64,000 bases of DNA from positions 434,001 to 498,000 of the forward strand of contig NZ_WOTN01000003.1 of NCBI RefSeq assembly GCF_010993745.1, given 5' to 3'. Position 1 is the first letter of the stretch. Every line of letters starts with the position of its first letter. The DNA comes from Fodinicola acaciae (GTDB lineage Bacteria > Actinomycetota > Actinomycetes > Mycobacteriales > HKI-0501). Under the pieces are notes generated by a model, which had not been told where the DNA came from, did not search any database, and saw only the letters and a program-made list of their open reading frames with translations. Positions 1 to 64,000 of this stretch are shown here, one piece after another. Made by a program: the position numbers and the translations under genes.

Positions 1-205
1 TGCCGACGGATCGCCAATATGACCGGACATCGAGCGTGTCGCGGTCGTAGCCATAGCGGTGCCGCCAGTACGCCGCGCGGAAAATCACCGGATCCGCGCC
101 GGCGATGGCGGCCAGCCGGCGGAAGTCGGCCGCTCCGGCGAGCCGCGCCAGCACACCGCAGTAGTCGAACAGGACCGTACTCGTGCCATCCGGCAGCGCG
201 ATCAT
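1..205 (-). CDS. HAD-family hydrolase, N-terminal fragment cut by window edge
   Basis: Reading the minus strand from an ATG at 203-205 gives an open frame of 68 codons that runs off the left edge. Residues 11-19 read VLFDYCGVL. This matches the first HAD motif of haloacid-dehalogenase-like phosphatases (hhhDxxGxL), where the first Asp is the phosphorylated nucleophile. The ATG overlaps the stop codon of the upstream MFS gene by 4 bp (ATGA), so the two are probably translationally coupled. In E. coli a HAD sugar phosphatase (YbjI) sits beside the MFS protein YbjJ, and the same pairing seems to occur here. The substrate cannot be inferred, and motifs II-IV lie outside the window. Confidence 0.75.
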   Translation of the reverse strand, partial: MIALPDGTSTVLFDYCGVLARLAGAADFRRLAAIAGADPVIFRAAYWRHRYGYDRDTLDVRSYWRSVG

Positions 206-1434
206 GACCGGACCGGCGACGCGGCCGGCTCGGTCGTCGCGGCTGGCGCTGGCCGCAGGATCGGTGCCAGCACAGCGATGACGACGACCAGTACGACGGG
301 AATGCCGAGAGCGAGCGGCAAACCGATCAGTGAGGCGGCCGCGCCGATGCCGACCGGCCCGAGCAGCATGCCGGCATAACCGGTGCCGACCACCGCGCCG
401 AGGTCACGGCCACCGCGCTCCGGATTGCGGTTGGCGGTGGCGGTGAAGATCTGCGGCACGATGCTGGCCAGTCCGAAACCGAAGACGCCGAAGCCGATGG
501 CGGCGCCGACCGGATGGTTGACCAGCAGGCCGACCGCCATGCCGAGCGCGCCGACACCGGCCGACAACTGCACCAGTCGTACGGGTCCGAGCCACATCGC
601 CAGCCGGTCGCCGATGAACCGGCCGATCGTCATGGTGACCGAGAAAACGCCGTAACCGATCGCCGCGACACCGGCCGACGTGCGCAGGTTCTCCTGCAGA
701 TAAAGCGAACTCCAGTCGGCGACCGATCCCTCGGCGAGGAAACAGAACATCGCCAGCAGCGCCAACACGACCACGGCGAACGACGGTCCGCGGCGACGCG
801 GCGCGGCGGCGGCCGGCTCGGCCGAGACCGTACGCGTGCCGGGTCGCGGCAGCAGCCAGAACGGCGCGAGGCAGGCGATCACCAGCATCAGCACCGTGCC
901 GGCGGCGAAAGTCGGCAGGGCCGGCACCCCGAGAGCCGCCAGCGCGCCACCGAAAAGCGAGCCGGCGAAACCGCCAACGCTGAAAACCGCATGGAAAGAG
1001 GTCATGATCGGCCGGCCGTAGGCGCGCTCGACCTCGACCGCGTGCGCGTTCATGCCGACATCGAGCGAGTTGAACACCGCGCCAAAGCAGAAAAGGCCGA
1101 CGACCAGCCAAAAGTACGTCGGCGCGAGTGCCGGCAACATGAGCACGACGCAGGCCAGCAGCCCGGCCGGCACACAGACCGCTCGACTGCTGAACCGGTC
1201 AACCAGCCGGCCGACAAAGGGAATGCAGAAAATCGAGCCGATGCCGAACGCGAGCAGCGCGAAGCTCAGCTGGCTCTTGTCGATGCCCAGACCGGCCTTG
1301 ATGTCGGGAATACGAACGGCCCAGGTGGCCGCGACCGTCCCCATCACGAAGAAATAGCCGTTGACGGCCCACCGGGCCTTGCGGAAACGCAGGTCCACCG
1401 GCGCGGTGGCAAACAGCTTGCGCAGGTCAGACAC
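202..1434 (-). CDS. MFS transporter, YbjJ-like
   Basis: The protein has 410 residues with roughly 12 hydrophobic segments and no long soluble domain, the normal size for a major facilitator carrier. The first helix region (residues about 23-60, NGYFFVMGTVAATWAVRIPDIK) and the stretch GAVFNSLDVGMNAHAVEVE resemble the E. coli YbjJ family. Start is GTG at 1432-1434, which overlaps the end of the DeoR-type regulator gene by 8 bp; the next gene (HAD hydrolase) overlaps by 4 bp. The three form one operon. With a DeoR-type sugar-metabolite sensor and a phosphatase beside it, a sugar or sugar-derivative is the likely cargo, but this is inference. The direction of transport is not visible. Confidence 0.85.
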   Translation of the reverse strand: MSDLRKLFATAPVDLRFRKARWAVNGYFFVMGTVAATWAVRIPDIKAGLGIDKSQLSFALLAFGIGSIFCIPFVGRLVDRFSSRAVCVPAGLLACVVLMLPALAPTYFWLVVGLFCFGAVFNSLDVGMNAHAVEVERAYGRPIMTSFHAVFSVGGFAGSLFGGALAALGVPALPTFAAGTVLMLVIACLAPFWLLPRPGTRTVSAEPAAAAPRRRGPSFAVVVLALLAMFCFLAEGSVADWSSLYLQENLRTSAGVAAIGYGVFSVTMTIGRFIGDRLAMWLGPVRLVQLSAGVGALGMAVGLLVNHPVGAAIGFGVFGFGLASIVPQIFTATANRNPERGGRDLGAVVGTGYAGMLLGPVGIGAAASLIGLPLALGIPVVLVVVIAVLAPILRPAPAATTEPAASPVRS

Positions 1435-2197
1435 GGCGCACCTCGACTCCGGCCGACTCGAAGTCGGCGACGATGCGGTCCGGCGCGTTGGTGTCGGTGA
1501 TCAGCATGTCGATCCGCGACAGCGAGCAGACGTGACCGAGCGCCGTGCGTGAGAACTTGGTGGAGTCCGCGACCGCGATGACCCGGCGGCTGGAGTCCAT
1601 TGCCGCCTGCTTCACGTCGACGTCGTCCAGGTCGTACGTGGTCACGCCGTGCTCGGCGGAAATGCCGCAGCAGCCCATGATCACGGTGTCGAACCGCAGC
1701 GACCGCAGGGCACTTGTGGTGAGGTGGCCGGTGAAAACCAGCTCGGCGGCACGTACGGTGCCACCTGGCATCAGCAGTCGTACGCCGTTGACATCGCACG
1801 CCGGCGAGGTCAGCACGTTGGCGACGTGCATGCCCAGCGGCATCGCGGTGATCCGCCGGCCGTACAGCGCGCGGGCGACCTCGCGGCCGGTGGTGCCGCC
1901 GTCGATGACGACCGCCTCGCCGTCGGCGACCAGCTCGGCGGCCGCCGCGCCGATCCGCTTCTTGGCGTCCAGCTCCTCCAGCTCGCGCAGCGCGAACGGC
2001 GTCTCGTCGCCGCGCGGCAGCAGGCTGACCGCACCACCGCGTACCCGCCGGAGCACACCCTGGGTGGCCAGCTGGTCCAGGTCGCGGCGGATGGTCATCT
2101 CCGAACAGGCGGTCTCGCGGGCCAGGTCGACCACGCTGATCCGCTCCGCCGCGCGCAGCGCGGTGAGGATCGTCAGCACGCGTTCGTCACTCGTCAC
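1427..2197 (-). CDS. DeoR/GlpR-family transcriptional regulator
   Basis: The protein has 256 residues from a GTG at 2195-2197. An N-terminal DeoR helix-turn-helix (residues about 5-57) reads LTALRAAERISVVDLARET followed by CSEMTIRRDLDQL, the family signature. The C-terminal sugar-phosphate sensor domain has the isomerase-like segments IDGGTTGREVARAL and GCCGISAEHGVTTYD. The frame stays open about 150 bp further upstream, but those residues lack homology and cover the operator array, so the GTG is preferred. It heads an operon with an MFS carrier and a HAD hydrolase. Repeated TGTTC/GAACA half sites directly upstream suggest autoregulation and possibly control of the divergent DUF885 gene. Confidence 0.9.
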   Translation of the reverse strand: MTSDERVLTILTALRAAERISVVDLARETACSEMTIRRDLDQLATQGVLRRVRGGAVSLLPRGDETPFALRELEELDAKKRIGAAAAELVADGEAVVIDGGTTGREVARALYGRRITAMPLGMHVANVLTSPACDVNGVRLLMPGGTVRAAELVFTGHLTTSALRSLRFDTVIMGCCGISAEHGVTTYDLDDVDVKQAAMDSSRRVIAVADSTKFSRTALGHVCSLSRIDMLITDTNAPDRIVADFESAGVEVRRV

Positions 2198-2207
2198 AGC
2201 CTCATTC

Positions 2208-2244
2208 GAACATCGATCATGTTCTGAACACAATGTTCTGAACA
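2208..2244. promoter_or_regulatory. Array of TGTTC/GAACA half-sites, probable DeoR operator
   Basis: Between the divergent DeoR-type and DUF885 genes lie two perfect copies of the 11-bp palindrome TGTTCTGAACA (2220-2230 and 2234-2244, centres 14 bp apart), preceded by a further GAACA at 2208-2212. The outer half sites also pair as GAACA-N7-TGTTC. Known GlpR-type operators are built from ATGTTCG/CGAACAT halves, so these are good candidates for the regulator encoded next door. The site lies 10-50 bp upstream of the regulator start. Confidence 0.65.
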
Positions 2245-2308
2245 ACGAATGTGTGCGATCCGATAACTCCGACGTGCTGTGTGCGTACGGTCGTCTAACG
2301 TGCAGGAC

Positions 2309-3823
2309 ATGACTGATCGACTGCGCGCGGTGACCGACCTGCACGTCGCGACCGCACGGGAACTCGCCGGCCTACACGACTACGACGGACAGATCCAGGA
2401 CCTGTCCGTCGAGGGCGTACGAGCCGGCCTGGCCGCCATCGAAACCGCCGGGAAATCCGGAAAACTCGCCGACGCGCACGACGAGGCGCAGCTGGCCGCC
2501 GCCGAGCGGAGCACGGCGGTGGAGTTTGGCGAGCTGCAGATGCACCGCCGCAACCCGCTCTATCACCAGGCCAACCTCGACCTGACCGGCTACGAACGCG
2601 AATACGCGCCCCAGCCAGAGCGCGACCAGGCGCGGCTGCGGCACCTGGCGCTCTGGCCGGAAGCGGTCGACATCGCCGTACGTACGCTCGACCAGGTGCC
2701 GGCCCCGGTCGCCGCCTCCACCGTCGGCGCGGCACGCGGCCTGGTCGCCGACCTGGACGCCAGCCGCTCGGAGACCGAAGCGAAGGCCGTCGAGGCGCAC
2801 GCGAGGCTGATCGCGCATCTGCAGAAGGTCGCCGAGGAAGGACCGCAGGAGACCGCGCTCGGCGGACCGGCACTGGCGCGGCTGCTGTCCACCTCCGAGG
2901 CGGTGGACCTCGACCTCGACGACCTGAGCAAGCGGGCCGACGCCGAACGGATCCGGCTGCAGGAGATGCTCACCGAGGCGGTCGGCCGGCTGCTGCCCGG
3001 CACGCCGGTGCCGGAGGCGGTCCACCGGCTGCTCACCGACCACCCCGACCCCGATGGCGTGATCGCCGAGGCCACCGCGCAGACCGCCGAGGTGCTGGCG
3101 TGGACCCGCGAACACGACTTCGCGCCGACCGACGCGGAGTGCTTCGTACGCCCGTCGCCGCCGCCCTACCGCTGGTCGGTGGCCTCGCTGTCGCCGGTCG
3201 CCGCGTACGAGCCGATCAGCCCGTCGTTCTACAACATCACGCCGCCGGACGTCGAGTGGCCGGCCGACGAGCAGGCCGAGTGGCTGTCGATGTTCAGCCG
3301 TACGACGCTGCCGGCGATCACCATCCATGAGGTGGCGCCGGGCCACTTCAGCCACTTCCTGTCGATGCAGCAGCTGACCAGCGACGTACGGAAGTCGCTG
3401 CACAGCGAGGCGTTCATCGAGGGCTGGGCGCATTACTGCGAGGAGATGGCGCTGGAGGAAGGTTTCCGCGACGGCGACGCGCATTATGCGGCCGGTGTCG
3501 CGATCGAGGGGCTCGTACGCGTGACGCGGCTCGCGATGGCCATCGCGCTGCACACCGGCGCGGCGACGGTCGAGGAGGCCGCCGCGGAGTTCACCAAGCA
3601 CGCGTATCTGCAGGGTCCGGCGGCGCTGTCGGAGGCTCGGCGCGGCACGTTCGACCCGACGTACGGCCGCTACACCTGGGGAAAGCTGGAGATTCTGCGG
3701 TTGCGGGAGAAGGCGCGGCAGGCCTGGGGCGCCGAGTTCTCGCTGCCGCGCTTCCACCGCGAGCTGTTGGCGTTGGGGTCGCCGCCGCTGGGCCTCATGT
3801 CGGATGTGCTGGCTGACGCGTGA
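2309..3823 (+). CDS. DUF885 family protein, putative metallopeptidase
   Basis: The protein has 504 residues from an ATG at 2309; an upstream in-frame GTG at 2279 would reach into the operator region and is less likely. Residues 340-346 read HEVAPGH, the HExxxGH-type motif of DUF885, and residues 368-375 read AFIEGWAH, whose Glu and His complete the usual metal-site pattern of this family. The first 200 residues are helical and acidic. There is no signal peptide, so it is probably cytoplasmic. DUF885 members are considered zinc-peptidase-like but few have known substrates. It is transcribed divergently from the DeoR-type regulator and ends in a strong hairpin. Confidence 0.85.
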   Translation: MTDRLRAVTDLHVATARELAGLHDYDGQIQDLSVEGVRAGLAAIETAGKSGKLADAHDEAQLAAAERSTAVEFGELQMHRRNPLYHQANLDLTGYEREYAPQPERDQARLRHLALWPEAVDIAVRTLDQVPAPVAASTVGAARGLVADLDASRSETEAKAVEAHARLIAHLQKVAEEGPQETALGGPALARLLSTSEAVDLDLDDLSKRADAERIRLQEMLTEAVGRLLPGTPVPEAVHRLLTDHPDPDGVIAEATAQTAEVLAWTREHDFAPTDAECFVRPSPPPYRWSVASLSPVAAYEPISPSFYNITPPDVEWPADEQAEWLSMFSRTTLPAITIHEVAPGHFSHFLSMQQLTSDVRKSLHSEAFIEGWAHYCEEMALEEGFRDGDAHYAAGVAIEGLVRVTRLAMAIALHTGAATVEEAAAEFTKHAYLQGPAALSEARRGTFDPTYGRYTWGKLEILRLREKARQAWGAEFSLPRFHRELLALGSPPLGLMSDVLADA

Positions 3824-3827
3824 CCGC

Positions 3828-3874
3828 CGCAACGCCTCGTTACTGGCAGATTCCGCCAGTAACGAGGCGTTGCG
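3828..3874. terminator. Perfect 20-bp hairpin after DUF885 gene
   Basis: Arms 3828-3847 and 3855-3874 are perfectly complementary over 20 bp (CGCAACGCCTCGTTACTGGC and its complement) with a 7-base loop. It begins 5 bp after the stop codon. There is no T-run, which is common for actinobacterial terminators. Confidence 0.75.
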
Positions 3875-3932
3875 GGCCTCCCGTCCTACCCAGTGGTAAC
3901 TTCGGCGGCCGGATCTGGCACCATGATCCTCG

Positions 3933-5207
3933 GTGCGGACTCTGGTGCTCTCCTGGGAATACCCGCCGGCGGTGGTCGGTGGGTTGGGTCGGCACGTGCA
4001 CGCACTGTCCGAGGCGATGGCGGCGGCCGGTCACGAGGTGACGGTGGTGAGCCGGCACGCGCCGGACGCGCCGGCCGACGAGGTGGTCAACGGCGTGCGG
4101 ATCGTACGCGTGCCGGACGACCCGCCGGTGTTCGCGTTCACCGAGGAGACGCTGCTCGCCTGGACGATGGCGTTCAACCACGCCGTGACGCGCGCAGCGC
4201 TGCGGGTGTGTGAGGACGCGCGGCCGCAGGTGGTGCACGCGCACGACTGGCTGGTCGCGCACGCGGCGGCGACGATCAAGCATCACCATGAGATTCCGCT
4301 GGTCGCCACCATGCACGCCACCGAGGCCGGCCGCCATCAGGGGTGGCTGCCGGGGCCGCTGAACCGATCGATCCACTCGGTGGAGTGGTGGCTCACGTAC
4401 GAGGCGCGGCGGGTGATCACCTGCAGCGACTACATGCGCTGGCAGGTGACCCAGCTGTTCGACCTGCCACCGTCCAAATTGGACACCGTGCCCAACGGCG
4501 TGCATCCGCAGGACTGGAAGGTGCCGGCGGCCGCCGTACGCGCGGTCCGCGAGCAGCATGCGTCCACAGTGGACAGTCCGCTGCTGCTGTTCACCGGCCG
4601 GCTGGTGTACGAGAAGGGGTTGCAGGACATCCTGGCCGCGCTTCCCCGGCTGCGCCGCCGCCATCCCGGCATCCGGCTGCTGGTCGCCGGCGACGGACCG
4701 TATCTCGACGAGTTGCGAGCGCAGGCGAAGAAACTCCGGCTCGGCCGTGCGGTGCGGTGGCTCGGTTTCGTGCCGGGCCGCGAGTTGGCGGCGTTGGCCG
4801 CGGCCGCCGACTGCGCGATCGTGCCGAGCATCTACGAGCCGTTTGGCATGGTCGCGTTGGAAGCGGCCTGCGCCGGCGCGACGCTGGTGTTGTCCGACAC
4901 CGGCGGTTTGGCTGAGCTGGCCAAAAACGGCGTGTCCGCGCTGCAGGTGCAGCCAGGGAGTCCGAGCGACATCGCCGACGCGGTCAGCCGGCTGCTGCAG
5001 GACGAGGTGCTGTCACGGCGGCTGTCGCGGCAGGCGCGATCGGTGGCGACAAAGGAATACGCGTGGTCGCGGATCGCCGGTCAGGTCATCGACACGTACG
5101 AGCGCGCCATCCGTGAGGAACGCGAGCTGGCGGCCACCCTGCGGCGCACCGGCCGCGGTCCGGCACCGTTGCGGATCGTCGTGCCGGAAGGCAATCTTTT
5201 CGCCTGA
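3933..5207 (+). CDS. GT4 glycosyltransferase, Rv3032-like alpha-glucan synthase
   Basis: The protein has 424 residues and starts at GTG 3933. The N-terminal Rossmann domain opens LVLSWEYPPAVVGGLGRHVHAL, the ADP/UDP-glucose synthase pattern with a Gly-rich loop. HAHDWLVAH (about residue 100) and TMHATEAGRH follow. The C-terminal GT-B domain has GRLVYEKGLQDIL and the donor-site motif SIYEPFGMVALEAACAG with its EX7E-type glutamates. From memory this is closest to mycobacterial Rv3032, the alpha-1,4-glucosyltransferase that elongates glycogen and methylglucose lipopolysaccharide. A hexapeptide acyltransferase resembling the Rv3032-linked gene Rv3034c lies 570 bp on. It converges with a MarR gene with only 2 bp between stop codons. 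Confidence 0.85.
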   Translation: MRTLVLSWEYPPAVVGGLGRHVHALSEAMAAAGHEVTVVSRHAPDAPADEVVNGVRIVRVPDDPPVFAFTEETLLAWTMAFNHAVTRAALRVCEDARPQVVHAHDWLVAHAAATIKHHHEIPLVATMHATEAGRHQGWLPGPLNRSIHSVEWWLTYEARRVITCSDYMRWQVTQLFDLPPSKLDTVPNGVHPQDWKVPAAAVRAVREQHASTVDSPLLLFTGRLVYEKGLQDILAALPRLRRRHPGIRLLVAGDGPYLDELRAQAKKLRLGRAVRWLGFVPGRELAALAAAADCAIVPSIYEPFGMVALEAACAGATLVLSDTGGLAELAKNGVSALQVQPGSPSDIADAVSRLLQDEVLSRRLSRQARSVATKEYAWSRIAGQVIDTYERAIREERELAATLRRTGRGPAPLRIVVPEGNLFA

Positions 5208-5209
5208 CG

Positions 5210-5740
5210 TCAGCCGGCGCGCGGACGGCGCAGGCGTTCGTTGCGCAGCGTGGACAACGTGCGCTCCTTGAGCGGACCGGCGGACACCTTTTGCAGCACG
5301 GCGAAGAAAACCTCGCGGTCAGCGCGGGAAATGCCGAAGAACATCTCGTCCTCGTTGCGCTGCAGCTGCGCGGCGGCCGCGGTCATCGCCGCCACTCCGC
5401 TGTCGGTGGCCCGCACGATCCGCATCCGCCGGTCGCCGGGATCGCGGTGGCGACAGACAAAACCGGCGGCCTCCAGCTCGCCGAGCACCTCGCCGAGCGC
5501 GGTCTTGCCGAGTCCCAAGGTGGCCGCGAGATCGGCCTGCGCGCGGTCCGGCCGGCCGGCGATCTCCACCAGCACCTCGTATCCGAGCACGGTCAGGCCG
5601 TGCTGCCGTACGGTCTCGTGGTCCAGCGCCGCGATGCCGCGGAACAGCCGCATGGCCAGCCAGTGCAGGTCGTGGCGCGACCGAAGTGGCGCCTCGATGT
5701 CCGCGGGCGCAGCGGCCTGAATCCCGTTTCGGCGAGGCAT
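5210..5740 (-). CDS. MarR-family transcriptional regulator
   Basis: The protein has 176 residues from an ATG at 5738-5740. The open frame extends to 5923 but the added residues lie in the next gene's shadow. The winged-helix core reads YEVLVEIAGRPDRAQADLAATLGLGKTALGEVLGELEAAGFVCR, then the wing RHRDPGDRRMRIVRATDSG. This is the MarR pattern, including the conserved D-R of the wing. It probably shares a promoter region with the acyltransferase gene 37 bp upstream on the same strand. Its ligand and targets are unknown. Confidence 0.85.
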   Translation of the reverse strand: MPRRNGIQAAAPADIEAPLRSRHDLHWLAMRLFRGIAALDHETVRQHGLTVLGYEVLVEIAGRPDRAQADLAATLGLGKTALGEVLGELEAAGFVCRHRDPGDRRMRIVRATDSGVAAMTAAAAQLQRNEDEMFFGISRADREVFFAVLQKVSAGPLKERTLSTLRNERLRRPRAG

Positions 5741-5777
5741 AAAACGAATCGTAATGGCGCCACGGGACGGCCGCAGA

Positions 5778-6488
5778 TCAGCGCTCGGCGGCCTGCTGCA
5801 GTGCCTCGACGGCGGCCGCCTGCTTACGCGCCATGTCGGCGACATCGGCGCGCTGCTGAGCGGAAAGTTCCCAGGCCCGCGCGATGTCCTTGACCACGCG
5901 GCCAGGCACGCCGGCCACCACACTGGCCGCCGGGATCGCGCCTTTCACCACCGTGTGCGCGGCAAACACGCAGTTGGGACCGGTGAGCGCGCCGCGCAAC
6001 ACGGTCACCTTCACGCCCAGCCAGCTGCCGGGGCCGATCCGTACCGGGGACTTCACCAGGCCCTGGTCCTTGATCGGGACGGTCGGATTCGCATACACAT
6101 GGTCGAAATCGGTCACGTAGACCCAGTCGGCGACCAGCGTACCGGCGCCGAACTCCACGTCGACGTAACAGTTGATGGTGTTGTCACTGCCGAAAACGCA
6201 CTTGTCGCCGATCCGCAACGTGCCTTCGTGCGCGCGCAGCTTGGTGCCGTGTCCAATGTGGACCCAGCGGCCGACGACGATCCGGCCGTAGCCGCGGCGC
6301 ACCTCGAACTTCACCTTCTTGCCGAGGAAAACCATGCCTTCCAGGACGACCTGCGGCTGGGTCAGCCGGAGCCGCACGAGGCGCAGGTAGCGGACCAGAT
6401 ACCACGGCGTCCAGGCACGGTTGCGGATCACCCAGCGCAGCGACGCGAGGGTGAGGAAGCGTGCCTGCCGCGGGTCTCGCCGTCTCAC
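5778..6488 (-). CDS. Left-handed beta-helix (hexapeptide) acyltransferase
   Basis: The protein has 236 residues. After a basic N-terminal helix (residues 1-45) come imperfect hexapeptide turns such as VVGRWVHIGHGTKLRAHEGTLRIGD and VRIGPGSWLGVKVTVLRGALTGPNCVFAAHTVVKG, ending with VAGVPGRVVKD, the classic end of LbH acetyl- and acyltransferases. YVTDFDHVYANP holds the likely catalytic His. A short coiled C-terminus (QQRADVADMARKQAAAVEALQQ) follows. With the Rv3032-like glucosyltransferase nearby, a role in acylating a methylglucose-type polysaccharide, as proposed for Rv3034c, is plausible but not proven. The Rv3030/Rv3031 partners are not in this window. Confidence 0.8.
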   Translation of the reverse strand: MRRRDPRQARFLTLASLRWVIRNRAWTPWYLVRYLRLVRLRLTQPQVVLEGMVFLGKKVKFEVRRGYGRIVVGRWVHIGHGTKLRAHEGTLRIGDKCVFGSDNTINCYVDVEFGAGTLVADWVYVTDFDHVYANPTVPIKDQGLVKSPVRIGPGSWLGVKVTVLRGALTGPNCVFAAHTVVKGAIPAASVVAGVPGRVVKDIARAWELSAQQRADVADMARKQAAAVEALQQAAER

Positions 6489-6517
6489 GTCGTCGGACGT
6501 TACCGCACCGACAACCG

Positions 6518-6577
6518 GTCAACCTGGTTGACGACCTCGGGTCGGCGCGCCATACTGAGTTAGTCAACCATATTGAC
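6518..6577. promoter_or_regulatory. Two MarR-type palindromes upstream of cupin-marR operon
   Basis: A perfect 15-bp palindrome GTCAACCTGGTTGAC lies at 6518-6532, and a second site GTCAA-N5-TTGAC at 6563-6577, centred 45 bp apart. Both fall between the divergent acyltransferase and cupin genes, the second 15 bp upstream of the cupin ATG. MarR proteins typically bind such 15-17-bp palindromes, so the MarR encoded as second gene of the operon (6977) is the natural candidate binder. Confidence 0.65.
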
Positions 6578-6592
6578 CATTTGGAGTTGCCG

Positions 6593-6967
6593 ATGTCTGT
6601 CATCAACGCGCCTGACAAGCCGACGCACGAACTGCCTGGCACTCGCTTCACCTCGCTGGCCACACCGAGCCGCGGTTCACAGCGGACCAGCGTCTGGCAG
6701 GTGGACATCGAGCCGGGTACGCCGGCCACGCCGCACGAGCTGCTGACGGAGGAGGTTTTCGTGGTGTTGCGGGGCGAGGCGACCGTCGAGCTGGGCGGCG
6801 AGACCAGCGTCGCCAGGCCCGGCGACGCGATCGTCGTACCACCGGCGACGCTGTTCGCGCTGTCCAGCACCGGCAGCGAGAACCTGCGCGCCATCTGCTG
6901 CATGCCGGCCGGTGGCCAGGCCAAGCTGGCCGACGGCGCCGCCTTCACCCCACCGTGGGCCGAATAG
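6593..6967 (+). CDS. Cupin-domain protein
   Basis: The protein has 124 residues from ATG 6593. A single cupin barrel carries the segment GTPATPHELLTEEVFVVLRGEATVELGGETSVARPGDAIVVPPAT, which contains cupin motif 1 (GX5HXHX3-4EX6G, in degenerate form: one His kept, ELLTEE) and motif 2 (PGDAIVVPP). Because the second metal His is not obvious, it may be a ligand-binding rather than catalytic cupin. It precedes a MarR regulator by 9 bp and shares its palindromic promoter, so it is probably part of a response to a small aromatic or oxidised molecule. Confidence 0.8.
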   Translation: MSVINAPDKPTHELPGTRFTSLATPSRGSQRTSVWQVDIEPGTPATPHELLTEEVFVVLRGEATVELGGETSVARPGDAIVVPPATLFALSSTGSENLRAICCMPAGGQAKLADGAAFTPPWAE

Positions 6968-6976
6968 CCTGTTGCC

Positions 6977-7438
6977 GTGACCGATCCGGTGCCGCTGGCT
7001 CGCCTGTTCGCGATGGGTTTCGACCACATGATCGACAACCTGCACACGCGGCTGGCCGAGCGCGGCTGGCGGGACGTGCGGCCGGCGTTCGGTTTCGTCC
7101 TCCTGGCCGTACGGTCCGGCCCGCGCACGGCGACCGAGATCGCCGCTCTCCTGGGCACCACCAAACAGGCCGCGTCCAAGCTGGTCATGGCGATGGACGA
7201 GGCCGGTTTCGTCAGCCACGCCGCGCATCCCGGCGACAGCCGCGCCAAGCTGGTCGGCCTGACCGAGCGCGGCGAGCGGCTGCTGGCCGCGGTCGACGGC
7301 ATCTACCGCGACCTTGAGGACGAGTGGGCCGCGGTCATCGGCTCCGACCGGCTCGAGCGGCTGCGCACCGACCTGACGACGGCCCTGCGCGCCAGCCACG
7401 ACGGCCAACTGCCGCCCGTACGACCCGCCGCCGAGTAG
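6977..7438 (+). CDS. MarR-family transcriptional regulator
   Basis: The protein has 153 residues from GTG 6977, 9 bp after the cupin gene. The helix-turn-helix TATEIAALLGTTKQAASKLVMAMDEAGFV and the wing HAAHPGDSRAKLVGLTERGERLL match MarR. The recognition helix QAASKLV differs strongly from that of the MarR at 5210-5740, so they should see different operators. Two palindromes lie upstream of the operon, suggesting autorepression released by a ligand that the cupin may handle. The gene faces a convergent PPIase gene across repeat region A. Confidence 0.85.
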   Translation: MTDPVPLARLFAMGFDHMIDNLHTRLAERGWRDVRPAFGFVLLAVRSGPRTATEIAALLGTTKQAASKLVMAMDEAGFVSHAAHPGDSRAKLVGLTERGERLLAAVDGIYRDLEDEWAAVIGSDRLERLRTDLTTALRASHDGQLPPVRPAAE

Positions 7439-7439
7439 T

Positions 7440-7970
7440 CCGCATGGCCACCATGCTTGCGTTGGGGCGCTTATGCCAGGAACTTCGTGGCCGGGGTGTC
7501 GCGGTCCGTCAGACTTGGGTTTCAACTCACGGACTGCTTGATGTGTAGTGCTGCGGTTAGGGGTGCCGGGTTGTCGGGGTGGGTTCTGTTCGTCGCGGTT
7601 GGGGATGGCGGGTTTTCTGTTGGTCGCGGTTGAGGGCTGGTGGGGTTTTCTGATTGTTGCGTTTGGGGGTGGTTGCGCCTTCGCGGCGGGCGACCTCAAG
7701 GGGAGGGCGCGTTGTCTGTTTGTGGTTGGGTTGGGTGCCGCGGTGCGGTTGGGTTTGTGGGGTTTGTGGGGTGGCCCGGTTTGGCCAGGGAGCCCGTCGT
7801 GTCGGCCGGTGCGGCTGTCGGCGGGCTTGCGGTGGCGAAATGTTCAGGTTTGATGTCTTGTTAGGCAAGTAAGGAGGCCTTACTTGCATCATCCAAACCG
7901 GCAAGTCGGGCATTTGGCGCTACAACAGCGAGGGCGATCGACGCCAGACGCACGCATGGTGGCCATGCGG
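7440..7970. repeat. Convergent-junction composite repeat, copy A
   Basis: This 536-bp gap between two convergent genes holds no gene. From left to right: GCATGGCCACCATGC (part of a 17-bp inverted repeat, 7440-7456); a weak hairpin (7504-7534); three G/T-rich tandem units starting ttctg at 7584, 7615 and 7648; a block with gcggcgggcgacctcaagg (about 7684-7700); a stretch near 7790-7870 ending in gatgtcttgttaggcaagt; the palindrome GCAAGTAAGG-agg-CCTTACTTGC (7865-7887); and the other half of the inverted repeat (7954-7970). Copy C carries the same blocks in the opposite orientation. The G/T-rich strand is the coding strand of the upstream marR gene. Confidence 0.8.
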
Positions 7971-7974
7971 GCAT

Positions 7975-8724
7975 CTAGCTCACAGTGACGGACGCGATCT
8001 GCACCTTGGTGTTCGGCGTGTCCTGCTGGGGTCCGCTGGTGCCGCCGGCGGCGATCTTCAACAGCACGTCCAGGCCGCGGGTGATCTGACCGAGCACCGG
8101 ATAGTTCGGACCGTCGAAGCTGGAATCCTTGTATACGAGGAAAAACTGGCTGCCGTTGGTGTCGGGCGAGGCGGCGTTGGCGATCGCGACGGTGCCGGCC
8201 GGATACGGTGGCGTCTGGCCGGTCGGCAGGTTTTCGCTCGCGTACTGGTAACCCGGTCCCCCGGTGCCGGTGCCACTCGGGTCACCGCACTGCAGCATGT
8301 ACGCGCCGGTGACCAGCAACCGATGGCACGGCGTGTTGTCATAGAACTTCTTCCCCGCCAGGAAAGTGAAACTGTGCGCCGCGCACGGAGCTTTGGCCGT
8401 GTCCATGGTGAACTCGACGACGCCCTGGTTGGTGGTGATCGTCACCTTCTGCTGGCCCGACCGCGGAATGTCCGAGGTGGACGGTGTGCCGACCGGCCGG
8501 GTCGCCGGCGACCCGCTCGGCTGGTACGCGCAACCGCCGCCGGTCGCCGGCGCGGACGCGGCGGCCGACGTGGCGACGGTCGACGGCTTGCCGGCCGCCT
8601 GGAATCGGCTGCTCACATAGAAACCGGCGCCGACGACCGCCGCGCACAGCACGAGCACCAGAACGCCTCCACCGACCGACAGACCGATGATCAGGCCGCG
8701 ATTGGAGCGGCGCGGCGCGCTCAC
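7975..8724 (-). CDS. Membrane-anchored cyclophilin-type peptidyl-prolyl isomerase
   Basis: The protein has 249 residues from a GTG at 8722-8724, which overlaps the stop of the methyltransferase gene by 4 bp. Residues 9-33 (LIIGLSVGGGVLVLVLCAAVVGAGFYV) form one membrane anchor, followed by a Ser/Ala/Thr-rich linker and a cyclophilin domain from about residue 95 (KVTITTNQGVVEFTMDTAKAPCAAHSFTFLA). The core has YDNTPCHRLL and NGSQFFLVYKDSS, the usual CHR/SQFF positions. It is probably an extracytoplasmic foldase. It ends the operon at repeat region A. Confidence 0.9.
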   Translation of the reverse strand: MSAPRRSNRGLIIGLSVGGGVLVLVLCAAVVGAGFYVSSRFQAAGKPSTVATSAAASAPATGGGCAYQPSGSPATRPVGTPSTSDIPRSGQQKVTITTNQGVVEFTMDTAKAPCAAHSFTFLAGKKFYDNTPCHRLLVTGAYMLQCGDPSGTGTGGPGYQYASENLPTGQTPPYPAGTVAIANAASPDTNGSQFFLVYKDSSFDGPNYPVLGQITRGLDVLLKIAAGGTSGPQQDTPNTKVQIASVTVS

Positions 8725-9668
8725 CGCGGCTTCACACCGGTGATCAGCAGGTTGTAGAACAGCTCCTTCGGGATCACCTGGCTGAAGAAGTGCTTGTCGA
8801 CCGCGGACAGGGCCAGCCAGCCCTTGTACGCGAACATGGCCCAGTTCCAGCCGAGCTTGTCCGACGGCACCGCGCATTCGAACGTCCGCACCGGCCAGCC
8901 GAACCAGGCCGCGGTGAACTCCTCTGTTTTCACCGAAACGTCGCGCGCGCCGGCGCGTACGGCCCGGACCGCCAGCTTGTGCGGATCGAACGTGTGCAGG
9001 TCGACGACGGCCTCCAGCGCGGCCGCCTGGCTCGACTCGTCGAGCTCCTGCTGTGGCCGCCGCCAGTCCGACAGCGCCGGCAGTTTGGTCAGGTTGGTGG
9101 TGGCCCACCAGGTCAGCTGCGACAGTTTGCGCGCCACCACGTCGCCGTATTTTGTCGGCTCACCGGCGAAAACGAACCGGCCACCGGGCTTGAGCACCCG
9201 CAAAACCTCGGAAAAGGCCTGGTCCACGTCCGGGATGTGGTGCAGCACAGCATGTCCGACGACCAGGTCGACCGACGAGTCCTCGACCGGGATCGTCTCC
9301 GCGTCGGCGACCTTGCCTTCGACGTCAAGGCCAAGCTCTTTGGCGTTGCGGGTGGCGACCTCGACCATGCCGGGCGAGATGTCGGTGACGATCCCCGACG
9401 TCGCGACCCCGGCACGCATCAGGTTGAGCAGGAAAAAGCCGGTGCCGCTGCCGATCTCCAGCGCCTTCTCGTACGGCCAGCCCTCCTCGCCGGCGATCCC
9501 GGTGAACCGCTCCCTGGCGTACGTGGTGCAGCGGTCGTCAAAGGAGATCGACCATTTCTCGTCGTACGTGCCGGCTTCCCAGTCGTGGTAGAGAATGTTG
9601 GCCTGCTTGGGATCGCTGCGCGCAGCGTCGACCTCTTCTTTGGTTGGAGTCATTTGTGCACCAGCCAT
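8721..9668 (-). CDS. Class I SAM-dependent methyltransferase
   Basis: The protein has 315 residues. The start ATG at 9666-9668 is preceded by an AGGGGGAG ribosome site. SAM-binding motif I is ALEIGSGTGFFLLNL (about residues 69-83). Motif II is IVTDISPGMVEVATRN. Motif IV is DLVVGHAVLHHIPD, and a post-motif KPGGRFVFAGEP follows. The C-terminal 120 residues are a family-specific helical extension. It is a Methyltransf_11-type enzyme whose substrate (lipid, quinone or metabolite) is not indicated. It is coupled to the PPIase gene and follows an enoyl-CoA hydratase gene by 12 bp, so all belong to one transcription unit. Confidence 0.85.
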   Translation of the reverse strand: MAGAQMTPTKEEVDAARSDPKQANILYHDWEAGTYDEKWSISFDDRCTTYARERFTGIAGEEGWPYEKALEIGSGTGFFLLNLMRAGVATSGIVTDISPGMVEVATRNAKELGLDVEGKVADAETIPVEDSSVDLVVGHAVLHHIPDVDQAFSEVLRVLKPGGRFVFAGEPTKYGDVVARKLSQLTWWATTNLTKLPALSDWRRPQQELDESSQAAALEAVVDLHTFDPHKLAVRAVRAGARDVSVKTEEFTAAWFGWPVRTFECAVPSDKLGWNWAMFAYKGWLALSAVDKHFFSQVIPKELFYNLLITGVKPR

Positions 9669-9680
9669 GACGTTCTCCCC

Positions 9681-10460
9681 CTACTTACCGGTGAAAGTGG
9701 CCTTGCCCGGCCCGTTCTCGACGAAGGACTCCATGCCGGCCGTACGGTCCTCGGTCGCGAAGGTGGTCGCGAAAAGCTGGCTCTCCAAGGCCAAACCCGA
9801 CGCCAGGTCGACCTCGATGCCGCCATCGATCGCGGCCTTCGCCGCTCGCAGGGCCAGAGACGCGGCGCCGACATACGGCTTCACCATCGCGACGGCGGCG
9901 TCGTAAACGTCGTCCGGTGCCACGACCTTGTCCAGCAACCCCAACGAAAGTGCTTCCTCGGCACCGACGAACCGGCCGGAGAAGATCAGGTCCTTGGCCT
10001 TGGCCGGACCGACCAGCCGGGTGACGCGCTGCGTGCCGCCGGCGCCGGGGATGATGCCGAGCAGGATCTCCGGCTGGCCGACCTTCACGTTGTCGCCGGC
10101 GACCCGGAAGTCGGCGCACAACGCCAGCTCGTGGCCACCGCCGAGCGCATAGCCGGTGATCGCCGCGACCACCGGCTTCGGGATCTTGGCGACCGCGGTC
10201 AACGACGCCTGGAGCTGGTGCGCGCGCACGGACATGTACGCGTACGACCGCGTCTTCATCTCCTTGATGTCCGCGCCGGCCGCGAAGACCTTCGGACCGC
10301 CGTAGATGACCACGGCCTTGACGTCGTCGCGCGCGGAGGCCTCGGTGGCGACGGCCAGCAGCTCGTCCTGCATCTGCTCGTTGAGCGCGTTCATCGGCGG
10401 CCGGTCGAGCCGGATCGTGCCGATCCCGTCAGCTACCTCAAGCCGTACGAACTCACCCAA
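9681..10460 (-). CDS. Enoyl-CoA hydratase (crotonase family)
   Basis: The protein has 259 residues from a TTG at 10458-10460, with GGAGG about 8 bases upstream. Oxyanion-hole segments are KVFAAGADIKEM and ITGYALGGGHELALCADF. The two catalytic glutamates of classical crotonases are both present (GGGHE and GQPEILLGIIPGAGGTQR). This makes it a true hydratase rather than an isomerase or decarboxylase paralogue. It catalyses hydration of trans-2-enoyl-CoA in fatty-acid or branched-chain oxidation. Sequence style is close to the mitochondrial short-chain enzyme. Confidence 0.9.
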   Translation of the reverse strand: MGEFVRLEVADGIGTIRLDRPPMNALNEQMQDELLAVATEASARDDVKAVVIYGGPKVFAAGADIKEMKTRSYAYMSVRAHQLQASLTAVAKIPKPVVAAITGYALGGGHELALCADFRVAGDNVKVGQPEILLGIIPGAGGTQRVTRLVGPAKAKDLIFSGRFVGAEEALSLGLLDKVVAPDDVYDAAVAMVKPYVGAASLALRAAKAAIDGGIEVDLASGLALESQLFATTFATEDRTAGMESFVENGPGKATFTGK

Positions 10461-10472
10461 CGCGTTGCCTCC

Positions 10473-11303
10473 TCAGATCGCGCGTGCAGCGTACCTGTCA
10501 CCGTCCGTGGTGGTCTGCCGGTCGACGGTCAACGGCATGCCAAACGTCTTGGTCAGGTTGTCCGCGGTGATCACGTCCGGCGTCAGGCCGGCCGCGACGG
10601 CCTGCCCATCGGCCAGCAGCAGCGCGTGCGTGAAACCCGGCGGGATCTCCTCGACGTGGTGCGTGACCAGCACCAACGCCGGCGCGTCCGGATCGGCGGC
10701 GAGCGCCGACAGCCGGCGCACCAGGTCTTCCCGGCCGCCGAGGTCGAGGCCGGCGGCCGGCTCGTCCAGCAGCAGCATCTCCGGGTCGGTCATCAGCGCG
10801 CGGGCGATCTGTACGCGCTTGCGCTCGCCTTCGGACAGCGTCCCATAGGTGCGGTTGGCCAGCTGGCCGACGCCGAACGCGTCCAGCAGCTCGCGGGCGC
10901 GGGCCTCGTCGACCGGGTCGTACGACTCGGTGAACCGGCCGACCACACCCCAGGCGGCGGTCAGCACCACGTCCAGCACCCGCTCGGAACCCGGCACGCG
11001 ACCGGAGATCGACGCGGTGGTGAAGCCGATCCGCGGCCGCAGCTCGAACACGTCGACCGCGCCGAGCCGCTCACCGAGCACCTGCGCGGTGCCGGTGGTC
11101 GGATGCATCTGCGCGGCGGCGACCTGCAGCAGGGTCGTCTTGCCGGCACCGTTGGGGCCAAGCACGACCCACCGCTCGTCCAGCTCGACCTGCCAGCTCA
11201 GCCCGTCGAGCAGCATGGTCTGGCCGCGCCGGACGACCACTCGATCCAGCGCGATCACGGTGTCCGGACCCGGCTCAGCAACCACCTCACCATCCAACAA
11301 CAT
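10473..11303 (-). CDS. Solo ABC-type ATPase
   Basis: The protein has 276 residues. Walker A is [13 protein letters not shown] (about residues 49-61). The signature is LSEGERKRVQIARAL, a GE variant of LSGGQ. Walker B is MLLLDEPAAGLD, and the switch His is VTHHVEEIPP. No permease lies beside it. This architecture, with HHVEEIPPGF near the C-terminus, resembles stand-alone ATPases of the YlmA/ModF-like group of actinobacteria rather than a sugar importer ATPase. It heads the operon with the crotonase, methyltransferase and PPIase genes, starting 13 bp upstream of the crotonase. No function can be assigned beyond ATP hydrolysis. Confidence 0.8.
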   Translation of the reverse strand: MLLDGEVVAEPGPDTVIALDRVVVRRGQTMLLDGLSWQVELDERWVVLGPNGAGKTTLLQVAAAQMHPTTGTAQVLGERLGAVDVFELRPRIGFTTASISGRVPGSERVLDVVLTAAWGVVGRFTESYDPVDEARARELLDAFGVGQLANRTYGTLSEGERKRVQIARALMTDPEMLLLDEPAAGLDLGGREDLVRRLSALAADPDAPALVLVTHHVEEIPPGFTHALLLADGQAVAAGLTPDVITADNLTKTFGMPLTVDRQTTTDGDRYAARAI

Positions 11304-11487
11304 GCACCGGCCGCGACCCCCGCGAGGGTCGCCGGCCAGCGGTCGTACGCGACGACGTGATCACGCTCGGCAGCGGGTGATCTATCCGGCTTGGACTGAT
11401 TTCTCCGCAGCCGGCTATGGTGTGCGTACACCCGCAGTGGTGCCTCCGTGGCAAGGGGTGGTCTTGCCACGGCCAGGAGGGGGTCAG

Positions 11488-12618
11488 ATGGCTGGTTTGG
11501 CGAGCGCGGTGGAAGGGCTGCCGGCGATCGAGATCAGTGGCCTGCGCAAGGAGTTTCGCGGCCTGCGCGGCGGCCGAAGAGTCGCGCTGCACGACATGAA
11601 CATGATCGTCGAGGCCGGCAAGGTGCACGGCTTCCTCGGCCCGAACGGCGCCGGCAAGACGACCACCATCAGATCGCTGCTCGGCCTGATCCGGCCGGAC
11701 GCCGGCGAGATGAACATCTTCGGCCACGTCGTGCCGCGCGACCTGCCGAAGGTCATCGGCACCATCGGCGCGGTGGTGGAGGGCGCGCAGTTCTTCGGCA
11801 ACTTCTCCGCGCGGCGCAACCTGCGGATGCTGGCCACGCTGGCGAACGTACGGATGAGCCGCGTCGACGAGGTGCTGGAGCTGGTCGGCCTGCGCGACCG
11901 CGCGCGCGACAAGGTCAAGGGCTATTCGCTCGGCATGCGACAACGCCTGGCGATCGCGGCGACGCTGCTCAAGGAGCCGCTGCTGCTGATCCTGGACGAG
12001 CCCAACAACGGCCTCGACCCGGCCGGCATCCGGGAGATCCGCGACCTGATGCGGCTGCTCGGCGACGGCGGCGTGACCGTCCTGCTGTCCTCGCACCAGC
12101 TGCTGGAGGTGCAGCAGGTCTGCGACAGCGTCTCGATCGTGGCGCACGGCCGGCACGTGGTGACCGGTCCGGTGTCCGACGTACTCGCCACCGCGGCGCG
12201 CGGCGAGGTGCTCGTACGCGTCGACGAGCCGCAGCACGCGGCCGAGCTGCTGCGCGAGGGCGGCATGACCGTCACGCCGCGCCCCGACCACCTGATCGTC
12301 ACCGACTGCGACGACCCGGCGCGGATCACCCAGCTGCTGTCCCGGCGGCGGTTGTACGTCTCCGAGCTGACGCCGCTGGAACCGGACCTGGAGGACGTGT
12401 TCCTGGAGCTGACCGGCATGGCGGCGCGTACGGCCAACGAGGCGGTCGAGAGCTACGAGCCGCAGCACGCGCCGGCGCCGGCGCTGCCCGGCCGGCACGC
12501 CGCGCCGGAGGAGATCCAGCCGGTGCTGGCCGGCGACTTCGGCCGGATGGACCTGCGCGATGAGGCCAACGACCTGCTGGACCAGACGATCGGCGCGCAG
12601 CCGAGGGGTGAGGCGTGA
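11488..12618 (+). CDS. ABC-2 type exporter, ATP-binding subunit
   Basis: The protein has 376 residues from ATG 11488, just after AGGAGGGGG. It has Walker [17 protein letters not shown], the signature YSLGMRQRLAIAATLL and Walker B LLILDEPNNGLDPAGI, then a switch SSHQLLEV. This is the DRR/CcmA-type drug or antibiotic exporter pattern. The last 60 residues are a Pro/Ala-rich tail (QHAPAPALPGRH), which is longer than usual for the family. The next gene, an ABC-2 permease, starts at the stop codon (TGATG), so the two form one transporter. Substrate unknown. Confidence 0.9.
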   Translation: MAGLASAVEGLPAIEISGLRKEFRGLRGGRRVALHDMNMIVEAGKVHGFLGPNGAGKTTTIRSLLGLIRPDAGEMNIFGHVVPRDLPKVIGTIGAVVEGAQFFGNFSARRNLRMLATLANVRMSRVDEVLELVGLRDRARDKVKGYSLGMRQRLAIAATLLKEPLLLILDEPNNGLDPAGIREIRDLMRLLGDGGVTVLLSSHQLLEVQQVCDSVSIVAHGRHVVTGPVSDVLATAARGEVLVRVDEPQHAAELLREGGMTVTPRPDHLIVTDCDDPARITQLLSRRRLYVSELTPLEPDLEDVFLELTGMAARTANEAVESYEPQHAPAPALPGRHAAPEEIQPVLAGDFGRMDLRDEANDLLDQTIGAQPRGEA

Positions 12619-13388
12619 TGGGGGTCGCGCGGCTGGTACGCGTGGAGGTGCGGCGGCTGCTGGCGCGCCGGATGACGCTGGTGGCGGTGTTGGTGGCGCT
12701 GGTGCTGATCGGCGTGCTGATCGGTACGAACGCGTACAACTTCCGCGGCCATTATGTCTTCACCGCCACCGCGCCGACGCTCATCCGGATCTGCGCGGCG
12801 CTGCTCGCGCTGGTCGCGCTGGTGATCGGCGCGAGCTTCGTCGGCGCGGAGTGGCACCACGGGGCGATGCACACGCTGATGACCTGGGAACCGCGGCGGC
12901 TGCGACTGTTCACCGGCAAGCTGGTCGGCCTGTGGATCGGCAGCGCGCTGCTCGGCCTGTTCGTTTTCGGGGTGGCGCTCGGCATCAACTACCTGGCGGC
13001 GCGCAGGTTTGGCTCCATCGGCGCGATGCCCTCCGCGGTGCAACGCGACCTGTTGCTGGCCGGTGGCCGCGGCCTGGCGCTGGCGCTGGTCGGCGGCGCG
13101 GTCGGCTTCGCCATCGCGTACGCGACCCGGCTGTCGTCGGCCGCTCTCGGGGTCGGCCTCGGATACGTCGTCGTCGGTGAGATCGGCGTACGGCTGGTGA
13201 CGCCGAACGCGGATCGCTGGCTGATCTCGACGAACGTCAACGCGTGGCTCAACGACGGCACGATGGTGGCCAGCCACGGCGCGCTGAGCGAGCTCACGCT
13301 CTGGCAGTCGGGCCTGTATCTCGGTGCCATCACGCTCGGCCTGCTGATCGTCGCCGCCGCGCTGTTCTGGCGCCGCGACGTGGCCTGA
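12618..13388 (+). CDS. ABC-2 type exporter permease
   Basis: The protein has 256 residues from the ATG at 12618-12620 overlapping the previous stop (TGATG); the GTG at 12615 is an alternative. Six hydrophobic segments are visible, for example MTLVAVLVALVLIGVLIGT and LYLGAITLGLLIVAAALFW, with GAEWHHGAMHTLMTWEPRR, a typical ABC-2 permease cytosolic turn, between. It pairs with the ATPase before it. It ends 4 bp upstream of a hairpin. Confidence 0.85.
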   Translation: MGVARLVRVEVRRLLARRMTLVAVLVALVLIGVLIGTNAYNFRGHYVFTATAPTLIRICAALLALVALVIGASFVGAEWHHGAMHTLMTWEPRRLRLFTGKLVGLWIGSALLGLFVFGVALGINYLAARRFGSIGAMPSAVQRDLLLAGGRGLALALVGGAVGFAIAYATRLSSAALGVGLGYVVVGEIGVRLVTPNADRWLISTNVNAWLNDGTMVASHGALSELTLWQSGLYLGAITLGLLIVAAALFWRRDVA

Positions 13389-13391
13389 CAT

Positions 13392-13446
13392 TTTTCGGAA
13401 CGAGCCTTTGCGCGCATCCCGTGCACGGAGAGGGGCGTTCCGAAAA
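13392..13446 (+). terminator. Hairpin after ABC-2 operon
   Basis: An 11-bp stem TTTTCGGAACG (13392-13402) and CGTTCCGAAAA (13436-13446) encloses 33 bases. It begins 3 bp after the permease stop codon. Confidence 0.55.
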
Positions 13447-13485
13447 GGGCCTGGCGGGTGGTCGGGACGGGTTAGAGTGCTCTGC

Positions 13486-13533
13486 ATGGATCTTGTTCGG
13501 GGGCTGGGCGGCGACCTCCGGGCCGGGTTCTAG
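13486..13533 (+). CDS. Possible 15-codon leader ORF before glgX
   Basis: ATG 13486 opens a 15-codon frame (MDLVRGLGGDLRAGF) ending in TAG at 13531-13533, only 3 bases before the glgX ATG. A TAGAGT hexamer (13473-13478) ends 7 bases before the ATG, the spacing expected for a -10 box of a leaderless transcript. I see no convincing -35. It could couple translation to glgX, which has no clear Shine-Dalgarno sequence itself. This is weak evidence and may be chance. Confidence 0.25.
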   Translation: MDLVRGLGGDLRAGF

Positions 13534-13536
13534 CCT

Positions 13537-15492
13537 ATGACGGTCGACATCGTCGGCCCGGGCGATCCGGGTGCGCTCGGCGTGCGGCTGACCGGCAGCC
13601 GCGCCACCTTCTCCGTGCACAGCTCGGTCGCCGAGTCGGTCGATCTCTGCGTTTTCCATCCCCGCCAGGGCGAACGGCGGCTGCCGCTGCGCCGGACCGG
13701 CGACCGCTGGCACGCCGAGATCGACGGCGTACGAGCCGGCACGCGCTATGGCATCCGGGTCGCCGGCCGCTACCAGCCGCGCAACGGCCTGTTCTGCGAC
13801 CAGGCCAGGCTGCTGGTCGACCCGTACGCGCGCGGCCTGGCCGTCGACCCGCTCATCTCGGTGATGGTGCCCGAGCCGGAGCCGCTGGCCGTGCCCGGCC
13901 ACGCTCGCATCGGCTGGCCGGACACGGTCATCTACGAGCTGCACGTCGCCGGTTTCACCAAGCTGCATCCGGACATCCCGCCACACCTGCGCGGCACGTA
14001 CGCCGGATTGGCTCATCCGGCCGCGATCCGGCACCTCACCGAGCTCGGAGTGTCCACCGTGGAGCTCCTGCCGGTGCAGGCACGCGCCACCGAGGCGTCC
14101 GTCGCCGCGCGCCACCTGACCAACTACTGGGGCTACAACACCATCGGATTTTTCGCGCCAGACCCGCGATTCGCGTCCTCTGACGACGTCGTCGGCGAGG
14201 TTCGCGAGATGGTGCGTACGCTGCACGACGCCGGGCTGGAGGTCGTCCTGGACGTCGTCTACAACCACACGGCCGAAGGCCAGCCCGGCGATCCGATTCT
14301 TTCCTGGCGCGGCCTGGACAATCCGGCCTACTACCGACTGGATCCGTGGAACCGCCGGCAATACTGGGATGTCACCGGCTGCGGCAACACATTGGACGTA
14401 CGCCAGCCGGTCGTACGCGAGATGATCCTCGACTCGCTGCGCTACTGGGTGACGGTCATGGGGGTCGACGGCTTCCGGTTCGACCTGGCGACCGCGCTCG
14501 GCCGGCTCGACGGCGACGACTACACCCCCGACGCGCCGCTGCTGGCCGCCATTCAGGCCGATCCGGTGCTGAGCCGTACGAAGCTGATCGCCGAGCCGTG
14601 GGACCTGGGTCCCGGCGGCTATCGGCTCACCGGTTTTCCGCCCGGCTGGGCCGAATGGAACGACCGCTTCCGCAACTGCTTCCGTGACTTCTGGCTGGGC
14701 GGCAGCGGGATTTCCGAGCTGGGCACCCGGTTGTGTGGCTCGACCGACCTGTTTTCCGCGCGTACGCCCTCCACCTCGGTCAACTTCGTGACCGCTCACG
14801 ACGGCTTCACCATGGCCGACCTGGTCGCGTATTCGCACAAACACAACGAGGCCAACGGCGAGAACAACGCCGACGGCACGGACGACAACCGTTCCAACAA
14901 CTTCGGCGTCGAAGGACCGACCGACGACCCTGCCGTGCTCGCGATTCGCAAGCGCAGCATACGAAACCTGCTGTCGACGCTCATCCTGTCCGTCGGCACA
15001 CCGATGATCTGCCAGGGCGACGAGTTCGGCCGTACGCAGCGAGGAAACAACAACGCCTACTGCCAGGACAGCGAGATCAGCTGGGTCGACTGGACCAACG
15101 CCGATCTCGACCTGCTCGCCTTCACGCGCCGGCTTTTGGCCGTACGCCGGTCAATCGCCGCCTTCCGGCCGGCTGCTTTCTACACCGGCGAAGGCGATCC
15201 GCCGGACGCCTGCTGGTTCCGGCCGGACGGTGCGCTGATGCCGCCGGAGGACTGGAACGACCCGGCCTGCCGGACGCTTGGCATGTACGTCCGCGACGAT
15301 CACGACCCGGCCACCGCCGGCTATCTGTTTTGGCTGCACGGCGGGGAAAGCGACCTCACCGTCAAGCTGCCGGCCGACCCGTACGCGGCCGGCCACGAGC
15401 TCGTCCTCAGCACCGCCGGCACGCCGGACGTCACCGACTCCGTCCTCTTGGTCGCTCGCTCGGCCACCCTCCTGCGCTGCCTCGCGCACTGA
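13537..15492 (+). CDS. glgX: Glycogen debranching enzyme GlgX (GH13)
   Basis: The protein has 651 residues. An N-terminal CBM48 domain (residues about 10-110) precedes a GH13 barrel with YNHT (242-245), the catalytic nucleophile in GFRFDLA (Asp316), the acid in IAEPWD (Glu353) and the transition-state Asp in TAHDGFT (Asp422). These are the isoamylase-type residues. It hydrolyses alpha-1,6 branches of glycogen in the cytoplasm. It is a little shorter than the usual 700 or so residues. No clear Shine-Dalgarno sequence precedes the ATG at 13537, and a short leader frame ends 3 bases upstream. With the GT4 glucan synthase about 10 kb away, the region has an alpha-glucan theme. Confidence 0.92.
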   Translation: MTVDIVGPGDPGALGVRLTGSRATFSVHSSVAESVDLCVFHPRQGERRLPLRRTGDRWHAEIDGVRAGTRYGIRVAGRYQPRNGLFCDQARLLVDPYARGLAVDPLISVMVPEPEPLAVPGHARIGWPDTVIYELHVAGFTKLHPDIPPHLRGTYAGLAHPAAIRHLTELGVSTVELLPVQARATEASVAARHLTNYWGYNTIGFFAPDPRFASSDDVVGEVREMVRTLHDAGLEVVLDVVYNHTAEGQPGDPILSWRGLDNPAYYRLDPWNRRQYWDVTGCGNTLDVRQPVVREMILDSLRYWVTVMGVDGFRFDLATALGRLDGDDYTPDAPLLAAIQADPVLSRTKLIAEPWDLGPGGYRLTGFPPGWAEWNDRFRNCFRDFWLGGSGISELGTRLCGSTDLFSARTPSTSVNFVTAHDGFTMADLVAYSHKHNEANGENNADGTDDNRSNNFGVEGPTDDPAVLAIRKRSIRNLLSTLILSVGTPMICQGDEFGRTQRGNNNAYCQDSEISWVDWTNADLDLLAFTRRLLAVRRSIAAFRPAAFYTGEGDPPDACWFRPDGALMPPEDWNDPACRTLGMYVRDDHDPATAGYLFWLHGGESDLTVKLPADPYAAGHELVLSTAGTPDVTDSVLLVARSATLLRCLAH

Positions 15493-15608
15493 TCGGTCCT
15501 GCGGCGCCGAGGCGTGACAGTGCGCTGCCAGTGAGGTGACAGCCGCGCGTGTTTGACTCGCCTCACTCCGCCGCGACCACGCGGCCGAAGGCAACCGAGG
15601 GGAGAGAA

Positions 15609-15869
15609 ATGGGCCTGATCAAACGCCTTGTCGTCGGAGGTGCGCTGATGGCCACCGCGATTCTGCCGGTGGCGGCCGGCGCGCCGGCCAGTGCCGGCAC
15701 TGTCTCGCACTCCGTCCGGACGGAGGCCACCTGGCACACCTCCGGTCCCTATCTCGACTTCGCGGAATGCGACTACAACAGGCGGGTGTCGGCGAGCCTC
15801 GGCTACGGCACCCTGCCATGCGAGCAGAATCCGCACACGACGCAGTGGTTCTTCCTGATCTACTGGTGA
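15609..15869 (+). CDS. Small secreted peptide with one predicted disulfide
   Basis: The protein has 86 residues from ATG 15609 (GGGGAG 6 bases upstream). A Sec signal LIKRLVVGGALMATAILPVAAGAPASA (residues 3-29) ends with an AxA cleavage site, leaving about 57 mature residues with two Cys (FAECDYN and LPCEQN) and an aromatic C-terminus TTQWFFLIYW. Similar small secreted proteins of unknown role are frequent in actinomycetes. The gene stands between glgX and the PBP gene. It is convergent with the PBP gene over 74 bp containing a near-perfect palindrome. No known function. Confidence 0.75.
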   Translation: MGLIKRLVVGGALMATAILPVAAGAPASAGTVSHSVRTEATWHTSGPYLDFAECDYNRRVSASLGYGTLPCEQNPHTTQWFFLIYW

Positions 15870-15899
15870 CGCACGCGGCCACACGGTCGCTCGTACGCA

Positions 15900-15939
15900 C
15901 TCTGGACGGAGTGTCCAGCGCTGGACACTCCGTCTAGAG
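15900..15939. terminator. Bidirectional palindromic terminator
   Basis: A 40-bp near-perfect palindrome. Arms of 19 bp (15900-15918 and 15921-15939) with one mismatch flank CG. It lies between the convergent secreted-peptide and PBP genes and can serve both. Confidence 0.65.
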
Positions 15940-15943
15940 TCCG

Positions 15944-18325
15944 CTACACGCGAGCGCCGCCGGACCGGCGCGTGGCGGCGTTGGTGCCGCGGCCGCCGGG
16001 TCCGAAGATCGGTGGAATGCCGCCACCGGGGAAACCCGGCAGCCGGTGGTCGGCCGGCTGGCCGTCCTGGCCATGCTGGTCGGGCGTCGTCTTGGGTTTC
16101 TTCGGCTTCTTCGGCCGGTCGGAGCCATCGTCGGCCGACCCGTCGTAGATGCCTCCGGAGACCAGGTTTTCCGGCGGTGCGACGAAATCCTGCACCGGGG
16201 TGCCGTCGAGTACGCGCGCCATCGTCGAGCTGAAGATGTCGTTGGCGACGCGCGAGTCACCTTGGCCGTAGTCGCCGTGCGGCGCGTCCGGGTCAGTCGA
16301 GAACGACGCACCGGCCAGCTGCGGCACGAAGCCGGCGAACCACAGCTGCTTGTTGCCCGGTGTCGAGCCGGTCTTGCCGGCCGCCGGCCGGCCGATCCGG
16401 CTGCCGACGCTGCCGCCGGTGGGTCCGAAACCGTTGCTGCAGCTGCCGGTCAGCGGCGACTGGCCGATCGGGCAGCGAGCCGCGTCGGTCGCCGCGTCGG
16501 CCACGTCCGGCGAGATCACCTGCGAGCATTTCGGGTCGCCGACCGGCAGCTTCCTGCCGTCCGGCCCGACGATCGACTGCACCGGCGTCGGCTCGCAGTA
16601 TTTTCCGTGCGCTGCCACGGTCGCGTACGCGTTGGCCATGTAGAGCGGCCAGGTCTGACTGCCCTGGCCGAGGGTCAGCGACAGCCGCTGACTGCGTCCG
16701 TTGCCTTCTCGTACGATCTGCGCCAGGCTGTTGACGCCGGTCGGCGCCTGTTTCGTCTTGGGGCCAGGGAAAAACGAGATGCCGACCTTGGCGGCCATCT
16801 TGGCCACGTCGGCCGCGCCGACCTTCTCCTCCAGCTGCACGAAGTAGGTGTTGACCGAGGAACCGAAGCCGGTCCACATGTTCTGCCGGCCGTCCATGCC
16901 GTGGTCGGCGTTCTGCGCGCAGTAGTAACCGCCGCAGCTGCTGTCGCCGCCGGCGTCCTGCGGCACCCGGGAAACGTACACGTAGGGCGCGTAGAAGCCG
17001 GTGGACAGCGGCATCCCCTCGTTGAGCGCCGCGAGCATGGTGAACATCTTGAACGTGGAGCCGCTCGGATAGCCGGTGTTGGTGCCGATCCGCGGATCGC
17101 CGGTCAGCAGCGGGTTCTGCGTCCACTCGTCGCGCGCGTCGCCTTTCGCGCCTTTCGGTGCCGGTCCGAACAGGCGGTTGATCGCCATCGCCTTGATCTG
17201 ACCAGTGCCGGGCTGCACCAGCACGATGCCCTGCGCGAGGCGACTGCTGCGCGACTCTCCGCGCGAGTTGACCACGTCCTGGGCGATCGACTGCATCCGC
17301 GAGTCGAGGCCCAGGGTGATGGTGTAGCCGCCGGTCTGCAGGTTACTCCACCGCTCCGCCGGCGTCTTGCCGAGCGAGGGCTGCTGCTGAGCCCAGATCC
17401 GCAGGTAGTCGCAGGCGAATCCCCAGTTGTTGCCGGCGGTGATGGAGCCGTTGGGGAAGCACGAGTTGGGCGTCACCGACGGATGCAGCACCGGAGGATG
17501 CTTCATCGCGTCGGCGACCTGCGCAGGCGTGGCATAGCCAAACTCCTGCATCCGGTTGAGGACGAACTGCCGCCGCTGCTCGGCCTCGGTGGCGTGCACC
17601 GGATAGTACGACGGGCTCTTGATGAAGGCCGCCAGCAGCGCGACCTCGGACAGCGTCAACTGGCTCAGCGGCTTGGAGAAATACCGCTGCGCGGCCGAGG
17701 CGATGCCGTACGCGCCGCGACCGAAGTAGACGATGTTGAGATAGCGGTCGAGGATCTCGCCCTTGCTGTACTGCTTTTCCAGCGCCACCGCGAGCCGCGC
17801 CTCACGCAGCTTCCGGCCGATGGTCGCCTCGGTGGCGCGCTGGCGCTCGTCGGCGTTGGTGGCCGACGCGATCAGCTCCTGCCGGACGTACTGCTGCGTC
17901 AGCGTCGACGCGCCCTGCGAGTTCTCGCCGGACTGCTGGTTGGCCACGAACGCGCGGATGATGCCGCGCAGGTCGACGCCGTGGTGCTGGTAGAACCGCG
18001 TGTCCTCGGTGGCCACCACGGCGTGCTGCATGATCACCGGGATCGCCGACAGCGGCACGCTCGTCCGGTCCTGCACGTACAGCGAGGTGACGTACTTCCC
18101 GTCCGCGGTGAAGATCTTGGTCGTCTGTTGCAGCGGTTTGGCTCTCAGCTCGCTCGGCAGGTTCTGGAACATCTCGGCACCGGCCTTGGCGGTCAGGCCG
18201 GTCACGGCCGCTATCGGGAAAGCGGCAGCCGCCACCACGATTCCAGCCAGCATCCCGCACAGAAGCAGCGAAGCGATGCTGTGCGGAATGCTGGTTGACA
18301 CGCCGCGTTTGAGTCCTCGCGCCAC
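15944..18325 (-). CDS. Class A penicillin-binding protein (transglycosylase/transpeptidase)
   Basis: The protein has 793 residues from a GTG at 18323-18325. After a short cytosolic start comes one membrane anchor (residues about 17-43). A GT51 domain follows, with the catalytic Glu in ATEDTRFYQHHGVD (about 105-118) and TLTQQYVRQ and LNIVYFGRGAYG. The transpeptidase domain has S423-T-F-K426, S490-V-N492 and K651-T-G-S. All catalytic motifs are intact. The last 60 residues are Pro/Gly/Lys-rich and extracytoplasmic. It polymerises and cross-links peptidoglycan at the outer membrane face. It is divergent from the SARP gene across 292 bp. Confidence 0.95.
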   Translation of the reverse strand: MARGLKRGVSTSIPHSIASLLLCGMLAGIVVAAAAFPIAAVTGLTAKAGAEMFQNLPSELRAKPLQQTTKIFTADGKYVTSLYVQDRTSVPLSAIPVIMQHAVVATEDTRFYQHHGVDLRGIIRAFVANQQSGENSQGASTLTQQYVRQELIASATNADERQRATEATIGRKLREARLAVALEKQYSKGEILDRYLNIVYFGRGAYGIASAAQRYFSKPLSQLTLSEVALLAAFIKSPSYYPVHATEAEQRRQFVLNRMQEFGYATPAQVADAMKHPPVLHPSVTPNSCFPNGSITAGNNWGFACDYLRIWAQQQPSLGKTPAERWSNLQTGGYTITLGLDSRMQSIAQDVVNSRGESRSSRLAQGIVLVQPGTGQIKAMAINRLFGPAPKGAKGDARDEWTQNPLLTGDPRIGTNTGYPSGSTFKMFTMLAALNEGMPLSTGFYAPYVYVSRVPQDAGGDSSCGGYYCAQNADHGMDGRQNMWTGFGSSVNTYFVQLEEKVGAADVAKMAAKVGISFFPGPKTKQAPTGVNSLAQIVREGNGRSQRLSLTLGQGSQTWPLYMANAYATVAAHGKYCEPTPVQSIVGPDGRKLPVGDPKCSQVISPDVADAATDAARCPIGQSPLTGSCSNGFGPTGGSVGSRIGRPAAGKTGSTPGNKQLWFAGFVPQLAGASFSTDPDAPHGDYGQGDSRVANDIFSSTMARVLDGTPVQDFVAPPENLVSGGIYDGSADDGSDRPKKPKKPKTTPDQHGQDGQPADHRLPGFPGGGIPPIFGPGGRGTNAATRRSGGARV

Positions 18326-18617
18326 CGACCCAGCCTACGGGCTCGACTCGCGCCACGCGTGCGACAGCCGGGAAGTTATGCGACTTTCTTCCGAAACCAT
18401 GCCGCGCTTTACCGGTCAAAATACGGACACTACTCTCCGAATCCGTCTGGGCACCGGCTGTTTGGACGATGTCACGCCGTGTACGGCCAGATCCGCTCGC
18501 CGAACGACCGATTGTGCGCGCGGACCCCTTCCACCGACTCTTGGTTGTCCCCGTTTGGACGCACAGTTTCCCCTTGTTCCAAGCAAACACCGGCGATAGC
18601 GCAGGGGGTGCGCAGTC

Positions 18618-19388
18618 TTGTCCGTGCTGACCGCGTCGTCGTCTGGCAGGTCGTGCGCACCGATCGGCGCCGACGTACGCGTCCGCACCCTCGGCCGCTT
18701 CGCGGTGACTCGCGACGGCCAGCCAGTCCAGGTGCGCGAATGGCAGTCCCGCAAAGCGCGCGAGCTGCTCAAGATGCTGGTGTCGCGGCGCGGCGTGCCG
18801 GCGACCAGGGAGATGCTCGGCCAGACCCTGTGGCCAGGCGCCACGCGCGTACAGTGGACCAACCGGCTGTCGGTCGCGCTGTCCACCATCCGCGGCGTCC
18901 TCGACCCTTACCGGATGCGAGAGGCCGACCACTTCATCAGCACCGGCAAGTACGCCGTCACCGTCACCAACCTGGCCGTCGACATCGACACCTTCCTCAC
19001 CGACGCCGACCGCGCACTCTCCCTGCACCGCTGCGGCACGCCAGCGCTCATCGCCCTCGAGGCCGCGGCCGCCAGCTACCACGGTGACTTCCTCGCCGAG
19101 GACCTCTACGCCGACTGGGCCGTGTCGCTGCGCGAGGAAGCCAAACTCGCGTATCTCCGACTCGTCCGTACGCTCGCCGTCAGCGCCACCACCTCCGGCG
19201 ACCACGACCGGGCCGTGCGCTATTGGCGGCTCGCGCTGACCCGGGACGCGTACGACGAACAGGCTCACCTGGGGTTGATCACGTCGTTGACGTCGGATGG
19301 TCGGCATGGCGAAGCGACGCGGCATTACGTCATCTATGCCAACCGTATGGCCGAAATCGGAGTGGTCCCGACGCTGCCAAGTCGGTGA
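18618..19388 (+). CDS. SARP-type regulator with bacterial transcriptional activator domain
   Basis: The protein has 256 residues. The start is taken as TTG 18618; GTG 18624 is possible. An OmpR-like winged helix (VRVRTLGRFAVTRDGQPVQVREWQSRKARELLKMLVSRRG...REMLGQTLWPG) is followed by a BTAD helical domain of TPR type (residues 110-250: DADRALSLHRCGTPALIALEAAAASYHGDFLAEDLYADWAV). This is the DnrI/AfsR N-terminal architecture without the ATPase. SARPs activate secondary-metabolite genes through direct repeats near the -35. No such cluster is visible in the window. Stop codon is followed immediately by repeat region B. Confidence 0.85.
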   Translation: MSVLTASSSGRSCAPIGADVRVRTLGRFAVTRDGQPVQVREWQSRKARELLKMLVSRRGVPATREMLGQTLWPGATRVQWTNRLSVALSTIRGVLDPYRMREADHFISTGKYAVTVTNLAVDIDTFLTDADRALSLHRCGTPALIALEAAAASYHGDFLAEDLYADWAVSLREEAKLAYLRLVRTLAVSATTSGDHDRAVRYWRLALTRDAYDEQAHLGLITSLTSDGRHGEATRHYVIYANRMAEIGVVPTLPSR

Positions 19389-19910
19389 GTCCTTGGTTGC
19401 GAGGGTTTCTGGTGCGGTCGCGGCGGAGTGGTTGCGGGCGGCTTGGGGTGGTGATGGAGTGGCGGCGGTCCTTGACTGGTGCGGGTGAAAGTAGTCAGGC
19501 CTTCTGGTTGTTGCGGTTTTGGGGATGATTGGGATTTCTGGTTGTTGCGTTGGGCGGGTGGTCGGGTTTTCTGGTTGTTGCGTTGGGTGGGTGGTTGGTT
19601 TTTCGCCTGCGCGGCGGGCGCTCCTGCGCGGAGGGCGACCTCAAGGGAGGGGGCGCGTGGACGCCAATCGTGTGCATTGGGGGTGCGGGTGGCGGTTGTG
19701 GGCGGGGCTGCGTCTTCCTGGCTTGCTAACAACAGCATTGCTCGCCTCAGCAGTCACGCCAGTCACAGCATCCGGTCGAGATGCGGGTGTGAAAGCCTTG
19801 TTTCTTGCGTCTAGCGCTAGTAACTCGGCATCCACGCCATCAGCGGACCCCTCAAGGCGGACATTTAGCGCTGCATGTCGTCCTCGGTCTCACATAATCG
19901 ACCTTTGCGC
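19389..19910. repeat. Convergent-junction composite repeat, copy B
   Basis: This 522-bp gap lies between the convergent SARP and FAD/Fe-S genes. The left 300 bp are G/T-rich on the plus strand. A block gcggcgggcgctcctgcgcg then gagggcgacctcaaggg lies near 19610-19650. A second block, about 19731-19900 (aacaacagcattg... to ...cacataatcg), matches 52209-52380 of copy D in the same orientation at roughly three quarters identity by eye. Copy B lacks the palindromic insert that D has between the words ggcttgct and acaacagcatt. No convincing gene is present. Confidence 0.75.
19502..19601 (+). repeat. About 33-bp G/T-rich tandem repeats (3 copies)
   Basis: Units starting ttctggttgttgcg occur at 19502, 19536 and 19569, with spacings of 34 and 33 bp. 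They are followed by runs such as gggcgggtggtcggg. The G-rich strand is the coding strand of the SARP gene just upstream. Confidence 0.75.
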
Positions 19911-22718
19911 TTACATAATGGAACGCCGTAGCCCCTTCGGCCATGCGAAGCCTCGCGCTGCCAGCTGGGCCAGATGAACTGGCTCACGACCACTCGCCTG
20001 CCGGATCTGCGTACGGCAGCTGAAGCCGTCCGCCAGGATTTCGGTGTCAGCGCTGGCATCTCGCACAGCCGGCAGCAGTTTCCGCTCGGCGCACGCCATC
20101 GACACCTCGTAATGGCCGCGCTCGAAGCCGAAGTTTCCGGCCAGGCCGCAGCAGCCGGAGTCCAGCACGTCCAGGTCCACGCCCAGCGCGGAAAGCACCG
20201 AAGCATCCGCCGAAAAACCGGTTTCGGCGTGTTGATGGCAGTGCACCTGCGCCATCGCTTTCACCGGCACCGACGGAAGGCTGTCGAGGTGTCGGTGCAG
20301 GAGTTCGGCGAAGGTCAGCACCGAGGCGGGATCGAAGTCGTACGAAGGCAGCAACTCACCGACATCGGAGCGCAGCAGAGCCGTACAACTCGGCTCCAGA
20401 CCCACGACGGGTACGCCGTCGGTCAGCCATGGCCGCAAAACGTCCAGCGAGTGTCGCAAAACCCGGCGAGCGGTGTCGAGTTGGCCGGTGGACAGCCAGG
20501 TGAGGCCGCAGCAGACCGGACGGTCCGGCACCTCCACGTGATAGCCGAGCCGGTGCAGGACGGACACGGCCGACACGGCGATCGACGGGTCGAAGTAGTT
20601 GGTGAAAGTGTCCGGCCACAGCAGTACGCGCGGCCGGCCGTCCGGTGGCGCGACGCGCGTACGCCGCGTCGGACGCAGAAACGGTTTCGGCGCTAGCTTG
20701 GGTACGACCCGCTCAGGAGCGATCCCGCCGAGCGTCTTCGCCACCGAGCCGCCGGCCAGCCGGTTGAAAATCGCGGTGGCGCCGGGAAAAGCGGACACAC
20801 CGGCGAGGGCGAGCGGCAGGAATCCCATCGAATAGTGTGAAGCCGGCCGCAGCCGGCCGGCGTAGTGCCGGTGCAGAAACTCCGACTTGTACGTGGCCAT
20901 GTCGACGCTGACCGGACAGTCGCTCTTGCATCCCTTGCACGACAGGCAAAGATCGAGCGCCTCGCGCACCTCCTCCGACCGCCACCGGTCGGTCAGCACC
21001 TTGCCGCTGGCCAGCTCGAAAAGCAGCCGCGACCGGCCGCGGGTCGAGTGCCGTTCCTCGCCGGTCGCGCGATAGCTCGGACACATCACGCCCCCGTCGG
21101 CGGAAAGGCATTTTCCGACGCCGACGCACCGGCGGGTGGCGGACGCGAAACTGCCGGAATCGGCGGAAAAAGCCAGCGACGGCGGTCCGACCGTCGGCGT
21201 CCCGACGAAGACCCGCAGGTCCTGGTCCACCGGCGCCGGATCGACCAGCCGGCCCGGGTTCATCATCCCGTCCGGGTCCCAGATCCGTTTGAACGCCGCG
21301 AAAGCGTCTATCATGGCCGGCGAGTACATCCGCGGCAGCAACTCGGCACGAGCCTGTCCGTCACCGTGCTCGCCGGACAGCGACCCGCCGTACGACGCGA
21401 CCAGGTCAGCCGCTTCCTCAAGAAACACCCGGAAATTCCGGACCCCGGCGATGGTCAGCAGATCGAAGTCGATGCGTACGTGCAGGCATCCTTCGCCGAA
21501 ATGGCCGAAATACGCGCCATTCCTGCCGTGCCGCGCCAACAGCGCGTCAAAATCGCGCAAATAACTGCTCAGCACCTCCGGAGGCACGGCCGCGTCCTCC
21601 CAACCCGGCCACGCCTCACCGCCGGACGGACTGCGCGTCACGATGCCGGCACCGTCCTCGCGGATCCGCCACAGCGCTTTCTGCGCCACCGGATCGGTGA
21701 TCACCGCCGACGACGGCGGCCGTACTGCACGTACGATCGCCTCGGCCGCCGCTTTCGCCCCGGAAACCGAATCGCCGCCGGTCTCGACGTAGAGCCAGCC
21801 ACCACCGGGCGGCAGCGCACGCGACGCCGTCTCCGCCGGCCGAGCCGACCGCAACGCGGCGATCAACCCCGAATCCATGCCCTCGATGGTGAGCGGTCGC
21901 AGGTCGCGAACCGACAGCACCGCGTCAGCGGCCGCGTACGCGTCGGGAAAACCGAGCACGGCAAGCGCGCGGTGCGCGGGGCTCGGCACCAGCCGCACCT
22001 CGGCCTCCAGTACGGTGACGCACGTCCCCTCACTGCCGACCAGCGAGCGTGCGACGTGAAAACCGTTCTCCGGCAGCAGTTGGCCCAGGTTGTAGCCGGA
22101 CACGCGACGGGTCAGCGGCGACAGTTCGCGGACCGCCGGCGCGACCCGGTCCACAAAGGAATCCAGCGAATACAACGTTGTAGCCGGCCCCACCACGCCA
22201 CGGTCGCCGCGGTAGGTCACCACGTCCAATGTGGACACGTTGACGTCGGTTTTCCCCCAGGCGATCGAATGCGAGCCGCACGAGTTGTTGCCGATCATGC
22301 CGCCGACGGTGCATCGGCTGTGTGTCGAGGGATCCGGCCCGAAAGTGAGTCCGTACGGCCGCGCCGCCGCCCGCAGATCGTCGAGCACCACACCTGGCTG
22401 GACGACCGCGGTCGCGGATTCTGGATCGATCCGCACGACTTGGTTCATGTATTGATGGAAGTCGAGCACCACCGCGGTGTTCGCGGCCTGGCCGCAGATG
22501 CTGGTGCCGGCACCGCGCGACAACACCGGAGCGCCGAACCTCCGGCACACCTCCAGCGCCGCGAGCACGTCGTCGGCGTCGACCGGCGCCACCACGCCGA
22601 TCGGCAGATGCCGATAGTTGGAGGCATCGGTGGAATACACGACACGGGTCGCCGCGTCAAACCGCACCGAGCCACGTACCGCCGCGCGCAGGGCCATCGC
22701 CAGTTCCCGGTCGGTCAT
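19911..22718 (-). CDS. FAD/Fe-S D-2-hydroxyacid dehydrogenase, fused (YdiJ/Dld-like)
   Basis: The protein has 935 residues. N-terminal FAD-binding domain of the vanillyl-oxidase type: SRGAGTSICGQAA (about 67-79), DPSTHSRCTVGGMIGNNSCG and the C-terminal cap SLSGEHGDGQARAELLPRMY. An Fe-S domain follows from about residue 535 (CVGVGKC, MCPSYRAT, then CLSCKGCKSDCPVS), and a CCG-type domain pair (RPVCCGLTWLS; DSGCCGLAGNFGFERG). This matches the YdiJ-like D-2-hydroxyglutarate/lactate dehydrogenases that pass electrons to the respiratory chain. Which hydroxyacid is used cannot be read from sequence. Its 3' end abuts repeat region B. Confidence 0.85.
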   Translation of the reverse strand: MTDRELAMALRAAVRGSVRFDAATRVVYSTDASNYRHLPIGVVAPVDADDVLAALEVCRRFGAPVLSRGAGTSICGQAANTAVVLDFHQYMNQVVRIDPESATAVVQPGVVLDDLRAAARPYGLTFGPDPSTHSRCTVGGMIGNNSCGSHSIAWGKTDVNVSTLDVVTYRGDRGVVGPATTLYSLDSFVDRVAPAVRELSPLTRRVSGYNLGQLLPENGFHVARSLVGSEGTCVTVLEAEVRLVPSPAHRALAVLGFPDAYAAADAVLSVRDLRPLTIEGMDSGLIAALRSARPAETASRALPPGGGWLYVETGGDSVSGAKAAAEAIVRAVRPPSSAVITDPVAQKALWRIREDGAGIVTRSPSGGEAWPGWEDAAVPPEVLSSYLRDFDALLARHGRNGAYFGHFGEGCLHVRIDFDLLTIAGVRNFRVFLEEAADLVASYGGSLSGEHGDGQARAELLPRMYSPAMIDAFAAFKRIWDPDGMMNPGRLVDPAPVDQDLRVFVGTPTVGPPSLAFSADSGSFASATRRCVGVGKCLSADGGVMCPSYRATGEERHSTRGRSRLLFELASGKVLTDRWRSEEVREALDLCLSCKGCKSDCPVSVDMATYKSEFLHRHYAGRLRPASHYSMGFLPLALAGVSAFPGATAIFNRLAGGSVAKTLGGIAPERVVPKLAPKPFLRPTRRTRVAPPDGRPRVLLWPDTFTNYFDPSIAVSAVSVLHRLGYHVEVPDRPVCCGLTWLSTGQLDTARRVLRHSLDVLRPWLTDGVPVVGLEPSCTALLRSDVGELLPSYDFDPASVLTFAELLHRHLDSLPSVPVKAMAQVHCHQHAETGFSADASVLSALGVDLDVLDSGCCGLAGNFGFERGHYEVSMACAERKLLPAVRDASADTEILADGFSCRTQIRQASGREPVHLAQLAARGFAWPKGLRRSIM

Positions 22719-23105
22719 CCCACCATCCTGCCGGCAACCCCGGCCGGGGACACGCCGAAGACACGCGGCGAAAGAGTCAATGCCTCAAAAGGGATCGGTG
22801 AACCTCCGACATTCCCGCGCAGTCCACCCAAGCCGGACAGCGCTGTTCGCCGTTCCGGTCACGCAACGACAAAACTCCCTTACACTACGGGAAATCAGCC
22901 GCCGGATCCCGAGGTTTCGGTGGGATTTCCATCCGACGTACCAACACGTTAAAGGCGAATGTACTGACACGTTAAGACCACCCGCCTGGGCATTTCCTCG
23001 GACAACACTTGCCAAAGCGCGGACGTAGTGACTGTCCATGGACTATTTTCGGGCCACCTGCGGCAGGGGAAATCCCCGGTCCGCGAAGATCTGGAGGGGA
23101 ACAAA
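22719..23105. promoter_or_regulatory. Divergent intergenic region with direct repeats upstream of liv operon
   Basis: 387 bp between the divergent FAD/Fe-S and liv genes contain no gene I can support. Two 15-bp direct repeats GTACCAACACGTTAA (22938-22952) and GTACTGACACGTTAA (22961-22975) lie 23 bp apart, about two helical turns, and about 130 bp upstream of the liv start. They are a plausible activator or repressor site. Promoter hexamers are not clear. Confidence 0.5.
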
Positions 23106-24329
23106 GTGCACCATCGTGGAATCGTCCGTGTCGGCGCGCTGCTGGCTGCGGCCACGCTCGCGCTCACGGCCTGTGGCAGCCGGGGCGGCGACACAGGTAC
23201 GGGCAACACCGGAGGCAAAGTCGCCAAGATCGGTGTCATCTCTCCGCTGTCAGGTGACCTGGCCGCGATCGGCACCGGCATCCGCGACTCGGTCGCGCTG
23301 GCCATCAAGCAGGCCAACGCCAACAAGGCCGTGCCGGGCTGGACCTTGCAGATGGAGGACCTCGACGACGAGGCCAAGCCGGACACCGGAAAGAACGCGG
23401 CCACCAAGCTGGCCAACGACCCTGCCGTGGTCGGCGTGGTCGGCCCGCTGAACTCCAGCGTGGGCCAGAGCGTGCAGCCGGTCCTGTCGGCGGCCAACAT
23501 CGCGGAGATCTCGCCGGCCAACACCAACCCGACCCTGACCCAGGGCGCGGACTGGAAGACCAGCAAGAAGCGGCCGTACGCCAACTACTTCCGCACCTGC
23601 ACCACCGATGCCGTGCAGGGCCCGTTCGCGGCGCGGTACGTCTACAACACGCTGAAGTTCACCAAGGTCGCCACCGTGCACGACAAGAAGACCTACGGCC
23701 AGGGCCTGGTCGAGACGTTCACCGCCGAGTTCAAGAAGCTCGGTGGCACGGTCGTGTCGGCGCAGACGGTCAACCCGGACGACAAGAACTACAGCTCGGT
23801 GATCTCCAAGATCGCACCGTCCAAGCCGCAGCTGCTCTACTTCGGCGGTGAATACCCGACCTCCGGACCGCTGACCCAGCAGATGAAGGCCGCCGGCCTG
23901 AACGTCCCGCTGATGGGTGGCGACGGCATGTACTCGGCCGACTACCTCAAGCTGGCCGGCAACGCGGCCCCCGGCAACTACGCCACCTCGGTCGGCGCTC
24001 CGCTGGACCAGCTGCCGGCGGCCAAGCAGTACATCGCCGACTACAAGGCCGGCGGCTACAAGGGTGACAACTCCTCCTACGGCGCGTACGCCTTCGACGC
24101 CGCCAACGCGATCATCGCCGCGCTGAAGACCTCGCTGGCCAACGCCGCCGACGCCAAGTCCGCCCGCGAGGCGACCGTCAAGGCGCTCGGCTCGGTGTCC
24201 ATCGACGGTGTCTCCGGCAAGGTCTCCTTCGACCAGTACGGCGACACCACCAACAAGACGCTGACCGTCTACCAGGTCGACAAGAGCAACGCCTGGAAGG
24301 GTGTCAACACCGGAGAGTTCAAGGACTGA
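23106..24329 (+). CDS. livK: Branched-chain amino-acid-type ABC transporter, substrate-binding lipoprotein
   Basis: The protein has 407 residues. GTG 23106 follows GGAGGGG at a good distance; the open frame upstream is not needed. A lipoprotein signal ends in the lipobox LTAC (Cys about 22), then a Gly/Thr-rich linker. The body is a type I periplasmic-binding fold with VAKIGVISPLSGDLAAIGTGIRDSVALAIKQAN, VVGVVGPLNSSVGQSVQPVL and KTYGQGLVETFTAEFKKLGG, the LivJ/LivK pattern. It captures an amino acid or similar solute outside the membrane for LivHMGF. It is first gene of the operon. A hairpin separates it from livH, the usual device giving more binding protein than permease. Confidence 0.9.
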   Translation: MHHRGIVRVGALLAAATLALTACGSRGGDTGTGNTGGKVAKIGVISPLSGDLAAIGTGIRDSVALAIKQANANKAVPGWTLQMEDLDDEAKPDTGKNAATKLANDPAVVGVVGPLNSSVGQSVQPVLSAANIAEISPANTNPTLTQGADWKTSKKRPYANYFRTCTTDAVQGPFAARYVYNTLKFTKVATVHDKKTYGQGLVETFTAEFKKLGGTVVSAQTVNPDDKNYSSVISKIAPSKPQLLYFGGEYPTSGPLTQQMKAAGLNVPLMGGDGMYSADYLKLAGNAAPGNYATSVGAPLDQLPAAKQYIADYKAGGYKGDNSSYGAYAFDAANAIIAALKTSLANAADAKSAREATVKALGSVSIDGVSGKVSFDQYGDTTNKTLTVYQVDKSNAWKGVNTGEFKD

Positions 24330-24339
24330 GCAGCACCAC

Positions 24340-24372
24340 CGAAGGGGCCGGGCCGACCGTCCGGCCCCTTCG
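24340..24372 (+). terminator. Intercistronic hairpin between livK and livH
   Basis: Perfect 12-bp arms CGAAGGGGCCGG (24340-24351) and CCGGCCCCTTCG (24361-24372) with a 9-base loop. It probably partially terminates or stabilises the livK message. Confidence 0.7.
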
Positions 24373-24424
24373 TCCGCCAACCAACTCCAGGCCCACATCC
24401 CGGGCTGTACCACGGAGGTCACAC

Positions 24425-25375
24425 GTGCAGGTAGTGGAGCAGCTGCTCCAGCAACTCGTGAACGGGTTGTCGCTGGGTGCGTTGTACGCGCTCATCGCGG
24501 TCGGCTATACCGTCGTCTACGGCATCATCCAACTCATCAACTTCGCGCACGGCGAAGTCTTCATGATCGGCGCGTTCAGCAGCCTGACGGTGTGGCTGGC
24601 GCTGTTCAAGGACAACACCGCTCTGTGGGTGTTCCCGTTCATGATCCTCGGTGCCATCGGCGGCTCGGTCGGCATAGCGGTACTGATGGAACGCGTCGCG
24701 TACCGACCGTTGCGCAACGCGCCACGGCTGGCGCCACTGATCACCGCGATCGGCGTATCGGTCTTCCTCCAGGAGGCCGTCCGGCTGTTCTACGGCGAGA
24801 TCCCGGGATTTCCGAGCGCCACCAGCGCCATCCCGTTCCCGCAGATCGACGTGATCACCGGACCGGCGATCAACGTCGCGGGCGTCGACATCCAACGCGC
24901 GTCGATCTTCACGCTCGGCGCGCTGATCATCTGCACGGCGTTTCTCTACTACTTCATCAACAAGACCAAGACCGGCCGGGCCATGCAGGCCACCTCGCAG
25001 GACCCGGACACCGCACGGCTGATGGGCATCAACGTCGACCGGATCATCGTCATCGCGTTCGCGCTCGGCGGCGCGCTGGCCGCGATCGCCGGCATCGCGC
25101 ACGGCCTGATCAACACCAACATCGACTTCCGGATGGGCTTTCTGGCCGGCCTGAAGGCGTTCACCGCCGCGGTGCTCGGCGGCATCGGCAACATCAACGG
25201 CGCGGTGGTCGGCGGCCTGGTGCTCGGCCTGGTCGAGACGATGGCCACCCAGTACATCCCCGGCCAGTTCGGCGGCAGCGCCTGGAAGGACGTGTGGGCC
25301 TTCGCCATCCTCATCCTGGTGCTGGTCTTCCGGCCGCAGGGCCTGCTCGGCGCCCGGGTGGTGGACCGCGCATGA
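24425..25375 (+). CDS. livH: Branched-chain amino-acid-type ABC permease LivH
   Basis: The protein has 316 residues from GTG 24425. It has 8 or so hydrophobic helices starting at residue 12 (VNGLSLGALYALIAVGYTVVYG, then LINFAHGEVFMIGAF, the LivH signature). The cytosolic loop KTGRAMQATSQDPDTARLMGINVDRI is the ATPase contact (EAA-like). The C-terminus reads GGIGNINGAVVGGLVLGLVE. It forms the translocation pore with LivM, whose ATG overlaps the stop by 4 bp. Confidence 0.93.
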   Translation: MQVVEQLLQQLVNGLSLGALYALIAVGYTVVYGIIQLINFAHGEVFMIGAFSSLTVWLALFKDNTALWVFPFMILGAIGGSVGIAVLMERVAYRPLRNAPRLAPLITAIGVSVFLQEAVRLFYGEIPGFPSATSAIPFPQIDVITGPAINVAGVDIQRASIFTLGALIICTAFLYYFINKTKTGRAMQATSQDPDTARLMGINVDRIIVIAFALGGALAAIAGIAHGLINTNIDFRMGFLAGLKAFTAAVLGGIGNINGAVVGGLVLGLVETMATQYIPGQFGGSAWKDVWAFAILILVLVFRPQGLLGARVVDRA

Positions 25376-27078
25376 CGAACCGCATCGACGGATGGCTGCG
25401 CGCCGGCCTCGGCAAGGTCGCGTGGCCGCTCTCGCTGGCCGGCGCGATCCTGGTCGCGCTCGGTGGCCTGCTGCGCTGGACGTACGACCGGACCATCCTG
25501 GGCGACCTGACCCTCTACTTCAACCCGGCACCGCTGCAGTACTGGACGCTCGCGCTCGGCGTGCTGGCGGTGTTCTTCCTGGTCGTGCAGCGCACCAAGC
25601 TGCGCGACACGCTGCCTGGTGGCGCGGCGACCACGCGTACGCTCGGCCTCTTCTCGTTCCTGGTGGTCTGGCTGGTCATGGCGGCCATCACCATCCAGCT
25701 CGGCGGCCTGGTCAACCTGGAGCCCGGCGCGTACGTGCCGGCGGTCGGCGCGTTGGTGCTGCTGCTGGCCAGCCGGGCGCTGCCGGACGAGCCGCCGGCG
25801 CGGCTGCGCTGGAACGTGCCCGGCTGGGTCCAGATCCTGATGATCGCCGTCGCGCTCGGCGTGGCGCTGTACGCGGCCGCGTACCTGCTCAACCAGGACG
25901 ACGCCTGGGTCTTCGTCACCTTCCTGGTGTTCGTCACCGGGCTGGTGCTGGTCACCCGGTCGTTCGGCCTGCTCGGCTTCCTCAACCTGGCCTTCATCAC
26001 CTACCGCCGCGTCACGCTGCTGGCCGCGGTAGTCGCCGCGTTCGCCTTCCCGTTCACCCAGAACGGCAGCGACGCCAACATGTCGATCGCCACCCAGGTG
26101 GTCATCTTCGCGATCACCGCGATCGGCCTGAACATCGTGGTCGGCCTGGCCGGCCTGCTGGACCTGGGCTACATCGCCTTCCTCGGCACCGGCGCGTACG
26201 TCGGCGCCATGATGTCGGCCTCGGCCTTCGCCACCATCGGCTGGCATCCACCGTTCATCGTCGTGATGGTCATCGGCGCGCTGGTCGCGGCGATCTTCGG
26301 CCTGATCATCGGCAGCCCGACGCTGCGGGTCAGCGGTGACTACCTGGCCATCGTGACGCTGGCCTTCGGTGAGATCTTCCGGCTCACCATGAACAACCTG
26401 GACGGCACCAACGGTCCGAACCTGACCCACGGCCCCAACGGCATCCCGAACATCCCCGACCTGAACGTGTTCGGCTTCGACTTCGGTCAGCCGCACGTGA
26501 TCTTCGGCATCAGCCTCGGCCGGTTCGCCAACTACTACTTCCTGCTGCTGGTCGTGGCCGGCCTGGTCGTACTGGCCTTCAGCCGGATGAACGACTCGCG
26601 GATCGGCCGCGGCTGGGTGGCGATCCGCGAGGACGAGCGAGCCGCCGAGGCGATGGGGGTGAACACCTTCGCGCTCAAGCTGCTGGCCTTCGCCGGCGGC
26701 GCGTTCCTGGCCGGCCTGGCCGGCACCATCAAGGCGCATCACGACGTGTCGGTGACGCCTGACCAATACCAGTTCCTGGAGTCGGCCTTCCTGCTCGCCG
26801 CTGTCGTACTCGGCGGCATGGGTACGGTCGGCGGCGTCCTGCTCGGCGCCGTCATCCTCAAGCTGCTGCCCGAGAAGCTGCGGTTCTTCCAGGACTACCG
26901 GCTGCTGCTGTTCGGCCTCCTGCTGGTCGTGATGATGCGGTTCCGGCCGGAAGGCATGATCGCCAGCCGCCGGCGGCAGCTGGAGCTGCACGAGGAGGAC
27001 GAGGAATTAGCGAGCGAGCTGGACACCCAGGTGGCCGACACCGAGCTCAAGGACGTGGAGGCGGTGGTGAAGGCATGA
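25372..27078 (+). CDS. livM: Branched-chain amino-acid-type ABC permease LivM, with long N-terminal extension
   Basis: The protein has 568 residues from ATG 25372 (ATGA overlap with livH). The LivM domain occupies residues of about 235-530: ITAIGLNIVVGLAGLLDLGYIAFLGTGAYVGA, then GDYLAIVTLAFGEIFRL and the ATPase-contact loop GRGWVAIREDERAAEAMGVN. The first 230 residues add several extra hydrophobic segments (for example LGLFSFLVVWLVMAAITIQLG and VALGVALYAAAYLL), absent from E. coli LivM (425 residues). The acidic tail EEDEELASELD is cytosolic. Its stop overlaps the livG start. Confidence 0.9.
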   Translation: MTNRIDGWLRAGLGKVAWPLSLAGAILVALGGLLRWTYDRTILGDLTLYFNPAPLQYWTLALGVLAVFFLVVQRTKLRDTLPGGAATTRTLGLFSFLVVWLVMAAITIQLGGLVNLEPGAYVPAVGALVLLLASRALPDEPPARLRWNVPGWVQILMIAVALGVALYAAAYLLNQDDAWVFVTFLVFVTGLVLVTRSFGLLGFLNLAFITYRRVTLLAAVVAAFAFPFTQNGSDANMSIATQVVIFAITAIGLNIVVGLAGLLDLGYIAFLGTGAYVGAMMSASAFATIGWHPPFIVVMVIGALVAAIFGLIIGSPTLRVSGDYLAIVTLAFGEIFRLTMNNLDGTNGPNLTHGPNGIPNIPDLNVFGFDFGQPHVIFGISLGRFANYYFLLLVVAGLVVLAFSRMNDSRIGRGWVAIREDERAAEAMGVNTFALKLLAFAGGAFLAGLAGTIKAHHDVSVTPDQYQFLESAFLLAAVVLGGMGTVGGVLLGAVILKLLPEKLRFFQDYRLLLFGLLLVVMMRFRPEGMIASRRRQLELHEEDEELASELDTQVADTELKDVEAVVKA

Positions 27079-27916
27079 CCGCGCCAGCCACCGCGCCCAC
27101 CGGTCCGCCCCAACCACCGAATCAGCCGGCCGACCCCTCCGCCGTCCTTGAAGCGCAAGGTGTGACGATGCGGTTCGGCGGCCTGGTGGCCGTCAACAAC
27201 GTCGACTTCGCCGTACACCCGGGCGAGATCGTCGGCCTGATCGGCCCGAACGGCGCCGGCAAGACGACGTTCTTCAACTGCCTCACCGGCCTCTACCGGC
27301 CGACCAGGGGCGTCGTGCGCTACAAGGGCCAGGTGCTCAAGCCGCAGCCGGCGGCGGTCACCCGAGCCGGCGTGGCGCGTACGTTCCAGAACATCCGGCT
27401 GTTCGGCAACATGAACGCGCTGGAAAACGTGATGGTCGGCCGCTATTGCCGGACCAGGTCCGGGGTCCTCACCTCGATCCTGCACGGGCCGCGTTACCGG
27501 CGCGAGGAGAAGGAGACGCTGGAGCGCTCGCGCGACCTGCTGTCCTTCGTCGGCCTGACCGACTCCGCCGACCACCTCGCGCGCAACCTGTCCTACGGCG
27601 ACCAGCGGCGGCTGGAGATCGCCCGCGCGCTGGCCACCGAGCCGGGCCTGCTGCTGTTGGACGAGCCGACCGCCGGCATGAACCCGCAGGAGACCGGCGA
27701 GGCCACCGACCTGATCTTCGCGATCCGCGAGCGCGGCATCGCGGTGGTGGTCATCGAGCACGACATGCGCTTCATCTTCCGGCTCTGCGACCGGATCAGC
27801 TGCCTGGTCCGCGGCGAGGTGCTGGTGGAAGGCACGCCGGACGTGGTGCAGTCCGACGAGCGGGTCATCGAGGCGTACATCGGCAGCGGGCCCACGCACA
27901 ACCAGGAGGCCGGCCG

Positions 27917-27920
<4 letters not shown>
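27075..27920 (+). CDS. livG: Branched-chain amino-acid-type ABC transporter ATPase LivG
   Basis: The protein has 281 residues; start ATG 27075 overlaps livM. It has Walker [17 protein letters not shown], signature [15 protein letters not shown], Walker [16 protein letters not shown] and switch IEHDM. The C-terminus [13 protein letters not shown] is the LivG-type tail. It forms a heterodimer with LivF to power the LivHM pore. Confidence 0.93.
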
Positions 27921-28681
<761 letters not shown>

Positions 28682-28686
28682 AAGTC

Positions 28687-28733
28687 CGCATGGCCACCAT
28701 GCGTGCGCTGGACGCACGCATGGTGGCCATGCG
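28687..28733. terminator. Perfect 21-bp hairpin, recurrent GCATGGCCACCATGC type
   Basis: Arms 28687-28707 and 28713-28733 are perfectly complementary around a 5-base loop (ctgga). The core word GCATGGCCACCATGC and its complement recur as the outer inverted repeat of copy A (7440-7456 and 7954-7970). It lies 5 bp after livF and probably terminates the liv operon. Confidence 0.8.
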
Positions 28734-28801
28734 ACCTATCGATAGGGCCGACTACGCGCTTGTAGCGATAAATGTCTGGCTTGCCGGTTTAGGCGATGCT
28801 A

Positions 28802-28846
28802 GCAAGGCCTCCTTGCGTGCATCCAGCACACGCAAGGAGGCCTTAC
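28802..28846. repeat. Palindrome of the AAGGAGGCCTT type
   Basis: Arms 28802-28819 and 28829-28846 pair over 18 bp with one mismatch. Each arm holds the word CAAGGAGGCCTT. Copy A has a shorter palindrome of the same type at 7865-7887. A 12-bp perfect palindrome CCTATCGATAGG lies just before it at 28735-28746. Confidence 0.65.
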
Positions 28847-29270
28847 TTGCATCGAGGATGTTGCGGATGTGACTCCTGTGGCTGAGGACTCGGTTGAGGC
28901 GTCCCGCAGCTGCAATACTTGCCTAACAAGACATCAAATCTGGACGTTTCGCCACCGCAAGCCCCGCCGACAGCCGAACCGGCGGACACGGCGGCTGCTC
29001 AGCCACACCGATGTCCAGTTTGTTCGTTCGCCCCCGTCGGGGAGAACGAACAAGCCGGACCACCCCACCTACAAAACCGCACCGCGGCACCCAACCCAGC
29101 CACAAACAGACCCCGCGCCCTCCCCTTGAGGTCGCCCGCCGCGAAGGCGCCGCCACCCACCCAAAACGCCAGCACCAACCAAGCAATCAGTGCAAGCGCC
29201 TAACGACACATGCCTCCTCCGACAGAGCGCCCCTAGCGCCCAGCTATCGGACACCAGGTCACCCCCGCCG
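28847..29270. repeat. Convergent-junction composite repeat, copy C
   Basis: Together with the two hairpins at 28687-28846 this fills the 592-bp gap between convergent livF and meaA. On the minus strand, reading from the meaA stop, it runs: one G/T-rich unit, the block gcggcgggcgacctcaagg (29125-29145 region), a stretch like 7700-7870 of copy A (ttgggtgccgcggtgcgg... tcttgttaggcaagta), the palindromes, then livF. A compact hairpin GTTCGTTCTCCCCGACGGGG (near 29025-29060) resembles the arms of the palindrome in copy D. No gene is supported. Confidence 0.75.
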
Positions 29271-29273
29271 CCT

Positions 29274-31268
29274 CTACGCCAGACCCCGCGCCTTACGGAT
29301 CTGCTCGACGACGCGGTCGAGTACGCCGGTCAGGTCGAAGTCCTTCGGTGTGAAGACCTCGGCGACGCCGATCCGGCGCAGCTCCGCGGCGTCGGAGTCG
29401 GGGATGATCCCGCCGACGACCACCGGCACGTCGTCCATTCCCGCCTCGCGCAATCCGGCCAGCACGTCCGGCACGACGGACAGATGCGAGCCGGAAAGCA
29501 CGGACAGCCCGACGACGTGTACGTCCTCCTGCACCGCGGCCGCCACGATCTGCGCCGGTGTCAGCCGGATGCCTTGGTAGACAACCTCGAACCCGCAGTC
29601 ACGCGCGCGTACGGCCACCTGCTCGGCGCCGTTGGAGTGGCCGTCCAGACCGGGCTTGCCGACCAGCATCTTCAGCCGCAGCCCCAATTTCGCACCGGTC
29701 GACCGCACCTTCTCCCGCACCGCCTCGATATCGGCGCTCACCGCGGTCCCCGCTCCGCCGCTGACCCCGGTCGGCGCGCGATATTCGCCGAAAACCTCGC
29801 GCAAAGCACCGGCCCACTCCCCTGTCGTGACACCGGCCCGCGCACACGCGAGCGTCGCCTCCATCAGGTTGGTCGAGCCCTTCGCCGCTTCGACCAAGCC
29901 GCGCAACGCCTCGTCGACGGCCGCCGCGTCACGTTGCGAACGCCATTCGCGTACGGCCTGAACGCACCGCTGCTCCACGGCCTTGTCGACCGTCTGGATC
30001 GCCGTGTCGAGGTCGGCGGTCAACGGATTCGGCTCCGTGGAAGTGAACTTGTTGACGCCGACGACCACGTCCTCGCCGGTCTCCATCCGCGCACGGCGAG
30101 CCGTCAGCGAGCGTACGAGCTCGGACTTCATGTAGCCGGACTCGACCGCGGCCACCGCGCCGCCCACTTCCTGTACGCGCTTCATCTCCTCGCGCGCACC
30201 GTCCACAATGGACTTGACGATCGCCTCGACCACGTGTGAGCCGGTGAAAAGATCGTCGTATTCCAACAGATCCGTCTCATACGCGAGCACCTGCTGCAAC
30301 CGCAGCGACCACTGCTGGTCCCACGGCCGCGGCAGTCCGAGCGCCTCGTTCCAGGCCGGCAGCTGTACGGCCCGTGCGCGCGCATCGCGGGACAGCGTCA
30401 CCGCGAGCATTTCCAGCACGATCCGCTGCACGTTGTTCTCCGGCTGCGCCTCGGTCAGGCCGAGCGAGTTCACCTGTACGCCGTAACGAAAACGCCGCTG
30501 CTTCGCATCGGTCACGCCGTAACGCTCGGCGGTGAGCTCGTCCCACAGCTGGACGAACGCGCGCATCTTGCACATCTCTTCGACGAAACGTACGCCGGCG
30601 TTGACGAAAAACGAGACGCGCGCGACGACTTTGCCGATGTCGCCGGGATCCACCTGACCGGAGTCGCGGACCGCGTCGAGCACCGCGATCGCCGTGGACA
30701 AAGCGAAAGCGACCTCCTGCACCGGCGTGGCGCCGGCCTCCTGCAGGTGATACGAGCAGATGTTGATCGGATTCCACTTCGGCACCGCGTTCACCGCGTA
30801 CGCCACCGTGTCGGTGATCAACCGCAGGCTGGGCCCGGGCGGGAAGACGTATGTGCCGCGGGACAGGTATTCCTTGATGATATCGTTCTGGGTCGTGCCG
30901 GCGAGTTGCCGCGCATCGGCGCCCTGCTCCTCCGCGACCACCTGGTATAGCGCGAGCAGCCACATCGCCGTCGCGTTGATGGTCATCGAGGTGTTGGCCT
31001 CGGCCAGCGGGATCTGGTCGAAGAGCGCGCGCATGTCGCCGATGTGCGCGACCGGCACGCCAACCTTGCCGACCTCGCCGCGGGACAGCTCGTGGTCGGG
31101 GTCGTAGCCGGTCTGCGTCGGCAGGTCGAAGGCCACCGAGAGGCCGGTCTGGCCCTTCTCCAGGTTGCGCCGGTAGAGCTCGTTGGACTCCTTGGCCGTC
31201 GAGTGACCGGCGTACGTGCGCATGACCCACGGACGGTCGCGCTCACCTGGACTGCTCGGGTAGGGCAC
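29274..31268 (-). CDS. meaA: Ethylmalonyl-CoA mutase (MeaA-type, B12-dependent)
   Basis: The protein has 664 residues from a GTG at 31266-31268. The large mutase barrel begins WVMRTYAGHSTAKESNELYR and continues GQTGLSVAFDLPTQTGYD and TSMTINATAMWLLALY. The C-terminal cobalamin domain has GKPGLDGHSNGAEQVAV, the DxHxxG motif whose His coordinates cobalt, and VVVGGIIPDSDAAEL. The sequence is of the MeaA/Ecm group of actinomycetes rather than a two-subunit methylmalonyl-CoA mutase. It converts (2R)-ethylmalonyl-CoA to methylsuccinyl-CoA in the ethylmalonyl-CoA pathway. The reductase/carboxylase partner (ccr) is not in the window. Confidence 0.88.
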   Translation of the reverse strand: MPYPSSPGERDRPWVMRTYAGHSTAKESNELYRRNLEKGQTGLSVAFDLPTQTGYDPDHELSRGEVGKVGVPVAHIGDMRALFDQIPLAEANTSMTINATAMWLLALYQVVAEEQGADARQLAGTTQNDIIKEYLSRGTYVFPPGPSLRLITDTVAYAVNAVPKWNPINICSYHLQEAGATPVQEVAFALSTAIAVLDAVRDSGQVDPGDIGKVVARVSFFVNAGVRFVEEMCKMRAFVQLWDELTAERYGVTDAKQRRFRYGVQVNSLGLTEAQPENNVQRIVLEMLAVTLSRDARARAVQLPAWNEALGLPRPWDQQWSLRLQQVLAYETDLLEYDDLFTGSHVVEAIVKSIVDGAREEMKRVQEVGGAVAAVESGYMKSELVRSLTARRARMETGEDVVVGVNKFTSTEPNPLTADLDTAIQTVDKAVEQRCVQAVREWRSQRDAAAVDEALRGLVEAAKGSTNLMEATLACARAGVTTGEWAGALREVFGEYRAPTGVSGGAGTAVSADIEAVREKVRSTGAKLGLRLKMLVGKPGLDGHSNGAEQVAVRARDCGFEVVYQGIRLTPAQIVAAAVQEDVHVVGLSVLSGSHLSVVPDVLAGLREAGMDDVPVVVGGIIPDSDAAELRRIGVAEVFTPKDFDLTGVLDRVVEQIRKARGLA

Positions 31269-31409
31269 TGGACGTCACCTTCCGTGCTCGACTGGCCGGA
31301 AGTCTACTGACGGGTAACGATTCAGATCGGCGGCAAGGCGCATCGGATCACTCCGTGAGGTTGGGCACAGGCCCCCTCAGCGGTGGGACCCGATTGGCCC
31401 GCGGCCGGC

Positions 31410-31781
31410 TCAGGACACCTGGCTGAGCTGCGGTTTCGTGACCTCGTCGAGGATCGAGCCGAGCCGGTCGCGCGTCTGGGTCAGCTCGTCGATGCGCCGG
31501 TTGAGCGACGCGAGCCGGCGCTTGACGACGGCGACCCCCGGCGGACACGGATGCGAACTGGCGACGTCACCGTCCAGGCACGGCAGAAACCGCTTCACGT
31601 CCTCGACGGTCAGCCCGGCCTCGATCAGAAACCGGATGTTGCGTACGCGGTTGACGGCCTCGACGCCGTAGTCGCGATAGCCGTTGTCGGCCCGAGCCGC
31701 CTCCAACAGGCCATGCTCCTCGTAGTGCCGCAACGCGCGCGGTGTCGTACCCGCCAACTCGGCCAACTCACCGATCCGCAT
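31410..31781 (-). CDS. MerR-family transcriptional regulator
   Basis: The protein has 123 residues. The MerR winged helix MRIGELAELAGTTPRALRHYEEHGLLEAARADNGYRDYGVEAVNRVRNIRFLIEAGLTVEDV occupies the first 62 residues. A dimerisation helix follows (residues 85-120). The two Cys at positions 67 and 78 (PCLDGDVASSHPC) sit where some members bind metals, but effector cannot be told. It lies 9 bp downstream of the CGNR gene (31791) on the same strand. Confidence 0.85.
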   Translation of the reverse strand: MRIGELAELAGTTPRALRHYEEHGLLEAARADNGYRDYGVEAVNRVRNIRFLIEAGLTVEDVKRFLPCLDGDVASSHPCPPGVAVVKRRLASLNRRIDELTQTRDRLGSILDEVTKPQLSQVS

Positions 31782-31790
31782 AACTCCACA

Positions 31791-32360
31791 CTAGGCACGC
31801 GCGCGGCGAGCGTACGAACGAGCGGCTCGCGCGCGATCGCCGCAACGCACCGAGCACCACTGCCGGCGACCGTGACGCAGCAGATAGCGGTTGCACGGCG
31901 GCGAGCCGCACATCGCCAGCCGTTCGGCGTCCTCGCTGGTCAGCAGGTCGGCGGCGTTGGCGGCCAGCGCGGCGAGCGCGTGGTCCAGGATCTGGTTGGT
32001 CGGACACGGCACCTCGCGCCGTGGCCCCTCCTTGTCGTCCCACAGCAGCAGCGCGACCGTCGGCACCTGGGTCATCGCGTCGTTGACAGCCGCCAAGGCA
32101 GCCGGCAGAGCCGGCGCACCGGCCACCCGCGCGGCCAGCAACGACCGGATCTGTTCACGCAGGGAACGCAGCTGCGCCGTACACATCTCGGCCAGGCCGG
32201 CGTCCTCCGGCGCCAGGCCACGCTCGGCCAGCCACCGGTTGGCCTGCGCCGGCGTGCCGAGCAGGTCGATGAACTGGCCGCCAGGCAGCGCGAGCGCGCT
32301 GTCCGCGAAGTCGAGCGCCACGTACTGCTCGGCGCCGGCCGCCGGCACGATCTCCTCCAC
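31791..32360 (-). CDS. CGNR zinc-finger transcriptional regulator
   Basis: The protein has 189 residues. An N-terminal ABATE ligand-binding region (residues 1-140, with DFADSALALPGGQFIDLLGT) precedes the CGNR motif MCGSPPCNRYLLRHGRRQWCSVRCGDRARAARSYARR, whose four Cys bind zinc. This is the usual arrangement. It is transcribed divergently from the MBL-fold gene across 87 bp holding three copies of ATCCGTGAG, so it probably regulates both sides. Confidence 0.85.
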   Translation of the reverse strand: MEEIVPAAGAEQYVALDFADSALALPGGQFIDLLGTPAQANRWLAERGLAPEDAGLAEMCTAQLRSLREQIRSLLAARVAGAPALPAALAAVNDAMTQVPTVALLLWDDKEGPRREVPCPTNQILDHALAALAANAADLLTSEDAERLAMCGSPPCNRYLLRHGRRQWCSVRCGDRARAARSYARRARA

Positions 32361-32384
32361 CTTCTCATGTTAACGCTTGCCTTT

Positions 32385-32439
32385 ATCCGTGAGGTACGGC
32401 TAGCGTCTTCTCACGGATAGACCGTGACTAATCCGTGAG
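32385..32439. promoter_or_regulatory. Three ATCCGTGAG boxes between CGNR and MBL genes
   Basis: ATCCGTGAG at 32385-32393 and 32431-32439 on the plus strand, and its complement CTCACGGAT at 32410-32418. The last copy touches the Shine-Dalgarno of the MBL gene. The three sites are spaced about 21-25 bp. They are the likely operator of the CGNR regulator. Confidence 0.65.
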
Positions 32440-32447
32440 GAGCTTCC

Positions 32448-33185
32448 ATGACGTTTCCGGTGCGCGTGATCGGTGGACCGACCGCCTTCTTCGAGTACGG
32501 TGGCCTGCGGTTTCTCACCGACCCCACCTTCGACGGGCCGGGCGACTATCCGGCCGCCGCCGGTACGGGCCTGACCAAGACGGCACCGGCGCCGGTCACG
32601 CCGGCCGAGCTGGGAGCGGTCGACGTGGTCCTGCTCTCGCACGACGAGCATCCCGACAACCTCGACCACTCTGGCCGCGCACTGCTCGCGGACGTGCCAC
32701 TCACGCTCACGACAACGAGTGGAGCCGTACGCCTCGGCGTCACCGGACTGGCCAACTGGCAGGCGATCGAGCTGGCCGGTGGTCGTGTCACGGTGACCGG
32801 CGCACCGGCGGTCCACGGCCCCGGCACGGCCGAGGAGGTGGAGCCGGTCACCGGCCAGGTCACCGGTTTCGTGCTGACCGGTAAGGACCTGCCGACCGTG
32901 TACGTCAGCGGCGACAACGCGTCACTCGTCGCGGTCAAGGAGATCGCCGAGCGGTTCGGCCCGATCGACACAGCGATCCTGTTCGCCGGCGCGCCGCGCT
33001 TCACCAACCTGTTCGACAACGAGCCGCTCGTGCTGGACAGCGCACAGGCCGCCGAGGCCGCGCGGATCCTGGACGCGCGCCGGGTCGTGCCGGTGCACTG
33101 CGACAGCTGGGCGCACTTCACCGAAGGTCGTGACGTGTTGGTCGCCGCCTTCGCCGAGGCCGGCCTCGCCGACCGGCTGGCATGA
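32448..33185 (+). CDS. MBL-fold metallohydrolase, UlaG/RomA-like
   Basis: The protein has 245 residues from ATG 32448. The metal-site loop LSHDEHPDNLD replaces the classical HxHxDH, as in UlaG/YqjP-like MBL proteins; further metal residues are probably His in APAVHG and YVSGDNAS and PVHCDSWAHF. No signal peptide. It is first gene of an operon with an MFS transporter (4-bp overlap) under the ATCCGTGAG boxes. A role in detoxifying or processing a compound that the MFS protein exports fits, but is inferred. Confidence 0.8.
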   Translation: MTFPVRVIGGPTAFFEYGGLRFLTDPTFDGPGDYPAAAGTGLTKTAPAPVTPAELGAVDVVLLSHDEHPDNLDHSGRALLADVPLTLTTTSGAVRLGVTGLANWQAIELAGGRVTVTGAPAVHGPGTAEEVEPVTGQVTGFVLTGKDLPTVYVSGDNASLVAVKEIAERFGPIDTAILFAGAPRFTNLFDNEPLVLDSAQAAEAARILDARRVVPVHCDSWAHFTEGRDVLVAAFAEAGLADRLA

Positions 33186-34459
33186 CGACTGTCGCGGATC
33201 CTCCGCGCGCGCGTACCCAACGCCGCACGCTGACCGTGCTGGTCGTCGCGCAGGTGCTCAGTGGCGCTGGCCTCGCCGCCGGCGTCACCTCCGGCGGGCT
33301 GATCGCCCAGCAGATGCTCGGCTCGACCGGCCTGGCCGGCCTTCCCAGCGCGCTCGGCACGGCCGGCTCGGCGCTCGCCGCGATCGCGGTCGGACGCATC
33401 TCGCAGGCGCGCGGCCGCCGGCCGGGACTCGCGGCCGGCTATCTGGCCGGCGCGGTCGGCAGCGCCGGCGTGGTCGCCGCCGCGGTGATCGGCAGCGTGC
33501 CGCTGCTGTTCCTCACACTGTCCATCTACGGCGCCGGCGCGGCGACGAGCCTGCAGGCGCGCTACGCCGGTGCCGACCTGGCCGCTCCGGCGCATCGCGC
33601 CAGAGCGGTGTCGATCGTGCTGGTCGCGACCACGATCGGCGGCCTGGTCGGCCCCAACCTGGCGGCCCCGACCGGCGACCTCGCGCACGCCGTCGGCGTG
33701 CCATACCTGACCGGACCGTTCCTGCTGGCCGGCACCGTGTACGGCGTCGCCGCGCTGGTGCTGACGGTCTGGCTCCGGCCGGATCCGCTGCTGCTCGCGC
33801 ACGACGATCCGCCGGCGACCGACGGTGGCGTGCGGCGGCGTTCCGGCGTACTGACCGGCGCCCTGGTCATGGTCGTGACGCAGCTGGTGATGCTCGGCGT
33901 CATGACGATGACGCCGGTCCACATGCACGACCACGGCCACGGCGCGGCGGCGTCCGGCTTCGTCATCGCCGTGCACTTCGGCGCGATGTACCTGCCGTCG
34001 CCGCTGACCGGTTGGCTGGTCGACCGTTATGGCCGCCTCGCGATGGCGGTCGCGTCGCTGGTCGCGCTGCTGGCGGCCGGCATCCTGGCCGCGGCGGCGC
34101 CGTACGACTCGGTCGCGCTGCTCACCGTGGCGCTCGCGCTGCTCGGTCTGGGCTGGAACTTCGGCCTGGTCACCGGCACGGCGATCCTCACCGACTCGGT
34201 GCCGCTGGCCAGTCGGGCGAAGACGCAGGGGCTGGTCGACGTGGCCATCTCCATCGCCGGTGCGTCCGGCGGGATGGTGTCCGGCCTGGTCGTCGCCGCG
34301 AGCAGCTTTCCGGTGCTGGCCCTCGCCGGTGCGGCGGTGTCGCTGGCGCTCGTGCCAGCCATCGCCGCGATCGCTAGGGACCCTTACTCACCGCGACGCC
34401 ACCGTCGACAGCCAGTACGAAACCGGTCGCGAAGCTGGCCTCGTCGCGGCACGCGTTGA
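33182..34459 (+). CDS. MFS transporter (drug/metabolite exporter type)
   Basis: The protein has 425 residues from ATG 33182, overlapping the MBL gene by 4 bp. It has 12 hydrophobic segments. The conserved loop 2-3 is VGRISQARGRRPGLAAGYL and the mid-loop is VDRYGRLAMAV. A His-rich segment HMHDHGHGA (about residues 242-250) lies near helix 7 and is unusual. The last 28 codons run antisense over the 3' end of the SDR gene; the true functional end is probably before them. The neighbours suggest export of a compound sensed by the CGNR regulator. Confidence 0.8.
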   Translation: MTTVADPPRARTQRRTLTVLVVAQVLSGAGLAAGVTSGGLIAQQMLGSTGLAGLPSALGTAGSALAAIAVGRISQARGRRPGLAAGYLAGAVGSAGVVAAAVIGSVPLLFLTLSIYGAGAATSLQARYAGADLAAPAHRARAVSIVLVATTIGGLVGPNLAAPTGDLAHAVGVPYLTGPFLLAGTVYGVAALVLTVWLRPDPLLLAHDDPPATDGGVRRRSGVLTGALVMVVTQLVMLGVMTMTPVHMHDHGHGAAASGFVIAVHFGAMYLPSPLTGWLVDRYGRLAMAVASLVALLAAGILAAAAPYDSVALLTVALALLGLGWNFGLVTGTAILTDSVPLASRAKTQGLVDVAISIAGASGGMVSGLVVAASSFPVLALAGAAVSLALVPAIAAIARDPYSPRRHRRQPVRNRSRSWPRRGTR

Positions 34460-35132
34460 GGATCCACCAGGCGATCTCCTCCGGCTGACCGATGCGGCCG
34501 AGCGGCGTGAACTCCTCGGCGGCGGCGCGCATCGCGGCTCGTTGCTCGGCCGGCACGCCATTGTTGACCAGCACCGGAGTCGCGATGATGCCTGGCGCGA
34601 TGCCGACGACGCGGACGCGCCGCGGCGCCAGCTCGACGGCCCACGTACGGGTGAGAAACTCCAGCGCCACCTTGGACGCGCCGTAGATCGACGCGCCCGG
34701 CCACGCGCGCAGGCCGTGCATGATCGCCGTACTCAGGTTGACGATCGTGCCGCCGTCGGACAGGTGCGGCAGCGCGGCCTGGGTGAGGAAGACCGGCGCG
34801 AACAGGTTGGTCTGGAAGATCCGCTCAACCTGCACACGGTCGTGCTCGCCCAGCGCGCCGCCACCGATGATGGCCGCGTTGTTCACGATGATGTCGATGT
34901 GGCCGTACGCGCCGACCGCGGCATCGACGACCGCGTCCGGCTCCTCGGTGATGTCGGCCGCGTACGGCGTGATCCGCGGATCGTCGCCGGCCGTCTCGAC
35001 CAGCCGTTCCTTCGTACGACCAACGGCCAGCACCTGCGCTCCGGCGCTGGCGAAGGCGCGTGCGGTGGCTCTGCCGATGCCCGATCCGGCGCCGGTGACG
35101 ACCACGGCCTTGTCCTGCAGGGAATCCGTCAT
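34374..35132 (-). CDS. Short-chain dehydrogenase/reductase
   Basis: The protein has 252 residues. NAD(P) motif TGAGSGIGRAT (residues 14-24), NNAA (86-89) and active site STAI, YGASK (Tyr-X3-Lys) are all present. This is a classical SDR. The C-terminal coding end overlaps the MFS gene on the other strand by 86 bp. Substrate unknown. Confidence 0.88.
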   Translation of the reverse strand: MTDSLQDKAVVVTGAGSGIGRATARAFASAGAQVLAVGRTKERLVETAGDDPRITPYAADITEEPDAVVDAAVGAYGHIDIIVNNAAIIGGGALGEHDRVQVERIFQTNLFAPVFLTQAALPHLSDGGTIVNLSTAIMHGLRAWPGASIYGASKVALEFLTRTWAVELAPRRVRVVGIAPGIIATPVLVNNGVPAEQRAAMRAAAEEFTPLGRIGQPEEIAWWILNACRDEASFATGFVLAVDGGVAVSKGP

Positions 35133-35188
35133 GACCGGACGCTAAAACCCTGCCGCAGGTGGCAAGGTCAACCGCCGCGTACGGAAAA

Positions 35189-35218
35189 GGCCGCTGGAGT
35201 CCCGAGACTCCAGCGGCC
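35189..35218. terminator. 13-bp hairpin with flanking T-runs
   Basis: Arms 35189-35201 and 35206-35218 (GGCCGCTGGAGTC and complement, loop ccga) are followed by gttttcatttt on the plus strand and ccttttcc on the minus strand. It lies downstream of the STAS gene (minus) and upstream of the SDR gene. Confidence 0.75.
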
Positions 35219-35317
35219 GTTTTCATTTTCGGTTGCCCCCGTGTGGGGCTCTGCGTCCCCGTGAGAGCTCTATGTGGTGGTGCATTCTCCAGGTGGTGGT
35301 GCTGTCAGATGTCGTGC

Positions 35318-35704
35318 TCAGGCTGCCGTGCGCACCGACTCCGACCGGAGCACCCGGTCGAAGCCGATGATCCGGAGCAGCCGCGCCACCCGCGGCGGCG
35401 TGCCGCGCAGGGTCATGGTCCGGCCGCTGCGGGCCGCCAGCCGCTGGGTGCCGGCCAGCACCCCGAGGCCGGTGGCGTCCACCAGCTGTACGTCGCTCAG
35501 ATCGACCACCAGGGTGCCGCTGCCGACTCCGACCGCGGCGTGCAGCCGTTCTCGTATGTCCGTGGCCGTCGACGCGTCCAGACGGCCGTCTATGCACACG
35601 ACGGTGAGTCCACCGTCGTAGCGCTGACGGGGAATGGTCGCCAAGGTTGCCGTCCCGTCCACCCTGATCCCCCGATCGTCATCGTTCGAGTCCCGCTTCG
35701 CCAT
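35318..35704 (-). CDS. STAS-domain anti-sigma-factor antagonist
   Basis: The protein has 128 residues from ATG 35702-35704, preceded by GGAGGGGG. The start at 35731 would add nine residues. The STAS domain shows LTVVCIDGRLDASTATDIRERLHAAV, GTLVVDLSDVQLVDATGLGVLAGTQRL, with the conserved D-A-T-G-L loop where the phosphorylatable Ser normally sits (here Thr). The N-terminus is charged and short. Such proteins bind anti-sigma kinases. No kinase or sigma gene is adjacent, so the partner is not known. Confidence 0.8.
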   Translation of the reverse strand: MAKRDSNDDDRGIRVDGTATLATIPRQRYDGGLTVVCIDGRLDASTATDIRERLHAAVGVGSGTLVVDLSDVQLVDATGLGVLAGTQRLAARSGRTMTLRGTPPRVARLLRIIGFDRVLRSESVRTAA

Positions 35705-36006
35705 GCTCGTGTCCCCCTCCGTCGCCGGCACCCCTTGCGGTAGTGACGTGCCAACGGCCGATCGGTGACGCGGTCTTGCCGACTCACTTACTCAGACGCT
35801 CGCGGCGGCCAACCGGTTGCGTCGGTAACCAACATCTTGCCAACCACCACCGACAAAACCATCGCTCTGCGGGTTGAACGCGTCCCCTAGGGGCTCCTAC
35901 TGGAGGTCTAGGGTGGCCTCCCCATCTCGTCCGTATGGATTAGGCCGCTCGATCAGGCAGCAATCGCCGACTACTGCGCGCACGGCGAGCGTCGCGGTGC
36001 CACACT

Positions 36007-36360
36007 GTGGGGATGGACCTGGTGGTGGCGCTCCTCGTGGTGGCCGTCCTCGCCCTCATCCTGCGGTGGGCGTACGGCTCGCCACGGCCGAAGGACTCCG
36101 AGCTGGCCGACTTCCTGGCTGAGCAACAGCCGCTGGAGTTCGACGACGAACCGGACTCCGCCGTGCCGCCCGGCCGCTTCGGCCTGCTCGTGTCGGTCGC
36201 CAGGGTGGGCACCGAGGCCGACGGCCGCGCGCTGAAGTCGATGCTGGCCGACGCCGGCATCCGGGCCACCACCAGCCAGGACGACGGCGCCACCGTGGTG
36301 CTCGTCTTCCCGGCCGACGCGCCACGCGCTCGCCGCCTGGTCGGCCACGGTCAGGTCTGA
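36007..36360 (+). CDS. Single-helix membrane protein, DUF-type
   Basis: The protein has 117 residues from GTG 36007 (ATG 36013 is the alternative). One N-terminal helix LVVALLVVAVLALILRWAYG is followed by a soluble domain (residues 55-115), FGLLVSVARVGTEADGRALKSMLADAGIRATTSQDDGATVVLVFPADAPRARRL. This resembles the DUF2007-like or ferredoxin-fold extended domain of putative signal-transducing proteins in actinomycetes, but I do not recognise it firmly. It converges with the next gene and overlaps it by 10 bp. Confidence 0.65.
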   Translation: MGMDLVVALLVVAVLALILRWAYGSPRPKDSELADFLAEQQPLEFDDEPDSAVPPGRFGLLVSVARVGTEADGRALKSMLADAGIRATTSQDDGATVVLVFPADAPRARRLVGHGQV

Positions 36361-36863
36361 GCCGCCTTCCGCAGCCGGCCCCACGGCTTGAAGACCGACA
36401 AAACGGCGGAAAACCCCAGAAGGCTGAACGAGACGATCGGCGGATACAACAGCGACTGCGCCGACGAGCCGATCACCGCGCGTACGGCGTCACCGGTCGC
36501 CGCCACCGGCGTGGCCGCGAGCTCGCCCACACCGGGGATCAGCGCCACGTAGACGAGCGTGACCAGCAGCAGACCGATCGCCAGCTTGCTCGCCACCCAC
36601 CAATAGCGGACCAGCCCCCACTTGGTGCCGAGCCCCAGCAGCACGCCGGTGCCGACCATCAGCAGGCTGAGCGCCCCGACGCCGAGCGGCACGGCCACCG
36701 TGAGCGCGAGGAAGCAACTGGCCGCGAGCGTGCCGCTGGAGGTCGTGAGGCCGGTCAGCACCAACGCGAAGAACGCGAGGTCCATCCCCATCCAGCCCAC
36801 GCTGGCGAAGATGTGCAGCAACAGGACCGACTTGCGTGCGGCTCGAGGCAACTGGCGTGACAT
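36351..36863 (-). CDS. Four-helix integral membrane protein (DUF2269-like)
   Basis: The protein has 170 residues from ATG 36861-36863 with AAGGAA upstream. Four hydrophobic helices (for example VLLLHIFASVGWMGMDLAFFALVL, then VAVPLGVGALSLLMVGTGVLLGL and ASKLAIGLLLVTLVYVALIPG). HIFASVGWMGMD and the helix pattern resemble DUF2269/YozB-like inner-membrane proteins. Function not known. Divergent from a DHA2 exporter. Confidence 0.6.
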   Translation of the reverse strand: MSRQLPRAARKSVLLLHIFASVGWMGMDLAFFALVLTGLTTSSGTLAASCFLALTVAVPLGVGALSLLMVGTGVLLGLGTKWGLVRYWWVASKLAIGLLLVTLVYVALIPGVGELAATPVAATGDAVRAVIGSSAQSLLYPPIVSFSLLGFSAVLSVFKPWGRLRKAAQT

Positions 36864-36949
36864 GACGATTCCTTTGGATGAGGAGAACAACCAGGTCGAA
36901 TCGTCGCCGCCGCGGCGGCCTCGCGCGTCGCACCGACAGCGGCTCCTCG

Positions 36950-36969
36950 CGTACGTCAGCGGACGTACG
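36950..36969. promoter_or_regulatory. Palindrome upstream of DHA2 exporter
   Basis: CGTACGTC-AGCG-GACGTACG, a 20-bp perfect inverted repeat with 4-base spacer, sits 36 bp before the GTG of the exporter in the 141-bp divergent region. It could be an operator for a TetR-type repressor, but none is adjacent. Confidence 0.4.
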
Positions 36970-37004
36970 TTGATGTGTGCGCGCCGGCCTGGAAGGCTGC
37001 GTGC

Positions 37005-38519
37005 GTGACTGCTGATGGTGTCCGGCTGAAAGAGCCGCGTGGCCGGTGGATCCTCGCCGCGACGGTGCTCGGCTCCAGCCTGGCGATGCTCGACTCGACG
37101 ATCGTCAACGTCGCCCTGCCGGTGATCGGCGACGACCTCAAGGCCTCACTCGACGGCCTCCAGTGGACGGTCAACGCGTACACGCTGACCCTGGCCGGGC
37201 TGATCCTGCTGGCCGGTGCGCTCGGCGACCGGTACGGACGGCGGCGGGTCTTCCTGATCGGGGTGGTCTGGTTCGCCCTCGCGTCCGCACTGTGTGGCGC
37301 CGCGCTCAACGTCGAGATGCTGATCGCCGCACGCGCGCTGCAAGGCGTCGGCGGCGCGCTGCTCACACCAGGTGCGCTGGCCATCATCCAGGCCTCCTTC
37401 ACGCCTGACGACCGCCCGCGCGCGGTCGGCGCGTGGTCCGGTCTCGGCGGCGTCGCCGGCGCGATCGGCCCCTTCCTCGGCGGCTGGGTGATCGCGGCGG
37501 CCGGCTGGCGGTGGGCCTTCCTGCTCAACCTGCCGCTGGCCGCGGTCATCCTGCTGGTGACGCTGCGGCACGTGCCCGAGTCGTCGGACGAGTCGCTGCG
37601 CGACGACGGTCACCGCGGCTTCGACACCCTCGGGGCCACGCTGGCCGCCGTGGCGCTGGCCTGCATCACGTACGCGCTCACCGAGGCGCCGCAGGGCAAC
37701 CTGCCGCTCGTGGTGGCGACCGGCGCCGCCGGCATCGCGGCCGGCGTCGCGTTCGTGTTCGTCGAGCGGCACCGCGGCGCCGGCCGCGGGCCCGACCCGA
37801 TGCTCCGGCTGGACATCTTCCGGTCGGCGCAGTTCACCGCGGTCAACATCGTCACGTTCATCGTGTACGGCGGGATGGGGATCCAGTTCTTCCTGCTGAT
37901 GCTGCATCTGCAGGTGGTCGCGAAGTATTCGCCCATCGTCGCCGGCACGGCCCTGCTGCCGGTGACCGTACTCATGCTGCTGCTGTCGGCGCGGGCCGGC
38001 GCGCTCGCGCAACGCATCGGTCCGCGGCTGCTGATGACCGCCGGCACGCTGGTCGCCGCCACCGGCATGCTGCTGACCCTGCGGATCAACGAGCACGCGT
38101 CGTACGTCCTGGACGTGCTGCCGGCGATGATCGTCTTCGGCCTCGGCCTGTCCGCGGTCGTCGCGCCGCTGACCGCCACCGTGCTGGCCACCGCCGACGT
38201 GCGCCATGCCGGTGTGGCCAGCGGCGTCAACAACGCGGTGGCCCGCGCCGCCAGCCTGTTCTCGGTCGCCGCGATCCCACCGCTGGTCGGCCTGACCGGC
38301 GACGCGTACCAGTCGGCGGCCACCGTCAACGCCGGCTTCGACAAGGCGATGCTGATCGCGGCCGCGTTGCTGCTGGTCGGCGCGGTGCTGACGTTCTTCA
38401 CCGTACGAGACGACGCGCTGCGCCCGAAGGTCGCGACCCCGGAGTGCACCTTCAACTGCGGCATCGGCGCCCCACCGCTGGAGCCCGGCACGCGTACAAA
38501 ATCCATCCAGCAGGCGTAG
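37005..38519 (+). CDS. DHA2-family MFS exporter (14-helix)
   Basis: The protein has 504 residues. GTG 37005 follows GGAAGG at 8 bp; the frame is open further upstream. 14 hydrophobic segments. The signature LGSSLAMLDSTIVNVALPVIG and WTVNAYTLTLAGLILLAGALGDRYGRRRVF is the EmrB/LfrA type, with MIAARALQGVGGALLTPGALAIIQ. It exports drugs or metabolites at the expense of protons. It faces a TIGR03086 gene with only 3 bp between stop codons. Confidence 0.88.
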   Translation: MTADGVRLKEPRGRWILAATVLGSSLAMLDSTIVNVALPVIGDDLKASLDGLQWTVNAYTLTLAGLILLAGALGDRYGRRRVFLIGVVWFALASALCGAALNVEMLIAARALQGVGGALLTPGALAIIQASFTPDDRPRAVGAWSGLGGVAGAIGPFLGGWVIAAAGWRWAFLLNLPLAAVILLVTLRHVPESSDESLRDDGHRGFDTLGATLAAVALACITYALTEAPQGNLPLVVATGAAGIAAGVAFVFVERHRGAGRGPDPMLRLDIFRSAQFTAVNIVTFIVYGGMGIQFFLLMLHLQVVAKYSPIVAGTALLPVTVLMLLLSARAGALAQRIGPRLLMTAGTLVAATGMLLTLRINEHASYVLDVLPAMIVFGLGLSAVVAPLTATVLATADVRHAGVASGVNNAVARAASLFSVAAIPPLVGLTGDAYQSAATVNAGFDKAMLIAAALLLVGAVLTFFTVRDDALRPKVATPECTFNCGIGAPPLEPGTRTKSIQQA

Positions 38520-38522
38520 AGC

Positions 38523-39104
38523 TCAGGTCCAGGGATCGCGGCCGAGGAGCGCCACCAGCTGGTCGCCCGGGCTCGCCAGCAGCGGCGGCGTGACGGCCGG
38601 GCCGAACAACACCGGGCGGTCCGCGTCGCTGATCACCATCGGCACGATCGGCAGCAGGTCACGCGCGAGCGGCGCCGGCACGGGTTGTCGCCGTCCGGTC
38701 GCCTGCGACACGTCCCAGCCGTGTACGGCCACCTCGATGGCGCCGGTCGTCGCCACCGTGATCGCGGTCAGCGGGCAGCCGGCCACGGTGATCGGTTCGC
38801 CCTCCGAACGGGCCCAGCAGCCGAGCAGCCGCGTCGCGGCCTGCCGAAACGCGATCACCGGGTCGGCGGCGCCGACCTCCGGCTCCGGTGGGCTGATGCT
38901 GCCGCCTTCGATGCCTTCCTGCAGCGCGGCCAGCGACTCGTTGAGGTGGCACACCAGCTGCCGCAGGTTCCACCGCTGGCAGGGCGTCGGGCCGATCAGC
39001 GGATCCCCGGCCAGGTCTCGTACGGTCCCCAACGCGTAGCTGAGCGCGCGCTCCAGCAGTCCGATCCCGTACGCGAGCTCCGCGGCCGGGTAGGCGACGG
39101 TCAT
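38523..39104 (-). CDS. TIGR03086-type protein (mycothiol-dependent maleylpyruvate isomerase fold)
   Basis: The protein has 193 residues. It has the DinB-like helical layout, TPCQRWNLRQLVCHLNESLAALQEGIE with the metal-binding His in the HLNES segment and VAVHGWDVSQATGR near the C-terminus (second conserved His). This is the TIGR03086 pattern. The gene starts within the stop of the ECF sigma gene (4-bp overlap) so it is co-transcribed and likely part of its regulon. Enzymatic activity unknown. Confidence 0.75.
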   Translation of the reverse strand: MTVAYPAAELAYGIGLLERALSYALGTVRDLAGDPLIGPTPCQRWNLRQLVCHLNESLAALQEGIEGGSISPPEPEVGAADPVIAFRQAATRLLGCWARSEGEPITVAGCPLTAITVATTGAIEVAVHGWDVSQATGRRQPVPAPLARDLLPIVPMVISDADRPVLFGPAVTPPLLASPGDQLVALLGRDPWT

Positions 39105-40105
39105 GTCCCTGCGGGGACAGCGGCGGGCAGGTCGTCGGGGTGCACGTCCGGCAGGCCGAAGGTGGGAAACAGCGTCAGGTCGAAGAACACCATCATCTTG
39201 GTGACGTGGTCACCGTCGGTGGTCGGCACCTGCAACGAATGCGCGCGGTGTACGCCGTCGCCGGTGTCGATGTAGACGGCCAGCGCGTTCTGCCCGTTCG
39301 CCTGCGTCGGCACCATCTTGATCGCACCGGGGCCGTTGCCGGGACACTGGTCCTCGATCAGCCGGCGTACGTTCTCGCGGCCGACGAACCAGGCCAGGAA
39401 CGGCGGCATCTCCCAGACGATGTCCTGCTTGAGCAGGCCCATGATCGCCTCGGTGTCATAACGCTCGAAGGCGTCCACATAGCGCGCCAGTAGCGCACGC
39501 TCACGCGGGTCCTCCGGCTCGACGACCTCGTCCTGGGCCGGCGCCGCGTCCTTCAGCTCCGCGCGCGCACGCTGCAACGCGCTGTTGACCGCCGCGGTCG
39601 AGGTCTCCAGCAGCTCGGCCACCTCGGCGGCGCGCCAGGCCAGCACGTCGCGCATGATCAGCACCGCGCGTTGCCGCGCCGGCAGGTGTTGCAGAGCCGC
39701 GATCAGCGCCAGCCGCGTGCTCTCCTTGGAGGTGACGATCGCCGCCGGGTCGGACGGGCTCTCCTCGCTGCCGCCGGCGGTCGGAATCGGCTGCAGCCAC
39801 GCCACCTCGGTCGACTCACGCAGGTCGCCGGTCGGCTCGTCGCTGGGACCGCCGAAGTCCGACGGCATCGGCCGCTTGCTGCGGCTTTCCAACGCGGTCA
39901 GGCAGGTGCGCGTGGCGATCTTGTAGAGCCAGGTACGCAGCGACGACCGGCCCTCGAACGCGTCGTAGGCCTTCCAGGCACGGATGTAGGTCTCCTGCAC
40001 CAGGTCCTCGGCGTCGTGCACCGACCCCAGCATCCGGTAACAGTGCGCCAGCAACTCACGCCGGAACGGGTCCGTGAGCCGTACGAACTCGTCGTTGTCC
40101 GACAT
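39101..40105 (-). CDS. ECF sigma factor with SnoaL-like C-terminal domain
   Basis: The protein has 334 residues; start ATG 40103-40105 with GGGAGAG upstream. Sigma region 2 (LAHCYRMLGSVHDAEDLVQETYIRAWKAYDAFEGRSSLRTWLYKIATRTCL) and region 4 (LPARQRAVLIMRDVLAWRAAEVAELLETSTAAVNSALQRARAEL) are intact. They are followed by a SnoaL_2-like domain (residues about 205-330: YVDAFERYDTEAIMGLLKQDIVWEMPPFLAWFVGREN). This is the SigG/SigJ type (TIGR02960 style), in which the C-terminal domain modulates activity in place of a separate anti-sigma. No anti-sigma gene is adjacent. Coupled to TIGR03086. Confidence 0.85.
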   Translation of the reverse strand: MSDNDEFVRLTDPFRRELLAHCYRMLGSVHDAEDLVQETYIRAWKAYDAFEGRSSLRTWLYKIATRTCLTALESRSKRPMPSDFGGPSDEPTGDLRESTEVAWLQPIPTAGGSEESPSDPAAIVTSKESTRLALIAALQHLPARQRAVLIMRDVLAWRAAEVAELLETSTAAVNSALQRARAELKDAAPAQDEVVEPEDPRERALLARYVDAFERYDTEAIMGLLKQDIVWEMPPFLAWFVGRENVRRLIEDQCPGNGPGAIKMVPTQANGQNALAVYIDTGDGVHRAHSLQVPTTDGDHVTKMMVFFDLTLFPTFGLPDVHPDDLPAAVPAGT

Positions 40106-40175
40106 CGCTCTCCCTTGGTCGACCTGCGTCTACTCTTGCAGACCGGCCAACGTTGGAAAACTCATCGCGCCCGGA

Positions 40176-41465
40176 TCAGAATTCCAGCGCGAGCTCGTCG
40201 TCCGGCACGGTGACCCGCTCGATGTCGGCGCCCAGGCTCTGCAGCTGCGGCACCATCGCCGGATAGCCGCGGTCGACGTGCTTGATCTCCGACACCTCGG
40301 TCACGCCGTCGGCGCACAGGCCGGCCAGGATCAGGCCGGCACCGGCGCGGATGTCGTGGGCGGTCACCGGGGCACCGGAGAGCTGCTCGCGGCCGCGTAC
40401 GACCGCGTGGTGGCCGTCTGTGCGTACGTCCGCGCCGAGCCGCGCCATCTCGTTGACGAACATGAAGCGCGCGTCGAAGACGTTTTCGGTGACCATCGAG
40501 GCGCCGTCGCTGATCGCCGCCAGCGCGATCGCCATCGGCATCAGGTCGGTCGGGAAGCCGGGATAGGGCAACGTGACGACGTCGACGGCACGCGGCCGGC
40601 GGTTCATCCGTACCCGGAAGCCGTCCTGCTCCGGCCGCACCTCGGCGCCGGCGGTGGAGATCTTGTCCAGCGCGATGTCCAGGTGCCGGTGATCGGCGCC
40701 GCGGATCAGCACGTCGCCGCGGGTCATCGTGGCGGCGACGGCCCAGGTGCCGGCCACCATCCGGTCGCCGACGGTGCGGTGGCGCACCGGTTTGAGCTCG
40801 GGCACGCCTTCGACCACCACGGTCGACTCGCCAGCGCCCTCGATCCTGGCGCCCATCTCGGTCAGCATCTGGCAGATGTCGACGATCTCCGGCTCGCGCG
40901 CCGCGTTGTCGATCACCGTCGTGCCGTTGGCCAGCACCGCGGCGCTGACCAGGTTTTCGGTCGCGCCGACGCTCGGGAAGTCGAGCCAGATCGAGGCGCC
41001 GTGCAGCCGGTCGGCCTCGGCGATCACGAAGCCGTGCTCGCTGGAGACCTTGGCCCCCATCCGCTCCAGGCCGTCGATGTGCATGTCCAGGCCACGCGAG
41101 CCGATCGCGTCACCGCCCGGATAGGCCACCTTGACCCGGCCGCGCCGGGTGATCAGCGGGCCGAGCACGCAGATCGACGCGCGCAGCCGGCGCACCAGGT
41201 CATAGTCGGCCTCGGTGCCGGGCTCGGCCGGCACGTCGATGGTCAGCTCGTCATCGGTCCAGTCGACCTCGCAGCCGAGCCGGCGCAGCAGCTCGGCCAT
41301 GATCGTCACGTCCAGGATGCGCGGGACGTTCTCGATGACCGTACGGCCTTCGGCCAGCAGCGCGGCCGCCATCAGCTTCAGGACGCTGTTCTTCGCGCCG
41401 GCGACATTCACCTCGCCGGACAGTCGAGCGCCGCCTCGGACCCTGATGATTTCCACCCGCGCCAT
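40176..41465 (-). CDS. murA: UDP-N-acetylglucosamine 1-carboxyvinyltransferase MurA
   Basis: The protein has 429 residues. N-terminal [16 protein letters not shown] (Lys25-Asn26 bind the substrate) and the active-site loop [11 protein letters not shown] are visible. The loop carries Asp at residue 119 where most bacteria have Cys115. This Cys-to-Asp form also occurs in mycobacterial MurA and is known to make the enzyme insensitive to fosfomycin, which alkylates the Cys. It makes the first committed step of peptidoglycan. Stands alone on the minus strand, downstream of the ADA-family gene. Confidence 0.94.
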
Positions 41466-41527
41466 GGTATGCGGCTCTCCATCACGTCGTTGTGTCCGGC
41501 CCAGGAAATGTCTGAACGCGCACAGAG

Positions 41528-42496
41528 TTACCGGTTCAGCCAGGTTTCAATCTCGACATAAAGGCCCTTCCTGGTCGCTTCCGGCGCGAACGACGCTTCG
41601 ACACCGGCGCACGCGATGTCCGCGAGCACGTCGTCCTGATAACCGAACGTGTCTTTTACCCGCGAATATTCGTCGGTCAGCGTGACGTCGCCGATGACGT
41701 TCGGGATGTCGGTGTTGAGCGTCACGGCGAGATCGGCGTCGAGGAGCCGCGGTAACGGATGTTCGGCGTACGACGGCACCAGGCTGAGGCCGACGTTGGA
41801 CGACGGACAGACCTCGAGCGCGATGCCCCGCTCGCGTACGTCCTCGACGAGCTCGTCGTCCTCCAGGACGCGAAAGCCGTGGCCGAGCCGCTCGGCGCGG
41901 CCGACGACGAGCGCCTCGCGGATGCTGTCGGCACCGCCTGCCTCGCCGGCGTGGTGCACGACATGCAGACCGGTGTCGGCCGCCGCCGCGAAAATCTCCT
42001 TGAACGGAGCCAACGAATACGCCTCGTCACCGGCCATGCCGATCGCGACCACGCCCCGCTCGGCGTGACGCTTCGCGAGTTCCAGCGTCCGCCACGCGCG
42101 CTCCACTGACCGCCGGCGCGAGTGGTCGAGGATCACCTGGCATTCGACGCCGCACGCCTCCTGGCCCTCGTCCAGGCCGTCCAGCACCGCCGCCAGCGGC
42201 ATGTCGAGGTCGCCCAGCCGCTCGCCATGCGAGGCGGCCGTGAACGTCACCTCCGCATAACGCACACCGTCCGCCGCCTGGTCCGCGCAGAACTCCACCG
42301 CGATACGCCGAAAGTCGGCCGGCGTCCGCAGTGACTCGCGGATCCGCGTGTTGAAGTCGGCGAAGTCCCGGAAATCCCTGAACCGCTGCCGCGGATCCGG
42401 TGTGCGTACGCCGAAGTCCGCGAGCGTCGCCGGCCGGACCGTGCTCTCCAGATGGATGTGCAGATGAGCCTTCGGCAGCGTTCGCAGGTCGCGCAT
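41528..42496 (-). CDS. Adenosine-deaminase-family amidohydrolase
   Basis: The protein has 322 residues. It has the ADA barrel with metal ligands HLHIHLEST (His11/His13), HH181-182AGE185, His206 in ERLGHG and Asp263 in LNTDIP. The canonical motif is LNTDDP; here the second Asp is Ile264. The first motif HLHIHLE also differs from the usual HxDG. These differences suggest a substrate other than adenosine (for example another purine or nucleoside), but this is inference. AAGGA lies directly before the ATG, an unusually close ribosome site. Its promoter lies immediately after the rrn terminator. Active-site Glu185 is kept. Confidence 0.75.
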
Positions 42497-42531
42497 TCCT
42501 TCAGCGTACTTTCTTTTCCGGACAACAAAAA

Positions 42532-42570
42532 ACCTGAAAGCCGCTCGCGGGTCGCGAGCGGCTTTCAGGT
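42532..42570 (-). terminator. rrn operon intrinsic terminator
   Basis: An 18-bp perfect stem (42532-42549 and 42553-42570) with a 3-base loop is followed on the minus strand by a T-run (positions 42531 down to 42526). It lies 6 bp past the 5S gene. Strong intrinsic terminator. Confidence 0.92.
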
Positions 42571-42576
42571 AAGAAG

Positions 42577-42693
42577 TCCGGCGGCGTCCTACTCTCCCAC
42601 ACCGTCACCAGTGCAGTACCATCGGCGCTGAGAGGCTTAGCTTCCGGGTTCGGAATGGGACCGGGCGTTTCCCTCTCGCTATGACCACCGAAA
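42577..42693 (-). rRNA. rrf: 5S rRNA
   Basis: On the minus strand the sequence starts ttcggtggtcatagcgagag and ends with gaccgcgaacgc-type closing bases near gtaggacgccgccgga. The 5' and 3' ends pair (the helix 1 of 5S). Length about 117 nt, ends approximate. It is 83 bp downstream of the 23S gene. Confidence 0.93.
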
Positions 42694-42776
42694 CACTATG
42701 GAGTTCTCGCCGTTCTGGATGGGCGTGCCTCCAGAACCGCACAGTGGACGTAGTAGCAGCAGAAATCTGTGTATGT

Positions 42777-47750
<4,974 letters not shown>

Positions 47751-48050
47751 GCATATAAGAATCCCCCACCCAACAAAGAGCAGGATCATCGACACAACGA
47801 AGCGCCAAGCAAAACTTGGCAGAACCCGGCAATCAAACAAGCTGACACTTGTTCTCATACCAAAGGAATCCGACCCGACCTGCGACACACCCCAGAAAGA
47901 GGCTTGCCAACATGCCAGGCACGGGATAATTTGGCACTGACAATCCAACACGCTGTTGAGTTCTCAAAGAACAACCGCTTCCGGTTCTGGACTCTCGTCC
48001 GTCTCCGGGGCAACTTCTCCAGCTTAGTCCTGGGCTTTCCCCTTGTCAAG
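47751..48050 (-). promoter_or_regulatory. rrn leader and promoter
   Basis: On the minus strand a TTGACA (-35, plus-strand 48044-48049) and TAAGCT (-10, plus-strand 48021-48026) are spaced 17 bp. A leader of about 270 nt follows with the stretch tgttctttgagaactcaaca (48003-47950 region), the typical actinobacterial boxA-like antitermination sequence. No gene is here. Confidence 0.75.
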
Positions 48051-48273
48051 TGCGATCTTTTCGATCGTGGCTTGAACTGGTTGTTTCCCGCCGGACTGGC
48101 TGTTCCACTACCTTAGCGGACCGATTTTCGCGGTCTCACCGGGGGGTGGGAGCTTCTGGCCGGCCAACCCGCTGCCTTGATCTTGACGACCTGGCACCTT
48201 GGTTTCTGTCCGGTATCCCGTCAGCGACAACGAAGTTACGACGTCCGACCCACCCGCGTCAAATCCATTAACG

Positions 48274-48304
48274 GTGACCGTGCCGTGGTGAGCGGCACGG
48301 TCAC
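48274..48304 (-). terminator. Hairpin terminator of tyrS
   Basis: 12-bp arms GTGACCGTGCCG (48274-48285) and CGGCACGGTCAC (48293-48304) with a 7-base loop. Begins 10 bp after the tyrS stop codon on the minus strand. The 48051-48313 gap otherwise contains no gene I can support. Confidence 0.75.
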
Positions 48305-48313
48305 GTTTCGGCT

Positions 48314-49579
48314 TCAGCGCTTGACGCGTACGCCGGCCACGTTGCGCCGGCCGCGGCGCAACACCAACCAGCTTCCGAACAGCAAAGACTCCGCCGGCGG
48401 CGGCGCATCCGCGTCGGTCGCGCGTACGTTGTTGACGTACGCACCGCCCTCTGCGACGGTCCGCCGGGCATCGCCAAGTCCCTTGCACAGCCCCGAATCC
48501 CGCAGCAGCTCGGCGAGCGTGGGCACCGGATCGGGCACCTCGACCGAGCCGGCCTCGGCCAGCGCGGACGCCAACGTCTTCTCGTCCAGCTCGGCCAGCT
48601 CGCCCCGCCCGAACAGCGCCTGGCTCGCCGCGATCACCTGCCGGCACGCGGTCTCGCCGTGCAACAACGTGGTCAGATCCTCGGCGAGCGCACGCTGCGC
48701 CTCTCGCGCACCTGGCCGGCTGGCGACCGCCTCCTCAAGCGCCTCGATCTCCTCGCGGGACCGGAACGACATCGTCTTGAGGTAGTCGATGACCTTCACA
48801 TCGTCGGCGTTGACGAACACCTGATAGAAGGCGTACGGCGAGGTCAGCTCCGGATCGAGCCAGACCGTACCCGTCTCGGTCTTGCCGAACTTGGTGCCGT
48901 CGGCCTTCAGGATCAGCGGCGTGGCGAGCGCGTGGACGCTCACCCCCTCCACCCGGTGGATCAGGTCGACGCCGGCGGTCAGGTTGCCCCACTGGTCCGA
49001 GCCCCCGGTCTGCAACACGCAGCCATGTCGCCGGTACAGCTCCAGGAAGTCCATCCCCTGCAGGATCTGGTAGCTGAACTCGGTGTAGTTGATGCCGGCG
49101 TCGGACTGCAGCCGCGCGGCGACCGCCTCCTTGGCGAGCATCTTGTTCACCCGGAAGTGCTTGCCGATGTCGCGGAGGAAGTCGATCGCCGACATTGGCG
49201 CCGTCCAGTCCAGGTTGTTCACCACGGTCGCCGCATTGTCACCGGTGAAGTCGAGGAACGGCTCGATCTGCGCCTTGATCTTCTCCACCCAGCTGGCCAC
49301 CACCTCGGGCGGGTTCAGCGTCCGCTCGCTCGTCGACTTCGGGTCGCCGATCAGTCCGGTCGCGCCGCCCACCAGGGCGAGCGGCCGGTGGCCGGCCAGC
49401 TGCAGCCGGCGGGCGGTGAGCACCTGCATCAGGTTGCCGAAGTGCAGGCTCGGCGCGGTCGGGTCAAAGCCCACGTAGTAGGTGATCGGGCCGGTGTCCA
49501 TCGCGGCGCGCAGCGCGTCCAGGTCGGTGGACTGGGCGATGAGTCCGCGCCAGGCCAGGTCGTCGAGAATGTGGGTCAC
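48314..49579 (-). CDS. tyrS: Tyrosyl-tRNA synthetase
   Basis: The protein has 421 residues from a GTG at 49577-49579. Class I signatures are HFGN (residues 46-49; HIGH position) and KFGKT (230-234; KMSKS position). Tyr-binding residues are in YVGFDPTAPS and GSDQWGN. An S4-type RNA-binding domain lies in the C-terminal 70 residues (LAELLRDSGLCKGLGDARRTVAEGGAYVNNVR). Essential for charging tRNA-Tyr. TetR gene precedes it by 22 bp. Ends at a strong hairpin. Confidence 0.95.
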   Translation of the reverse strand: MTHILDDLAWRGLIAQSTDLDALRAAMDTGPITYYVGFDPTAPSLHFGNLMQVLTARRLQLAGHRPLALVGGATGLIGDPKSTSERTLNPPEVVASWVEKIKAQIEPFLDFTGDNAATVVNNLDWTAPMSAIDFLRDIGKHFRVNKMLAKEAVAARLQSDAGINYTEFSYQILQGMDFLELYRRHGCVLQTGGSDQWGNLTAGVDLIHRVEGVSVHALATPLILKADGTKFGKTETGTVWLDPELTSPYAFYQVFVNADDVKVIDYLKTMSFRSREEIEALEEAVASRPGAREAQRALAEDLTTLLHGETACRQVIAASQALFGRGELAELDEKTLASALAEAGSVEVPDPVPTLAELLRDSGLCKGLGDARRTVAEGGAYVNNVRATDADAPPPAESLLFGSWLVLRRGRRNVAGVRVKR

Positions 49580-49601
49580 CCGGCAATTATCGCGTACCGG
49601 C

Positions 49602-50177
49602 TCAACGACTTTCTTCGCCGACCAGCCGCAACGCCGCGACCAGGTCGCCGGCCGACGGCGCGTGGTCGGGATCGATCAGCCACTGGATCATCACGCCGCT
49701 CATCAGCGCCTGGTAGAACGAGCCGAGCGCGCGCCCGGTCTTCTCGTCGGTGCGTACGTCCACGTCGTGCAGGGTCTTCGCCCACCAGCCGCGGGTTTCC
49801 TCGATGCCGTCGGCGAACGCCGCGCGCAGGTCCGGCATCCGGTCCATCTGGCCGAAGATCTCCAGCGTCGCCGCGTACACCTGCCGGTCCGCCTGGAACG
49901 AGTCGATGATCGACCGCCAGATCACTTCGAACCGCTGCAACGGCGGACCTTCGGGGTCGCCGGCCGCGGCCAACGCGGCGGCCATCTTCTCCCCCATCTC
50001 GCCGATCGCGTCGTAAAGCGCCAGGTTGAGCAGCGCCTCGGTGGACTTGTAGTGATAGCCGATCGCGGCGAGGCTCGTCCCCGCCGCGGCGGCGATGTCG
50101 CGTGCGGTCGTACGCGCGTAGCCCTTCTCGTAGAGACAACGCTTCGCGCCGGCCAGCAGATCCTCGCGATTTCCCAT
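49602..50177 (-). CDS. TetR-family transcriptional regulator
   Basis: The protein has 191 residues from ATG 50175-50177. The open frame further upstream crosses the divergent promoter. The helix-turn-helix is GYARTTARDIAAAAGTSLAAIGYHYKSTEALLNLALYD (residues about 19-56). The remainder is the ligand-binding helical domain (FGQMDRMPDLRAAFADGIEETRGWW). The divergent monooxygenase gene is separated by 105 bp, so it is the likely target. The regulator is on the same strand as tyrS, whose co-transcription would be a side effect. Confidence 0.87.
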   Translation of the reverse strand: MGNREDLLAGAKRCLYEKGYARTTARDIAAAAGTSLAAIGYHYKSTEALLNLALYDAIGEMGEKMAAALAAAGDPEGPPLQRFEVIWRSIIDSFQADRQVYAATLEIFGQMDRMPDLRAAFADGIEETRGWWAKTLHDVDVRTDEKTGRALGSFYQALMSGVMIQWLIDPDHAPSAGDLVAALRLVGEESR

Positions 50178-50226
50178 GCCAGTGATGCTAGCCGATGTTC
50201 GTACGTTCGTCTTGCACACTTGTACT

Positions 50227-50238
50227 AGACGTATGTCT
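50227..50238. promoter_or_regulatory. Candidate TetR operator
   Basis: AGACgtatGTCT, a 4-bp half-site inverted repeat with 4-base spacer (50227-50238), lies between the divergent TetR and monooxygenase genes. The neighbouring repeats ttcgtacgttcg and gtatgtctgag are related. Its identity as an operator is inferred from position only. Confidence 0.35.
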
Positions 50239-50282
50239 GAGACTGTCGTATGGTCATCGCCAACGACGACGAGGAGTTGGAC

Positions 50283-51479
50283 ATGAGCCGCAGTGTTTTG
50301 ATTTCCGGCGCGAGCATCGCCGGGCCGGCGCTGGCGTACTGGCTGAACCGCCACGGTTTTCGGGTGACCGTCGTGGAGCGCGCCGCCGAGCTGCGATCCG
50401 GCGGCTACAAGATCGACCTGCGCGGCGTCACCGTCGAGGTCGCCGAGCGGATGGGCATCATGGACCGGGTCCGCGAGCTGAGCACCGACATGCGCGACGA
50501 GACCTTCGTGGACCGCGACGACCGGCCGTTGCTCACCATGCCGGCCGACTTCTTCGCCGGTCGCCACGGCCACGACGACGAGATCATGCGCGGGGACCTG
50601 AGCCAGATCCTGTATGACCTCACCAAGGACGACGTCGACTACATCTTCGACGACTCGATCACCGAGCTGGTCGACGACGCCGACGGCGTGAAGGTCAGCT
50701 TCGAGAAGTCACCAGCGCGCCGCTTCGACCTGGTGGTCGGCGCCGACGGCCTGCACTCCAACGTGCGGAAGTTGGCCTTCGGTCCGGAGCCGGACTTCGT
50801 CCACGAGATGGGCTACTACGCCGCGATCTGCGGCACGCCGAACCACCTTGGCCTGGACCGCTCCGAGCGGCTGTATGTCGAGCCCGGTCGTACGACCAAC
50901 GTCTACAGCACCAGCCGGATGGCCGGCGCCAAGGCGCTTTTCCTGTTCTCCTCGGAGAAACTCACATATGACCACCGGGATGTCGCCACTCAGAAGAAAA
51001 TCGTGGCCGACACCTTCGCCGGCGTAGGTTGGCGCGTACCGCAGCTGCTCGAGTCGATGTGGACAGCGCCGGACTTCTACTTCGACAGCCTCAGCCAGGT
51101 GCGGATGGACTCCTGGTCCCGCGGCCGCGTCGTCCTGCTCGGCGACGCCGGCTACTGTCCCTCACTCGCCTCCGGCCAAGGCACCGGCCTCGCCCTGGTC
51201 GGCGCGTACGTCCTCGCCGGCGAACTCGCCGCCGCCGGCGGCGATCACGTCGCCGGCTTTGCTGGATACGAGCGCGAGATGCGGCCGTATGTGGAGAAGA
51301 ACCAGAAGCTTGGGTCGCAGGCCGTCAAGCAGATGGTGGCGCGGTCGAACGCGGCCATCCGGATGCAGCTGCTGATGCTCAGGGTGATGCCGAAGCTGCC
51401 GGGGAGTGCGGCGATCATGCGGAAAGTTATGCAGCCGATCCATGACGCGGCGAACGGGATCACGTTGAAGGATTACTGA
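50283..51479 (+). CDS. FAD-dependent monooxygenase (TetX/PHBH-like)
   Basis: The protein has 398 residues from ATG 50283 (GAGGAG upstream). The FAD dinucleotide-binding motif is ISGASIAGPALAYWLNRHGFRVTVVERA (GxSxAG variant). LVVGADGLHSNVRK is the DG motif, and GRVVLLGDAGYCPSLASGQGTGLALVGAYVLAGEL is the GD motif. This is a group A flavoprotein hydroxylase, as in TetX or RebC-type enzymes. Likely oxidises a hydrophobic small molecule. Likely controlled by the divergent TetR gene. The stop codon is followed immediately by repeat region D. Confidence 0.88.
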   Translation: MSRSVLISGASIAGPALAYWLNRHGFRVTVVERAAELRSGGYKIDLRGVTVEVAERMGIMDRVRELSTDMRDETFVDRDDRPLLTMPADFFAGRHGHDDEIMRGDLSQILYDLTKDDVDYIFDDSITELVDDADGVKVSFEKSPARRFDLVVGADGLHSNVRKLAFGPEPDFVHEMGYYAAICGTPNHLGLDRSERLYVEPGRTTNVYSTSRMAGAKALFLFSSEKLTYDHRDVATQKKIVADTFAGVGWRVPQLLESMWTAPDFYFDSLSQVRMDSWSRGRVVLLGDAGYCPSLASGQGTGLALVGAYVLAGELAAAGGDHVAGFAGYEREMRPYVEKNQKLGSQAVKQMVARSNAAIRMQLLMLRVMPKLPGSAAIMRKVMQPIHDAANGITLKDY

Positions 51480-51611
51480 GGAGGGGGAGGGTGGGGCGCG
51501 GCGCCTGGTGGTGCGGTGGAGGGGCTGCGTTCCGCCTTGGTGGTGGGAGGGGCCGCGTTCCACGTTGGTGGTGGTGATGATGGGAGGGCTGCGTTCCGCC
51601 TTGGTGGTGGT

Positions 51612-51780
51612 GGGTTTCTGGTTGGTGCGTTGGGGAGGTGGTGGGTTTCATGTTTGGTGCGTTGGGGAGGTGGTTGCGTCTCTTGTGTGTGCGTTGGGTG
51701 GGTGGTTGCGTCTTCATGTTTGTTGCGTCAGGGGGGTGGTTGGGTCTTCATGTTTGTTGTGTTGGTGGGTGGTGGGTTTT
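51612..51780 (+). repeat. G/T-rich tandem repeats in copy D
   Basis: Units of about 33-36 bp with the core tttggtgcgttggggaggtgg or tgtttgttgcgtcaggggggtgg recur four to five times from 51616 to 51780. A distinct three-unit repeat with ctgcgttccgccttggtggtgg lies just before (51535-51610). Degenerate, so unit length varies. Confidence 0.65.
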
Positions 51781-51899
51781 TCGCCTGCGCGGCGGGCGCT
51801 CCTGCGCGGAGGGCGACCTCAAGGGAGGGGGCGCGGGAACGCCAATCGGTGTGCATTGAGGGTGCGGGCGGCGGTTTGCGGGCGGGACCGGGTTCTCCA

Positions 51900-52047
51900 G
51901 GCTTGCTCGTTCTCCCCGTCGGCGCCCTGAAGGGAACCACATTTTCGGAGGGGCCGCCGAGCCTGGGAGGGTGGTTGCGTTTGTTTGGCGGCGGCCCCTC
52001 CGACAATGTGGTTGGCTGCGCCCGCCGACGGGGAGAACGAGCAAGCC
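51900..52047. repeat. Nested palindrome of 148 bp
   Basis: The outer arms 51900-51924 and 52023-52047 are perfectly complementary over 25 bp. The inner arms 51935-51959 and 51989-52013 pair over 25 bp with one mismatch, leaving a 29-base loop. The words gcttgctcgttctccccg and complement define the outer arms. The same word recurs in copy C (29025-29060) and, mutated, at the right window edge. Confidence 0.85.
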
Positions 52048-52108
52048 AGGTCACGTGTGGGAAGCAACCCGTCGGCATGGACGCCATCACAGCGTCCGGA
52101 GTGGTGCT

Positions 52109-52240
52109 GGTGTGACTGGCGTGGCTGATAATGCGGGCGAGGCGGGCCGACTGCGTAATACTTGTCTAACAAGACATCAAAACCGACATTTGTCGCAACC
52201 CAACAGGCACAACAGCATTATCAGCCTCAGTAGTCACACC
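52109..52240. repeat. Imperfect inverted pair with 80-bp loop
   Basis: 52109-52134 and 52215-52240 are complementary at 22 of 26 positions (with gcattatcagcc and its complement at their inner ends). The intervening sequence contains acttgtctaacaagac, itself an inverted repeat, which is also in copies A and C. Confidence 0.7.
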
Positions 52241-52680
52241 CGTCACAGCCTCCGGTGATCGCGGCGGCGTGAAAGCCTTGTTTCTTGCGTCCAACGCAAG
52301 TAACTCGACATTCATGCCATCGGCGAGCCTCGCAATCCAGACATTTAGCGCTCCATACGCCTTCGCATCCCACATAGTGGACCCCCACGCCACCCACCGG
52401 GAGGCCACCGCACCTCCGGCGCCCCAGCCACACTCCCGGTCCACCCACCCAACCGCACACGCGGCACCCAACCGGACCAACGACGGGACCCCGCGCCCCT
52501 CCCCTTGAGGTCGCCCTCCGCGCAGGAGCGCCCGCCGCGAAGGCGCCACCACCCCCAAAACGCAACAAAAATGAAGAGCCCGATCCCTCCCAACGCACCA
52601 ATCATGAGAGCCAGCCACTCCCAATGGCACCACCCATGAAAACCCAACCCACAAAACCAAAAAAGCCGACCCAAACTGGG

Positions 52681-53124
52681 TCAGCTGGCGGCTCGGTCGG
52701 AGATGAAGGGGGCTCCGGGGGCGGCGGCTTCTAGCCACGACAGGAAGCCGGTGAGGGCCGCGTCGGCCATCGCTACTTCGACGCGGTGGCCGCGGTGGGT
52801 GCAGGTGAGGACGATCGCGCCGGGCGGCAGGGCGAGGGTCTCTGGGCCGGTGGGAGAACGGCGGCGTACGACCTCCATGGAGGGCCGCGCATAGGTACGC
52901 TTCGGGCCGGGCCACAGGCTGAAGATCCGGAACCATTGAAGCTGGTCGCCGGTGAACCGCGCGACGCCGAAGGCCCAGCCCCAGCCGCGGCCGCCGGTGT
53001 GCAGACGTACGCTCATCTCAATGGTGCCGCCGGACCGGCGCAGCAGGTGGCGGCGCAGGTAGATCGCGGCCAGCAGCAGCACCGCGGCCGCGATGACGAT
53101 CGCGACGATCTCGATGAGCTGCAT
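52681..53124 (-). CDS. DUF2550 membrane protein
   Basis: The protein has 147 residues. One N-terminal helix (LIEIVAIVIAAAVLLLAAIYLRRHLL) then a soluble domain with SVRLHTGGRGWGWAFGVARFTGDQLQWFRIFSLWPGPKRTYAR. This is the actinobacterial DUF2550 family, which usually sits beside atpC, as here (20 bp downstream). Function unknown. Its 3' end meets repeat region D. Confidence 0.88.
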   Translation of the reverse strand: MQLIEIVAIVIAAAVLLLAAIYLRRHLLRRSGGTIEMSVRLHTGGRGWGWAFGVARFTGDQLQWFRIFSLWPGPKRTYARPSMEVVRRRSPTGPETLALPPGAIVLTCTHRGHRVEVAMADAALTGFLSWLEAAAPGAPFISDRAAS

Positions 53125-53144
53125 GCCGGCCGCTTTCCGCAGAT

Positions 53145-53441
53145 CTAGTTGGTCGTTGCCGCTGGCGTTTCGGCCGGCTGCCCGGCCGGTTCGGCTGTCT
53201 CGGCCAGGATCGACACACCGTCGGAGTCGACCGACAGGAATCCACCGTGCACGATGAACGTCCTGTCGCCCTCGCGGGTCCTGATGATCACCTCACCGGG
53301 GTCGACCAGCTGGCCGAGCAGCGGAATGTGTCCAGGCAACACTCCGAGCTCGCCCTCCAGGGTCCGCGCGCGGACCATCTCGGCCTCGCCGGAGAAGATC
53401 ATCTCCTCCACCGCGACCAGTTCCACGTGCAGTTCGGCCAC
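53145..53441 (-). CDS. atpC: F1 ATP synthase epsilon subunit, C-terminally short
   Basis: 98 residues from a GTG at 53439-53441 with AAAGGAG upstream. The beta-sandwich (VELVAVEEMIFSGEAEMVRARTLEGELGVLPGHIPLLGQL...VHGGFLSVDSDGVSILAETAE) is complete. It stops with a Pro/Thr/Ala tail (PAGQPAETPAATTN) and lacks the two C-terminal helices that latch rotation and bind ATP in other bacteria. Mycobacterial epsilon (about 121 residues) is also short but longer than this. Separated from atpD by 196 bp with a hairpin, unlike the normal close spacing. Confidence 0.88.
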   Translation of the reverse strand: MAELHVELVAVEEMIFSGEAEMVRARTLEGELGVLPGHIPLLGQLVDPGEVIIRTREGDRTFIVHGGFLSVDSDGVSILAETAEPAGQPAETPAATTN

Positions 53442-53585
53442 TTGAGCTCCTTTACCGCGATTTAGCGTGAGTCTATCGGCGTTCCAGCAAGTTATGTACG
53501 ACAGGAATGATTGTCACCAGACGTACCGCTGGCTCACCTATGACTGCTATTTGGCGAAACGTCGTGTTGGCTCCAGGCGCGTGAC

Positions 53586-53615
53586 GGCCCGGCAGTCCAT
53601 CGCGACTGCCGGGCC
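53586..53615 (-). terminator. Hairpin between atpD and atpC
   Basis: Perfect 12-bp arms GGCCCGGCAGTC (53586-53597) and GACTGCCGGGCC (53604-53615), 6-base loop, 22 bp past the atpD stop. It could terminate or attenuate the atp message before atpC, or stabilise the upstream message. No T-run. The rest of the 196-bp gap holds no gene. Confidence 0.65.
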
Positions 53616-53637
53616 ACCACGCGTACGAAACATCGGG

Positions 53638-55086
<1,449 letters not shown>

Positions 55087-56037
55087 TTAGTCCTCACTCC
55101 CTGATGCCGCGAGCGCGTTCGCGCCACCGACGATTTCGCTGATCTCCTGGGTGATTTGCGCCTGCCGCGCCTGGTTGGCCTCACGGGAGAGCGACTTGGT
55201 CAGCTCCTCCGCGTTGTCCGTCGCAGACTTCATCGCCTGCTGCCGGGCCGCCGACTCCGACGCCGCCGCCGAAAGGAGAGCGGCGAAAATCCGGGTGTTG
55301 ACGTATTTGGGAAGGATGGCCGCGAGCAGCTCGTCGGCCTCCGGCTCGAACTCGTAGTCGGCCAGCAGCTTGCGCTCGCCGTCACCCTCGGCGTACTCGA
55401 CCTCCATCGGCGCGACGATCCTGGCCGCCGGGGTCTGGCTCACCATCGAGTTGAACTCGGTCGACACGACGTGCAGCTGGTCGATGCCGGGAATGTCGTT
55501 GGACGCGTTTCCCAGCTCCGCAGCCGGTACGACCGCGTCACCGCCGGCGTTGAACGCGGCGATCAGTGCCTCACCTGCGGCCTGCGCGTTCTCGAACCCC
55601 GGCCGCTCGGAGAAGCCGGTCCACACGGCCGCGATCTCGCGGTTGCGGAAGGTGTAGTACGCCCGGCCCTTGCGGCCGATCACGAACAGCACCGGCTCGA
55701 CACCCTCGTCGCGTAGCCGGCTGATCAGCCGCTCCGCCGTACGAATGACGTTGGCGTTGTAGCCACCGGCGAAACCGCGGTCACTGGTGACCACCAGCAC
55801 GCCGGCGCGGCGTACCCGCTCGCGCGGGACCAGCAGCGGATGGCTCAGGTTGCTCGCGTTGGTGGCCAGCGCGGTGAGCACCCGGGTGATCTCCCGGGTG
55901 TACGGCAGCGCCGCCTCGACCCGCTGCCGGGCCTTCACGATGCGGGAGGCCGCGATCAGCTCCTGGGCCCTGGTGATCTTCTTGATCGACTGGACCGACC
56001 GGACCCGGTCGCGGATGACCCGTACGTTGGCTGGCAT
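55087..56037 (-). CDS. atpG: F1 ATP synthase gamma subunit
   Basis: The protein has 316 residues. N-terminal MPANVRVIRDRVRSVQSIKKITRAQELIAASRIVKA and C-terminal MKSATDNAEELTKSLSREANQARQAQITQEISEIVGGANAL form the coiled-coil shaft. The stretch LLADYEFEPEADELLAAILPKY is family typical. About 25 residues longer than E. coli gamma in the globular middle, in keeping with actinobacteria. Rotor of F1. Confidence 0.95.
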   Translation of the reverse strand: MPANVRVIRDRVRSVQSIKKITRAQELIAASRIVKARQRVEAALPYTREITRVLTALATNASNLSHPLLVPRERVRRAGVLVVTSDRGFAGGYNANVIRTAERLISRLRDEGVEPVLFVIGRKGRAYYTFRNREIAAVWTGFSERPGFENAQAAGEALIAAFNAGGDAVVPAAELGNASNDIPGIDQLHVVSTEFNSMVSQTPAARIVAPMEVEYAEGDGERKLLADYEFEPEADELLAAILPKYVNTRIFAALLSAAASESAARQQAMKSATDNAEELTKSLSREANQARQAQITQEISEIVGGANALAASGSED

Positions 56038-56040
56038 GGC

Positions 56041-57699
56041 TCAGCTGTCTTTCGGCTTCGGCTTGTTGACCTGGACGGACTCGGTGCCTTCCTTGCCGGT
56101 CAGCGCCTCGGCCCTGGCCTCGGTGCCGGCCTTGACATCTCCGAGACTGCCGCCGGAGCCGGCGAAACCCTTCTTGAAGTCGTCGAGCGCGGTCTGCAGC
56201 GTCTCCAGGCCGTCGTCGGGCATCTTGCCGGACTCGTCGATGGTCGAGATCAGCCCGGCATAGTGCGTGCGCACGTAGGAGATGAACTCCTGCTCGAACT
56301 GGTGGATGTCCCCGACCGGTACGTCATCGACGTTGCCGGACGTGCCGGCCCACAGCGAGATGATCTGGTCGGGCACCGAGTAAGGCGCGTACTGGCCCTG
56401 CTTGAGCAGCTCCAGCAGCCGCTCGCCGCGCTCCAGCTGCTGGCGGGAGGTCCGGTCCAGGTTTTCCGTGCCGAACTGGGCGAAGGCTTCCAGGTCCCGG
56501 TATTGCGCGAGGTCCAGCTTCAGCGTCTTGATGACCGCGCGCATGGCCTTGGTCTGCGCGTCACCGCCGACTCGCGACACCGACAGACCGACGTTGATCG
56601 CCGGGCGCTGACCCTGGTTGAACAGGTCGGACTCCAGGAAGATCTGGCCGTCGGTGATGGAGATGACGTTGGTCGGGATGTACGCGGAGATGTCGTTGGC
56701 CTTGGTCTCGATGATCGGCAGGCCGGTCATCGAACCCGCGCCGAGGTCGTCGGACAGCTTCGCGCAACGCTCCAGCAGCCGGGAGTGCAGGTAGAACACG
56801 TCGCCGGGATAGGCCTCGCGGCCCGGCGGGCGACGCAGCAGCAGCGAGATGGCGCGATAGGCCTCGGCCTGCTTGGACAGGTCGTCGAAAATGATCAGGA
56901 CGTGCTTGCCGTCGTACATCCAGTGCTGGCCGATGGCCGAGCCGGTGTAGGGCGCGAGGTATTTGAAGCCGGCCGGGTCGGACGCCGGCGAGGCGACGAT
57001 GGTGGTGTATTCCATCGCGCCGGCCTCTTCCAGCGTGCTCCGGATGCTCGCGATGGTCGAGCCCTTCTGGCCGACCGCGACGTAGATGCAGCGCACCTGC
57101 TTCTTCACGTCGCCGGACTTCCAGTTGTCCCGCTGGTTGAGGATGGTGTCGATGGCCACCGCGGTCTTGCCGGTCTTACGGTCACCGATGATCAGCTGCC
57201 GCTGGCCACGGCCGATCGGGGTCATCGTGTCGATGGCCTTGATGCCGGTCTGCAGCGGCTCGGACACCGGCTGCCGCTGCACCACCGACGGCGCCTGCAG
57301 CTCCAGCGCGCGGCGCTCGGTCGACTCGATGTCGCCCTTGCCGTCCAGCGGGTTGCCCAGCGGGTCGATGACCCGGCCGAGGAAGCCGTCGCCGACCGGC
57401 ACCGACAGGACCTCGCCGGTGCGGCGGACCTGCTGGCCCTCCTCGATGTGGCTGTAGTCACCCAGGATGACGGCGCCGATCTCGCGCTGCTCCAGGTTGA
57501 GGGCGAGGCCGCGGACGCCGTTGCCGAAGTCCAGCAGCTCGTTGGTCATGGTCGACGGAAGGCCCTCGACATGCGCGATGCCGTCGCCGGTGTCGGCCAC
57601 CACGCCGACTTCCTCGCGGGACACGTCCGGCGAGTACGACGAGACATAGCGTTCGATCGCCCCGCGGATCTCCTCCGGCGAGATGGTCAGTTCGGCCAT
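56041..57699 (-). CDS. atpA: F1 ATP synthase alpha subunit
   Basis: The protein has 552 residues. Nucleotide-binding P-loop GDRKTGKT (172-179), the visible Walker B-like LIIFDDLSK and the arginine-finger segment [15 protein letters not shown] are normal. The 40-residue acidic/Gly-rich C-terminal extension ([35 protein letters not shown]) is typical of actinobacteria, where a similar tail limits ATP hydrolysis in mycobacteria. Next gene is 3 bp away. Confidence 0.96.
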
Positions 57700-57745
57700 C
57701 GGTATCTACTCTTTCTCTTTGTTTGTCGCCACGTCTTCAGGTGCT

Positions 57746-58564
57746 CTATCGCGCGAGCTGACCGCGGGCTTCGAGGATGCGCCGCAGGATGCTGCCGTCG
57801 TAGAGATCGTCGCCGACGCGTACGACAGCGCCGCCGAGGATCGACGCGTCGACCTCGACGCGTACCGATATCTCCCGACCGTAGATCCGGCGCAGCGCCT
57901 CGGCCAGCCTCGACTCCTGCTCCTCGGACATCGCCGTCGCCACGCGTACGCGCGCGACGGACCGGTCGCGCCGCTCGGCGGCGAGCTCGACCAGCCGCTC
58001 GATGCCGGTGGTGAACGGGCGGCCACCGAAGCCGGCCACCGCGCGAGCCACCAGCGCCGCGGTCTGCTCGGCGACCTTGCCCCCGAGCAGGCTCTCGGCC
58101 AGCTCGATCCGCTTGGCGACCGGACGGGTCACGTCTTCCAGCTCGACGGTGAGCCGCGAGTTGGCCTCGGCGATCCGGGCGAACCGGAACAGCTCGTCCT
58201 CCACGTCGGCGAGCCGGCCGGCCCGCTCGGCGGAGATCAGCGTCGCCTCCACCGAGGCGACCTCGGCGGCGTCGATCAGGTCGTGCGGGGTCGACCACTT
58301 GGACGTGGCCAGGCCGCGCATCAGCTCGACCACCGCAGCCGTCAGCCGGCTGCCGAACAGGTCGTCCACCAGCCCGGTCCTCGCCTCGTCCGGCTTGGAC
58401 GAGTCGGCCAGCGCGCGGCGCAGCGAGATCTGGCTGGTCAGCAGGTCGGCCACCGCGCCGAGCTGGTCGGCGAAGATGTTGACGGTCGCGTCGTCGGCGT
58501 CGGCCAGCAGCCGCTCCAACAGCTCCCGGCTCTGCGCGAGCGCACCCCGGCTGGCGGCCCGCAT
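57746..58564 (-). CDS. atpH: F1 ATP synthase delta subunit
   Basis: The protein has 272 residues, the long actinobacterial form (E. coli 177). C-terminal core LRRIYGREISVRVEVDASILGGAVVRVGDDLYDGSILRRIL is the family signature. Stator part linking F1 to subunit b. Overlaps atpF by 1 bp (stop/start). Confidence 0.93.
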   Translation of the reverse strand: MRAASRGALAQSRELLERLLADADDATVNIFADQLGAVADLLTSQISLRRALADSSKPDEARTGLVDDLFGSRLTAAVVELMRGLATSKWSTPHDLIDAAEVASVEATLISAERAGRLADVEDELFRFARIAEANSRLTVELEDVTRPVAKRIELAESLLGGKVAEQTAALVARAVAGFGGRPFTTGIERLVELAAERRDRSVARVRVATAMSEEQESRLAEALRRIYGREISVRVEVDASILGGAVVRVGDDLYDGSILRRILEARGQLAR

Positions 58565-59115
58565 CAGCGGCCCGCCGTCTGGGTCTCGGTGGACTCGATC
58601 TCGGTCAGGAAGCGGTCGATGGTGCCGCGCTTGCGGGCCTCGTCGGCCAGCGACTCGCCGACGATCCGGCTGGCCAGCTCCACCGACAGCTTGCCGATGT
58701 CGCCACGCAGCTCGCGTACCAGCGAGTCACGCTCGGCGGCCAGCTGCTCGCGGCCCCGCTCGATGACCCGGTCGGACTCGGCCTGCGCCTTGGCCTTGAG
58801 CTCCTCGAGGATCTGCGCGCCCTGAGCGCGCGCGTCGTCGCGGATCTTCGACGCCTCGATACGGGCTTCCTCGATCGCCTCGTCGTACTTGGCTTGCGCG
58901 GCCTGCAGCTGCTCCTCGGTCTGCTTGGCCTGCTCGACCTGCTTGCGGATCATCTCCTGCCGGTCGTTCATCGCCTTGGACAGCGGTGGTACGACCCATT
59001 TCCACAGGATGACCAGGATGATGACGAACGCGATCAGCTCGACGAAGAACGTACCGTTGGGCAGGATCGGGTTGGACGTCTCCGCCGCGAGGATCGCGGT
59101 GGTGGGAGCGGCCAT
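58564..59115 (-). CDS. atpF: Fo ATP synthase subunit b
   Basis: The protein has 183 residues. One N-terminal helix FFVELIAFVIILVILWKWVVPP (residues 23-44) is followed by a long charged coiled coil (MNDRQEMIRKQVEQAKQTEEQLQAAQAKYDEAIEEAR). Peripheral stalk. Located 23 bp after atpE. Confidence 0.94.
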   Translation of the reverse strand: MAAPTTAILAAETSNPILPNGTFFVELIAFVIILVILWKWVVPPLSKAMNDRQEMIRKQVEQAKQTEEQLQAAQAKYDEAIEEARIEASKIRDDARAQGAQILEELKAKAQAESDRVIERGREQLAAERDSLVRELRGDIGKLSVELASRIVGESLADEARKRGTIDRFLTEIESTETQTAGR

Positions 59116-59138
59116 GGGAATGCCTCCGATCGCGATGA

Positions 59139-59486
<348 letters not shown>

Positions 59487-60224
59487 TCAGTGGCTTTCCT
59501 CGCGTTCGTGTTCGAACTGGAATCCGAAGTAGAGGATGGTCAGCAGGGTGAAGATCACCGCCTGCAGCACCCCGATGAACATGTCGAAGAGCTTCCAGGC
59601 GATGTTCGGGGCCCAGAAGATCCACCACGGCATCAGGCCGATGATGCTGAGCATGATGCCGCCGGCGAAGATGTTGCCGAAAAGTCGCAGCGCGAGCGTG
59701 AACGGCTTGAGGATCTCCTCCAGCAGGTTGATCGGCGCCAGGAACGAGGCGTGGCCCTTGGCGTTGTCGACGAACCAGCGGCCCGGACCCTTGCGCCGGA
59801 TCACGATGATGTGCATCAGCACGATGGTGAAGATGCCGAGCGCGTACGTCAGGTTGACGTCGGCGGTCGGTGCCGGCAGCAGGTGGTTGGTGGGGATCAG
59901 CTCCAGCCAGTTACAGATCAGGATGAAGCTGCCCAGCGCCAGCGCCAGCGGCACCACGAAGGGCGCGACCTTGAGGCCGACGTTCTCCTCGACCTGGTCC
60001 TCGACGACGCCGACCACGGTCTCCCACAGCAGCTGCGCCTTGGACGGCACGCCACTGGTCGTACGCCGGGCGATCACCAGGCCGAAGATCACCACGATGG
60101 CGCCGGCGATCGCGGTCGACCAGATGGTGTCCAGGTTGAACACCCAGCCACCGATGGTCGCCTGGATGTGGTGACCGATCTCGATCTGGTTGCCGCCCTC
60201 GGCAGCAAGAGGGGTGACGATCAT
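59487..60224 (-). CDS. atpB: Fo ATP synthase subunit a
   Basis: The protein has 245 residues, five or six helices. The essential Arg is in LALRLFGNIFAGGIM. ATG at 60222-60224 overlaps the AtpI stop by 4 bp. Forms the proton half-channels with the c-ring. Confidence 0.94.
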   Translation of the reverse strand: MIVTPLAAEGGNQIEIGHHIQATIGGWVFNLDTIWSTAIAGAIVVIFGLVIARRTTSGVPSKAQLLWETVVGVVEDQVEENVGLKVAPFVVPLALALGSFILICNWLELIPTNHLLPAPTADVNLTYALGIFTIVLMHIIVIRRKGPGRWFVDNAKGHASFLAPINLLEEILKPFTLALRLFGNIFAGGIMLSIIGLMPWWIFWAPNIAWKLFDMFIGVLQAVIFTLLTILYFGFQFEHEREESH

Positions 60225-60691
60225 GCCCTACGGAACTCCTTGATCAGTGGCATGGACGCGACGATGAGCATGATGACCTGGAACACGGCCAGGCCGCCGA
60301 TGACCCCCAGCCCGTCCGGCCGGATCAGCAGCACCGGACCGATGCCGAGCACGGTGATCAGGGCGAGCCGGGTCAGCGCGCTGGTGATGAACTTCTTCTT
60401 CGCGACCAGTACCCCGTCTTTGGCGTACTGAACAACCGCGCGCTGGGTCAGGTGCGTGTTGAATGCGCCGAGCGCCAACCCGACCAGGCCGAGCAGGCCG
60501 GCGATCGGGTGGCCGAGCACGGAGAGCGCGACCATGGCGATGCCGCCGACCGGCATCGCGATGATGGCGCCGATACGCAGGTTGCGGGCGGCGTGCCGGG
60601 GAATGGCCGGCACGGCGGTGGCCAGCGCCTCTGCGGTGTCGTCGTCCTGGGTTTGCGGGGGGATGGCTTTGTCGTTGTCAGTGGCGTTCAT
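60221..60691 (-). CDS. atpI: ATP synthase protein I-like membrane protein
   Basis: The protein has 156 residues, four helices (IGAIIAMPVGGIAMVALSVLGH, IAGLLGLVGLALGAFNTHL, TRLALITVLGIGPVLLI, VFQVIMLIVASM). The sequence is an uncharacterised actinobacterial protein in the position of AtpI. Its homologs precede atpB. Putative assembly factor for the c-ring. Confidence 0.75.
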   Translation of the reverse strand: MNATDNDKAIPPQTQDDDTAEALATAVPAIPRHAARNLRIGAIIAMPVGGIAMVALSVLGHPIAGLLGLVGLALGAFNTHLTQRAVVQYAKDGVLVAKKKFITSALTRLALITVLGIGPVLLIRPDGLGVIGGLAVFQVIMLIVASMPLIKEFRRA

Positions 60692-60705
60692 CGTCGCTGC
60701 CCGTA

Positions 60706-60921
60706 CTAGCCTTTCAAGAAACGGCGAATCTGAAGTCCTGCCGTGAGCAGACCGCCCACGATCCCGACGCCAAGCCCGATCATCAGGAACACCGGGCCTG
60801 CGTGCGTCCAGTTGTCGATCAGCAGCCCGATGACCAGGCCGCCCACGACGAACCCGAGCAGAGTTGACCCCAGCGTAACCAACTGCCAGAGGCCCGGCCC
60901 GTCAGGGCTCGCTCCACTCAC
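60706..60921 (-). CDS. AtpZ-like small membrane protein
   Basis: The protein has 71 residues with two helices (LVTLGSTLLGFVVGGLVIGLLI and VFLMIGLGVGIVGGLLTAGLQI). This is the AtpZ/AtpI-type pattern (GxxxG helix, DxxxxxxPxxxxxG) of the first gene of F-ATPase operons, implicated in Mg2+ or in assembly. It is the promoter-proximal gene here, 14 bp upstream of atpI. Confidence 0.8.
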   Translation of the reverse strand: MSGASPDGPGLWQLVTLGSTLLGFVVGGLVIGLLIDNWTHAGPVFLMIGLGVGIVGGLLTAGLQIRRFLKG

Positions 60922-61277
60922 TGCACCTCGATCTCAGCTCACCGGGGGAATGGCGGCTCTTCCATGTCGTCGCTCCCTCGTGCTGTCCGCGGCGCCGTTT
61001 CTGGTACGGGACGCAGATCACACCTCAGTCCGTCGAAACATCGGCTGACCTGCGGCGATCCGCCTGGCCGTACGATGTCATCCCACCCTTCCGGGGACTT
61101 TGAGAACGCTATCACAAAGTCCTCCGAGAGCCGTTCACGGGATGGTCAAAACCCCTGCGTGCGGGGCTCTTGCGCGGATACTTTCCGGTCATCGACGCAG
61201 GACAAACTACACATCAACCCCGATTGCCCCGCAAGCCGGGCCGGGTTTCGCTTTTAGCGAACGCTCATCCTGTTACG
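60922..61277 (-). promoter_or_regulatory. atp operon upstream region
   Basis: 356 bp between atp and glyA on the same strand. It holds a 28-bp inverted repeat GGACTTTG-N12-CAAAGTCC (61095-61122), about 170 bp before the first atp start. A GC-rich region and no gene follow. On the minus strand the site contains gtgatagcgttctc, which may be part of a promoter. No riboswitch fold was evident to me. Confidence 0.45.
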
Positions 61278-62549
61278 TTACGTCACCGGATACGCCGGAT
61301 GGCGGCTGACGAGATCGTGCACCTGCGCGCGGATGTGCGGCGCGGCGGCGCCGCCCTCGTCGCGTACGGCCTGACCGATCAGCGACGCCACCGACTTCAT
61401 CTCCGACTCGGTCATCCCCTGCGTGGTGACCGACGGCGTACCGACGCGGATGCCGGACGCGATCATCGGTTTCTGCGGGTCGTACGGGATCGCGTTCTTG
61501 TTCAGCGTGATGCCGGCGGCGTCGCACCGCGCCTCCGCCTGGGCGCCGGTCACCCCGACCTCGCGCAGGTCGATGAGGCACAGGTGGGTGTCGGTGCCAC
61601 CGGAGACCGGCCGCATCCCCTCGGCGGCCAGCCCGTCCACGAGCGCCTGCGCGTTGGCGACGACCTGACGCGCGTACGCGCCGAACTCCGGCCGGGCCGC
61701 CTCGGCCAGCGCGACCGCCTTCGCGGCGACCGCGTGCATCAGCGGACCGCCCTGGCTGAACGGGAAAACCGCCTTGTCGATGCGCGGCGCCAGCTCCTCC
61801 GTACACAGGATCATGCCGCCGCGCGGACCGCGCAGGACCTTGTGGGTGGTCATCGTGACGACGTCGGCGTAAGGCACCGGCGACGGGATGGCCTTCCCGG
61901 CGACCAGGCCGATGAAGTGCGCGGCGTCGACCATCAGGTAGGCACCGACCTCGTCGGCGATCTGCCGGAAGGCGGCGAAGTCGATCAGCCGCGGATACGC
62001 TGTCGCGCCGCAGATGATCAGCTTCGGCTGGTGTTCGTGCGCCAGCTCGCGTACCTCGTCGTAGTCAATCAGCTCGGTGTCCTCGCGTACCGAGTAGCCG
62101 ACGGTGTCGAACCACTTGCCGGAGAAGTTGACCTTGCTGCCGTGGGTGAGGTGGCCGCCATGTGGCAACGCCATCGCCAACAGCGTGTCGCCGGGCTTGA
62201 GCAGCGCCGCGTACGCCGCCAGGTTGGCCGAGGCGCCGGAGTGCGGCTGCAGGTTGGCGTGCTCGGCGTCGAACAACGCCTTGGCGCGCGCGATGCCGAT
62301 CCGCTCGGCCTTGTCGACCTCGGCGCAGCCGCCGTAATAGCGCCGGCCCGGATAGCCTTCCGCGTACTTGTTGGACAACGTCGACCCGAGCGCCGCGAGC
62401 ACCGCCGGCGAGGTGAGGTTTTCGCTCGCGATCAGCTGGAGGCCGCCGCGCAGCCGGTCGAGCTCGCCGAGGACGACGGCGGCGATCTCCGGGTCGGTGG
62501 CGCGCAGCTGGTCGAAGTCCGGACCCCAGAAAGGTGTGTCGTCGGCCAT
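61278..62549 (-). CDS. glyA: Serine hydroxymethyltransferase
   Basis: The protein has 423 residues. PLP lysine in [16 protein letters not shown] (TTHK motif), N-terminal [41 protein letters not shown] and [15 protein letters not shown] are as in known GlyA. It interconverts serine/glycine and loads folate. Position upstream of the atp operon is a frequent actinobacterial order. Confidence 0.96.
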
Positions 62550-62636
62550 GGTGACGGCTCCGGCTCGGTGCGGCTCGGGACGGTTCAGTGTCTGGTGAGT
62601 CTAAGCCGCGTCGCGCGAGTCGGCCCGCCGTGATTT

Positions 62637-63209
62637 TCAGTGCGACGTGAGAGCGCGTACGAGGGCTCGGATGGGGTCCTCGATGGAGTCGGCCACGGTG
62701 CTGAAGAAGGACTGCGGTCGCGCGTACGGGTCGGCGATCTCGTCCTCGAACCGCGGCTCTGCGCCGGCGCGCGCGGCGTCGACGGCGGCGACGAGCGCGA
62801 CGCCGCGCTTCTCGAGGACCGCCGGATCGTCCTGGTAAGGAGGCAGAGCCGCGAGGTCGACGCGCGGCAGCAGCCGGCCGAACTCCCCCAGCACGAACGT
62901 GCGCGCGGCGGCTCCGGCGACCAGGTGGCCGACGTACTGCGACTGCTCCACGGTCGCGGTCAGCACGAGGTCGCTGGACTCGACGTGCTCGGTGCGCAGG
63001 TGGCGAGCGCGAAAGCCGCTCGGGTCGGCGTCGCGGTGGCGCAGCTCGCGAGCGGCGTTGCGCTCCATCGGCTCACCGGCGTGCCACGGACCGACGCCGG
63101 CGCTGTGTGAATAGACGGCGTCGCCCATCCGCGCGGCGAGCAGCCGCTCGGCCATCGGTGAGCGGCAGATGTTTCCCATGCAGACGTGCAGGACGGTGAA
63201 CGGCGGCAT
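62637..63209 (-). CDS. Low-molecular-weight protein tyrosine phosphatase-like
   Basis: The protein has 190 residues. The active-site loop VCMGNICRSP has Cys10-X5-Arg16, and the general acid is in IADPYARP. This is typical of LMW-PTPs although it is longer (190 vs about 155). Starts right after the Sua5-type stop (0 bp spacing). Targets may be proteins or cell-wall-polymer precursors (as with arsenate reductases); cannot decide. Confidence 0.85.
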   Translation of the reverse strand: MPPFTVLHVCMGNICRSPMAERLLAARMGDAVYSHSAGVGPWHAGEPMERNAARELRHRDADPSGFRARHLRTEHVESSDLVLTATVEQSQYVGHLVAGAAARTFVLGEFGRLLPRVDLAALPPYQDDPAVLEKRGVALVAAVDAARAGAEPRFEDEIADPYARPQSFFSTVADSIEDPIRALVRALTSH

Positions 63210-63881
63210 CTATGCCTTCGCCTGTTCCTCGGCGACCAGGTCAGGGGCCACCTCGCGGAGCTGCTCCAGACTGACCGCGCCAGGCCGGCGCAACAGCGGC
63301 GGACCGCCGCTGGAGCAGGCGGTGACGTCCACGATCGTCGACGCGACCGCCAGCTCGGACCGGCCGGCCTCCAGATAGACGTCGACGGAGTCGCCGAGCA
63401 TCGCCTCGGCGTCGGCGGCGGTCAGCGCGGCCGGCGAACCGCTGGTGTTGGCGCTGGACACCGCCATCGGTCCGACCTTCTGCAGCAGCTCCAGCGCCAC
63501 CGGATGCAACGGCATGCGTACGGCCACCGTGCCGTAGGTGTCGCCGAGGTCCCAGTCCAGCGTGGAGATGTGCTCGACGATGATGGTCAGCCCGCCCGGC
63601 CAGAATGCCTCGACCAGGTCGCGCGCCACCGCCGGCATGGTCAGCACCAGGCCGTCGAGCGTGCGCCACGACGGCACCAGCACCGGCGGCGGCATCACCC
63701 GGCCACGGCCTTTCGCGGACAGCAGCCGGGACACCGCGTCGCGGTTGAAGGCGTCCGCGCCGATGCCGTAGACGGTGTCGGTCGGCAAAACCACCAGGTC
63801 ACCGCGGCCGGCCGCGTCGGCGGCCGCCTCGATCCCCAGCTGGCGGGTGGCTTCCTCGTTGGTGTCGTACGTGACGCTCAC
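63210..63881 (-). CDS. sua5: L-threonylcarbamoyladenylate synthase (Sua5/YrdC/YwlC)
   Basis: The protein has 223 residues. YrdC motifs LVVLPTDTVYGIGADAF, AKGRGRVMPPPVLV and AVRMPLHPVALELL, SSANTSGSPA are clear. The motif KxR is present as SAKGRGRVMP (with Met for the usual Pro-Leu). It is the first enzyme of t6A tRNA modification. There is no long C-terminal Sua5 domain, so it is a short YrdC-type protein. Upstream 63882-64000 is non-coding as far as visible. Confidence 0.9.
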   Translation of the reverse strand: MSVTYDTNEEATRQLGIEAAADAAGRGDLVVLPTDTVYGIGADAFNRDAVSRLLSAKGRGRVMPPPVLVPSWRTLDGLVLTMPAVARDLVEAFWPGGLTIIVEHISTLDWDLGDTYGTVAVRMPLHPVALELLQKVGPMAVSSANTSGSPAALTAADAEAMLGDSVDVYLEAGRSELAVASTIVDVTACSSGGPPLLRRPGAVSLEQLREVAPDLVAEEQAKA

Positions 63882-64000
63882 GCCGCCATTTTCGCATCCG
63901 GCCAGGCGGGTCCGGTCGCCGGTTTCCTGGCTAGATGGTCTCTTCCAAGGGCTGGAGTAGGACGCGCGTCGCGGTCGGGGAAACGAGCAAGCAACCCACA
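63882..64000. other. Right-edge non-coding stretch
   Basis: 119 bp with no gene. Contains cggtcggggaaacgagcaag near 63973-63992, close to the arm of the palindrome in copy D (gacggggagaacgagcaagc). It could be the beginning of another repeat copy that continues outside. Confidence 0.3.

Follow-up and report, generated by a model that had tools for sequence, protein, structure and literature searches.

Copy A, a split hairpin at positions 7440 to 7970 of the window (the whole 64,000-nt stretch of DNA analyzed here), probably belongs to a hairpin family private to this genome whose members are entered at the dyad by a small element, X, and was itself split in this way before its insert was remodeled. 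X would be a small, noncoding transposable element that often inserts at the hairpin dyad, where a 5-bp staggered cut spanning the 5-nt loop would leave one half-hairpin on each side of the element. Copy A would be a family hairpin split in the same manner as its X-filled siblings. Its insert would since have been altered, so that an X-end-like remnant and then a repeat body, Y, are present and the right end of X is gone. The unequal loop halves of copy A are as would be expected if split copies had recombined.

The original prediction described 17-bp inverted repeats 497 bp apart in copy A and a compact form of the same hairpin in copy C, and both descriptions held when the sequence was read again. 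In copy A, CCGCATGGCCACCATGC forms the left arm at 7440 to 7456 and its complement forms the right arm at 7954 to 7970 (features of copy A are given on the plus strand). Copy C (28687 to 28733, no strand assigned) is an intact compact hairpin with a perfect 21-bp stem and a 5-base loop; its fold has a predicted energy of −45.3 kcal/mol as RNA (z −8.1) and −31.9 as DNA. Upstream of copy A, a plus-strand gene at 6977 to 7438, taken as MarR-like in the original prediction, ends 3 nt from the 15-nt left arm. On the other side, a convergent minus-strand gene at 7975 to 9108 (mechanical open reading frame limits; peptidyl-prolyl isomerase [PPIase]-like in the same prediction) has its stop 6 nt from the 15-nt right arm. 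The two halves stand 3 and 6 nt from convergent stops, a spacing like that of a compact hairpin.

By analogy with intact hairpins, from which the internal boundaries are deduced, the left arm is followed by the inner stem TTGCG and a putative loop remnant, TTGGG (7457 to 7466), and the right arm is preceded by a putative loop remnant, CCAGA, and the inner stem CGCAC (7944 to 7953). Both halves are complete up to the loop, with stems intact through TTGCG and CGCAC, so the position of the split is the loop. The insert is composite. After the left loop remnant come 47 bp that an X insertion does not account for and then, at 7514 to 7526, the 13-mer CTTGGGTTTCAAC, which a motif search placed one mismatch from the end of X and which is the sole X-end-like match in the window (0.01 expected). 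Next is the G/T-rich body Y, at approximately 7536 to 7940 according to genome matches and alignment, which ends near GGCATTTGGCGCTACA and whose most widely shared piece is 7654 to 7763. We found no target-site duplication around copy A, where the loop halves TTGGG and CCAGA are unequal, and no right end of X in the insert, which is thus not bounded by X ends.

The arms of copy A are members of a large family and not a chance match. The 15-mer GCATGGCCACCATGC has four matches in the window, all exact, where 0.28 would be expected at up to two mismatches. Across the window's own genome (G000; 8,860,993 bases [8.86 Mb] in four contigs), there are 258 exact matches (132 plus 126), and a reversed control had 0. 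The exact compact hairpin occurs at 82 places and accounts for 164 of the 258 arms. Exact compact hairpins account for 70 of the first 100 arm places, the ones listed; the remaining arms are paired with a mismatched arm, in split pairs, in tandem arms, or solitary. The consensus is approximately GGYC-GCATGGCCACCATGC-KTGCR-N5-YGCAM-GCATGGTGGCCATGC-GRCC, with variants. In 36 exact hairpins examined in fetched DNA, the four bases beyond the arms are conserved too, mostly as GGTC or GGCC, and conservation falls off past them, so that the hairpin unit is about 53 bp long. The loop is variable in these 36 hairpins, with 17 different 5-mers, of which TCCAA and TCCAG are the most frequent. The stem hardly extends into the flanks (mean of 2.2 nt, versus 2.0 nt with swapped flanks).

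Judged by the collections searched, this genome is the only one to carry the family. The full exact palindrome had no match in a scan of 84,980 species, from which records of the own genome may be left out. In a search of 41 genomes of relatives, including its own, the 15-mer was present in four, with one or two copies in each of the three others, and it had no copy in G001, the only genus mate searched (74% complete). Other repeats were also noted. Half-palindrome chimeras at 52266 to 52318 and 19786 to 19838 of the window combine an arm of a GGCGTGAAAGCCTTGTTTCT hairpin with an arm of a GAGTTACT hairpin, joined at the common core TGCGTCCAACGCA or a variant of it, and beyond the downstream end of the window, at about 13 and 22 kb, are like-armed GGCGTGAAAGCCTTGTTTCT and GAGTTACT hairpins. 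Elsewhere, two insertion-sequence copies with a 466-aa open frame (L156, 2707 to 2793; L161, 869 to 955) have a common 87-bp flank (98%), which suggests that a repeat surrounds or adjoins this insertion sequence as well.

The layout of the hairpins is that of a shared, bidirectional 3'-end signal. The set examined comprised all 100 arm places listed plus 244 kb of contig C3, window included; neighboring genes came from a simple gene caller trained on these 244 kb, which errs at some neighbors (an overlap of −43 at L025, starts 4 to 6 nt away at L026 and L032). Both neighbors were called for 38 of 39 compact hairpins. Of these, 20 lie between convergent genes, 16 between tandem genes, and 2 between divergent genes, compared with 15 convergent and 29 divergent among 102 background spacers of at least 45 bp (convergent enrichment, Fisher P = 1.3e-5). 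The distance from stop to arm is 2 to 21 nt in 48 of 57 cases, and none of the 39 compact hairpins falls inside a called gene. Six other split copies are looser in this respect than copy A (8 of 12 sides at 9 to 87 nt, 4 yielding no distance with the test used). The hairpin is not followed by a U-tract (a run of at least four T occurs in 1 of 72 flanks) and a terminator scan found nothing at copy C, so we only infer termination: most likely, the hairpins act as bidirectional terminators or 3'-end stabilizers.

Relatives were compared at gene ends where this could be done. With blastn (E value of 1e-8) on 17 to 20 kb fetched from the genus mate G001 and the family mate G002, no other junction gene matched beside the PPIase gene and none matched beside meaA, so these stretches, of which the sequence at three of the four junctions was inspected, offered no orthologous empty site for copy A or copy C. 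Instead, five junctions were compared, from a 15-kb stretch of G000 that is largely syntenic with contig C34 of G001; they do not amount to a survey. At the first, the compact hairpin of G000 stands after a gene ending in KKYKRCHG, presumably of SecA type; the G001 counterpart is located on contig C83 rather than C34, and after it stands a different hairpin that carries six T, read in the gene direction; by eye no such hairpin follows the G002 gene. At the second, G000 has two family arms in tandem and G001 has a different palindrome, with 16-bp arms, which overlaps the stop codon. The third has a worn family hairpin in G000 versus 1.3 kb of other sequence in G001. Other repeats stand at the remaining two, including, in G000, a related hairpin with GCATGGACCCCTTGCG arms. 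Thus, the family is absent from G001 at the junctions compared, and other hairpins replace it at two gene ends.

Two further observations concern G001. An rRNA operon (5S, large subunit, and small subunit) occupies 42576 to 47749 of the window on the minus strand, inside a stretch without a match (about 41474 to 52685) between two syntenic blocks of G001. Intergenic repeats of 65 to 90 bp, each with a CCCACCCCCC...GGGTGGGGG hairpin plus GTACGACAGTTTCGCGCC, lie at 4441 to 4515, 7345 to 7435, and 13668 to 13749 of L061 and match many G001 places at about 78 to 93% identity; unlike the copy A hairpin family, they are shared within the genus.

In fetched DNA, the arms of six pairs are separated by 267 to 760 bp, measured between their starts: copy A, L015, L016, L018, L023, and L041. 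The inserts of L016, L023, and L041 have CTTGAGTTTYAACCT or a close variant at both ends, which defines X; in L015 such an end is on the left side only, and in L018 it is on neither side. The split family hairpin at L018 (1469 to 1750) has a 237-bp insert without X ends that holds GAGCGCTAAATGCCCGCC and a worn second hairpin. Searching the genome with the X end only gave 23 matches, which merged to 20 copies of X; X copies or remnants at L015, L144, and L150 were added by other routes. Thirteen of the 20 are at hairpin halves (L009, L016, L023, L041, L132, L135, and L137 to L143). Among these 13 are hairpins whose arms have other sequences (L132, the left half of L140, and L143) and cases in which one half is missing or worn (L135, L138, and L139). 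The other seven (L128 to L131, L133, L134, and L136) lie outside arm-type hairpins, that of L134 just outside a different complete hairpin.

X has terminal inverted repeats: each two-ended copy is bounded on either side by CTTGAGTTTYAACCT or a variant of it. An exact 5-bp target-site duplication surrounds 8 of the 12 two-ended copies; in L137, where the right end is a variant, the match depends on manual placement of the boundary. When the 11 two-ended copies other than L150 were considered, none of 100,000 permutations of the right sides reached the 8 matches observed, and swapped left and right flanks matched in 6 of 110 pairs. The two-ended copies without a duplication are L009, L140 (4 of 5 letters equal), L143, and L150, the twelfth (TTGGG/CTGAA). 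Seven of the eight duplications are the 5-base loop of a hairpin (TCCAG, TCCAA three times, ACCAA, CCGGG, and GTGGA), and this identity of duplicated 5-mer and loop indicates that X enters at the dyad. Rejoining the flanks yields hairpins with complete, exact 15-nt arms at L016 and L023 and imperfect hairpins at L132, L137, and L142. Part of the right half is lost at L041, and at L141, where the flanks only were examined, the right inner stem is worn. The eighth duplication is that of L131, where X is flanked by TAAAG on both sides at a site without a hairpin; X is therefore an independent unit that uses the hairpin as a target.

The eight duplicated copies of X are 268 to 725 bp long. The one copy examined for coding capacity, L023, contains no open reading frame of 100 aa wholly inside it (the longest is 78 aa). 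Rfam returned no match in L016, L023, L142, or L144. Transposases of PF01609 were considered as the motor of X and gained no support: the two groups compared bear ends of other kinds, and none of the 15 PF01609 loci of the genome has X-like ends within it at up to four mismatches. In 248 other genomes of the order, a weak search, with two candidates scored per genome, found no match in 247 and one weak 53-bp match, in G238; of the X copies in the own genome, the same search recovered only two.

Body Y has a wider distribution. It has at least 56 matches in the genome, including itself, with the best 40 of 195 candidates scored. An alignment of the copy A body with those of copy C, L099, and L040 shows that the body and a similar right-hand part recur at three places: beside copy C, in L099/L144, and in L040. 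The body beside copy C (28760 to 29165, minus strand) lies outside the hairpin, in the orientation opposite to that in copy A, and contains a further hairpin at 28794 to 28854. In L099/L144, body Y is preceded by a worn left half of a hairpin and by an X end; in L040, it is followed by a right hairpin half only. Several matches to body Y elsewhere in the genome form opposite-strand pairs about 0.6 to 0.9 kb apart. A large repeat with G/T-rich inverted ends is also present at 51600 to 52680 of the window (arms at 51757 to 51837 and 52490 to 52570).

For copy A, the original prediction had offered two readings, insertion into the loop of an existing hairpin or a hairpin that is itself the terminal inverted repeat of a mobile unit. 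The first gains strong support from the sibling loci, where seven X copies duplicate the 5-nt loop. At copy A itself, the intact halves near the stops suggest the same history, against which stand the missing duplication and the composite insert; we infer that copy A passed through an X insertion, and insertion into one single hairpin is likely there. The second reading would make the compact hairpin the same unit with its middle deleted. Inserts of differing size between the halves at several loci would fit such a unit; however, X has its own ends, is flanked by a duplication at the nonhairpin site L131, has 7 of its 20 copies at sites other than arm-type hairpins, and also occurs in hairpins with other arms, and the X copies detected through their ends number 20, fewer than the 82 exact compact hairpins. 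A hairpin half as the end of X is ruled out by L131 and by the hairpins with other arms, and for X the terminal-repeat reading is largely refuted and, overall, highly improbable. The main rival for copy A is that two neighboring hairpins, one per gene, each lost the inner half by deletion or recombination around Y. Because Y stands outside an intact hairpin at copy C and beside a right half only at L040, copy A could join the halves of two hairpins, and each of its loop remnants, TTGGG and CCAGA, is the loop of one intact hairpin. Both losses, however, would need to end at the loop, and the most frequent arrangement in the genome is one hairpin a few nucleotides from each of two convergent stops; an origin from two hairpins is rather unlikely.

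A further question is whether a Y1 (RAYT) transposase spread the hairpins themselves, which would make them conventional REP elements. They are palindromic, extragenic elements in high copy number, outside called genes and at gene 3' ends, as this would predict. Against it, a search with PF01797, which we take to cover RAYTs, gave a signal for 5 of 14 control genomes and no match in this one. Most REPs bear a GTAG or CGTC tag at one end, according to a published account (PMC3733652); the 12 tetramers that most often flank the hairpins, which make up 69 of 72 flanks, include neither. We therefore regard conventional REP elements as an improbable explanation and treat the hairpin as a private, REP-like, terminator-like element. 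More speculatively, it is possible that a species-private hairpin of about 53 bp spread genome-wide to gene ends without a RAYT and became a common bidirectional 3'-end signal, with the genus mate differing at orthologous ends, and that its loop would serve as a safe landing site for an element that cuts exactly around it.

These sites are of interest in several ways. Many filled and empty sites in one genome show a transposable element choosing the center of a palindrome and thereby make sequence-led versus cruciform-led target choice testable. They also raise the questions of how a short hairpin multiplies to about 100 gene ends where no Y1/RAYT transposase is found and whether mobile hairpins can replace terminators.

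Compared with known systems, the hairpins resemble intrinsic (Rho-independent) terminators in being strong, G+C-rich, placed right after stops, and common to convergent genes, and they differ in the absence of a U-tract. Like REPs and REPINs, they are numerous short extragenic palindromes at gene ends; they differ in the lack of a Y1 transposase match and of a GTAG or CGTC tag among the common flanks, and in the perfect 21-bp stem of copy C. Bacterial MITEs are short, noncoding, multicopy elements with terminal inverted repeats and target-site duplications. X shares all of these features but has no autonomous partner with its ends among the PF01609 genes and markedly prefers hairpin loops. In titles and the opening lines of abstracts, a scope outside which most subscription journals lie, there was no report of a MITE entering terminator or REP loops.

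The closest parallels are insertion sequences that enter REP palindromes at the symmetry axis, ISRm22 and ISPsy8, as described by Tobes and Pareja (2006, PMC1525189). There, ISPsy8 generates 3-bp and ISRm22 6-bp repeats at insertion, and rejoining the flanks of ISPsy8 restores the REP. In three of nine copies of ISRm22, the repeats are unequal, which that study attributes to recombination among copies (PMC1525189); by analogy, the unequal loop halves of copy A may have arisen in the same way. In the same text, all type 1 elements are in REPs, unlike X, with 7 of 20 copies outside arm-type hairpins, and ISPpu9/10 and ISPa11 enter REPs off axis or without repeats (PMC1525189). On that account, X resembles ISRm22 and ISPsy8 in that it enters a repeated extragenic palindrome at its symmetry axis. 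It differs in being short and MITE-like, with no 100-aa open reading frame inside the copy examined, in a 5-bp duplication that is the whole loop, in its host, which the best MeaA matches mark as actinobacterial, and in hairpin targets for which no Y1 transposase was detected. Insertion at the symmetry axis of REPs is thus already known, and the case of X is a variation on that theme.
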